A DNA stretch of 34,912 nucleotides from IMG/VR virus record IMGVR_UViG_3300045107_000588, positions 1-34,912 of that record; one strand, written 5' to 3'. The notes below the pieces were generated by a model. That model was not told the origin of the DNA, searched no databases, and saw only the letters and a program-made list of their open reading frames with translations. This DNA comes from a virus. Of this stretch, positions 1 through 34,912 are shown one piece after another. Each line of letters opens with the position of its first letter. Position 1 is the stretch's first letter. The translations under genes and the position numbers were made by a program.

Positions 1-872
1 GTATGGCTCGTGATGAACAAAACAGGCAAGCCCACCGAGAAGCCGGTAAAAAAGGGGGTAACCCCAATTTGGTTAACCAAAATTCAACCAAAACTCAACC
101 AAAGCCCCAACCAAAGCCCCAACCAAACCCCAACCAAAGCCCCAACCAAAGCCCCAACCAAAAACCAACCCCTTCATCTTCATCTTCATCTTCATCTTCA
201 TCTTCATCTTCATCTTCGGATTATACCCCCCCTACCCCCCCAAGGGGGGAAAGCGCGCAAGCGCGCGAACCGGTTTTTGAAAAAAAATCGAAGCATGGTT
301 TTTCGGAAAATTCCACGTTAGCCGAAAGCGACAAGGAAACCAAAGAACTGGGCGCGCCGATTTTGAACGCAAACGGGCCGCCAAGCAACGAACACAACAC
401 GAGTGGGGCTGGACTTCCACTCAAAAACGAAAGTGCCGTAAAACGCGCCACAACGCAAAATCCAAAAATTGAAAACGAAACACCTTACCAGCCACGCGCT
501 CGTCCCGTTCACCCGTTAAGCACCATCCTTGCCGGTTGGCCCCTGGAGTTATCGGGCGAAGACTTGACCAAGCAGGCTTGGCTTGAGTTTCGGACGCATT
601 GCTACAACGCGAGCCGCAGCTTAAGCCCACCAAGCGAACAGGCGCAATGGCGCTTGCTCATCCAACTCAAATCGCAAGACGAGCGCGTGAGACTCATCCA
701 CGACACCATCGCAGCGAACCAGTACACCGTTAAATGGACTTTTGACAAACTGAAAAATGGAAACCAACACACAGCTAACCGTGGCACGGCCAGCACCGGG
801 CCTGCCATTACCCCTGGGGGACTTGCAGCAGCAGGTGAAGCAGTGCTTCGACGTATCCAAGCCGGTCAGTGA
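1..872 (+). CDS. Replication organiser protein, C-terminal part (gene continues from 34017 across the circle junction)
   Basis: The frame is open from base 1: bases 1-2 complete a codon begun at the other end of the contig, so the ATG at 3 is internal (residue 96 of the full protein). The part seen here starts with a basic Gly-rich stretch (AGKKGGNPNL), typical of the region after the DUF1376-like domain in phage replisome organisers. Next come a linker of Pro-Lys-Gln/Pro-Asn-Gln repeats, 15 serines encoded by alternating TCA/TCT, and a disordered acidic segment. The C-terminal helical domain (about residues 170-260 of this part) probably contacts the helicase or its loader. The family acts at the phage origin. 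With one copy of the 486-bp repeat the protein is 384 aa, and with two it is 546 aa. Its 3' end overlaps the next gene by 116 bases. The role is inferred from the N-terminal domain at 34017. Confidence 0.7.
   Translation, partial: MARDEQNRQAHREAGKKGGNPNLVNQNSTKTQPKPQPKPQPNPNQSPNQSPNQKPTPSSSSSSSSSSSSSSSDYTPPTPPRGESAQAREPVFEKKSKHGFSENSTLAESDKETKELGAPILNANGPPSNEHNTSGAGLPLKNESAVKRATTQNPKIENETPYQPRARPVHPLSTILAGWPLELSGEDLTKQAWLEFRTHCYNASRSLSPPSEQAQWRLLIQLKSQDERVRLIHDTIAANQYTVKWTFDKLKNGNQHTANRGTASTGPAITPGGLAAAGEAVLRRIQAGQ
98..166 (+). repeat. 12-bp tandem repeat (CCAAAGCCCCAA-type)
   Basis: Imperfect tandem copies of a 12-bp unit encode the Pro/Lys/Gln/Asn linker of the replication organiser. The same tract recurs in the right-hand copy of the 486-bp repeat, starting about 34397. 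Confidence 0.8.
173..217 (+). repeat. TCTTCA hexanucleotide microsatellite (about 7 copies)
   Basis: A pure run of the 6-bp unit encodes a 15-serine linker through alternating TCA and TCT codons. It is prone to slippage, but any whole-unit change keeps the frame. The tract occurs again in the right-hand copy of the 486-bp repeat, near 34472-34516. Confidence 0.9.
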
Positions 873-1614
873 AACGGCAATGGCCTTAGCCTGTGGCGCG
901 CAACCGCACCTTACGCTGGCTATTGCTAACCGCGATACCTCGTTGCAGGCAACCGTTTACACGCATTTGCTAGCGGCACTGGGGCGCACGGCGGCAGCGC
1001 TTGGCGCTCGAAATACCAGCATGGCGGCTGAAGACTTTCAAACCTTGCTTAGCGAAATGGCGGGGGATATTCTCACGCACGAAGACTTTCGGACGCTAGA
1101 GGTTTGGATGCTACCCGCCTTCTTCAAAGACTATCGCACGGGCAAGTTTGGCCCGGACTACAACCGGTTCGACAGCCTCACGATCTGCAATGCCCTACGC
1201 GAGTTCATGGCCAATACGCGCAATGCATTGGCAAGGGCCGCCAAGGAACATGAGAGCGCGCAGCGCGACAAAGAGCACCGCGACTTCGAGGCACGGATGG
1301 CCGACCCTGATTACCGCAAGCAAGTGGACGCGGCTAGGGAACAAGCTATGCGCGATAATCCATTTCTTCAACAAGTCATGGAAAAAAAAACAGCACTACC
1401 CGCCGTGAACAAAGAAGAGCGTCGCAAGCAGAAACAGGCTTTGCGCGCTAAGTTTGAAGAAGACTTGGTCAAGTTCACAACCGTAAAGGACTTGGAGAAT
1501 CTAGCGAACCACATGCCCGCAATCTTCATGGGCCTCGACTACGACACCGAGCAGTGGGCTTTGCAAAGGATTCAGGAACGCATTTTGAAACTGGAGAAAG
1601 GAGGACACCAATGA
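757..1614 (+). CDS. Unknown protein of the replication module
   Basis: A 285-aa soluble, mostly helical protein with no Walker motif or signal peptide. The centre holds a motif around residues 115-150 with a FKDYRTGKFG core followed by a helix (ICNALREFM). The C-terminal half (about 165-235) is highly charged and probably a long helix or coiled coil. The first ATG at 757 lies inside the upstream gene, giving a 116-base overlap. The next ATG at 880 would avoid the overlap but drop 41 residues. The stop overlaps the next start as ATGA, so the genes are translationally coupled. Its place between a replisome organiser and a nuclease suggests an accessory replication role such as helicase loading, but I see no sequence signature for this. 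Confidence 0.7.
   Translation: METNTQLTVARPAPGLPLPLGDLQQQVKQCFDVSKPVSETAMALACGAQPHLTLAIANRDTSLQATVYTHLLAALGRTAAALGARNTSMAAEDFQTLLSEMAGDILTHEDFRTLEVWMLPAFFKDYRTGKFGPDYNRFDSLTICNALREFMANTRNALARAAKEHESAQRDKEHRDFEARMADPDYRKQVDAAREQAMRDNPFLQQVMEKKTALPAVNKEERRKQKQALRAKFEEDLVKFTTVKDLENLANHMPAIFMGLDYDTEQWALQRIQERILKLEKGGHQ
1597..1604 (+). promoter_or_regulatory. Strong Shine-Dalgarno (AAAGGAGG) that fixes the start at 1611
   Basis: A near-perfect anti-16S match lies 6 nt before the ATG at 1611. It decides against the upstream in-frame ATG at 1554. Such sites are rare in this genome. Confidence 0.75.
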
Positions 1615-2030
1615 GCAACCCCACACTCACCGCCGCCGAGTTCCGCACACAGTTCGCCGGACAATCAGTCCCCAAGAAGAAAGGATGTAAGCCCGCATTC
1701 CCAAGCGAAGAAAAAGCTCATCTAGCCAAGCAACGGCATTTCCTTCACCTCCTACACAAAGCCGGTTTACCGGCCCCCATACCCGAATTCCAGTTTAACC
1801 CTGGCCGAAAGCACCGCTTTGACTTCGCCTGGCCGTCCCATTGGCTGGCCATAGAAATTGACGGCGGTAAATACATCCAAGGCCGACACCACACCGCCCA
1901 AGGCAAGGCATCCGACGACCTCAAGAAGAACCATGCCCAACTCATGGGCTGGACGGTGCTGGTCTTCGACTACGACAACCTGCTATCCCCTTCAACAATT
2001 AATGAAATCAAATCCATCTTACTACCATGA
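1611..2030 (+). CDS. PD-(D/E)XK-type endonuclease (DUF559/Vsr-like fold)
   Basis: A 139-aa protein. The core shows the pattern of small phage nucleases that stand in for RusA or Vsr-like enzymes: a basic strand then RFDFAWP (D71), a strand with a conserved acid (AIEIDGG, E82 and D84), a GRHH loop near residue 92, and the downstream helix-strand D..KN...L.GW.VL.F. Family members are used for Holliday-junction or nick processing during replication and packaging. The start is set by the Shine-Dalgarno at 1597. It overlaps the previous stop (ATGA) and the next gene starts on its own stop. The fold is convincing, while the precise DNA substrate is inferred. Confidence 0.75.
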   Translation: MSNPTLTAAEFRTQFAGQSVPKKKGCKPAFPSEEKAHLAKQRHFLHLLHKAGLPAPIPEFQFNPGRKHRFDFAWPSHWLAIEIDGGKYIQGRHHTAQGKASDDLKKNHAQLMGWTVLVFDYDNLLSPSTINEIKSILLP

Positions 2031-2296
2031 ACGCCTACGACCTCTTTAACCACATAGCCATCGACCAAGCAATCATGCGCGGTAAACCCTGCATTAAGGG
2101 CACCACAGTAACCGTTGACCTCGTTTGCACCAAGATGTACGCGGGCTACAAGCTATACCAAGTGATGGACCAGCACAACTTAACCAAAGAGCAAATCACC
2201 GCTGCCAGGCTCTACAACACCTTGGCCCGCAAGGGGCAGTTGCCGAGACTACCCACCCTAAACACACAAGCCCAAACCACTAACAACCCATGCTAA
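2027..2296 (+). CDS. DUF433-family protein (VapB-like winged-helix type)
   Basis: An 89-aa protein with the DUF433 signature: a short strand, then GKPCIKGTTVTV (about residues 20-31), then a helical part with YAGYKLYQVMDQHNLTKEQITAA-like spacing. The family is a small helix-turn-helix fold often found as the antitoxin of type II pairs. No toxin neighbour is present, so it may be a regulator here. The C-terminal 15 residues are low-complexity Thr/Asn/Gln. It is the last plus-strand gene before the convergent minus-strand late operon. Confidence 0.75.
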   Translation: MNAYDLFNHIAIDQAIMRGKPCIKGTTVTVDLVCTKMYAGYKLYQVMDQHNLTKEQITAARLYNTLARKGQLPRLPTLNTQAQTTNNPC

Positions 2297-2310
2297 CCGA
2301 ATCGCCACGT

Positions 2311-2330
2311 ACTGGCCAACCCATGCCAGT
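2311..2330. terminator. Hairpin between convergent operons
   Basis: ACTGGC and GCCAGT form a perfect 6-bp stem around an 8-nt loop in the 33-bp gap between convergent genes. There is no T tract on either side, so intrinsic termination is uncertain. The right arm touches the stop codon of the minus-strand gene. Confidence 0.35.
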
Positions 2331-2881
2331 TAGGCCGGTACATCAATTTGCAAATTCACTCCAAGCAACATATCCAAAGGCACAACCGCCGGCACTTTCT
2401 CCACACCTGTTCCCCTGAATCGCATGATAGTAACGTTGCGCTTTTCTTTTTGCTCGTGATCGTGTTCAACACCCACACGTTCGACGCTCCTAAACCATTC
2501 GTCATCGGTGCCCTGGCTTCCAGCACTTATACCCTGCAGCACCGCCCAAATTAAGTATTCAAGCGTGAAATGAAACAGCGCGATATCTTTATCAGCCGCG
2601 CCAAGACTATTGCGCCACGTTTGATCGGAAATCACATGCACTGCAAATTCAAATGACACTTTTTGACTTTTAATTACATTTTGTCCCAAGGTGAACTCAG
2701 CGCAATCCCATTGCGTGATTTCAACAAATGCCGCAGGCTTCACGTAGCTCTCTTTTTCGTCCTCATTTTCAGGTTCGCCCTGCCACCAGCCTATACTGCT
2801 CTTCGCAAAAAGAGGCACGCCAGCACTTTGCTCAAGTGTAGCCAGCTTGGCACAAATCGTTTCGTAAAGCAACTTTTTCAT
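2330..2881 (-). CDS. Head-tail or tail-completion protein (last gene of the leftward late operon)
   Basis: A 183-aa protein with an alpha/beta pattern and no membrane segment. It has a helical N terminus (about 1-20), a strand-rich middle (FAVHVISDQ near residue 80) and a C-terminal sheet ending GVNLQIDVPA. Length, pattern and position directly after a Mu G-like gene fit the Mu gp37 or tail-terminator group. Its start overlaps the previous stop by 4 nt. I do not recognise a named family, so the assignment rests mainly on context. Confidence 0.55.
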   Translation of the reverse strand: MKKLLYETICAKLATLEQSAGVPLFAKSSIGWWQGEPENEDEKESYVKPAAFVEITQWDCAEFTLGQNVIKSQKVSFEFAVHVISDQTWRNSLGAADKDIALFHFTLEYLIWAVLQGISAGSQGTDDEWFRSVERVGVEHDHEQKEKRNVTIMRFRGTGVEKVPAVVPLDMLLGVNLQIDVPA

Positions 2882-3303
2882 TTTTTGAAAGCCTTAATTA
2901 AAGTTTGTTGCACCTTATGTTTTAGTGCCCGATTCAGCACCTTACTTTCACCAACGAATTTACGTTGTGGCAATTTTCCAGGAACGCCTTCGTTGTGAAA
3001 CTTTGCGTATGGCACTTCAGCATCGTCAACCCCAACAACCGCCGAATTAGCGGTAAGCCGCAAAGTATTAATAGCCCGCTTAAGGCGGCCGGTTTTATTG
3101 AGGGGAGCCCGGCCAGCGTCCTTTTTTGATTTCAAGGGTGGCCACTTCTTCACTACCCCGCCATCAACCCTAAAGCCGTGCCGCTTGTCGACATTGTCCA
3201 AAAACTCGTTCTTAGCCACTATGCCCAAGGCTTTTGGCAAAACCTTAAAGGCCTGTTTGACGCGCATGGCGACAACCTTAAAGTTGTTACGCTTCATTGC
3301 CAC
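2878..3303 (-). CDS. Phage virion morphogenesis protein (Mu gpG-like)
   Basis: A 141-aa basic protein. The basic helical N terminus, a W-P-LK core, the GRAPLNKTGRLK segment (about residues 64-75) with conserved Leu-Arg, then Y-A-K-F-H-N-E-G and P-x-RKFVG (about 98-118) and a C-terminal amphipathic helix are the hallmarks of the Mu G / P2 gpS virion-morphogenesis family. The family acts at the head-tail joining or tail-completion step. A second ATG two codons in (3297) would remove the overlap with the preceding gene. Confidence 0.8.
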   Translation of the reverse strand: MAMKRNNFKVVAMRVKQAFKVLPKALGIVAKNEFLDNVDKRHGFRVDGGVVKKWPPLKSKKDAGRAPLNKTGRLKRAINTLRLTANSAVVGVDDAEVPYAKFHNEGVPGKLPQRKFVGESKVLNRALKHKVQQTLIKAFKK

Positions 3304-4114
3304 CCGCCACCTCCTTTATGATTTGTTCACGCACTTGCCTATTACTGGGCACATACGGGTGTTTGTCAGTAAACACCTGGCCGCTTATGCCAACGTTGTT
3401 TTGCCATTCTATCGGCACATTTGCATCACGTACTTTGCGCATCATATCTACCCTATCTGTTACCTTGGCCGAATCATCATGCTGACCTACCCTGCACCGG
3501 CAGCCAAAGCCTAACGGTGGATAATGCGTACGCCAAAAAGCATCCGTAATCTTACGCTTAATGCCGTTAAGCACTCTATGCGCTGGCCTTACCCTATCAT
3601 CATTGGACGTTACGAACTCTAGAATTGGAAACAATTCCGCTTCCTCTTCATATCGATGCCAGTTACGCGCCATTTGTGCGCTAGCCACAGTTGTGTTGTA
3701 TTCAGCATATAGCCACTGTTTGTTATAGGTTTCCACAACCGGCATCGCAACCCGCCTGAACTCACTAAACGAACGCACCACACCATTTTCATCAACCAAC
3801 AATTGCTTTAAGTCGAACTGCTGCGCGTAGGCCTTGAATGCGCCGAAGTCGGCTAAGTTCTCGCTGATGGCTGCCTTAAACCCCTCATTGGGCATTAGGT
3901 CGAATCCATATTTGCCAGTGAAGCCCGACAAAAAAAACTCCCCATACTTGCGTGCAAGCACTGAGTCTACAATTCCGGCGTTGCCTTCGTAAATCTCACG
4001 CAGTACGCGATCAAACTCATCCGTGTTGTTCTCAAAGAAGCCCCTAGCCGTCGGTGAAAGCCGCTCGTCATCTTCGTTGCTAAAATGCGGGCAACATCCG
4101 CCAGTGTAGAGCAA
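3287..4114 (-). CDS. Mu F-like minor head / head morphogenesis protein
   Basis: A 275-aa protein. The C-terminal third (about residues 170-210) carries the Mu F / SPP1 gp7 signature: SNDDRVRPAHRVLNGI, then D-x-FW, then PPLGFGCRCRV with its paired cysteines. The N-terminal part is helical. In Mu and SPP1 this protein binds the portal inside the procapsid and follows it in gene order, as here. The reading frame has no usable ATG near its beginning, so the start is most likely the TTG at 4114, two bases after the portal stop. This suggests coupled translation with low initiation. Confidence 0.85.
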   Translation of the reverse strand: MLYTGGCCPHFSNEDDERLSPTARGFFENNTDEFDRVLREIYEGNAGIVDSVLARKYGEFFLSGFTGKYGFDLMPNEGFKAAISENLADFGAFKAYAQQFDLKQLLVDENGVVRSFSEFRRVAMPVVETYNKQWLYAEYNTTVASAQMARNWHRYEEEAELFPILEFVTSNDDRVRPAHRVLNGIKRKITDAFWRTHYPPLGFGCRCRVGQHDDSAKVTDRVDMMRKVRDANVPIEWQNNVGISGQVFTDKHPYVPSNRQVREQIIKEVAGGNEA

Positions 4115-4116
4115 CG

Positions 4117-5505
4117 TTAACCTACACTGGCGCGCCGAAAAGACCGGTATCGATTATGCGTCACAACCCTGCTAGCACCCGCTGTCTTAGCGATATCATC
4201 GCCCAATTGAAGTTGCTGGCCTTCTTCGTCGTCGTCATCGCCCACATCACTTTCCTTTTCCAAAACAGGAACGCCGTATTTGTCGCTAAAATATTCAGGG
4301 TCGATCGTCAGGTTTTGAGTCGTTAGAATGCGCTGCAGGATTTCGTCGCGCTGCGCTAGCATCAGTAAATCTTCCTCTTCTTCCTCTATGTAGTCGAATC
4401 GCAGACCTTTAACCATAAACCCATCACGATCCATCAGCGGTAACAGCTTGTTGTTAAGAAAGTTTTTAACCATCATACAATCGCCGTTGGTTACGTCATC
4501 TTCCGCCTCACGGTGCACGTTGCCTTGGGCTCGTGTGCCGCTCTTGCCGCTATCGGTCGTTAAGGTATTGCCCAAAATCAGTTTTGAAATTTGCGCGTCT
4601 GCAAGGTTTATCAAACGGTCAAACCCCTCACCATCTTGGCCTGCACTGGTATCAATAAACTCTACCTTGTCGGCCAGTTCTTGTTTGCCCGCACCGTTGT
4701 GTCCAACACCCCAGGAAGCGCTGCCTAGGTTCTGCATCATCTCCGCAAAATCTTGCGCCCGTTTTTGGTTTGTCAAGTCCGTGGTGCCAAACCTGAAGGG
4801 GATACCCGCACGCTGGTTGTACTCGATGAATTGTGAAAGTGATAAACGTTTTGCAATTACAAATGGCATGGCTTTGGTTACCAAACCCAAATCGCGGTGT
4901 CCCCCGATTTCAAAAACACGCGGAAAAATAATCCTACCATTTTCATCACGATAAGTTATTCCCTGCGCATCTTCCAGGCCGGTGCGCACCGAGCCGTACT
5001 CGGGAAACACGTTTATATTCGGGAACTTGCGTATTTGTTCAAATACTAACTCGCCACGTTGATTTTTTACTGCCTTTGTCAATTCGACCAACACATAGCC
5101 GTAATAAATACTGTCCATCGCATACCGCAACAGTTCCACAAACCAATCATTCCAAAGTTGCTTGCTTGCTTCAATGTCCTTCTCACCCGCTTCATTGACA
5201 AAGACCCAATCTTTACCAATCACCTTTTGGGTACGCTTCTCCATCACTGCAAATAAGTGGGGGTCTAAAACCGCCTGGTTAAGCAACATCCACAGGCGTG
5301 TGCGATTCGGTTGAATGTAGCTTTCTGCTTGCACTAAAGCGCCGATGAAATCGTCCATCTCCAATGGCTTGCGCTGGGTCGGGATGGGTTTTATTCGCGC
5401 AAATAGCTCACCTACCGGCTCGTTTTTGATAGGTGTTGTTATGTCTTGATTTACGACCGGCTGCGGCTTGAATAAGCGTTGCCAAATGCTTTGCTTGTTT
5501 TCCAT
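4117..5505 (-). CDS. Portal protein, DUF935 family (Mu gp29-like)
   Basis: A 462-aa protein that would form the dodecameric DNA gate at one capsid vertex. The features fit DUF935 portals: a helical segment (ALVQAESYIQPNRTRLWMLL, near residue 52), the strand-rich wing (YGYVLVELTK), the G-x-RDLGLVTKAMPFVIAKR stretch around residue 210, and the conserved ILGNTLTT...GTRAQG then H-E patch near residues 310-335. The C terminus is acidic (EEEEED near 379 and DDDDEE near 427) and probably disordered. It is flanked by the neck protein and the F-like protein, in Mu order. Confidence 0.9.
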   Translation of the reverse strand: MENKQSIWQRLFKPQPVVNQDITTPIKNEPVGELFARIKPIPTQRKPLEMDDFIGALVQAESYIQPNRTRLWMLLNQAVLDPHLFAVMEKRTQKVIGKDWVFVNEAGEKDIEASKQLWNDWFVELLRYAMDSIYYGYVLVELTKAVKNQRGELVFEQIRKFPNINVFPEYGSVRTGLEDAQGITYRDENGRIIFPRVFEIGGHRDLGLVTKAMPFVIAKRLSLSQFIEYNQRAGIPFRFGTTDLTNQKRAQDFAEMMQNLGSASWGVGHNGAGKQELADKVEFIDTSAGQDGEGFDRLINLADAQISKLILGNTLTTDSGKSGTRAQGNVHREAEDDVTNGDCMMVKNFLNNKLLPLMDRDGFMVKGLRFDYIEEEEEDLLMLAQRDEILQRILTTQNLTIDPEYFSDKYGVPVLEKESDVGDDDDEEGQQLQLGDDIAKTAGASRVVTHNRYRSFRRASVG

Positions 5506-5510
5506 TTTCT

Positions 5511-6629
5511 TTAGAATCGAGTGGTGATAGGGTTGATCGCGTTACCGTAGCGCAAGAAGGTACCGTAAATGTTATCGCTAGGGTCATCAGGCATAAGCCT
5601 GAAACCAGTGGGCACACGGCCCCCAACGGCAATATCTTTGAGCCATGCCATCGCCGCATCGTATCGCTTCACGCGTACTGCGCTTACGTTCTCGTTTTTG
5701 ATGGCTGCCTCAAGCAGATAAATAACAATATCAATCATGCATTCTACAAGCTGTGGGTTGCGTGGGCCTCTTATCGCTTGCCATAACCAGCTGGGCGAGG
5801 CTGTGCCATCGACCAGAACGTCGTAACCAATCGGTCGAATGTTGCCGGGCCCAGGTGGAATGCCAACACCAGGCGGCGGGTTGAGTGCTTGGTAAATAGC
5901 ATCTTGGTACTCTACTTGATCCAAGGGGTTGTAGGCTCTAGAGGGATCGTAAGGGCTTGCTGCAGCAAATTGCTCGTCGATCAAAATCCTATCTCTTAGT
6001 TTAGATGCTATTTCTTCATAGGCCGCATTTTCCGCCTGTATGCGCAAGGCCGGATTGCCACGCAGCAAGTCCAGTAAAATGTTGTCTTTTATGTAAAGCG
6101 CATAGTCGCTATCTTTCAAGAATCGGCCGCTCGGCGAACCCAAAAACGTAAAGCCGTTTAATGTAGCTATACCACCCAATGTTTCTACAGAAACCTGCCC
6201 AAGGCTGCCAAGACCCACCCATGCATTTATTTGAGTTGCGCTAACTACGACAAAGTAGGCTGCTGGGGTACCGCCAAACTTAACCGCGCTTGCATTTAGG
6301 AAGTTTGCGCCTGTTAACACCACGCGGCCATACTGGCCGGACGCAGTCGGGGTGAACGAGGTAATAATGGGCGCAGGGACGAATGTAAACCCATTCAAGC
6401 TGCCCGTGCCAAACGAAGTTGTAACATTAACACTACTTCCCGCATTCGCGGGAACAACAGCTGTGATTTGTGTATCACTCACCACCTGGTAACTTGTCGC
6501 ATCGATCACGCCAAAAGCAACGCTTGTTGCCGCGGTGAAGTATTGGCCATTGATGGTTATCGTTGCGCCCGCACCAGCCGTAGACGGCGTAATACTGGCA
6601 ATGGTGGGCGGTAAAGAGGTTCTACTCAT
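5511..6629 (-). CDS. IPT/TIG-domain neck protein fused to a DUF1320 (Mu gp36-like) domain
   Basis: A 372-aa protein of two unlike halves. Residues about 7-85 and 87-162 are two IPT/TIG immunoglobulin-like repeats, each with a P-x-I-x-S/F-T-P opening, G-x-x-V-x-I/L-x-G-x-x-F and a closing LNGFTF. Residues about 165-372 are helical and resemble the DUF1320 head-completion/neck family, with a C-terminal YDAAMAWLKDIAVGG helix. Within this half lies a YNPLDQVEYQDAIYQAL stretch like a CBM5/12 carbohydrate-binding strand pair. The gene lies between the large terminase (1-nt overlap) and the portal, where Mu-like phages place head completion genes. The Ig repeats may decorate the neck and touch host glycans, which is inference. 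Confidence 0.75.
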   Translation of the reverse strand: MSRTSLPPTIASITPSTAGAGATITINGQYFTAATSVAFGVIDATSYQVVSDTQITAVVPANAGSSVNVTTSFGTGSLNGFTFVPAPIITSFTPTASGQYGRVVLTGANFLNASAVKFGGTPAAYFVVVSATQINAWVGLGSLGQVSVETLGGIATLNGFTFLGSPSGRFLKDSDYALYIKDNILLDLLRGNPALRIQAENAAYEEIASKLRDRILIDEQFAAASPYDPSRAYNPLDQVEYQDAIYQALNPPPGVGIPPGPGNIRPIGYDVLVDGTASPSWLWQAIRGPRNPQLVECMIDIVIYLLEAAIKNENVSAVRVKRYDAAMAWLKDIAVGGRVPTGFRLMPDDPSDNIYGTFLRYGNAINPITTRF

Positions 6630-8011
6630 TAGAATCTGTGTTTGCGGTTGATAATGTCCTTACCTGCTTGGTAGTTAAAAGTCCCGGTTTCATACCCTTG
6701 GAATTTAAGAAACTGCGAACGCCACACTTCGCACACTCCGTAATCCATGCTATCGCTGGTGTGGCCATAGGGTTCATAGCTTTGACCGTTTGCCGAGTTG
6801 CGCACCTTCTTCTTGACCTTGCCTCCATCGCTGTTTTGATCAACATTATTCATGTCGGCCAACAAATTCAGGCAATGTTGGTCTATCTGTATCTTAAGAC
6901 CCTCAAACTGGGCACGAAGTATTTCGTTGATAAATACACCGCGCATATGTACCGGCGGATTAGCAGCCGGCACCCTCATTTGTGGCATCCAACTTGTTAA
7001 GGACTTTTGAATAATGCCGAAATCGTCATACCCAGCAGATGTGCGCGTATCGCGCTGATAGCCGCTTGCGTCGCCATAAACAAAGCAGCCGCCCCCATGT
7101 TCGCGGTAACGCAGCTTTAGCTCGTCGCATACATCCAAGGTTGAGTTGTTGGGCGGCGTGAGGCATAGCTCATCAATACAAGTAAACGTTTTGCCACCAT
7201 CGGTAAGCGTCCAAACTGTGCACGTATTGTAAGGGATACTGTTAAAGTCGAAGCATAAATGCAATGGCTCATGAGTATTGTAGAGATGCTTAAAGCTTCC
7301 TGTATGCAAGTTGTATTTGAAGTGTTTGTAAAATTCAGCACCTGTATTCAGTTTGCCCCACTCCCCAAGCACATAGATGCGGTACATGTTCTCATCTGCA
7401 CGCACCCGTTTATTTAGTACTTGGCGGTAATCATTATCTATAAACGCGTTGTCTTTATATGTGGTGCGTTTAATGAATACATCTTGAGCCTGCTTGTCAA
7501 AAAACATCCCCTTAATCCAATGGCTTTCATCAACGGGGTTGAAGGTTAGGATGATTTGCTTGTAATTAGGCATTTGCCCGCGCAGGCGCAAATCAAGTTG
7601 GGTAAACTCTCGCGGGTACTCAATTTCAGTGGCCTCTTCAACCCAAATACTTGTGGGCCGCTGGAGCGATTTCAACTTTTCGGCATCATCTAGGCCGGTA
7701 AAGATGATTTCGTTACCGTTGTAAATGTCCTTAAACATCATCGGGCGGCGCGTAATGACAAACCGTTCGCGGATGCCCAGGGATTCGGCACGCTCAACCA
7801 AAAGGTTAAAGACACTTAGCTGCAATGTGCTTGCATAACGCCGTAATACCCAAATTCGATGATTGGGCTCGCTTACAACCCGCAACAGCACTTTATCAGC
7901 TGCTGCTACCGATTTACCACTACCCGCACCGCCGTATAATATGGCATACCGCTTCGTCGTGTCCATAAAGGGCACGTAGGCTTGGTTTACCTGTAACTCA
8001 GTGGCTACCAT
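6629..8011 (-). CDS. terL: Terminase large subunit
   Basis: A 460-aa packaging motor. The N-terminal ATPase has Walker A GGAGSGKS (27-34), Walker B SIWVEEATE (121-129) and the coupling motif LTFNP (155-159). The C-terminal RNase H-like nuclease begins with CFDFNS (D255) and has a second acidic strand VYGDASG (D314) and a third near SMDYG close to the C terminus. Length and motif spacing fit the PBSX/Terminase_6 type. It cuts concatemeric or circular DNA and pumps it through the DUF935 portal encoded two genes downstream. It overlaps the upstream gene by 14 nt and the downstream gene by 1 nt. Confidence 0.93.
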   Translation of the reverse strand: MVATELQVNQAYVPFMDTTKRYAILYGGAGSGKSVAAADKVLLRVVSEPNHRIWVLRRYASTLQLSVFNLLVERAESLGIRERFVITRRPMMFKDIYNGNEIIFTGLDDAEKLKSLQRPTSIWVEEATEIEYPREFTQLDLRLRGQMPNYKQIILTFNPVDESHWIKGMFFDKQAQDVFIKRTTYKDNAFIDNDYRQVLNKRVRADENMYRIYVLGEWGKLNTGAEFYKHFKYNLHTGSFKHLYNTHEPLHLCFDFNSIPYNTCTVWTLTDGGKTFTCIDELCLTPPNNSTLDVCDELKLRYREHGGGCFVYGDASGYQRDTRTSAGYDDFGIIQKSLTSWMPQMRVPAANPPVHMRGVFINEILRAQFEGLKIQIDQHCLNLLADMNNVDQNSDGGKVKKKVRNSANGQSYEPYGHTSDSMDYGVCEVWRSQFLKFQGYETGTFNYQAGKDIINRKHRF

Positions 8012-8366
8012 TTTCGGGGATGCTTGGTTCGCCTTCGGGCGGGGCGTTCACGGGACGCACAGTAATGTGTGTTACCAGTTTGTCTGCAATACGTTCGGCT
8101 AGGTCATCTGTGTCCTTTTCTTTAGGAATAAAGTAAGGAAGCAAATCCGAAAGCACGCGGATGTACTGCAGGCGTAGATTGCAGCGGCTCTCCAGGGTTT
8201 TTACCTTTTGGATGTCTACCTCAAGGCCTTCAAGGTGCTCGCCGATTTTTTGAAAAGCATCCATCAACTTAGGGCTTTCGATAATCGCCCGGGTAAGGCG
8301 GGGTAGGGTACTAACAGCACCTTTCGGCCTACCCTTCGGGTTACCACTTATGCCTTTGGTAAACAT
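7998..8366 (-). CDS. Probable small terminase subunit
   Basis: A 122-aa protein beginning with GISGNPKGRPKGA (residues 5-17), the AT-hook-like DUF5681-type N terminus found on many phage DNA-recognition proteins. Two helices follow (about 28-75), then an acidic-to-proline-rich tail. Its position directly before the large terminase, with a 14-nt overlap, makes TerS the natural reading. The helical middle could form the oligomerisation domain. The family match is to the N-terminal motif only. Confidence 0.65.
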   Translation of the reverse strand: MFTKGISGNPKGRPKGAVSTLPRLTRAIIESPKLMDAFQKIGEHLEGLEVDIQKVKTLESRCNLRLQYIRVLSDLLPYFIPKEKDTDDLAERIADKLVTHITVRPVNAPPEGEPSIPENGSH

Positions 8367-8417
8367 ATTGGTATGCGTTGTTTGAAGTTTGTTTTTTGTT
8401 GTTGTTACAACTATTTA

Positions 8418-8597
8418 TCAGTTACTGGATAATATATCATGGAGCCGTTTTTGGGATAGCCCATAACGTGTACCCAGCTCGTTAAAGCAGTCGTCGAGCC
8501 GCCGGCGCTGCTCGCTGTGCAGCCGGTTAAACTCCTCGCGGATGTAGTTGTCGCGCTTCAATCGGTTTTCTTTTCGTTTCTGATGCCATGCAGCCAT
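8418..8597 (-). CDS. 59-aa basic protein heading the packaging operon
   Basis: A short frame starting at the ATG whose complement is 8595-8597 and ending at the TGA complement 8418-8420. The product begins MAAWHQKRKENRLKRDNY and ends with a helix-turn-helix-like segment (LGTRYGLSQKRLHDILSSN). It is strongly basic and helical, fitting a small DNA-binding protein. It is the first gene of the leftward operon, 51 bp before the probable TerS. It could be part of the terminase recognition complex or an activator of late genes. The coding call rests on position, composition and the lack of any other gene in this gap. Confidence 0.6.
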   Translation of the reverse strand: MAAWHQKRKENRLKRDNYIREEFNRLHSEQRRRLDDCFNELGTRYGLSQKRLHDILSSN

Positions 8598-8731
8598 AGT
8601 AAAGTAATCGGTTGAACAAATTTCGCAATCAAATAACCAATTGAGTTAGAATACTTACTAACTGGGTGGGAATTAAGACTAACTGAGAATTAAAATGAGT
8701 TGATAAATTTTTGCGGCTGCAACTTTGTACC
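8598..8731. promoter_or_regulatory. Divergent late control region with direct and inverted repeats
   Basis: A 134-bp AT-rich gap between the leftward packaging operon and the rightward capsid-tail operon. ACTAACTG occurs at 8657-8664 and 8678-8685 (21-bp period), each followed by GAATTAA. AGTTAG (8644-8649) and CTAACT (8658-8663) form an inverted repeat with an 8-nt spacer. TTTG-containing elements near 8710-8713 and 8724-8727 resemble the Bacteroidota minus-7 box (TAnnTTTG) with one mismatch. This is a likely site for late transcription control in both directions. Confidence 0.5.
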
Positions 8732-9871
8732 ATGCAGGCGGAAATTGTCCTTAACACTGTTATCGGCCAGGGCGATTTATTCGAGCCCGGTACTACCGCC
8801 AAGGATTTTTTGGGGTCGCTCACCAAAGCGACGGGTGGTGATAAGCAAACGCCCCTAAACATCATTATCAACTCACCCGGCGGCAATGTGCACGACGGGC
8901 TAGAGATGTATAACGCCTTGCGGGAATATGCTAACAGCACTGCTGTTATCGTAGGTGTGGCCGCTAGTGCTGCCAGTTTCGTTGCCATGGGGGCCGCCCG
9001 TGTGGCCATCAACCGGTCGGCCCAATTGATGATACACTTGCCTAAAACGGGTGTTTATGGCAATGCTACCGAAGTCCAGCAAACCGCTGAGGCACTGGAG
9101 AAAATGGGCCAAAGCATTGCTGAAATCTACGTGGCTAAAACGGGTTTGCCGAAAGAAATAGTCATGGAGCTTATGGCGGCCGAAACGTGGATGACCGCAG
9201 AAGAAGCGCTCGCAATGGGCTTTGTGGATGAAATCCGTGAACACAACGGCGCAGTAACGCGGGATAGCCGGTTGGCTCCTGCAGCATTGTACAGCCAGTC
9301 TTTACAGGTAAAGGAAAAGGTAGTAGCCAGGGCACAAACTCAGGCTGAAGCCCCCATTAAGCAACTGCCGGCCATTTACAACCAAGTCAAACAACAACTA
9401 AACAACGCCCATACAATGGACAACAAGGAAATTGAGGCAGAAACTGCCAAGGTAAACGAGCTGCAGGCTCAACTCAGTGAGCTCAAGAAGCAAAACGAGA
9501 CGCTGGCTAACCAACTCAAACAAGCCGAACAGACACAGATTAAAGACGTGCTGGATACGGCGGAAAAGCTTGGCAAGTTCTCGGCCAGTGAGCGCACCAA
9601 GTTTGAAGGTATTGCGCAAAAAGGCCTGGATAACCTCAAAGCCGTACTGGACGTACTGCCTGCCAAAAACGACTTAACCCTTTCGGCATTGATCGACAAA
9701 AAGACCGAACTGCCCAAGGGCGAATCTGCAAAAACCTTTGATCAGTTATGGCGAGAAGACCCTCAAGCCCTGCTGAAGCTAAAAGAACAAAACCCTGCCG
9801 AATACCAACGCTTGTACGAAAACCATTTCGGCATGGCAAAGTACCAAAACGACTACAAGCGCACGGCTTAA
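8732..9871 (+). CDS. ClpP-like head maturation protease fused to scaffold
   Basis: 379 aa from the ATG at 8732; an in-frame TTG at 8711 is less likely. Residues about 1-170 are an S14 (ClpP-like) serine protease: NSPGG (47-51), the nucleophile Ser79 in GVAASAAS, His102 in MIHLP, and the TWMTAEEALAMGFVDEI end motif. Residues about 225-379 form a coiled-coil scaffold with heptads (KVNELQAQLSELKKQNETL) and a C-terminal YQNDYKR tail that could bind the capsid protein. A possible internal start at 9416 would make the scaffold alone. The enzyme cleaves scaffold and capsid during procapsid maturation. It lies directly before the major capsid gene. Confidence 0.88.
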   Translation: MQAEIVLNTVIGQGDLFEPGTTAKDFLGSLTKATGGDKQTPLNIIINSPGGNVHDGLEMYNALREYANSTAVIVGVAASAASFVAMGAARVAINRSAQLMIHLPKTGVYGNATEVQQTAEALEKMGQSIAEIYVAKTGLPKEIVMELMAAETWMTAEEALAMGFVDEIREHNGAVTRDSRLAPAALYSQSLQVKEKVVARAQTQAEAPIKQLPAIYNQVKQQLNNAHTMDNKEIEAETAKVNELQAQLSELKKQNETLANQLKQAEQTQIKDVLDTAEKLGKFSASERTKFEGIAQKGLDNLKAVLDVLPAKNDLTLSALIDKKTELPKGESAKTFDQLWREDPQALLKLKEQNPAEYQRLYENHFGMAKYQNDYKRTA

Positions 9872-9905
9872 ACCAAACAAAAAGACAAACTAACCTCTTA
9901 AAAAA

Positions 9906-10832
9906 ATGGGTGTACAAACCGAATTTTGGACTGGCGAGGTGATGCGCAAGTTCCGCGCAGCCACCAACTGGCTCAGTGTTCTTGAGGACAAAAGCGCACT
10001 AGTCAATAACCGTGTAATTCACGCGGTAGATATTGGGTCAGACCCCAGTGTGCTAGTTGATGCGACCGCTGGCAGTAACATTACTAGTGCAGCTGCTGCT
10101 GAAGCCGACCTGACATTCCAGCTTAACAAACTGGAGACCACCAACACCATTGTAACACGCGACGAACTGTACGCGGTGAGTTACGACGTGATCGGCGAAA
10201 AAACCAACCAGCACGTAACGCTGCTGAAGGAGTATGCGGGTAGGTTGGCCGCGCAAAACATTGCGCCCGCAGGCAACGCCACGGCTACGCCCGTATTTGT
10301 CACATCGGGCAGCGGCGATAGCCCCTACAAGGTGGTAGGCCAAACGGGTAACCGAAACCCAATGGTGCTTAACGATTTGGCCAAGATGGGCAATGCGTTT
10401 GACCAACAAAACATCCCGCGCGAAGACCGCTATGTTGTCTTGCACCCTCAGCACTACTGGGATTTAGTGGCCATATCCAACGCGAACAGCTACTTCAACG
10501 CCAACAACTTTGTGAAAATGGCCGACGGTCAATTAGTGCCACGCATCCACGGTTGGTACATTTTGATGGCTCAAAACACGCCTACGTTTAATGGTAGCAC
10601 CTTGGCTAAAAAAGCCATTGGAGCCGTTGCCGCCGCTGCCACCGACTCACCTGCATCCGTATTCTTCTACGGCCCGCGGGTGTTCAAAGGCATGAAGGAC
10701 ATCGAGATGTTCTACCAGGATGCAAGCATCAACCCGCAAACACGGGTTAACACAATCGGTTTCCGCATGTGGTTCGGCGCATTCGCCAAAAAGGCTGAAG
10801 CTATCGGTGCAATTGTAAGTGGCTTGGCATAA
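9906..10832 (+). CDS. Major capsid protein (HK97-fold)
   Basis: A 308-aa protein directly after the protease-scaffold gene, the canonical place for the major capsid. It has an N-terminal helix (EFWTGEVMRKFRAA), a long spine-helix region around 90-130, the VVLHPQHYWDL strand-helix element (about 178-188) common in HK97-like capsid proteins, and a C-terminal sheet ending with the GFRMWFGAFAKKAEA segment. The leader is A-rich (TCTTAAAAAA) with no Shine-Dalgarno, typical of highly expressed Bacteroidota genes. Confidence 0.85.
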   Translation: MGVQTEFWTGEVMRKFRAATNWLSVLEDKSALVNNRVIHAVDIGSDPSVLVDATAGSNITSAAAAEADLTFQLNKLETTNTIVTRDELYAVSYDVIGEKTNQHVTLLKEYAGRLAAQNIAPAGNATATPVFVTSGSGDSPYKVVGQTGNRNPMVLNDLAKMGNAFDQQNIPREDRYVVLHPQHYWDLVAISNANSYFNANNFVKMADGQLVPRIHGWYILMAQNTPTFNGSTLAKKAIGAVAAAATDSPASVFFYGPRVFKGMKDIEMFYQDASINPQTRVNTIGFRMWFGAFAKKAEAIGAIVSGLA

Positions 10833-10845
10833 CCCATTAATGACC

Positions 10846-11091
10846 ATGAACAAGCAAGAAGTCATCGATACGTTTTTGCCGCAAATCATCAAGGACGGGT
10901 ACTTTGAAGCATATCCGACCGAAGATTGTTTGCTCCTTACCGCCGACGGCCAAGTGTTTTTGAAAGCCGATGAAAATTGGGCACAAAGGCATGCCAAGGC
11001 TATTGCTGGGGCCAACCAAGAGCCCGAAGTGTTTGAGATACCGCGCAGCGCCGCAACGCCTACAACCGGCAAAACTCAGAAAGGCAAGTAA
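10846..11091 (+). CDS. Small unknown protein between capsid and sheath
   Basis: 81 aa from the ATG at 10846; ATG at 10840 is equally possible. It starts MNKQEVIDTFLPQIIKDGYF and has a basic, Thr/Lys-rich tail. The EDCLLLTADGQVF segment resembles small Bacteroidota phage proteins placed after the capsid gene. Candidate roles are capsid decoration or head-tail connection. Its stop overlaps the sheath start by one base. Confidence 0.6.
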   Translation: MNKQEVIDTFLPQIIKDGYFEAYPTEDCLLLTADGQVFLKADENWAQRHAKAIAGANQEPEVFEIPRSAATPTTGKTQKGK

Positions 11092-12284
11092 TGGCAATTC
11101 CAAGCGTCCAAAATCAACAACTCAACGGGCAACTGGGGGCACAAGCGCAGTTGCAAGATGGTATCGCTGGCCTAATCATGAGCGGCGTTGCCCCAAGCGG
11201 CTTGGCCTTACTAACGCCCGCAACCATCTTCAGTGTTGCCGATGCCCAAGCTCTAGGGATTACCGCAGCCTATGATACAGCCAACAGCACAAAGGTATTC
11301 AAGCACATCAGTGATTTTTACAAGGTTGCGCCGGCCGGTGCCGAACTGAACATCATGCTGGTGAGCAATGCTGTACTGATGGCCAGCATGGTGGATGTAA
11401 CGCAAGCACAATATGCCCAAGCACTTCTGAATTACCGCAAGGAAATTAGCTTGTTGGGTATCTCCCGGGTGCCCCCCGGCACCTATGCGCCCACCATTAC
11501 CGCCGGTATCGATCCCGACGTGGTGAGTGCTGTAACCAATGCACAGGCTTTGGGCAACCAGCAGTTTCAAAATGGATACCGCCTATTAACACTGATTGAA
11601 GCCCGGCAAATGAGCGTGTCCAGCATAGGTTCACTACAGAACTTCCGGCAAGGCTCAGCAAGCCGGGTGGCCGTAATTGCGGGCACAGACTTGGCCGGAT
11701 ATGCTGGCGCGAATGTGGGCCAGGCGCTGGGCAAGCTGGCCGCAATCGGGGTAAATAGAAATATAGGTGAAGTCGCCCTGGGTGCCGAGCCCAACACCAC
11801 GGCCTACCTAGCCGACGGCACAACCAACTGTGCCTTGGCCAGCAAAGGCTTGCTGGATAGCGTCAACGACAAGGGCTATGTGTTCTTCACCCAGCATCCG
11901 ACACTCTCGGGCTTTTACTTTAACGACGACCCTACGGCCACAGTGGCCACGGACGATGCCTACAGCATCAGCAACAGACGCGTCTTGGATAAGGCGAGCA
12001 AGATTGCATTTAACGAATGCATCCAATTTTTGAAATCGAACGTGCCGGTAGACCCTGCAACGGGCAAGCTCGCGCTGGGTTTCTGCGCCACCATCCAAGA
12101 TGCTATTCGCCTCAGCGGCAAGACGCAAATGGTGGACAATGGCGAGTGTTCGGATTTCCGCGTGTTCGTCGACCCGAACCAAAACGTTGTGGCCACCAGC
12201 AAACTCACCGTACAGGTGCGCGTGGTGGTTAACGGCATCGCGCGTACGATTGTATCACAAGTGGCCCTAACCAACCTATTGTAA
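11091..12284 (+). CDS. Tail sheath protein (DUF2586-like)
   Basis: A 397-aa protein. The pattern fits DUF2586-type contractile-tail sheaths: an N-terminal strand ending GIAGLIMSGVAPSG, repeated alternating helix-strand units, conserved GKLAAIGVNRNIGEVALG (about 209-226), KGYVFFTQHP (about 260) and a C-terminal sheath domain (TSKLTVQVRVVVNGIA). It precedes a tube-sized gene and a chaperone, as in P2 and Mu-type contractile tails. This makes the phage a myovirus in morphology. Confidence 0.8.
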   Translation: MAIPSVQNQQLNGQLGAQAQLQDGIAGLIMSGVAPSGLALLTPATIFSVADAQALGITAAYDTANSTKVFKHISDFYKVAPAGAELNIMLVSNAVLMASMVDVTQAQYAQALLNYRKEISLLGISRVPPGTYAPTITAGIDPDVVSAVTNAQALGNQQFQNGYRLLTLIEARQMSVSSIGSLQNFRQGSASRVAVIAGTDLAGYAGANVGQALGKLAAIGVNRNIGEVALGAEPNTTAYLADGTTNCALASKGLLDSVNDKGYVFFTQHPTLSGFYFNDDPTATVATDDAYSISNRRVLDKASKIAFNECIQFLKSNVPVDPATGKLALGFCATIQDAIRLSGKTQMVDNGECSDFRVFVDPNQNVVATSKLTVQVRVVVNGIARTIVSQVALTNLL

Positions 12285-12285
12285 C

Positions 12286-12699
12286 ATGGCGAACTACGAA
12301 TTCTCCGGCAAGGACGTAAAAATCTACATGGGTGGCAAGGTTGTGGGTGGTGCCACTAAGCTGAATGTAAAGGTTGATCGCGAAACCGTAAACCTATACG
12401 TGCTTGGTTCTGCCGACCCTTTCGCCACTACAAAAAAGGTGAAAGTGCGCACCGGTAGCCTCGAGGTTTACCTGAGCGAATGGATTGCCATGATGCGCAG
12501 CCTGCCCGGCGGCGGGGACATCACCGATGTAATAGACGCGCAGTTAGTGGCTGTGATGGAGGCTGGGACCGACATTGTGCCGTTTACGGTTATGCTTGGC
12601 GGTGTCAATTTTGAAAACTTTGACTGGACAGCGGAAAAGGAAAGCGATAGCATTCCTGTTACAATCAATTTCAAGTACCGCACGCTTCAGAAAATTTAA
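12286..12699 (+). CDS. Tail tube protein
   Basis: A 137-aa, strand-rich protein (FSGKDVKIYMGGKVVGG at the N terminus, PVTINFKYRTLQ at the C terminus) of the usual tube size. It starts one base after the sheath stop. Beta-sandwich proteins of this size between sheath and chaperone are the inner tube (gpFII-like). Confidence 0.75.
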   Translation: MANYEFSGKDVKIYMGGKVVGGATKLNVKVDRETVNLYVLGSADPFATTKKVKVRTGSLEVYLSEWIAMMRSLPGGGDITDVIDAQLVAVMEAGTDIVPFTVMLGGVNFENFDWTAEKESDSIPVTINFKYRTLQKI

Positions 12700-12712
12700 C
12701 CCATAACCAAAC

Positions 12713-13054
12713 ATGAGCACAGAACAAGAATTCGGCAAAGCAACTGCCGACGAAATCGCCGCATGGAAATCCAAAGGCGAAAACGTCGAAGTCTTTGAGA
12801 TTGGCGTAGATACGCCTAAAGGCAAGGTCTATGCCTATCTGATTAAAGACGATACCCTGGCCTTTTTCCAAGTGCTGAGCATGTACGCCGGCCGCTTGCG
12901 CCACGATGCGGTAGGTGCAGCCGAATTCCTGTTTGACAAGTTGGTGGTTAAGTGCACCGACGATTTCAAAACAAGCGCCAAGGTGCGCATGGCCGCGGTA
13001 AGTTTCGTCAATCAAATCGAGGTGGTGGCCCAGGGGGAGTTGCGGCGGCTATAG
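12713..13054 (+). CDS. Tail assembly chaperone (short product)
   Basis: A 113-aa acidic protein located between the tube and the tape measure. It has strands at VEVFEIGVDTPKGKVYAYLI and a helical C terminus. Like lambda gpG, T4-like and mycobacteriophage chaperones, it has a second frame just downstream that can be joined by a minus-1 shift (see 13034-13209). The chaperone coats the tape measure before tube assembly. It starts with ATGAGCACA, a 9-base start cassette shared with four other genes. Confidence 0.75.
   Translation: MSTEQEFGKATADEIAAWKSKGENVEVFEIGVDTPKGKVYAYLIKDDTLAFFQVLSMYAGRLRHDAVGAAEFLFDKLVVKCTDDFKTSAKVRMAAVSFVNQIEVVAQGELRRL
13033..13039 (+). promoter_or_regulatory. Candidate minus-1 frameshift site in the tail chaperone gene
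   Basis: A run of five G (13033-13037, codons CAG GGG GAG in the zero frame) lies 15 nt before the TAG stop at 13052. The P-site glycine tRNA can re-pair fully after a minus-1 slip, while the A-site pairing is imperfect. The heptamer is not canonical, and the call rests on gene position and the intact downstream frame. Confidence 0.5.
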
Positions 13055-13209
13055 ATGCCGCCAAAATCGGAAAGAAAGACTGGATAAGGCAATGGAGCGC
13101 GCTGATCCGGTATCATTTCAAAGTCGACCCTTACAAGTTAAGTGCGCATGAATGGGGGGTAATGGTCAGCGATCTTCAATGGTTGTTTGAGCATAAACAA
13201 ATCATGTAA
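13034..13209 (+). CDS. Frameshift extension of the tail assembly chaperone
   Basis: A minus-1 frame with no start codon of its own at a sensible place. It continues from the poly-G site as GVAAAIDAAKIGKKDWIRQW and ends with a helical tail (SAHEWGVMVSDLQWLFEHKQ). The long product would be about 165 aa (12713-13209). Its stop overlaps the tape-measure ATG (TAATG), the usual layout for the G-T chaperone pair. The extension is the part that would bind the tape measure. Confidence 0.65.
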
Positions 13210-14699
13210 TGGCTAACGTAGCAGAGTTTGAAGCAATCTTAAAGGACTTTGTCAGCGCGCCGCTGGCCAAGATGGTTGCGCAAACAGAACTGCTTAACCA
13301 CAAGCTGGACAAACTGCAGCGCACACGCACAGTTAAGGTAAAGGCGGACTTGCCCAAGGAAGTTGAGGGCAGTGGTTTGGAAAAATCCATCGGGGGGATG
13401 GTGGGCCGGTTTGCGCCGATGGCGGCTGGCGCGCTGGGGGCCATTTTTGCGGTCGACAAAATCAAGGAATTCGGCATGGAGGTAATCAATACCACCGGCA
13501 AGTTCCAAAAGTACGAGGCGGTATTGTCCAACACGGTAGGCAGCAAGGCGCTAGCCGACGCATACCTGACACAGCTGACGGCATTCGCCGCACAAACGCC
13601 GTTTTCCGTTGACGAACTAACGAACAGCTTCATTAAGCTGGCCAACCGCGGTATCCGGCCCAGCTTGGATACATTCCGCGCCGTGGGCGATTTCTCGGGC
13701 GTGCTGGGCAAGTCATTCGACCAGGTGGTAGAGGCGATATTGGACATCAACAACCAGGTACGGTGGAAGGAAATCGGCGTGAAGGCGGAAACGTCCGGCA
13801 ACAAGGTGAAGCTAACCTTTAAGGGCATGACGCAGGAAGTGGAGCGCACCGAGGCGGGTGTACTGAAGGCGATTGAAGCGTTCGGCAAGATGCAGGGCGT
13901 GGCGGGCACGATGGAGGCTGTTAGCCAAACCATTGTGGGCCGCATCAGCAACATGGGCGATGCCTGGGAACAGTTTATGAACACCATTGGCAAGACCGAC
14001 CGCGGCGCAATCGGCAGTACCATCGGGTGGCTTACGGAGATGATACAAGGGCTTGAGGAAAGGTATATAAGACTGTTTTACTCAGTAGACCAACGTGCCG
14101 ATCTTGGGGCAAACGAAATTGTTTCTAGAGCCCTAGGTAATTTCCAAGCTGGCGACAAAAACGCATTTAGGTTTCAAATCGACGAAATTAAAAACAAGCT
14201 TTATGCAGATTCCGTTGACGAACTGCGCGATGCAATGAAAGCTGCTGGAATCGAAAACACTGACCAAATAGCAGATGAAATCCGTAGTGCCGACAAGAAC
14301 AGCGTTATCAATAAATTCACTTTTTTGGGAAACTTAAGAAAAAACTTTACTGGCAAGGATGACGATGTAATTGCCGAAAGGCTTAAAAACGCTGAACTGA
14401 ACGTCAGAATATATGCTTCAGCATTAGCCAAGCTAGAGGAAGCCGAGCGTGCCGCCCTCCAAAAGCAGCCGCTCGACAAGCCGGCTGCCGAGATGGCCGA
14501 CCAGGCCAGCGCCATACGCGGCAACAGTAAGCCGCTGAACATCTATGTCAGTATCGGCAAGGTGGCGGAAAAGCTGGAGGCCAACTACAGTACCGCAGCT
14601 GAAGCATTGGACGACTTGGCATCTCAAGTGCAAGAGGTAATCAGCCGCGCCGCCGCTGGGGCCATTCAAACGGTGGAAAGGGGGTACTATGGCCGGTAA
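13209..14699 (+). CDS. Tape measure protein
   Basis: A 496-aa helical protein with a hydrophobic segment (FAPMAAGALGAIFAV, about residues 68-82) that would insert in the host membrane during DNA entry. The early helices (about residues 97-190: YEAVLSNTVG, QTPFSVDEL, IKLANRGIRP, VGDFSGVLGKSFDQV) match the start of many tape measures. The middle (about 300-400) is charged and lower in GC. Tape measures set tail length at roughly 1.5 angstrom per residue, so this would give a tail of about 75 nm (estimate). It overlaps the following gene by 11 nt. Confidence 0.85.
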   Translation: MANVAEFEAILKDFVSAPLAKMVAQTELLNHKLDKLQRTRTVKVKADLPKEVEGSGLEKSIGGMVGRFAPMAAGALGAIFAVDKIKEFGMEVINTTGKFQKYEAVLSNTVGSKALADAYLTQLTAFAAQTPFSVDELTNSFIKLANRGIRPSLDTFRAVGDFSGVLGKSFDQVVEAILDINNQVRWKEIGVKAETSGNKVKLTFKGMTQEVERTEAGVLKAIEAFGKMQGVAGTMEAVSQTIVGRISNMGDAWEQFMNTIGKTDRGAIGSTIGWLTEMIQGLEERYIRLFYSVDQRADLGANEIVSRALGNFQAGDKNAFRFQIDEIKNKLYADSVDELRDAMKAAGIENTDQIADEIRSADKNSVINKFTFLGNLRKNFTGKDDDVIAERLKNAELNVRIYASALAKLEEAERAALQKQPLDKPAAEMADQASAIRGNSKPLNIYVSIGKVAEKLEANYSTAAEALDDLASQVQEVISRAAAGAIQTVERGYYGR

Positions 14700-15333
14700 C
14701 GACTATAAGCTACCCATTCATCGTAATCTGCTGGATACGGTGCGTGCGGGTATTGCCTCGCCATTCGGGTTGGCCGTGCCGTATCCGCTGTTTCTGATTC
14801 AGGCGCTAAAGAAGGCCGTACCCTTTAACGTGGACTTCGGCAAGCCGCTCATCAAGCTGGAGAACACCTATGCCCGTTTTGATTTTGGAGATGATGTAGA
14901 CGGCCTGCCGCTGGTGTATTCACTCAATGTTACGCAAAGCAATAATTTCGCGCGTACCAATTTGCCCGGGCGTAAAGGCAGTATTAAGGAGGGCATCGCT
15001 CAAAACGATTTTACCATTTCCATCCAAGGTAACATTGTTAATACCAAATCCTTTCCAGCCGAAGCGTACGGGTCGCTGAATAAATATTCCGGCGCAGTGG
15101 ACATCTATGATGAGCAGCCGCCACTGACAACCATTGCGGCGTTAAAGAAACTGGCCGATCTCAAAGCGCCTCTGAAGGTAATCAACCCTTTTTTGAACCA
15201 GGCCTACGGCATCTACTATATAATGTTTGAGCAGGTATTTTACACAATTGAAGCGGAAAGCTACAGTGTAGTGCCTTATAGCATCAATGCAGTGAGTGAT
15301 TTTGGCCCTAACGACAAACTCGAAATAAAATGA
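14689..15333 (+). CDS. Tail/baseplate protein (DUF6046-like)
   Basis: A 214-aa strand-rich protein following the tape measure. The YGSLNKYSGAVDIYDEQPPL region (about residues 125-144) and the mid-length beta pattern remind me of DUF6046 proteins of Bacteroidota prophages, which occupy this position. I cannot confirm the match. It probably closes the tube at the baseplate end, a role held by gp53/LysM-type proteins in other phages. A weak GGGGG Shine-Dalgarno precedes its ATG inside the tape-measure gene. Confidence 0.6.
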   Translation: MAGNDYKLPIHRNLLDTVRAGIASPFGLAVPYPLFLIQALKKAVPFNVDFGKPLIKLENTYARFDFGDDVDGLPLVYSLNVTQSNNFARTNLPGRKGSIKEGIAQNDFTISIQGNIVNTKSFPAEAYGSLNKYSGAVDIYDEQPPLTTIAALKKLADLKAPLKVINPFLNQAYGIYYIMFEQVFYTIEAESYSVVPYSINAVSDFGPNDKLEIK

Positions 15334-16373
15334 AGATAAAGGCTAACGGCAGCTATGCAACCCAGGCGCGACCGACAGGCGGGAACATTTCCGCGCCGCC
15401 GTTGCCGCCCTTCCTCGCCCCGCCCACGCCGGGCATTCCCACATATACCTACATAGCCTTTGCAAAAAATCAAGATCCGTCGGGCGCGGACTTCTTCTAC
15501 AACAGCAACTTGCGGCCCGAAGTTGGCGGCAATTACGATACTGCCTACATGTGGGTAGCTATCCGTACCAGCGATGCCCCGATAACTTCACCCGGGCCAG
15601 CGGATTTCGCTGGGCGCTGGTTTCCGATTGGCGGCACTCCAGCACCACCTTACGACTTCAAAACGGCTGGCAGCATCAATCTCAATGGTGCCACGAATAA
15701 CCAGTGTTTCCGCGCACCGTCTTTTGTAGGACAAGCCATCCCATCGCAGTTTACCTTGGTCTATTGGCTGAATTTGCGTTCGCTCCAAAATGTTAACGTA
15801 CTGTTTTCGCTCGCGCAAAAAGCGGATGGCGCGAGCGACCAGTTCTTTGCAAGAGTTCGCACATACCCCAGCTACCCTACTGATAGGAGTATTTATTTGT
15901 CGATAACAACGCAGAATGGCGTATCTGCGACAGACGAAATTTCCGACGGCACCAACGTAAGGCTTACGCTGGGTCAGCGCATAATGTTGGTTCTTACCCT
16001 TGACAATGGCTACTTTGAGTTTTGGCAAGATGGGATGCGGGCTTTGACCAATGGGGTAAATGGTGTACAACTCAATGCCGGCCGCATCCCTACTACATTC
16101 GGCGGCTTTGATTTTGGCCGCATACCGGAGTACGATACCCTGTGCTCAGACCAAGCCATGGACGAGATTTCATTCTACAACCGCATCTTGGCACCGGCTG
16201 AAATTCAACGCCTATGGGGCAATGGGCAAGGCGCTTCGGCGGCCGGTATAGCGGGCCAAATGGCTTATTGGAAGTTTGACGAAATGCTGGTGGACGGCAC
16301 GGGCAATTACGTACCCGATGCCAGCGGTAATGGCAGGAAGTTGTATGCACTAAATGGCGCTAACTTAGTATGA
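15330..16373 (+). CDS. LamG/concanavalin-like tail protein
   Basis: A 347-aa protein. A proline-rich N terminus (about 1-45) leads to a linker, then a laminin-G-type jelly roll (about 115-330). The jelly roll is seen in the F-T-L-V-Y-W-L-N-L strand, the RIMLVLTLDNGYFEFWQDG strand pair, and the closing DEISFYNRILAPAEIQRLW motif, which is highly characteristic of LamG_3 domains. Such domains bind sugars or proteins. It may be a baseplate-attached receptor-binding or adhesion module. It overlaps both neighbours by 4 nt, so it belongs to the tail operon. Confidence 0.75.
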   Translation: MKIKANGSYATQARPTGGNISAPPLPPFLAPPTPGIPTYTYIAFAKNQDPSGADFFYNSNLRPEVGGNYDTAYMWVAIRTSDAPITSPGPADFAGRWFPIGGTPAPPYDFKTAGSINLNGATNNQCFRAPSFVGQAIPSQFTLVYWLNLRSLQNVNVLFSLAQKADGASDQFFARVRTYPSYPTDRSIYLSITTQNGVSATDEISDGTNVRLTLGQRIMLVLTLDNGYFEFWQDGMRALTNGVNGVQLNAGRIPTTFGGFDFGRIPEYDTLCSDQAMDEISFYNRILAPAEIQRLWGNGQGASAAGIAGQMAYWKFDEMLVDGTGNYVPDASGNGRKLYALNGANLV

Positions 16374-16753
16374 GCTACGTAATCATTCCCCAAAACCAGT
16401 TGGCAGCAATGCCCAATGCGCCAGCGCAGCGCGACGATTACCAGCTGTATTTCAGCGGGGCGAAGCAGTATTTACCCTTTACAGGGTTTGGGGTTGCGCA
16501 CGGCCATGAGGCGATGACTGCCTTGCTGTTGAATGGTTACGTTTTTGCCACTAAGGGCGCGGCGCAGCAGTGGGTGGTCGATCATGGGGGACTTATCGGT
16601 GCGCCCATTACGGTGAGCGAGATATTGATACGGGGAGGCAGGGCAACCAAGATCGGCGAGATGGTAACAGACAAGGAGGTACTGCGGGTGAATAACGAGG
16701 GCTTGGCCAAGCAGTTGCTACAGTCGGCTGGGTTTAATGTGGAGGGCTTCTAG
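16370..16753 (+). CDS. Unknown tail-module protein
   Basis: A 127-aa protein with no recognised family. It starts MSYVIIPQNQLAAM. The central part has G-F-G-V-A-H-G-H-E-A-M-T followed by a helix with WVVDHGG (about 68-74), and the C terminus is helical. It is translated from an ATGA overlap with the LamG gene and precedes the hub gene by 2 nt. It may be a chaperone or small tip subunit, since fibre genes are often paired with one, but this is only positional. Confidence 0.55.
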   Translation: MSYVIIPQNQLAAMPNAPAQRDDYQLYFSGAKQYLPFTGFGVAHGHEAMTALLLNGYVFATKGAAQQWVVDHGGLIGAPITVSEILIRGGRATKIGEMVTDKEVLRVNNEGLAKQLLQSAGFNVEGF

Positions 16754-16755
16754 AG

Positions 16756-17985
16756 ATGTATTTGAACTTGGGTGCAACCATCGAGTTAGGCTATCCCAAT
16801 CCGCGGGTGATCAAGCGGATTATCGGGATCGAGCTGTACTCTACCTGGCGTGAAATCGGGGAGCGGTGCCGCATAACGCTGCCGCGGTATCTTTCCTTGG
16901 CAAGCATAAATCAAATCGACACAGACGAAAAAATAGTAACCCCAAAAAAAACTTTTGGCGTACAAGACTTGGAGCAACAAAAAACAGACGTTAACGGTGG
17001 GGTTTCGGCGGGGCCGCTGGCTTTCAGCATTGAGCTGGGCACACCCATCGTCGTCCGCCTAGGCTACGACAACATAACCCCCGAGCTGCCCATCGAATTC
17101 GTCGGCTACGTTTCGCGCGTCAGCCCCGGCACCCCTACCATCATCGATTGCGAAGACATAAGCTATTGGCTCAAGCGCAACAGCGTCGAAAGCAAATTCT
17201 TCAAGGGCCCGGTCAAGCTGCGCGCCCTGCTCGACCACGTCCTCAAGAATCTATCCACCAGGCAGGGGCCGCTTAAGATAGACCTTGACACCGCGCAGCT
17301 TACCGATGCCGACTTCGGCACCTACCAGTTTATCGACAAACCCACGGTATTCCAGGCGCTTAACGAAATCCGGCGCACAACCGGCCTGGCGGTCTACTTC
17401 CGCCAAAAGGACGCGGCCAGCAACCCCAAGCTCTACATCGGCCTGCCCTACCAGGAATACAACCGTGCCAAGCCGCTGGGATCGAACAGCGCCGCCGATG
17501 TCATCCTTTCGCTTTATGGCGATGACTGCAATGTAATCGGCTCCAGCCTGGAATGGCTCAACCGCGAAACCAACCCCGTCCAGGTCATCGCCAAAAGCAA
17601 CTATAAGGGAGCGGATAAGCGGCCGGCAACCCTGGTCGTCAAATACCCCGATACGCCCGATGCCAACCAGTGGTATGACAAGCGCGAGATACCCATGCCG
17701 CCGGGCATCAGCGACCCCAAGGTGCTGTTAGAGCGCGCCAAACGCGAATACGCTGTGCTAGCCTACACCGGTTACCGTGGCACCCTAACTTGTTTCGGCT
17801 TGCCCAGGCTGCAGCATAACATGGCAGTAGAGATACGCAATGAACTGCTGCCGTTCGTCAAAAACCCAGCCGTTTACATGGTGGACGGCGTACGCAAGCA
17901 ATACGGCACCGGCGGCATCCGGCAAACGGTAGAGCTGGGCATGGCGGTGGAAGTGGGCAACATTAACGCATTTCAAAGCAGCTAG
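16756..17985 (+). CDS. Baseplate hub protein (gpD/gp27-like)
   Basis: A 409-aa protein. The early strands (ELYSTWREIGERCRITLPR), the EFVGYVSRVSPG segment with DCEDISYWLKRN (about 118-137), and a later VNP-type domain (VQVIAKSNYKG) follow the hub architecture of P2 gpD and Mu gp44: two tube-like beta domains with an insertion. It would form the trimeric cup under the tube and hold the spike encoded by the next gene. Its length is typical of the family. Confidence 0.7.
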   Translation: MYLNLGATIELGYPNPRVIKRIIGIELYSTWREIGERCRITLPRYLSLASINQIDTDEKIVTPKKTFGVQDLEQQKTDVNGGVSAGPLAFSIELGTPIVVRLGYDNITPELPIEFVGYVSRVSPGTPTIIDCEDISYWLKRNSVESKFFKGPVKLRALLDHVLKNLSTRQGPLKIDLDTAQLTDADFGTYQFIDKPTVFQALNEIRRTTGLAVYFRQKDAASNPKLYIGLPYQEYNRAKPLGSNSAADVILSLYGDDCNVIGSSLEWLNRETNPVQVIAKSNYKGADKRPATLVVKYPDTPDANQWYDKREIPMPPGISDPKVLLERAKREYAVLAYTGYRGTLTCFGLPRLQHNMAVEIRNELLPFVKNPAVYMVDGVRKQYGTGGIRQTVELGMAVEVGNINAFQSS

Positions 17986-17987
17986 CC

Positions 17988-18584
17988 ATGCAGCCACATA
18001 CCAACAAATCATTGCCGTTTTCGCCCGAATTGATGGGCCGCATGATCGCGCAAATCGCGCGCGACTACGGCCTGCCCATGCCACAGGTGAATTACGGCAC
18101 GGTGTTACGAACGGATGCAGAAGCGCTAACGGCTTTGGTGAATATTCAAAGCGAAAGCGGCGATTTGGAAGTTACCGCATCCGTGCGGTATGCCACCGAC
18201 GCGGCGGATAGCGGCATCATAGCCATGCCTTCAATAGGCGCATCGGTGAGCATGCTGAATTTAGAGGGTCAGTATTTCATTTTTGAAAGCAGCTCGCTAA
18301 GCTCCTTTAAGGTCGGTGTGCAGAATGCAGGCCTAGTGTGCGACGGCATCCGGTGGCAATTTAACAACGGCAGCCGCGTGTTGCCCGACACCGAAAAACT
18401 GCTTGCCGAAATCCGCAAGCTGAATGAACAGGTCAGCACCATCATTCAAACGCTTACCGCCTGGGCACCCATTGCGGGAGACGGCGGCGCAGCCCTAAAA
18501 GCAGCCGCTACTGCCGCATTACAGCCACTGCCCAAACCCGACTTTAACAACCCCGAACTGGTCAACAACAACATTCTACATTGA
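17988..18584 (+). CDS. Baseplate spike / gpV-like assembly protein
   Basis: A 198-aa protein. The residue 30-110 region is strand-rich, with an OB-like motif ending IIAMPSIGASVSMLNLEGQ, as in the N-terminal domain of P2 gpV and Mu gp45. The C-terminal part (about 130-180) is helical, with a coiled-coil stretch (LAEIRKLNEQVSTIIQTL) and a low-complexity Ala run. There is no obvious beta-helix spike tip or iron-binding HxH end. It directly follows the hub gene, as in P2-like baseplates. Confidence 0.6.
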   Translation: MQPHTNKSLPFSPELMGRMIAQIARDYGLPMPQVNYGTVLRTDAEALTALVNIQSESGDLEVTASVRYATDAADSGIIAMPSIGASVSMLNLEGQYFIFESSSLSSFKVGVQNAGLVCDGIRWQFNNGSRVLPDTEKLLAEIRKLNEQVSTIIQTLTAWAPIAGDGGAALKAAATAALQPLPKPDFNNPELVNNNILH

Positions 18585-18586
18585 CT

Positions 18587-18862
18587 ATGGCCACCGACAT
18601 CTTGCTTCAATCAACGCCCAGCCAAGGTTACGACTTGCAGATACATGGCGGGGACTTCGTCGCCGGCCCAAGCGACGAACAGCACGTAGCGGTATGGCTG
18701 GCCAGCGCCCCCGGCCATTTTAAGCAAGCGCCTTTAATAGGCGCGGACTTGGGGCGTTTCCTGAAAACGGGGCAAGCGAGCGGTTCGCGTATCCTACAGT
18801 TCATTTCTGAAAATGCTGCACTAGACGGTTTACAGTTAAACGACTTGGAGGTAACATTTTAA
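18587..18862 (+). CDS. GPW/gp25-like baseplate wedge protein
   Basis: 91 aa from the ATG at 18587; an upstream TTG at 18581 overlaps the previous stop and is less likely. The pattern D-x-x-I-x-G-G-D-F, then a helix (VAVWLASAPG), then P-L-I-G-A-D-L-G-R-F and a C-terminal D-G-L strand fits the small T4 gp25/P2 gpW wedge family. The family links sheath to baseplate and is required for contractile tails. The stop overlaps the next start by one base, with GGAGGT 12 nt before that ATG. Confidence 0.65.
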   Translation: MATDILLQSTPSQGYDLQIHGGDFVAGPSDEQHVAVWLASAPGHFKQAPLIGADLGRFLKTGQASGSRILQFISENAALDGLQLNDLEVTF

Positions 18863-19401
18863 TGGCGACGCGAACCTACATCGTTAAGGACGGGCAAAAC
18901 CTGCAGGACGTGGGCATTATGCTGCATGGCAGCGTGAGTGGGGCCGTTTATTTGGCGGCAGCGAATGGTGTCTCGCCCTCGGCGCAACTTGCCGCCGGTC
19001 AAGTGTTGTACTACGATGACACCATAATCTTGAACAGTGATTTGGTATCACAGATTTCAGGGCAACGCCTGGTATTGAACACGGACAGGCCTAAAACGCC
19101 GCTGCCGCTACCGATCGTTACCCTTGCCGCCCCAGTCATTACCAGCCCAGTTGATGAAGGCACTTACTTGGCCACGGCTACGCCGGTTAACTGGGATGCC
19201 GTCAGTGGCGCTACGTCTTACGACTACGAGGTATGGCCTGACAACTTGTTTTCAAACACACCGTTTCAAGAAGGCAACACCAGTGCCCTAACCTTCACCA
19301 TCGGCAATATACTCACAGTAATATACGTCCGTGTCCGTGCCCGCAATGCAAGCGGAGTGGGTGCATGGGCGGTTTTAGGCCCACTTTACAGCGCAGCATA
19401 A
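18862..19401 (+). CDS. LysM-FN3 tail protein
   Basis: A 179-aa two-domain protein. Residues about 3-50 look like a LysM domain: YIVKDGQNLQDVGIMLHGS, a helix, AANGVSPSAQLAAGQVLYY. Residues about 90-178 form a fibronectin type III-like sandwich (P-V-x-W-D-A-V-S-G-A-T-S-Y-D-Y-E-V and a RVRARNASGVGAW strand). LysM proteins such as Mu gp43 and T4 gp53 sit in the baseplate hub. The FN3 domain could be exposed on the virion. It is preceded by a good Shine-Dalgarno inside the previous gene. Confidence 0.7.
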   Translation: MATRTYIVKDGQNLQDVGIMLHGSVSGAVYLAAANGVSPSAQLAAGQVLYYDDTIILNSDLVSQISGQRLVLNTDRPKTPLPLPIVTLAAPVITSPVDEGTYLATATPVNWDAVSGATSYDYEVWPDNLFSNTPFQEGNTSALTFTIGNILTVIYVRVRARNASGVGAWAVLGPLYSAA

Positions 19402-19404
19402 ACT

Positions 19405-20205
19405 ATGGCACGTACTTTCGACCAAATTTATTCGCAAATCGACGCAGCCCGCGCCAACTATCCGGCTTTGTCTGGACTCAATAGTGTGAGCGCAACCGCG
19501 GTTTACAAAGCACTCATTTCCGTTTTTGCCTCGGCCGGTGTCGTACTAGAGCAATACTTTGACCTCTTCAAGCAAGACCTTAAGGAACTGGCTGCCGCGG
19601 CCCAGCCAGGTACAGCCGCTTGGCTGGCCACTAAAGTCAAGGAGTTTCAATACAGCACTACACAAACCTATTTCTTGACATATACTAACGGCACAATCCA
19701 GTACAACATCATCAACCCAAGTGATAGGATTGTAACCAACGTGGCCGTTGTGGAATTGGCCGGTGGTGGCGTGCTGATCAAAACCGCTAAAACAGCTGGT
19801 AGTACACTTGTTCCCCTCAGTAATAATGAGCGTAACGCGTTACAAGCCTACATGAATCGGCTCAAGTTCGCGGGAATGAATCTAGCTGTCCAAAGCCTAG
19901 CTGCTGACAGCCTGCGCATATACCGTAACGTCGTTTATATGGGCACCATTTCCCAAACCGCCATTCAGACACAGGTGGAAGCAGCGATAAACAATTACCT
20001 GTCTAAGCTGCCATTTGACGGCGTGGTGCAGGACACGAGTATAGACGATGCCATTCAAACCGTGCCCGGCGTGGTGGACATTCCGACGGGCTACACGCAA
20101 CTAAACGGTCAAACAATCAATGGACGTTCCACTCTTCCCGCCGGTTATGCTGTCATTGATGGCGCGAATCCCCTCTCTTCCACTTTAACCTACGTTGCAA
20201 TATGA
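19405..20205 (+). CDS. Baseplate J-like protein
   Basis: A 266-aa protein. The N-terminal helices (ARTFDQIYSQIDAARANYP), the middle strand-rich domain, and the C-terminal IQTQVEAAINNYLSKLPFDG with DDAIQTVPGVVDI (about 191-224) are the recurring signature of P2 gpJ/Mu gp47 wedge proteins. These build the baseplate periphery with gp25-like and I-like proteins. It is shorter than P2-type J proteins, as often seen in Bacteroidota phages. The stop overlaps the next start (ATGA). Confidence 0.7.
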   Translation: MARTFDQIYSQIDAARANYPALSGLNSVSATAVYKALISVFASAGVVLEQYFDLFKQDLKELAAAAQPGTAAWLATKVKEFQYSTTQTYFLTYTNGTIQYNIINPSDRIVTNVAVVELAGGGVLIKTAKTAGSTLVPLSNNERNALQAYMNRLKFAGMNLAVQSLAADSLRIYRNVVYMGTISQTAIQTQVEAAINNYLSKLPFDGVVQDTSIDDAIQTVPGVVDIPTGYTQLNGQTINGRSTLPAGYAVIDGANPLSSTLTYVAI

Positions 20206-20708
20206 CACAAGATAACGTGTATCAGTATGACGTGCGAGAGGGCGCAAGGCAAGCGATACCGCCAGTGTTGCGCGAAAACGTCATGCTTGCAACCGCTTCT
20301 TGGCTGCTCACCCATTTGGTGGAACTGTTTGAAGATTTTAAGGCAGCCCGCGCCGCGGCGCTGGCACAACTCACCTATACAGGGCAGGTGATTCAAATGG
20401 AGCGCTATTTGAACAACCTGTACTATAGCGCGTGGAACCCCAACGGCACGAATCCCATAACCATTTTAGACGGGCCGGGCAACAACATACTGCGGGCATC
20501 GATTAAAGACGAAAGCATCCCGATCGTGTTCGGCACGCAGTCCACCAATCAATATGCGCGCATGCCGATTGTGGCCACCGGTGGCACTTCGCAGCCCGCA
20601 TTCACTGTCAGGGTGCCCAGCACATTAAGTTACGTGCCTTCGCAGCTTATTGCACAAATCAAACTTGTTTCACCGGCAGGCATGCCTTTCACCATTGTTA
20701 CATACTAA
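20202..20708 (+). CDS. Tail protein at the gpI position
   Basis: A 168-aa protein. It has a helical N-terminal half (LLTHLVELFEDFKAARAAAL, 36-55; QMERYLNNLYYSAW) and a strand-rich C-terminal half. It lies between the J-like and fibre genes, where P2 gpI (baseplate wedge, fibre attachment) would be, and may anchor the fibre at 20721. I do not recognise a specific family. Confidence 0.55.
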   Translation: MTQDNVYQYDVREGARQAIPPVLRENVMLATASWLLTHLVELFEDFKAARAAALAQLTYTGQVIQMERYLNNLYYSAWNPNGTNPITILDGPGNNILRASIKDESIPIVFGTQSTNQYARMPIVATGGTSQPAFTVRVPSTLSYVPSQLIAQIKLVSPAGMPFTIVTY

Positions 20709-20720
20709 GCAAGCACACAA

Positions 20721-21608
20721 ATGGACAAACTAAAAACAAACCAAAATGGCATTTACCGGTTGTTCGTTGACCGCGATTTGGGATACATGCAGGATAGCTT
20801 GGCGTTAGGCGCTAACGCCACACTGGATGGCATGTTGCAATTCGCCAATACAGCCACGCCAAGCACGCCTGATAATTGCTTCATTATTTCGGGATGTGTT
20901 GCCAGCGGCACAAGCCTCAGTGCTGGCTGGATATACTACAAGGGTGAGGTGCTTCAAGTAGATGCCCAAACTATTTCTGTTGCCCGCCCGCTTGTATTCA
21001 CGGTGTCCGACAATCCGCATCCAACGCTTGACCCATCGACGATGGATGACCTAAGTTCGGCTAACATCCATAGGGTGCGCCGTGGGGTGATGGTAAGCGC
21101 TGCCGGTGATTCGGCGGCGGGCACGGACGCGTTCAGGTGGGAAGATATTACCCGGGACATGGCGGCAATTTTGTTTGAGCCGCGTTGGGTTTTCGACCCG
21201 ACCCTGCTGAATGCCTTCGGCAGCAATGGTAAGGGCACCGGCAGTTGGCGGCGCTGGGCGTTGTGCGACGGCAGAAACGGCACCCCCGATTTACGCAAGC
21301 GCGTGGTGGTAGGACAGGATAGGTCGGTTAGCGGCAGCACGGTAGACACTGATTTTTCTGCAATTAACAACGCTGGTGGGGCAAAAAATGTGTTGCTCAC
21401 CGCTAACCAAAGTGGCCTTCGTGAACATGCCCACAAGAGTGGCGACCCAGGGACAAACAACGCCGCAACAGGGGGCACCAATCAGGTTGTCCCAGTTGAC
21501 AATAGCGGTTCGCTCAACACCTCAAAGGCGGGCCCGTTGGATGCAATTGAAGCGCACGAAAACATGCCTCCATACATTGTGTTGGCACCGGTTTGCAGAA
21601 TTGTTTGA
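20721..21608 (+). CDS. Tail fibre protein with collar-type C-terminal domain
   Basis: A 295-aa protein. The C-terminal third has a Phage_tail_Collar-like pattern: W-A-L-C-D-G-R-N-G-T-P-D-L-R-K-R-V-V-V-G (about 177-196), A-x-Q-S-G-L-R-E-H-A-H with His residues that often hold metal, a Gly/Asn/Thr-rich loop, and the ENMPPYIVLAPV ending. The N-terminal half is strand-rich and would attach to the baseplate. This is the best receptor-binding candidate besides the LamG protein. It is the last structural gene before the lysis cassette. Confidence 0.75.
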   Translation: MDKLKTNQNGIYRLFVDRDLGYMQDSLALGANATLDGMLQFANTATPSTPDNCFIISGCVASGTSLSAGWIYYKGEVLQVDAQTISVARPLVFTVSDNPHPTLDPSTMDDLSSANIHRVRRGVMVSAAGDSAAGTDAFRWEDITRDMAAILFEPRWVFDPTLLNAFGSNGKGTGSWRRWALCDGRNGTPDLRKRVVVGQDRSVSGSTVDTDFSAINNAGGAKNVLLTANQSGLREHAHKSGDPGTNNAATGGTNQVVPVDNSGSLNTSKAGPLDAIEAHENMPPYIVLAPVCRIV

Positions 21609-21619
21609 TACACAAACAA

Positions 21620-21970
21620 ATGGATACTGACTTGCAAACACTCAAAGAAGATGTGCTCAACCTTGATAAAAAGGTTGACAAGGTACTGGCCGCTTTAACT
21701 GGCGATAGCTACGGTAACGAGGGGTTGATTGAGAAATACAAAGACCTTAAGGCCGAAGTAAAGCGCCTGGACGAAAAAATAGAGGAACGTGTAGCCCAGC
21801 GTGTGCAGCAGGTTAACGATTTGAAGGAGTTGATTAACGCCAAGCATTCTTTGGCGATGGAAAAGAATGAAATGGTAGTGCGCAAAATCTCAATATACGG
21901 TGGCGGGATAGCCGTTATCGCTTTCGTGCTCCCGATTGTTGTAGGCGTTATTCTACATTTTTGGAAGTAA
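21620..21970 (+). CDS. Coiled-coil protein with a C-terminal membrane anchor
   Basis: 116 aa from the ATG at 21620, after ACAAACAA. Residues about 5-80 are charged and helical with heptads (VLNLDKKVDKVL, KRLDEKIEER, VQQVNDLKELI). Residues about 95-115 are a single membrane span (IAVIAFVLPIVVGVILHFW). The layout resembles the XhlA haemolysin/holin-accessory type, which works with a holin next door. It lies immediately before a holin-like gene, so a lysis role is likely. Confidence 0.6.
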   Translation: MDTDLQTLKEDVLNLDKKVDKVLAALTGDSYGNEGLIEKYKDLKAEVKRLDEKIEERVAQRVQQVNDLKELINAKHSLAMEKNEMVVRKISIYGGGIAVIAFVLPIVVGVILHFWK

Positions 21971-21982
21971 GCAAACAAAAAC

Positions 21983-22198
21983 ATGATACAGAAACTGATT
22001 GACCGCTGGAAGGCAAAAACGCCTCCACTCTTTAAGGCGTTGCAACGTTTATGCTTGGGCATTTCTGCCAGCGCCGCGGCTGTGTTGGCGCTTAGCTGGG
22101 TGCCCGAACAACTAAAGGTGATTGCCGGATGGGCGCTAGGTGTTAGCACTGCGCTTGCGACCTTCTTACAGTTCACACAAGACAAACCCAAAGAATGA
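21983..22198 (+). CDS. Putative holin
   Basis: A 71-aa protein with a basic N terminus, then two hydrophobic segments (about 22-41 LQRLCLGISASAAAVLALSW; about 47-64 IAGWALGVSTALATFLQF) and a short charged C terminus. Small size, two membrane spans and a position directly before the amidase fit a holin of the two-span kind. The stop overlaps the amidase start (ATGA). Confidence 0.65.
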   Translation: MIQKLIDRWKAKTPPLFKALQRLCLGISASAAAVLALSWVPEQLKVIAGWALGVSTALATFLQFTQDKPKE

Positions 22199-22680
22199 TG
22201 TACCCCGAAATCTTTCTACAAACGCCGAATGTGGGCCCGTGGCCCTGTTCGTGTGAAGGCCTACTACTGCACCATACTGCCGGTTCGTATGGCGGTGCAG
22301 TAGCGTGGCTATGCAACAAGACAAGCGGTGCAAGCGCACACGTCGTGATTGCCAAGAACGGCCACCGCACCGTGCTTGCCGGTGATAGGCAGCGCACGTG
22401 GCATGCTGGTGATAGCATTTGGAAGGGCCGTAAAGACTGCAACACCTGGATGATGGGCGTTGAGTTTGAAGGCGACACTAATCAGGCACCTTTGACTAAA
22501 GAGCAGATTGAGAGTTTTTGCGAGTGGTTTGCGCCCCGCAAGCTAAAGTACAACTGGAAACTTGAAGGCATCACCGATCATCGCACGGTTACACAAACCA
22601 CGATAAGAAAGGTTGATTTGAAAGCCAGTGAATTGCAGCGCGTGTTAGATGTGCTGAAACTAAAGTTTTATAACCATTGA
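22195..22680 (+). CDS. N-acetylmuramoyl-L-alanine amidase (endolysin)
   Basis: A 161-aa Amidase_2/PGRP-type enzyme that cuts the lactyl-amide bond between MurNAc and L-Ala. Visible features are LLLHHTAGS (His26/27, zinc ligand), SAHVVIAKNG, TWHAGDS (His70), GVEFEGD and the GITDHRTV motif (His129, second zinc ligand). No signal peptide is seen, so export needs the holin. It starts ATGATG on the previous stop. The next gene overlaps its stop through a TTGA start. Confidence 0.88.
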   Translation: MMYPEIFLQTPNVGPWPCSCEGLLLHHTAGSYGGAVAWLCNKTSGASAHVVIAKNGHRTVLAGDRQRTWHAGDSIWKGRKDCNTWMMGVEFEGDTNQAPLTKEQIESFCEWFAPRKLKYNWKLEGITDHRTVTQTTIRKVDLKASELQRVLDVLKLKFYNH

Positions 22681-23093
22681 AAAACAAAACAAACTGGTTT
22701 CGGGTAGTGGTTTATTTGGCCGTGGTAGCCTTTTGGCTATTGGTCATGTTTGCCTTGCATGGTTGCTGCCCCAAGATTGTGCCGCTTGAGAAACGGGTTG
22801 AGTTCCACGACACGCTCATCGTTACCAAGCCCGCAAAGGTGGACACGCATTTTGTGCTGAAGGACGGCGAGGAGCGCGTGATTTATAAGGACAAATTGCG
22901 CATTGAAGTGCAGCGCTTGCGCGACACTTTACGTGTGGATGGTGAGTGCAAGCCCGATACGGTTACCGTACAAGTGCCGCTCTATTACGAGAAAGAAGCG
23001 GTTATCAAAACCGAACGCGAAACGCCTTGGTGGAATTGGCTTATCATTGGTGTATTGGGGTTGGCCATTCTTATTTTAGCATTAAAGAAATGA
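22677..23093 (+). CDS. Candidate unimolecular spanin (lipoprotein-like N terminus plus C-terminal membrane span)
   Basis: 138 aa from a TTG at 22677; no ATG is available until Met24. Residues 8-28 are a hydrophobic signal ending L-H-G-C-C (Cys30, Cys31), close to a lipobox although His precedes Gly. Residues 31-117 are a charged periplasmic stretch with helices (VIYKDKLRIEVQRLRDTLR). Residues 118-136 form a second membrane span (WWNWLIIGVLGLAILILAL) ending with KK. A lipid-anchored N terminus plus an inner-membrane C terminus in one chain is the T1 gp11 u-spanin layout. The gene follows the amidase. The alternative is a generic two-span protein. Confidence 0.55.
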   Translation: MKNKTNWFRVVVYLAVVAFWLLVMFALHGCCPKIVPLEKRVEFHDTLIVTKPAKVDTHFVLKDGEERVIYKDKLRIEVQRLRDTLRVDGECKPDTVTVQVPLYYEKEAVIKTERETPWWNWLIIGVLGLAILILALKK

Positions 23094-24031
23094 GTAAAGC
23101 CGCTAAACACCGCCCACATCTCACCAGCGCCGAAATGGCTGTGCAGGACTTGGCACGTACTGTGGGCGTTGATAAAGCAAGGGAGGTATTGCAACAACTT
23201 GCCGTTGGATTTGACGGCCGCAGCTTCCACCCCGTTACTGTGCCCACCGACGCATTGCTGGATGTGCCGGATAGCGTCGCCAAGGAGTTGCCGCCCTTCG
23301 TGCTCCCCAACACACAGAAATGGACGGTGCTAATTCTGCCCGACGTACACGCACCGGCGCACGATAAGGAGAATCTAATACAGGCAGTCCGTTATGGCGT
23401 GGCGCACGGCTGTAATGCTTTGTGCCTGCTGGGCGATGCGGTAGATAATTACAGCCTCTCGCGTTATCGCAAGAACCCCCATGCCTTGCGCTTTACCCAA
23501 GAGATGGAAATTGCCAGCAGGCTTTTTAAGGCCATCGGCGAATGCCACCAATGGCAACTCAAGATTTATAAGGTCGGCAACCACTGCGAACGCCTAGACC
23601 ACTACCTGATTGACAATGCCCCGCAGATGTTCCAAGAGGAAGGTATGGCGCTGAGGCACTGGCTCAAGCTGGACGAACTAAGTTACACCCTCGTGCTAGG
23701 GCAGCAACACATTTGGGCCGGTAAGTGCACGCTGATTCATGGCCACGAGATAAAGGCCGGTGGCAGCGTCAATCCGGCGCGCAACAAAATGCTGCGGGCG
23801 TACGATAACATCGTGTTCGGCCACCACCACACCACGGGCAATTCGCCCATCCGAACCATACGGGGTAAGGAAATGAATGCTTGGGCGGTGGGCGGCTTGT
23901 TTTCGTTAGCGCAAGAGTATGCTCTAACGAACCAGTTTATCCAGGGGTTCGCCATTTTGGAGGTTGAAACTGACGGCTCATTTACGATGCACAACAAGCG
24001 CTTCATAGATGGCAAAATCCACAGTGTTTGA
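23090..24031 (+). CDS. Calcineurin-like metallophosphoesterase
   Basis: 313 aa from the ATG at 23090 (ATGA overlap with the spanin stop). All five metal-binding blocks are present: DVH (85-87), GDAVD (115-119), GNH (163-165), HGHE (217-220) and GHHH (244-247). Residues 1-70 are a helical N-terminal extension with a HTH-like look. The fold hydrolyses phosphodiesters and phosphomonoesters; the substrate could be a nucleotide, RNA/DNA end or signalling molecule. Placement after the lysis genes and before the late terminator is known in other phages but unexplained. Confidence 0.85.
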   Translation: MSKAAKHRPHLTSAEMAVQDLARTVGVDKAREVLQQLAVGFDGRSFHPVTVPTDALLDVPDSVAKELPPFVLPNTQKWTVLILPDVHAPAHDKENLIQAVRYGVAHGCNALCLLGDAVDNYSLSRYRKNPHALRFTQEMEIASRLFKAIGECHQWQLKIYKVGNHCERLDHYLIDNAPQMFQEEGMALRHWLKLDELSYTLVLGQQHIWAGKCTLIHGHEIKAGGSVNPARNKMLRAYDNIVFGHHHTTGNSPIRTIRGKEMNAWAVGGLFSLAQEYALTNQFIQGFAILEVETDGSFTMHNKRFIDGKIHSV

Positions 24032-24236
24032 TGATGACGACTACCCGTCCGCGCCGCACCTGCAAGGCGACCATTACGTGCTTACCAGCGACGGCAATGG
24101 CGCGCCCTTGTCGGTGGTCGGCTTCAAAGCAAATAACACTACGGTGAACCAGCCTAAGACCATACGCAGGGAACTTAAAGAACTACGGCAGATAATCGAA
24201 GAGCTAAACCAAAAACTAAGTGAAAAGGCAAACTGA
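24009..24236 (+). CDS. Small coiled-coil protein
   Basis: A 75-aa protein with an acidic start (FDDDDYP), a strand-rich part (YVLTSDGNGAPLSVVGFKA) and a C-terminal coiled coil (TIRRELKELRQIIEELNQKL). It overlaps the phosphoesterase by 23 nt, suggesting coupling. It could be a partner subunit of the phosphoesterase or a decoration protein. No family is recognised. Confidence 0.55.
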   Translation: MAKSTVFDDDDYPSAPHLQGDHYVLTSDGNGAPLSVVGFKANNTTVNQPKTIRRELKELRQIIEELNQKLSEKAN

Positions 24237-24237
24237 A

Positions 24238-24534
24238 ATGGTGTACAGCAAACTAAGCCACGCCCTTGCGGCGGTGAACCGCGTCCTGCTGCATGGGGTA
24301 AGGAGATATGGCAACGCTAATTTGCATGATGCTCGGCGTGTGCGTGAGCATTTGGAACATGCCAAGGCCCATATCGATCATGCGCTGGCCGGTAAAGTGA
24401 ATGATAGTGAGAGCGGCCACCTCCATTTGGAGCACGCCGCAACACGGTTACTGTTGGCCGTTGAAGCTATTCACCATGAGGCGGCTAAGCAAGCGCCGCC
24501 GCGCAAGGTTAAAGTACAGTTACAAGGCTCTTAG
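24238..24534 (+). CDS. DUF5664-like helical protein (degenerate)
   Basis: 98 aa from ATG 24238. The pattern H-L-E-H-A-K-A-H-I-D-H-A-L-A-G-K...D-S-E-S-G-H-L-H-L-E-H-A-A-T-R-L-L-L (about residues 38-76) resembles the histidine-rich helical pair of DUF5664 (dATP/dGTP diphosphohydrolase N-terminal-like) phage proteins. The usual upstream acidic metal-binding part is missing. It could be a remnant of a nucleotide-pool enzyme or a separate helical protein. It is the last gene before the late terminator. Confidence 0.5.
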   Translation: MVYSKLSHALAAVNRVLLHGVRRYGNANLHDARRVREHLEHAKAHIDHALAGKVNDSESGHLHLEHAATRLLLAVEAIHHEAAKQAPPRKVKVQLQGS

Positions 24535-24559
24535 GCCTGTAACGCAAGATGTGCTCATG

Positions 24560-24590
24560 CCCTGGGGTCGCAAGGCCTTGGGGTTTTTTT
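24560..24590 (+). terminator. Rho-independent terminator of the late operon
   Basis: CCCTGGGG (24560-24567) pairs with CCTTGGGG (24576-24583) through G-C and G-T pairs around an 8-nt loop. Seven T follow (24584-24590). Confidence 0.7.
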
Positions 24591-24653
24591 ATGCAACAGT
24601 GTTACATAATCCATACGCATAAATACGTATTTTATAGATTTTATTCTATTTTT

Positions 24654-24682
24654 TTGACTAAAGCCCCAATAGATGTTAGAAT
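24654..24682 (+). promoter_or_regulatory. Sigma70-like promoter ahead of the cargo pair
   Basis: TTGACT (24654-24659), a 17-bp spacer and TAGAAT (24677-24682) match the housekeeping consensus at 10 of 12 positions. A TATAAT also occurs at 24682-24687. The segment is AT-rich, so chance matches are possible. The first gene starts at 24728. Confidence 0.4.
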
Positions 24683-24727
24683 ATAATCTATATTTATTCC
24701 GTCAATCAATTATAACACTCGACCGCC

Positions 24728-25231
24728 ATGAACGCTGCAACAACCCAACCAAAAGGTATCCAGATTGTTGATAACCTGCTAAGTTATGAGAAAGAAAGGT
24801 ATGTGGCTGAATTGGCCAAGTTGCTACGTGAATTGGTTCTGCCTCTCATTGATCGAAACTTGATAGGGTATAAAGCATTTAATCACGTTTTGGGGTTACT
24901 TGAATTAGGTATTTCGATCAGTAAAGAGCAATTCGATGAAGCAAATAGAATTCTACTAGAGGCTGAGTTTAAATCCTCAACGAAACCTAATGCAAGCGCT
25001 CTCTACGCAATTTGGGCGGCTAGTGCGGCAATTAGCGCTGCCTATCAACCCTCGGAGATTAGAACCAAACATGTTCTGAACAATATCCGGCAGGCTATAG
25101 TTCTAGATGATCATGCTCGTTTACCAAAGTCATATCTGAACCAAATTGTTTGGCTAAAGATCGAAGAGCAAATTCTACCTTTAACTAAAACAAAAGGATA
25201 TGAATCAACAAGTTTACAACGACACCCTTGA
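24728..25231 (+). CDS. Unknown helical protein (cargo gene)
   Basis: A 167-aa soluble, helix-rich protein (YEKERYVAELAKLLRELVL near the N terminus; ASALYAIWAASAAISAAY around 91-108; a Leu/Ile-rich C terminus) with no recognised motif. Base composition is clearly more AT-rich than the flanking late genes. It has its own apparent promoter and lies between the late terminator and the attachment-like region, where temperate phages carry lysogenic-conversion genes. The downstream XRE gene overlaps it by 32 nt, suggesting one transcript. Host takeover, immunity and toxin roles are all open. Confidence 0.6.
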   Translation: MNAATTQPKGIQIVDNLLSYEKERYVAELAKLLRELVLPLIDRNLIGYKAFNHVLGLLELGISISKEQFDEANRILLEAEFKSSTKPNASALYAIWAASAAISAAYQPSEIRTKHVLNNIRQAIVLDDHARLPKSYLNQIVWLKIEEQILPLTKTKGYESTSLQRHP

Positions 25232-25463
25232 ACGCCTAGGTATAACCATTGCTGAATTGCGCAAGCGCCGAGGCTTGAACCAAGAACAGTTGGCCAAGGC
25301 TGCTGGCATGCATACCGGCGATATTTCAAACATTGAATCTGGCCACCGAAACATAAGCGTCAAGACGATGCTTAGGCTGGCCACGGCGCTTAGGGGCCGT
25401 GTCAAAATATACTTTGAAATAGACGCGGGCGTGATGCCGCAGCAGCCCGAGCAGATGAATTAA
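25200..25463 (+). CDS. XRE-family transcription regulator
   Basis: An 87-aa protein with a five-helix HTH_3 domain (about residues 12-66): IAELRKRRGLNQEQLAKAAG, then MHTGDISNIESGHRNISVKT and MLRLATALRG. A short C-terminal strand follows (VKIYFEI), as in HigA-like or SinR-like regulators. It starts after AAAGGAT inside the upstream gene. It probably regulates this two-gene unit. It could be the antitoxin half of a pair, which the upstream gene's unknown function neither supports nor excludes. Confidence 0.75.
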   Translation: MNQQVYNDTLERLGITIAELRKRRGLNQEQLAKAAGMHTGDISNIESGHRNISVKTMLRLATALRGRVKIYFEIDAGVMPQQPEQMN

Positions 25464-25497
25464 AAACCCCGCATGGAATCAGCAGGCGGGGTTTTTT
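25462..25497. terminator. Bidirectional rho-independent terminator
   Basis: CCCCGC (25467-25472) pairs with GCGGGG (25486-25491), preceded by AAAAA and followed by TTTTTT, so it can stop transcription from either side. It ends the cargo unit at the XRE stop codon. Confidence 0.8.
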
Positions 25498-25520
25498 AAC
25501 CAAAAACCTATGAAAAAAAG

Positions 25521-25592
25521 TTGCGGCGGCTGGAATTGAACCAGCTATCTCAGGGGTATGAAGCCTGCGTGCAACCGTTGCACCGCGCCGCT
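25521..25592 (-). tRNA. tRNA-Met-like gene (anticodon CAT)
   Basis: On the minus strand a 72-nt cloverleaf can be drawn. The T arm is GCTGG-TTCAATT-CCAGC, the D arm GTGC-AACGGTT-GCAC with the loop GG, and the anticodon arm CAGGC-TTCATAC-CCCTG with CAT between T33 and A37. The acceptor stem pairs at positions 2-7, and A73 is followed by no encoded CCA. Weak points are a C-C mismatch at 31-39, an A-A mismatch at 1-72, and C8-G9 instead of T8-A9. It may be a real phage tRNA-Met/Ile2, a decayed copy, or host tRNA sequence carried as part of attP. Confidence 0.55.
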
Positions 25593-25594
25593 GC

Positions 25595-25698
25595 GCGTAT
25601 AGCGTTTGGACTTGAACCAAATCCACCGGAGGGGGGCGCCTTCATTGTACGTAGTTGTCCCAGCCGGTATGCAAAGACCCTCACAACTCGCTATACGC
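25595..25698 (-). other. tRNA-like element with a 10-bp terminal inverted repeat
   Basis: GCGTATAGCG (25595-25604) is exactly complementary to CGCTATACGC (25689-25698). On the minus strand the 3' side reads as a T arm (TTTGG-TTCAAGT-CCAAA) running into the acceptor-like repeat. The roughly 67 nt between acceptor and T arm do not fold into a standard D plus anticodon pair. It could be a large-insert or decayed tRNA, or an attachment site built on a tRNA 3' half. Confidence 0.35.
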
Positions 25699-25712
25699 TG
25701 CAAATTTATTAC

Positions 25713-25737
25713 TTAGTTGCACCCCATGTTGCACCCC
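25713..25737 (+). repeat. Paired GTTGCACC repeats, copy pair 1 (possible integrase arm sites)
   Basis: GTTGCACC begins at 25716 and 25728, 12 bp apart, both followed by CC. The same pair spacing recurs at 25862-25887. Confidence 0.5.
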
Positions 25738-25742
25738 TGCAT

Positions 25743-25768
25743 TAAAAAACCCCTAAATAGGGGTTAAA
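25743..25768 (-). terminator. Rho-independent terminator of the leftward repressor-integrase transcript
   Basis: AACCCCTA (25748-25755) and TAGGGGTT (25758-25765) form a perfect 8-bp stem with a 2-nt loop. Read on the minus strand it is followed by a T run (complement of 25744-25749). It lies about 75 bp beyond the stop of the integrase remnant. Confidence 0.75.
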
Positions 25769-25798
25769 ACGTAGGTTTTTGTGGTGATGGAGGGAATA

Positions 25799-25814
25799 CG
25801 TTTCACGTGAAATT
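25799..25814. promoter_or_regulatory. parS-like palindrome (TTTCACGTGAAA core)
   Basis: Bases 25801-25812 are a perfect 12-bp palindrome identical to the core of the bacterial chromosomal parS consensus (TGTTTCACGTGAAACA). Over all 16 positions the match is 13, with mismatches at positions 1, 15 and 16. A given 12-mer is expected about 0.002 times in a window this long. No parA or parB gene is present here, so any use would rely on host ParB. Confidence 0.45.
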
Positions 25815-25842
25815 CGGCGTTTTCACCTATGCTGAGAGTCGA

Positions 25843-26586
25843 TTACCATGCCAATTGGCCCTTAGTTGCACCTTTAGTTGCACCCCCTTTCCAACCCTTG
25901 CGCACCGCGTCCAGGGTTTCGTTTTCGTCGGGCTCGACGTACTGGCTAAGCTGGGCCAGGTTGGAGTGGCGCAGCACTTTAATCACTACGTTCGCTGGCA
26001 CATCGAACTGCATGCTCAGCTTGGCGAAGGTGTTGCGGCCACGGTGCATGCTCAACAGTTGCCACTTGGGTAATTCTCTCACCCGGGTGCCTGATAGGTA
26101 GCGCTGCTCAACCCGCACTAGCGCGGTAAGCCCGGCCAGCCTGCCTATTGTCTTGAGGTTTTTGTTTAGCTTCTGCACAGCTCCTACTCCTTCGTCGAAC
26201 AGCCGTTGTAAGTGTGGGCGCGCGGCATTGGCAACGTAAGCCTTGGGCGAGTAGCCGGTCATAAATTGAACCACAGTTTTCTTTTGCTCTATCGCGCGCT
26301 GAGTGCCTTTTGCCGGAATAAAAATTGCCGGCGAATATCCTATTGAGGTAAATGGTGCCCTTCCGGTTGTGTCGCTATAGAAGAAATCTTTATCATAGTA
26401 TACTGAATACATCTCGGTGCCGTCAATTTTACGAAACTCGTCTTGTAGCAATGTATACTTTTGACGGTAACCAGGGTAATTGTATCCGTAATTATTTTCT
26501 TGATTGAGCAGTAAAACAGGCAAGTAATTCCATTGCCCATATGCCACGCCGCACAGCATGGCCAGTGTGATGAGGATGGTTTTCAT
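25843..26586 (-). pseudogene. Chimeric tyrosine-recombinase remnant: secreted-protein leader fused to the integrase C terminus
   Basis: A 247-aa frame. Residues 1-18 form a clear signal peptide (MKTILITLAMLCGVAYG, then Gln), and residues 19 to about 90 are Tyr/Asn-rich and unlike any integrase. From about residue 95 it follows the Bacteroidota phage-integrase pattern: IEQKKTVVQF (beta-hairpin Lys), NKNLKTIGRLAGL, the HxxR box in MHRGRNTF, the LRHSN box, and the nucleophile Tyr in LSQYVEPD. The core-binding domain and first catalytic Arg box are absent, so integrase activity is very unlikely. Base composition changes from AT-rich to GC-richer near 26310, at the apparent joint. It lies 6 bp after the repressor stop, in the same operon. 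It could still be made as a secreted protein with a foreign tail. Confidence 0.7.
25862..25887 (+). repeat. Paired GTTGCACC repeats, copy pair 2 (inside the integrase remnant's 3' end)
   Basis: TTAGTTGCACC occurs at 25862 and 25874, again 12 bp apart, 149 bp after pair 1. On the minus strand it encodes the G-A-T-K-G-A-T-K-G tail of the integrase remnant. A further GTTGCACC lies in the tRNA-like D arm at 25577. Confidence 0.5.
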
Positions 26587-26592
26587 ATTTGG

Positions 26593-27297
26593 TTAAAATG
26601 GGGTTTGACGTTGTTTAACTATCCACGCTTCCTTTAATCGTGTGGCGTAGGTTTCTACCGTTGGGTAGTCGGGGTTAAGAGAAAGCAGTTGAATCCGGCG
26701 TTCTAGCAATACCTTAACTTGTTTCAGCGCAATAACCGAACCATCGTTATCCGCGTCGGGCAGGTAGCGCACGACGTAGAACTTGTTTGCGCTAAAATCA
26801 GTGGTAAGGGCGCGTTCACAAATTACTATATCTCCGTCGCTGAATTTTGGTTCCATTGAATCTCCGGCCACGATGAATGCCAGGGGTTGGGATGCAAAGC
26901 GAATGTTAACCACTTGTATGGTTGGGTATTCACGTAAGTCAATTTCGGTTATGGCCTTAAAGGGTTGCGACTGTATGCCTGCATACGCACGTAGGTCAAC
27001 AATAGGCACATCGGATATGTTTCGTACCGGCACTGGGTCGGCGTTGGAGGTTGGGCGTTCGTGGCCAGGGGTCGGTTGATCGGCAATGCCATTAACAAAC
27101 ATTTCGCCGGTTCCTTCAATAAGCCAAACTGGGTTGACCCTAAATTTTTCTAGCAATGCGGCACCAAGTCTTTTGGAAATTCCAACTTTTCCACGTTCTA
27201 CATCGGCAATAGATGTCACACCTACTTGTTCAGCTAGCTGCCTAGTTGTAAGACCGAGCGCATCTCTTAAAATTTTAAGTCGTTGGGCCTCAGTCAT
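26593..27297 (-). CDS. CI/LexA-like phage repressor (HTH plus S24 peptidase)
   Basis: A 234-aa protein. Residues 6-60 are a HTH domain (LKILRDALGLTTRQLAEQVG, ADVERGK) with the Bacteroidota-type NPVWLIEGTGEMF ending. Residues about 130-220 are an S24 domain with catalytic Ser147 in AGDSMEP and Lys192 in ALKQV. A YAGIQ site (Ala106-Gly107) in the linker is well placed for RecA-stimulated self-cleavage. It would hold the early operon silent in the lysogen and release it after DNA damage. It diverges from the Cro-like gene at 27382. Confidence 0.88.
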   Translation of the reverse strand: MTEAQRLKILRDALGLTTRQLAEQVGVTSIADVERGKVGISKRLGAALLEKFRVNPVWLIEGTGEMFVNGIADQPTPGHERPTSNADPVPVRNISDVPIVDLRAYAGIQSQPFKAITEIDLREYPTIQVVNIRFASQPLAFIVAGDSMEPKFSDGDIVICERALTTDFSANKFYVVRYLPDADNDGSVIALKQVKVLLERRIQLLSLNPDYPTVETYATRLKEAWIVKQRQTPF

Positions 27298-27381
27298 TTA
27301 CTTTTATCGATAGAATTATATAATGATTTAACTTGCAATTGATGGAATTTTGCTATTAATTTGATGTAAATTCTAACAAAG
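27298..27381. promoter_or_regulatory. Lysis-lysogeny control region
   Basis: An 84-bp AT-rich gap between the divergent repressor and Cro-like genes. On the plus strand TTG (27333) and TTAATTTG (27356-27363) are about 20 bp apart, one mismatch from the Bacteroidota TTTG/TAnnTTTG promoter. AGAATT (27312-27317) and AATTCT (about 27369-27374) are inverted copies flanking it and are candidate operator half-sites. Confidence 0.55.
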
Positions 27382-27600
27382 ATGCAAGGCGTACTAATAA
27401 TTCCACACGGTTATCGGTCGCGGATAGCGAAAGAGCTAAACGTTCACCCAGCCGTTTTATCTCACGTTGTAAACTTTCCTGCTGAAAAAAAGGCTGCCAT
27501 TGAAGAGCTGTTGCATTTAGCCGCAACCGACAAAATCGAATTCGAGCGCAAGGTGCAACACTACCGCGAGCGCTTTGCCAAGAAGGAGGCTGCGGTATGA
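27382..27600 (+). CDS. Cro-like small DNA-binding protein
   Basis: A 72-aa basic protein. It has a short leader (MQGVLIIPHG), then a helix-turn-helix-like YRSRIAKELNVHPAVLSHVV (about 11-30) and a long helical tail. It is the first gene of the rightward early operon opposite the repressor, the Cro position. No cofactor site is seen. The last codons carry the Shine-Dalgarno (AAGGAGG) of the next gene, whose ATG overlaps its stop. Confidence 0.65.
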   Translation: MQGVLIIPHGYRSRIAKELNVHPAVLSHVVNFPAEKKAAIEELLHLAATDKIEFERKVQHYRERFAKKEAAV

Positions 27601-28052
27601 GCCACGACGAGATGCAGGCCCAAATGCGCGTGGTGCGCGGCACCGCTGCAATGATGGATGCGTTCATGGGTGCCATTACGGGCCCTGTTAACCCCGCCGA
27701 CGAGGCCGATTTCCAGCCTAGCGAGGCCCAGGGGGGCTTACCCGATGACCACTTATTCCCGCCGGTCGAGGTAAAGAGAATCGAGCGCAAGGCGACACCC
27801 GAAGAGCACGAGGGCAGGCTGGAGCCTAACGCCCGCATCCTGGGCACGGTTGGGCAGCCCGTCAATTTCCCCAGCCTGCAAGGGCTAGACCACCTCACCG
27901 CGGCCCGCGTCGAGGCGCTACTGGGCCACATGGACGATGTACTGCACAACCACAATGCGTGGCTGTACAGCGAAAAGGCCGACATGGCCGGTAACCTACT
28001 GGCCTATATACGTGCTGTGCTCACGGATTTCCACAAATCAAAGCAAAGGTAA
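27597..28052 (+). CDS. Unknown early protein
   Basis: A 151-aa acidic protein. Helical ends (EMQAQMRVVRGTAAMMDAFM at the N terminus; MDDVLHNHNAWLYSEKADMAGNLL near the C terminus) flank a disordered Pro/Glu-rich middle. Position two in the early operon suggests a host-takeover or replication accessory role. I recognise no family. It has one of the few strong Shine-Dalgarno sites in the genome. Confidence 0.55.
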   Translation: MSHDEMQAQMRVVRGTAAMMDAFMGAITGPVNPADEADFQPSEAQGGLPDDHLFPPVEVKRIERKATPEEHEGRLEPNARILGTVGQPVNFPSLQGLDHLTAARVEALLGHMDDVLHNHNAWLYSEKADMAGNLLAYIRAVLTDFHKSKQR

Positions 28053-28059
28053 CAAAGTT

Positions 28060-28827
28060 ATGTTGACAACAGCAAATGAGCCTATCGTAATAGGCCACAA
28101 TGTTATCCGTCGCGACAAAGAAGGCCGATTCAGTCTAACCGATTTGTGGGCCGCAGCAGGCCGTGAGGCCAAAAGAACACCCAGCGACTGGCTACAAAGG
28201 GATGTGGCCAAAGAATGGGTGGAGTACGTGGCTGGCACCCGACCCCCAAAAATGGGGGTCGCCCTTAAAACCATCAAGAATGGCGCTAACCCAGGTACGT
28301 GGGCCGATTATCAAATAGCAATGGCTTACGCCAAGTGGCTAAGCCCAGCATTCCACGCCGAAGTGAACGAGGTGTACCGCCGCTTCATGGCAGAAGAGCG
28401 AAACCCCGACTTGGCGGTAGAGCGGGCTACGCTGAACTACCAGCGCAGGGGCAAAGACAATCTATGGATTGCTCGGAGGTTTAGCGGCATCGCCACGCGC
28501 AAAGGTTTGACCACTACACTAGCACAGCATGGCGTGAAAGGCGAAGGCTTTGCCGAATGCACAAACGCCATCTACCTGCCGCTATTCAACGCCGACGCAA
28601 AAGGCATTAAGGCTAAACGCAATCTACCCGAAACGGCAAGTACACGCGATAGCATGAGCATGCTGGAGCTAAACGCCGTGGCCTTGGCCGAATGCTTAGC
28701 GCAGCAGAACATCGAAAACAAGCAAGCAAGCGGAAATAAAGAGTGTGCAGGTGAATGCAACACCGCCAGCCGCCATGTGGCAAGAGCCGTTTCAAGATCA
28801 CTCAATCCTACACCCTTACCGATATGA
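28060..28827 (+). CDS. KilA-N domain protein
   Basis: 255 aa from ATG 28060. Residues about 8-115 form a KilA-N domain: VIRRDKEGRFSLTDLWAAAG, D-W-L-Q-R-D-V-A-K-E-W, GTWADYQIAMAYAKWLSPAF and VNEVYRRF. The C-terminal half has K-G-L-T-T-T-L, ECTNAIYLPLF and a helical N-L-P-E-T-A-S-T-R-D-S-M-S-M-L-E-L segment, a pairing common in phage antirepressor-like proteins. It binds DNA or other regulators in the early phase, with a role in anti-repression likely but unproven. The next gene overlaps its stop (ATGA). Confidence 0.8.
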   Translation: MLTTANEPIVIGHNVIRRDKEGRFSLTDLWAAAGREAKRTPSDWLQRDVAKEWVEYVAGTRPPKMGVALKTIKNGANPGTWADYQIAMAYAKWLSPAFHAEVNEVYRRFMAEERNPDLAVERATLNYQRRGKDNLWIARRFSGIATRKGLTTTLAQHGVKGEGFAECTNAIYLPLFNADAKGIKAKRNLPETASTRDSMSMLELNAVALAECLAQQNIENKQASGNKECAGECNTASRHVARAVSRSLNPTPLPI

Positions 28828-29009
28828 ACTCGATGACCTACAATCAACGTCGCATCGAATCCTTTCTGCGCACTCGCTTCAACGCCAAACCAGGCGTGAT
28901 AAAGGCAGTGGCAGAGCGTAGCACGCGGTTCCTGAGCGATAGCGCCAATCTAGAAACCGTCGACCGCAAGCTGTGGTGCAAGCAATTCAAAGCCGTTAAA
29001 GCCGCATAA
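28824..29009 (+). CDS. Small unknown protein after KilA-N
   Basis: A 61-aa, strongly basic protein with two predicted helices (NQRRIESFLRTRF; VDRKLWCKQFKAVK). The ATG at 28824 overlaps the KilA-N stop. The S-D-S-A-N-L-E-T-V-D-R-K spacing looks like a small DNA- or RNA-binding helix pair. No family is recognised. Confidence 0.55.
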   Translation: MNSMTYNQRRIESFLRTRFNAKPGVIKAVAERSTRFLSDSANLETVDRKLWCKQFKAVKAA

Positions 29010-29046
29010 GAAACCCAACTGACAACCACAAAAAATAGCAACCACG

Positions 29047-29853
29047 ATGAGCACAGAAAAGATTTACACCCAGGCTGATATTGATGCCGTAAAAGCTGGC
29101 AAATATGGTTGGTATCAGTTTCCTAAAGGTTCTTACTCTAAAGATGTAGTGTTGCCCAGCAACGCGGACTTCCAAGGCAACGCGGACTTCCAAGGCAACG
29201 CGGACTTCCAAGGCAACGCGCACTTCCAAGGCAACGCGGACTTCCAAGGCAACGCGGACTTCCAAGGCAACGCGCACTTCCAAGGCAACGCGCACTTCAA
29301 AGGCTACGCGTACTTCCAAGGCAACGCGCACTTCAAAGGCAACGCGGACTTCCAAGACTACGCGTACTTCCAAGGCAACGCGGACTTCAAAGGCAACGCG
29401 CACTTCAAAGGCAACGCGCACTTCCAAGGCAACGCGGACTTCCAAGGCAACGCGCACTTCCAAGGCAACGCGTACTTCCAAGGCAAAGCGTACTTCAAAG
29501 GCTACGCGTACTTCCAAGGCAACGCGCACTTCAAAGTTTGTCCAAAATTTGCTTCAGAGGCGAAAGCAAAAGAAGTTTATTGGAATTGTTTGATTCCAGT
29601 GCCATCACAGCTTCATTACCAGTGGTTGCTTCCTTCAGAAAACCAAAGGGAGTATTGGCGGGATAGAATTAATGAAGTCCTGTTATCGGAGAGCGATTTA
29701 CATGAAATGGTATGCCTTGCTGATTGCTACAGTCAAATAGGTCAAGAACTGCTTCCTTACCTACCGGCATTGAAAAGTTACAAGTACTGGGCACCGGTTG
29801 AGCGGCAGTTTGTGGAAAGTTGGTACAAAAAGCTTATTGCTAAAGTAGCCTAG
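29047..29853 (+). CDS. Hexapeptide-repeat (beta-helix-like) protein
   Basis: A 268-aa protein in three parts. Residues 1-38 are a short leader (YTQADIDAVKAGKYGWYQF). Residues 39-163 are about 21 repeats of N-A-x-F-Q/K-G, where x is Asp, His or Tyr, encoded by 18-bp units at 29161-29535. Residues 164-268 are a helical C-terminal domain with W/Y-rich motifs. Six-residue periodicity with a buried Phe suggests a parallel beta-helix or solenoid with one face of D/H/Y. It is related in style to pentapeptide-repeat proteins, some of which mimic DNA. It starts with ATGAGCACA, and the next gene begins 2 nt after its stop. Confidence 0.7.
   Translation: MSTEKIYTQADIDAVKAGKYGWYQFPKGSYSKDVVLPSNADFQGNADFQGNADFQGNAHFQGNADFQGNADFQGNAHFQGNAHFKGYAYFQGNAHFKGNADFQDYAYFQGNADFKGNAHFKGNAHFQGNADFQGNAHFQGNAYFQGKAYFKGYAYFQGNAHFKVCPKFASEAKAKEVYWNCLIPVPSQLHYQWLLPSENQREYWRDRINEVLLSESDLHEMVCLADCYSQIGQELLPYLPALKSYKYWAPVERQFVESWYKKLIAKVA
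29161..29535 (+). repeat. 18-bp tandem repeat coding for N-A-x-F-Q-G
   Basis: About 21 copies of AACGCGnACTTCCAAGGC with variation mostly at the third codon and the Q/K codon. Whole-unit gain or loss keeps the frame. Confidence 0.95.
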
Positions 29854-29855
29854 CT

Positions 29856-30053
29856 GTGCCGCCCTTTACACCCACACCCGAGCAAGAGCGATACGCCGAC
29901 TACCTAGTAGAGCGCGTCGCGCAACGTGTGAACGGGATTATTAACAAAGAGCGCCATGCATCACTGCATTTCTTTTGGAATCAACTGATAAAGGGCATTC
30001 ACCTGCTAACCCCAAAAATCCGTAAAGCACTAACTCAACAAAAAGCCGCATGA
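29856..30053 (+). CDS. Small unknown protein with GTG start
   Basis: A 65-aa basic helical protein beginning MPPFTPTPEQERYADYLVERV. The GTG start lies 2 nt after the previous stop. The next small gene starts on its own stop (ATGA). No family is recognised. Confidence 0.5.
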   Translation: MPPFTPTPEQERYADYLVERVAQRVNGIINKERHASLHFFWNQLIKGIHLLTPKIRKALTQQKAA

Positions 30054-30154
30054 AGACGATTAGCAATCCCAAACCACTAAACCCAGGAGAATGGGCACTC
30101 GTTATCGTGATTATCCTCTCAACTATTTTTTCAATCTTTTCAAACCTAGGCTAA
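30050..30154 (+). CDS. 34-aa single-span membrane protein
   Basis: A very short frame from ATG 30050 on the previous stop (ATGA) to TAA 30152-30154. Residues 1-14 are polar (MKTISNPKPLNPGE) and residues 15-31 are a single membrane span (WALVIVIILSTIFSIFS). The tight fit between two genes, 2 nt before the next ATG, supports it. It could be a small inner-membrane regulator. Confidence 0.55.
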   Translation: MKTISNPKPLNPGEWALVIVIILSTIFSIFSNLG

Positions 30155-30156
30155 CT

Positions 30157-30498
30157 ATGAGCACATTATTTTTTTCTGCCGACCACCCCTACTGGGAACT
30201 TCACCCCGACAATCCGGCGCGGCAGCCATTACCCGAACCTGAAATGGTGTGGTGCGATATGTGTTGTGAGCGATTTGAACTAGACGAAATGGTGCCATTC
30301 GGCAAGGTTTACATTTGCGAATCCTGCGCCCAATCCGAAGGGCTTTCCGATTCTAATCCAATTTGTTCAAGTATCGGTTGCCAAAACTTAGCTACAGAAA
30401 CACTTTACAAAAAGCCCTACTGCAAGCTATGCGCGGACATCGTTAAACCCGAATTGATTCAAGCCATTCAAAAGGAAGCGACTATATGCGCCAGGTAG
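30157..30498 (+). CDS. Double zinc-finger protein
   Basis: 113 aa from ATG 30157. It contains two Cys4-type sites: WCDMCCERF (Cys-x2-Cys) with CESC about 25 residues on, and CSSIGCQN with YCKLCAD. The layout is that of a small zinc-ribbon/treble-clef protein that binds nucleic acid or protein. It starts with ATGAGCACA. It overlaps the following gene by 13 nt. No family name is assigned. Confidence 0.65.
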   Translation: MSTLFFSADHPYWELHPDNPARQPLPEPEMVWCDMCCERFELDEMVPFGKVYICESCAQSEGLSDSNPICSSIGCQNLATETLYKKPYCKLCADIVKPELIQAIQKEATICAR

Positions 30499-30701
30499 TT
30501 GATTACTGGGTGAGCGACGACAATTTGTTCGACCATGTGATGTGCATTGCGCGCACCGGCCAGCTTTACTGCATGCCTCCTGAGCACCAGCAATACTTGG
30601 CGGGCTTGGCAAACCACGAACGCAAGCTGCATGGCCTACTATACAGCCTAAACTGCGCGCCACACGACCACTACACCAATACCAATGAAGGAGCAATTTA
30701 A
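30486..30701 (+). CDS. Small unknown early protein
   Basis: A 71-aa protein starting MRQVVDYWVSDDNLF, with Cys and His spread through it (C20, C29, C57, several His) but no clear metal motif. It overlaps the zinc-finger gene and precedes the annealing-protein gene. No family is recognised. Confidence 0.5.
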   Translation: MRQVVDYWVSDDNLFDHVMCIARTGQLYCMPPEHQQYLAGLANHERKLHGLLYSLNCAPHDHYTNTNEGAI

Positions 30702-30718
30702 CCCTAACCCACATACAC

Positions 30719-31633
30719 ATGAGCACAGCATTAGAAACAATTCAAGCAACGGAAGTAACAATAACGCCTACCGCGCTTGAGAGCCAAACGCGAGCCGAGA
30801 TAGATGTGCAAATCGCAACGGCTAATCGGTATCCGCGCAGCTTGACAAAATTTACAAACGAGGCAACAGGCTATGTTACCCTATCGCCCGAAATCGCCGA
30901 CGGCTGTATTTACGCATTGCCGCGCGGGGGCAAGGAACTAGAAGGGCCTAGCATTCGATTCGCCGAAGTGATAGCCAGCACATGGGGCAACTTACGTTGT
31001 GCCGCCCGCATCGTAAGCGAAGACGAAAAGTTTATAACGGCACAAGCTATTGTGCACGATTTACAAACTAACGTGTGTGTTGCCGAAGAGGTTCGCCGCG
31101 CCATCGTTGGTAAAGACGGACGGCGTTACAACAACGATATGGTAATCGTTACCGGCATGGCCGCCAAATCCATTGCTTTGCGCAATGCGATTTTGAAAGT
31201 AATTCCGCGTTCAGTATGGGAACCGATTTACAAAAAAGCTGAGGCCACTATCACTGGTGGCAAAGATGTTGAAACGCGTTTGGCTGCTGCATTCCAATTC
31301 TTTTTGGACAAAAAGGTGCCCGAGGCCAAAATACTAAATGCCCTGAGCATTAGTTCGCGCGCCGAACTTAATCAAAACCACTTGCTTACCTTAATTGGTT
31401 GGGCCAATTCAATTAAGGACAACCCAGGCAATCTGCAAGATATTTTTTCAGAGCAAAAGCCAACCAACTCGCTTGAAATAATTGGCTTGCTACGCAGCGA
31501 GGCCACCATTAAATACGCCAAGCAAGTTCCCGCTAAGCAATTGGAAAAAATGTGGGACGATAGTGCTCAAGACGAAACACGCCTACACGAATTACTGCAC
31601 GACTTCCTAACCAGTAATACTAATGGAAAGTAA
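30719..31633 (+). CDS. Probable single-strand DNA annealing protein (RecT/Sak-like role)
   Basis: A 304-aa protein. The conserved-looking core has ALPRGGKELEGPSIRFAEVI (about 66-85), W-G-N-L, a strand VCVAEEVRRAIVGKDGRRYN (about 119-138) and a GMAAKSIALRNAILKVIP helix (about 146-163). The pattern matches a recurrent phage family found just upstream of RecE-type exonucleases. Such pairs do single-strand annealing recombination: the nuclease resects and the annealing protein pairs complementary strands. It overlaps the exonuclease gene by 11 nt. The function is from context and general resemblance; I cannot assign the superfamily. Confidence 0.6.
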   Translation: MSTALETIQATEVTITPTALESQTRAEIDVQIATANRYPRSLTKFTNEATGYVTLSPEIADGCIYALPRGGKELEGPSIRFAEVIASTWGNLRCAARIVSEDEKFITAQAIVHDLQTNVCVAEEVRRAIVGKDGRRYNNDMVIVTGMAAKSIALRNAILKVIPRSVWEPIYKKAEATITGGKDVETRLAAAFQFFLDKKVPEAKILNALSISSRAELNQNHLLTLIGWANSIKDNPGNLQDIFSEQKPTNSLEIIGLLRSEATIKYAKQVPAKQLEKMWDDSAQDETRLHELLHDFLTSNTNGK

Positions 31634-32396
31634 GCCACCATACGACGAAGTTAAAGCAGTAAACCAAACCTTGCTGAAGGAGTTTATGCGCTCGCCCTAC
31701 CATTTCAAATTGATGTGGAACGGGATTTTGAAACGCGAACCAACACCTGCGCTGGGCTTTGGCCACGTGGTGCACATGGCCGTGTTTGAACCGATGCGAT
31801 TTGATTCCAGCTACGCACCGCTTGACGAAGCCACTGATTTAAGAACCAAGGCTGGCAAGGAAGCAAGGCAAGCGATTATCGATTCCGGCAAGTCGCCCAT
31901 TAAGCCACAAGAATATGAAGCAGCGCTACGTATCCGCGACGAGGCTTTCAAGCACCCCATGCTGATGAGCATGCTGGGCGATGGCACAACGGAAACAGAA
32001 TGGTACAACCAAGTCAACGATGTGGCTTGTAAGGGCAGAACCGATTGGCATCACCCGTCAGTGGGCATTTTAGATTTGAAGACTTGCGAAGACGCAAGCC
32101 CGCATGAGTTTGCCAAAGATGTGTGGCAATACAAGTATTATATACAAGCTGGCATGTATACTTTACTAACCGGCCTGGATAGATTCTACTTTGTAGCAGC
32201 CGAAAAAAAGCCACCATACCTAGTTGTTGTCTATCAACTGAACGAAGAATACCTGATATACGGGCAGTCTAAGGTGCGCGACCTACTTACTCGCATCAAG
32301 AAATGCTTTGAGCACAACGACTGGCCGCGCTACGAATACTGGCAAGACAATCAAAACATTTTAACCCTTAACCCGCCCGCTTGGGCACAAATATGA
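31623..32396 (+). CDS. RecE-like PD-(D/E)XK exonuclease (DUF3799-like)
   Basis: A 257-aa protein. The early helix NQTLLKEFMRSPYHFKLMW and GFGHVVHMAVFEP (His51) match the start of PDDEXK_1/DUF3799 nucleases. The catalytic core is CKGRTDW (D141), GILDLKTC (D151 and K153) and the QAGMY motif (Q175, Y179). It would digest 5' strands processively to leave 3' overhangs for the annealing protein encoded just before it. It is coupled to both neighbours by short overlaps (11 nt upstream, ATGA downstream). Confidence 0.85.
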   Translation: MESKPPYDEVKAVNQTLLKEFMRSPYHFKLMWNGILKREPTPALGFGHVVHMAVFEPMRFDSSYAPLDEATDLRTKAGKEARQAIIDSGKSPIKPQEYEAALRIRDEAFKHPMLMSMLGDGTTETEWYNQVNDVACKGRTDWHHPSVGILDLKTCEDASPHEFAKDVWQYKYYIQAGMYTLLTGLDRFYFVAAEKKPPYLVVVYQLNEEYLIYGQSKVRDLLTRIKKCFEHNDWPRYEYWQDNQNILTLNPPAWAQI

Positions 32397-32701
32397 GCAC
32401 AAACACATCTGTTTTCGTGGACGTTCGCCACGACTTTACGGACGAAGAAAACCTTGCTTTTGGCCGCAAGATGAGCGAATTGCAGGAAGAAGTAAACGCG
32501 CTTGAGGAAGAAAAGAAGGCTGCGAAAACCTTCAACTACACCACCTTCCCTTCGCTATGCGAGGGCCATCTGCCCAAGGGCACTGGCAACACGCTGAGCG
32601 ACCGCGCCCGTGAGCGTGCATACCTCGAACTGCACAACGGCCCTGCTGAAAAAGTGCGGGCGGAGAAGATGCTCAGAAATCGTTTATGGAAAAAGCTCTA
32701 A
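32393..32701 (+). CDS. Small coiled-coil early protein
   Basis: 102 aa from ATG 32393. Residues about 18-45 form a coiled coil (NLAFGRKMSELQEEVNALEE). The rest has an L-S-D-R-A-R-E-R-A-Y helix and a basic end. It starts with ATGAGCACA on the exonuclease stop. It may be a partner of the recombination pair. Confidence 0.6.
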   Translation: MSTNTSVFVDVRHDFTDEENLAFGRKMSELQEEVNALEEEKKAAKTFNYTTFPSLCEGHLPKGTGNTLSDRARERAYLELHNGPAEKVRAEKMLRNRLWKKL

Positions 32702-32710
32702 AGCAACCCA

Positions 32711-32866
32711 ATGCAAACACCTAATTGCCACCCACTTTGCGAAGCCCTAGAATGGGGGCAATTCGCATTGATTGTGGTATTGTATTCAGCCTTTGCCGCT
32801 TTGCTTATCGTTAAAGCATTCGACCTTTTTGTTTACTCCAAACGCAAAAGAAAAACCCATGCCTAG
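32711..32866 (+). CDS. 51-aa single-span membrane protein
   Basis: A short frame from ATG 32711 to TAG 32864-32866. Residues 1-16 are polar with two Cys, residues 17-41 are hydrophobic (FALIVVLYSAFAALLIVKAF), and the tail is basic (YSKRKRKTHA), fitting an N-out/C-in topology by the positive-inside rule. It overlaps the next ATG by 8 nt. It fills an otherwise empty gap. Confidence 0.6.
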   Translation: MQTPNCHPLCEALEWGQFALIVVLYSAFAALLIVKAFDLFVYSKRKRKTHA

Positions 32867-33149
32867 AAAATCACGCCAAGCGATCGTGGACGAGATGGCT
32901 AAGCGCGGAACCGAAAAGTTGTTGGCCGAGCTGATTTTTGAGCAGCAAGCCACTAACCTCAAGCTTGACGAGCAAAACAGCCTACTGCATAGTATCTGGC
33001 GCGAGTCGTTGCCGGGCCGCCATGATCGTTTGGCTGAGGGGTTATACGTTGCCAAAATGGCCTCACTTTCTTGGGATAGCCTTAAAGACAAAGAAACAGT
33101 TTATAGCAATGACGTTAATAAAGCAGCCTTGAATAGGGCGAATCCCTAG
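32859..33149 (+). CDS. Small unknown early protein
   Basis: 96 aa from ATG 32859. The helical N-terminal half (RQAIVDEMAKRGTEKLLAEL, a QQATNLKLDEQNSLL coiled-coil stretch) is followed by a less ordered tail. The upstream tiny membrane gene overlaps it. No family is recognised. Confidence 0.55.
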   Translation: MPRKSRQAIVDEMAKRGTEKLLAELIFEQQATNLKLDEQNSLLHSIWRESLPGRHDRLAEGLYVAKMASLSWDSLKDKETVYSNDVNKAALNRANP

Positions 33150-33180
33150 TAACAACTAACCACTTAACCACACCATAACC

Positions 33181-34014
33181 ATGCAACCACTACGCGCATT
33201 CCACAACGACCCGGAGTTAAAGGCCCGCAAGCAGGCCGAGATGAAGGCGCACCGACAGGCTGACGAGTTGGCCCAAGGCTTTTACTTTTCCAAAGAAAAT
33301 GAGCCATTCAAGGGCTGTAGCGTCGGCTGCACACTTGGGGTAAGGTGCAATGATCCTCATGAAAGATACCCCGAATTGTTAGGCCTGCCCTCTTGGTCGG
33401 CCTATATACAAGACAAGATTTTTGAGGGCTTGCCATTCACGAAAGCTGCCCAGTTTAGTGAAGACTTCTTAGATGCCATACCGGTAGGTAAAACCAACTG
33501 GGATGACACCAAGTTTAGAACACTAGCGCGAATACTGCGTGAGGTAGTAGTGCCAAGTATTGCCGAAAATTTCACAGAAGTGCGTAACATAGTTGAGCGT
33601 GTGGCCAGCTTGTGCGATAAATGGCGCACTACAACAAAGGAAGGTTGGGCTGGGGCTGAGGCTGGGGCTGGGGCTGCGGCTAGGGCTGCGGCTGCGGCTG
33701 GGGCTGCGGCTGGGGCTGGGGCTGCGGCTGGGGCTGGGGCTGCGGCTTGGGCTGGGGCTGGGGCTGCGGCTGCGGCTGCGGCTTGGGCTGGGGCTGCGGC
33801 TGCGGCTGCGGCTGGGGCTGCGGCTGCGGCTTGGGCTTGGTCTGCGGCTGCGGCTGCGGCTGGGGCTGGGGCTGCGGCTGCGGCTGGGGCTGCGGCTGCG
33901 GCTTGGGCTTGGGCTGAGTCTTGGGCTGGGGCTGAGGCTGCGGCTAGGGCTAAGGCTGCGGCTTGGGAGCGAATCGCCCAAATCTTTCTTGAGGAACTGG
34001 CTCGTTTAGATTAA
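33181..34014 (+). CDS. Early protein with an Ala/Gly/Trp repeat tail
   Basis: A 277-aa protein. Residues 1-155 are an ordinary folded domain with LRAFHNDPELKARKQAEMKA, the KGCSVGCT motif (44-51), LGLPSWSAYIQDKIFEGLPF and a WDDTKF helix. I recall this as a recurrent early protein of phages of many hosts. Residues 156-262 are almost pure Ala/Gly with spaced Trp and a few Glu/Arg, encoded by GGGGCT/GCGGCT hexamers (33643-33966). A helical C terminus (AAWERIAQIFLEELARLD) closes it. The tail would form a long helix with Trp on one face. The function is unknown. Confidence 0.7.
   Translation: MQPLRAFHNDPELKARKQAEMKAHRQADELAQGFYFSKENEPFKGCSVGCTLGVRCNDPHERYPELLGLPSWSAYIQDKIFEGLPFTKAAQFSEDFLDAIPVGKTNWDDTKFRTLARILREVVVPSIAENFTEVRNIVERVASLCDKWRTTTKEGWAGAEAGAGAAARAAAAAGAAAGAGAAAGAGAAAWAGAGAAAAAAAWAGAAAAAAAGAAAAAWAWSAAAAAAGAGAAAAAGAAAAAWAWAESWAGAEAAARAKAAAWERIAQIFLEELARLD
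33643..33966 (+). repeat. GC-rich hexanucleotide repeat (GGGGCT/GCGGCT)
   Basis: About 50 units of a 6-bp motif, coding Ala-Gly or Ala-Ala with Trp where TGG appears. The motif has no stops in any plus frame, so long spurious frames occur on both strands. Confidence 0.95.
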
Positions 34015-34016
34015 CC

Positions 34017-34912
34017 ATGGCCAAACTACCCTCATTTCAGTTTTACCCAGGCGATTGGATGAAAGACCCCAATCTCAGGCGCTGTTCTAGGGCGGCTAAA
34101 GGGCTTCTCATGGACTTATTATGTTTAATGTTTGAGTGCGAGGAACGTGGCTATTTGATTTATGCCAACGTGCCGTGGCCTGATGACGACATCGCTGCTG
34201 CCGCTGGGGGGGATATAGCTGAGAACCTTATGTTGCTCCACGAACTGTTGGCGAAAGGTGTCCTCTTACGTGATGAGCGGGGTGCGATATGTTCTCGCCG
34301 TATGGCTCGTGATGAACAAAACAGGCAAGCCCACCGAGAAGCCGGTAAAAAAGGGGGTAACCCCAATTTGGTTAACCAAAATTCAACCAAAACTCAACCA
34401 AAGCCCCAACCAAAGCCCCAACCAAACCCCAACCAAAGCCCCAACCAAAGCCCCAACCAAAAACCAACCCCTTCATCTTCATCTTCATCTTCATCTTCAT
34501 CTTCATCTTCATCTTCGGATTATACCCCCCCTACCCCCCCAAGGGGGGAAAGCGCGCAAGCGCGCGAACCGGTTTTTGAAAAAAAATCGAAGCATGGTTT
34601 TTCGGAAAATTCCACGTTAGCCGAAAGCGACAAGGAAACCAAAGAACTGGGCGCGCCGATTTTGAACGCAAACGGGCCGCCAAGCAACGAACACAACACG
34701 AGTGGGGCTGGACTTCCACTCAAAAACGAAAGTGCCGTAAAACGCGCCACAACGCAAAATCCAAAAATTGAAAACGAAACACCTTGTATGGCTCGTGATG
34801 AACAAAACAGGCAAGCCCACCGAGAAGCCGGTAAAAAAGGGGGTAACCCCAATTTGGTTAACCAAAATTCAACCAAAACTCAACCAAAGCCCCAACCAAA
34901 GCCCCAACCAAA
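34017..34912 (+). CDS. Replication organiser protein, N-terminal part (continues at position 1)
   Basis: Starts at ATG 34017, 2 nt after the previous stop. Residues 1-95 form a DUF1376-like domain: FQFYPGDWMKD (7-17), C-S-R-A-A-K-G-L-L-M-D-L-L, ERGYLIY, D-D-D-I-A-A-A-A-G-G and LLAKGVLLRDERGAICSRRM. This is the winged-helix-type N terminus of phage replisome organisers that bind the origin. From 34302 it continues in frame into the repeated segment. At 34785/34786 the frame is kept through a TGT (Cys) codon where the other copy has TAC (Tyr). The gene is complete only when read across the junction to 872. Confidence 0.75.
   Translation, partial: MAKLPSFQFYPGDWMKDPNLRRCSRAAKGLLMDLLCLMFECEERGYLIYANVPWPDDDIAAAAGGDIAENLMLLHELLAKGVLLRDERGAICSRRMARDEQNRQAHREAGKKGGNPNLVNQNSTKTQPKPQPKPQPNPNQSPNQSPNQKPTPSSSSSSSSSSSSSSSDYTPPTPPRGESAQAREPVFEKKSKHGFSENSTLAESDKETKELGAPILNANGPPSNEHNTSGAGLPLKNESAVKRATTQNPKIENETPCMARDEQNRQAHREAGKKGGNPNLVNQNSTKTQPKPQPKPQP
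34300..34785 (+). repeat. 486-bp direct repeat, right-hand copy
   Basis: Identical to 1-486. It is preceded by unique TTCTCGCC and followed directly by a second start of the same unit at 34786. Confidence 0.95.
34786..34912 (+). repeat. 127-bp end overlap (identical to 1-127)
   Basis: The exact 127-bp identity between the last and first bases marks a circular or circularly permuted molecule of 34,785 bp. 127 is a common assembly word size, so this segment is most likely the redundant overlap and not a third biological copy. Confidence 0.85.

Follow-up and report, generated by a model that had tools for sequence, protein, structure and literature searches.

Tandem hexapeptide arrays encoded by 18-bp units form a widespread phage family of the Sfi19 gp229 type, which is represented by PHROG 7964 and 5070, PF18836 (YdcK beta solenoid) and the YdcK structures 2f9c and 2pig, and is called V-core here. 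Similar arrays turned up by tblastn in 37 phage records, each with query coverage below 80%; 19 of the 37 were opened and had mainly Val at the core position, and 10 of these 19 were aligned and shared a common N-terminal module with five invariant columns. All eight V-core proteins scanned matched both PHROG 7964 and 5070, and six of the eight passed the PF18836 cut-off (no match in Javan318, below cut-off in MA9V-1), while the V-core protein P26059A matched solved YdcK 2f9c at 1e-14. V-core relatives of the design analyzed below were common in IMG/VR, and at least 479 of 600 pattern-matched IMG/VR stretches, among the matches listed, encoded the V-core N-terminal module.

Of the 270 records that matched the gp229 region, five (three phages, counted together with their RefSeq duplicates) covered at least 80% of it, and CHPC929, the single site opened among the others, contained both neighbors of gp229 without gp229 itself; on this gene content, the gp229 gene is accessory and dispensable in its setting. 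Recombination genes were found close to the V-core gene in several phages: ERF directly beside it in Javan318, phiST1 and MissD, RecT nearby in Javan174, and Gam plus Rad52 nearby in phiRM10. A conserved link to recombination genes was rejected, as the matches across 80 IMG/VR loci showed no fixed order, with 17 loci having one downstream and 18 having one upstream (ten probe proteins from four phages plus the window were used, and misses are expected with such a set).

A described prophage counterpart is CLIBASIA_05650 of 'Candidatus Liberibacter asiaticus', which was called an interrupted gp229 and, according to PMC3296602, harbors 18-bp hexapeptide repeats in 18 or 22 units with a 72-bp in-frame insertion. 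By this description it shares 18-bp V-led repeats of variable number with the phage hexapeptide arrays, and its Val-led, imperfect repeats are unlike the Phe core described below. Variable phage hexapeptide repeats are thereby already in print (PMC3296602), and this was the sole direct prior art on variable phage hexapeptide solenoids recognized in a search of mainly open-access literature; within the same literature, no earlier report was found of a Phe-core form with the present ends or of sister-phage differences concentrated in the array.

The repeat gene and its surroundings

The window (the whole 34,912-nt stretch of viral DNA analyzed, IMG/VR record IMGVR_UViG_3300045107_000588) contained a repeat ORF composed of a hexapeptide array between two non-repeat segments (Table 1).

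Table 1. Coordinates of the repeat ORF, its parts and its neighbors in the window
Feature	Position	Strand	Details
CI-like repressor, divergent	26593..27297	-	PHROG 4, 1.3e-23
KilA-N domain gene, upstream of repeat gene	27937..28827	+	Pfam PF04383, 6.4e-18
Antisense ORF	28996..29529	-	177 aa across the array; judged a repeat by-product; used as AF2 control
Repeat ORF	29047..29853	+	268 aa; 21-unit hexapeptide array between an N-terminal segment and a C-terminal region
N-terminal segment	29047..29160	+	38 aa; AF2 strands begin at residue 23 (single-sequence model)
Repeat array	29161..29538	+	21 x 18-bp; consensus AAC GCG (G/C/T)AC TTC (C/A)AA GGC = N-A-[DHY]-F-[QK]-G
C-terminal region	29539..29850	+	104 aa; four low-confidence predicted helices, block pLDDT 35-61 from residue 171
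PHROG 3657 protein (unknown function), downstream of repeat gene	30719..31633	+	3e-47
Exonuclease VIII-like, DUF3799 (PDDEXK)	31623..32396	+	PHROG 412, 6.1e-62; PF12684

The array and its register were read directly from the DNA. Residues 39-164 of the ORF consisted of 21 six-residue units without indel, the step being exactly six residues in all 21, and Tandem Repeats Finder delimited the array at 29159-29536 (period 18, 21.0 copies, 91% match, 0% indels, score 588). These 21 in-frame units confirmed the count of about 21 hexapeptides from near-identical 18-bp units given in the first-pass annotation, and the motif N-A-[DHY]-F-[QK]-G proposed there held exactly for 15 of 21 units, while the other six differed at one position each (YAYFQG three times, KAYFKG, NADFQD, and NAHFKV as the final unit).

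Nine distinct DNA units were present, with a mean pairwise identity of 0.90. The Ala codon GCG and the Phe codon TTC were identical in 21/21 units, a count in which no selection pattern was involved, and the remaining variable codons were as follows: (i) AAC in 17 units, TAC in three and AAA in one at codon 1; (ii) GAC in eight, CAC in eight and TAC in five at codon 3; and (iii) CAA in 15 and AAA in six at codon 5. Codons 1, 3 and 5 held 94% of the differences among units 1-20, and synonymous differences numbered zero; this absence of synonymous change is not significant and is weak evidence, because about six mutations with roughly 18% synonymous sites leave a chance of about 0.3 of seeing none. 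A diversity-generating retroelement was set aside as the source of the variation, which was not spread over adenines in general. Unit autocorrelation gave no signal in the window array (largest z +1.0, at lag 3), and elsewhere it gave lags 4 and 8 in phiST1, lag 8 in phiRM10 and mixed results in other arrays; an attempt to derive coil geometry from it was dropped on account of these results.

The array was open in four of six frames (three sense frames and antisense frame -0). Codon usage of the N flank was better in sense frame +0 (+0.18) than in antisense frame -0 (+0.02), that within the array was slightly better in antisense (0.44 versus 0.39 in sense), and that of the C region (-0.01) was uninformative. 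Most unit differences were synonymous when read in the antisense frame, and the strand therefore cannot be picked from the pattern of change by itself. The sense strand is the preferred coding reading, because 38 plus 104 non-repeat codons flank the array, the direction is that of the early neighbors, and the N-flank codon usage is better.

Past the divergent repressor, the plus strand displayed the order KilA-N gene, small ORFs, repeat gene, small ORFs, PHROG 3657 protein gene and exonuclease VIII-like gene. This early context was observed directly, and the placement in an early operon made by the first-pass annotation is plausible, given same-strand genes following a CI-like repressor with KilA-N upstream and the exonuclease downstream. 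A promoter scan of 26500-34300 gave 10 sites versus 6.8 expected (sd 2.4), one of them at 27297-27324, and proves nothing. The C-terminal half of the KilA-N gene product matched the PADLOC candidate defence models PDC-S13 (4.8e-22) and PDC-S22 (2.4e-8).

No phage relative was found in IMG/VR via the solenoid gene, its two ends, the PHROG 3657 gene, the exonuclease or the capsid, nor in GTDB genomes via the solenoid or the terminase, both scans starting from short peptide patterns that detect close relatives only; the solenoid-gene scan of IMG/VR gave one weak locus (L001, E 3e-4, 35%), which was left out. The IMG/VR pattern scan found no relative with the N-terminal 38 aa, the C-terminal 104 aa had no relative in these searches, and megablast of window positions 1-25000 against phages gave no match. 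The best tblastn matches of the terminase were Flavobacterium phages at about 30% identity, and a Bacteroidota host for the window phage is a guess from sequence.

The longest exact repeat within the array was 71 nt, and the two ends of the contig were identical over 127 nt, which suggests assembly with k=127; an assembler using this k could have resolved the array, since 71 nt is shorter than 127 nt. At the contig end, 34300-34785 matched 1-486 without a difference, and 34786-34912 likewise matched 1-127. A tandem duplication of 486 bp together with a 127-nt overlap from circular assembly may account for this, or else a loop in the assembly; NQSPNQ-type and poly-Ser arrays lay in the repeated sequence. 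A second in-frame repeat gene (33181-34014, plus strand) harbored an array at 33647-33967 (6-bp unit, 53.5 copies) encoding an Ala/Gly-rich stretch with scattered Trp, and its product matched nothing in Pfam at E <= 0.1 or in PADLOC at E <= 0.01. Further arrays were located inside ORFs of the same contig at 85-170 (12-mer and longer units) and 172-217 (CTTCAT).

Predicted fold and relation to V-core proteins

The AF2 model of the sense ORF, made without relatives, displayed strands at residues 23-25 and 28-30 and then every six residues to 160-162, with block pLDDT of 93-98 for residues 41-130 and a drop to 71 by residues 161-170; mean pLDDT was 76.3 to 68.5 across models, a narrower spread than for the antisense control, and pTM was 0.71. 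The antisense ORF gave as its best model a single long helix with pLDDT 93-98 over the repeat, and its five models had mean pLDDT of 85.5, 65.4, 56.8, 40.1 and 33.0 and pTM of 0.47. AF2 thus does not turn every hexapeptide repeat into a solenoid; equally, it was confident for a product that is probably not made, so that confidence alone says little. Superposition of the sense model by VIA-align gave rmsd 2.3-4.6 to right-handed beta-helices (pentapeptide proteins included) and 11.5-12.5 to left-handed ones (LbH entries, the fold of hexapeptide acyltransferases), and the handedness of the AF2 model is not trustworthy. Foldseek of the model gave no PDB match at E<=0.001 and a single match among viral models, a ranavirus protein (5.7e-4).

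According to PMC11795689, AF2 yields confident yet unrealistic beta-solenoids from perfect repeats, and on this account the fold is graded as no more than probable. Support apart from AF2 comes from the alternation of Ala and Phe with variable residues and from the Pfam Pentapeptide_3 (PF13576) score of the whole protein, 33.6 bits against a gathering cut-off of 27. Taken with the predicted strands every six residues, these make a beta-solenoid the most likely fold of the array, in agreement with the beta-helix that the first reading of the DNA had proposed.

The window array and V-core arrays have in common tandem 18-bp units encoding six residues, Ala at position 2, a hydrophobic residue at position 4, mostly Gly at position 6 and variation mainly at positions 1, 3 and 5, and the V-core gene likewise often lies in an early or replication region. 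The A2/V4/G6 framework with variable 1, 3 and 5 was thus present in the window in layout, but with Phe in place of Val at position 4, and the outward residues, which in V-core arrays are mainly R/W/Q/E and Y/S/F/C, were D/H/Y and Q/K. PHROG 7964 matched the window protein at 1.5e-22, an E-value of the kind inflated by repeats, and covered residues 36-173 only, compared to residues 1-240 of 245 in Javan318. The V-core N- and C-terminal modules had no match in the window protein, and neither did PF18836 at E up to 1, a test that is not sharp, as two of the eight V-core proteins also fail it. Kinship is not established, because the match is confined to the repeats and PF18836 gave none; the window protein appears to follow the same plan as the V-core family, rather than being a demonstrated member or homologue, and adds to this design a Phe-core form with different ends.

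Change within arrays

The V-core arrays of three S. thermophilus phages, CHPC919, SFi18 and Sfi19, were equal in repeat number and differed as follows: (i) CHPC919 and SFi18 had 13 differences in 1301 nt, all inside the 306-nt array, and all 11 changed codons were nonsynonymous, located at unit positions 1, 3, 5 and 6 with none at 2 or 4; (ii) CHPC919 and Sfi19 had 14 of 17 differences in the array, with 11 codons changed nonsynonymously and one synonymously; and (iii) SFi18 and Sfi19 had 10 of 13 in the array, with seven nonsynonymous codons and one synonymous.

Length differences were found in other V-core phages: the ORFs of L036/L041, L043/L046, L086/L092 and L074/L081 differed by 54, 18, 54 and 72 aa, respectively, next to upstream flanks identical at 298-300 of 300 bases, and Javan318 was longer than MissD by 60 aa and than phiNJ2 by 54 aa. 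In L036, L038 and L041, whose upstream flanks were 97-100% identical, ORF lengths measured from a common upstream point were 191, 239 and 245 aa, and the arrays were heavily re-dealt. Identical arrays in the pairs L026/L071 (probably the same phage), L046/L047, L068/L069 and L097/L098 mean that array change is not universal, and misassembly of arrays could mimic part of the unit shuffling and length change.

The in-frame expansion and contraction that had been put forward for the window repeats was thus seen in phage hexapeptide arrays of like design (also in CLIBASIA_05650, according to PMC3296602), and would extend to the window by analogy; for the window array itself, a comparison of repeat number with relatives found no close relative in IMG/VR, GTDB genomes or the phage megablast.

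Framework codons were largely uniform within V-core arrays. Over 11 arrays including that of the window, codons 1, 3 and 5 held a share of 0.78-1.00 of the differences, and piN exceeded piS in nine. The 80 IMG/VR loci comprised 65 with arrays and 15 without an array of eight or more units; 52 of these arrays had a unit identity of at least 0.8, and among them piN was above piS in 41 (46 of 65 overall), a count that retains L077, L103, L104 and L108, which were read in the wrong frame and had piN < piS. The median share of codons 1, 3 and 5 among the 52 was 0.75, lower than the 0.94 of the window. Arrays were picked by a pattern in which position 2 had to be Ala and position 4 hydrophobic, so that conservation there arises by construction, as does some of the surplus at positions 1, 3 and 5. 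This bias is absent from the codon table of the window and from the comparison of CHPC919, SFi18 and Sfi19, and differences between such near-identical phages are the strongest evidence on array change. Minimal mutation counts pooled over 13 arrays gave 16 synonymous versus 75 nonsynonymous changes, with no clear departure from the neutral expectation, and positive selection is therefore not proven; the sequences point to V-core arrays in which the core is constrained and the surface is free or diversified.

Possible roles of the repeat protein

We tentatively propose, as a reading that is quite possible though short of even, that the repeat gene is accessory, belongs to the early region and encodes a binding rod without enzymatic activity, the surface of which can evolve. 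In the model, the 21 six-residue units would stack as a parallel beta-solenoid, with Ala at position 2 and Phe at position 4 turned inward as the core and positions 1, 3 and 5 turned outward as a ladder of N/Y/K, D/H/Y and Q/K. By analogy with the V-core arrays, in which change was measured, the 18-bp units would duplicate, delete and recombine in frame, altering length and surface in one step with the core kept, and the rod would most likely bind a host or competitor protein early in infection (takeover or counter-defence). The combination of an accessory early gene, a fixed core and a restless surface would suit a protein that binds a changing opponent, again by analogy for the window. No enzyme was indicated, in that no such profile match rose above cut-off, and no PADLOC model matched the repeat protein at E <= 0.01.

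A wider proposal, which we consider rather doubtful, is that hexapeptide solenoids generally serve phages as a means of rapid surface diversification that needs no reverse transcriptase, and that the window protein would be a Phe-core version of independent origin. Recombination or slippage would shuffle units and change their number, leaving the buried ladder (A/V or A/F) intact while a limited set of outward residues is dealt anew, so that near-identical phages would differ almost only in the array, in the manner of an arms race with a variable host target. If V-core surfaces truly outpace the surrounding sequence, they would be signs of a conflict still under way with some target, and would provide a simple scaffold of natural origin for binding that can evolve.

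The array may instead be a low-complexity minisatellite expansion in a slippage-prone phage, disordered or loosely beta and with little or no selected function. The other in-ORF arrays of the contig (33647-33967, 85-170 and 172-217), the four open frames, the lack of relatives with the same ends in the IMG/VR and GTDB pattern scans, and below-cut-off matches to Plasmodium HRP and collagen-like adhesins, which demonstrate that repeats inflate scores, are consistent with such an origin, as is the non-diagnostic AF2 confidence (PMC11795689). Against it, the Ala and Phe codons were invariant in 21/21 units while the outward codons varied, as in V-core arrays, and non-repeat sequence of 38 aa and 104 aa was retained on the two sides; we regard it as somewhat unlikely.

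A polymer-forming, bactofilin-like scaffold, in which solenoids would stack end to end into filaments, is improbable. A regular solenoid could presumably stack, and the bactofilin cut-off was passed by three of nine comparison proteins, but the window protein matched bactofilin (PF04519) weakly, at 24 bits and below the cut-off of 27.9, its 104-aa C-terminal region would probably cap one end, and its context is that of an early accessory gene.

A DNA-mimicking inhibitor of gyrase or a restriction enzyme of the Qnr/MfpA type, as the first-pass annotation had suggested from pentapeptide-repeat proteins, is very unlikely, and near neutrality of the array ruled it out as the lead reading. Qnr, AlbG and MfpA possibly share a parallel beta-helix with the window protein, and the early gene position and the whole-protein Pentapeptide_3 score above cut-off would fit such an inhibitor. 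According to PMC10886550, the outward residues of pentapeptide repeat proteins are typically negative; in contrast, the 126-residue array was observed to contain nine acidic, seven basic and eight His residues (charge -1.55 at pH 7, pI 6.44), and the negative outward surface of the gyrase-inhibitor type was lacking, which leaves DNA mimicry and gyrase inhibition unsupported. The five-residue (or mixed five/six) step of PF13576 was also absent, the period being strictly six as opposed to that of Qnr, AlbG and MfpA; no single Pentapeptide_3 stretch passed E 1, and the best spanned only 10 residues (positions 4-13 of the 48 in the profile). The Streptomyces plasmid protein WP_327188233.1 (PF13576) shared with the window protein a Phe core, F-x-G-N-A-x-F stretches and a whole-protein score above cut-off, but it alternated five- and six-residue steps and scored 128 bits versus 33.6. 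As to the right-handed quadrilateral beta-helix of such inhibitors, the VIA-align matches of the AF2 model included AlbG (Z 11.6, rmsd 3.5, 177 aligned), QnrB1 (Z 11.3) and EfsQnr (Z 11.4), all three at rmsd 3.1-3.5, but AF2 models of perfect repeats are unreliable; many other beta-helices scored alike, and adhesins and a pectin methylesterase scored equal or higher (Z 11.6-15.0).

A virion or tail-fibre component is highly improbable, as the weak PHROG tail or structural matches within the repeat (phrog_6320 0.0042, phrog_5073 0.011, phrog_697 0.014) are set against a gene location some 7 kb beyond the tail-type ORFs, where the neighbors are a repressor, a KilA-N and an exonuclease gene. Scarcely credible is a coding antisense ORF with EVRVAL-type repeats forming a helix: its mostly synonymous unit differences (Val kept, mainly L/F changes), slightly better array codon score and confident best helix model are outweighed by a direction opposite to the neighboring early genes, a non-repeat tail with a codon score of -0.01 versus +0.18 for the sense N flank, and the disagreement of the five AF2 models.

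Besides the putative binding rod of the window, several V-core genes were found under misleading names in public records: (i) those of Javan prophages were called 'glycerol kinase' (L003:4597-5334, L009:3818-4594 and L015:3124-3564), and family searches on the first of these gave no glycerol kinase match; (ii) others were misnamed, e.g. 'putative acyltransferase'; and (iii) the V-core array of Vibrio phage 1.034.O (L018:3080-3400) was annotated as five CRISPR spacers, which is probably an artefact of the 18-bp repeats. Hexapeptide arrays were also present in three consecutive 'polymer-forming cytoskeletal protein' genes of S. salivarius plasmid pIKMIN-B502 (L024:1902-4233), a record with 27 matching places.
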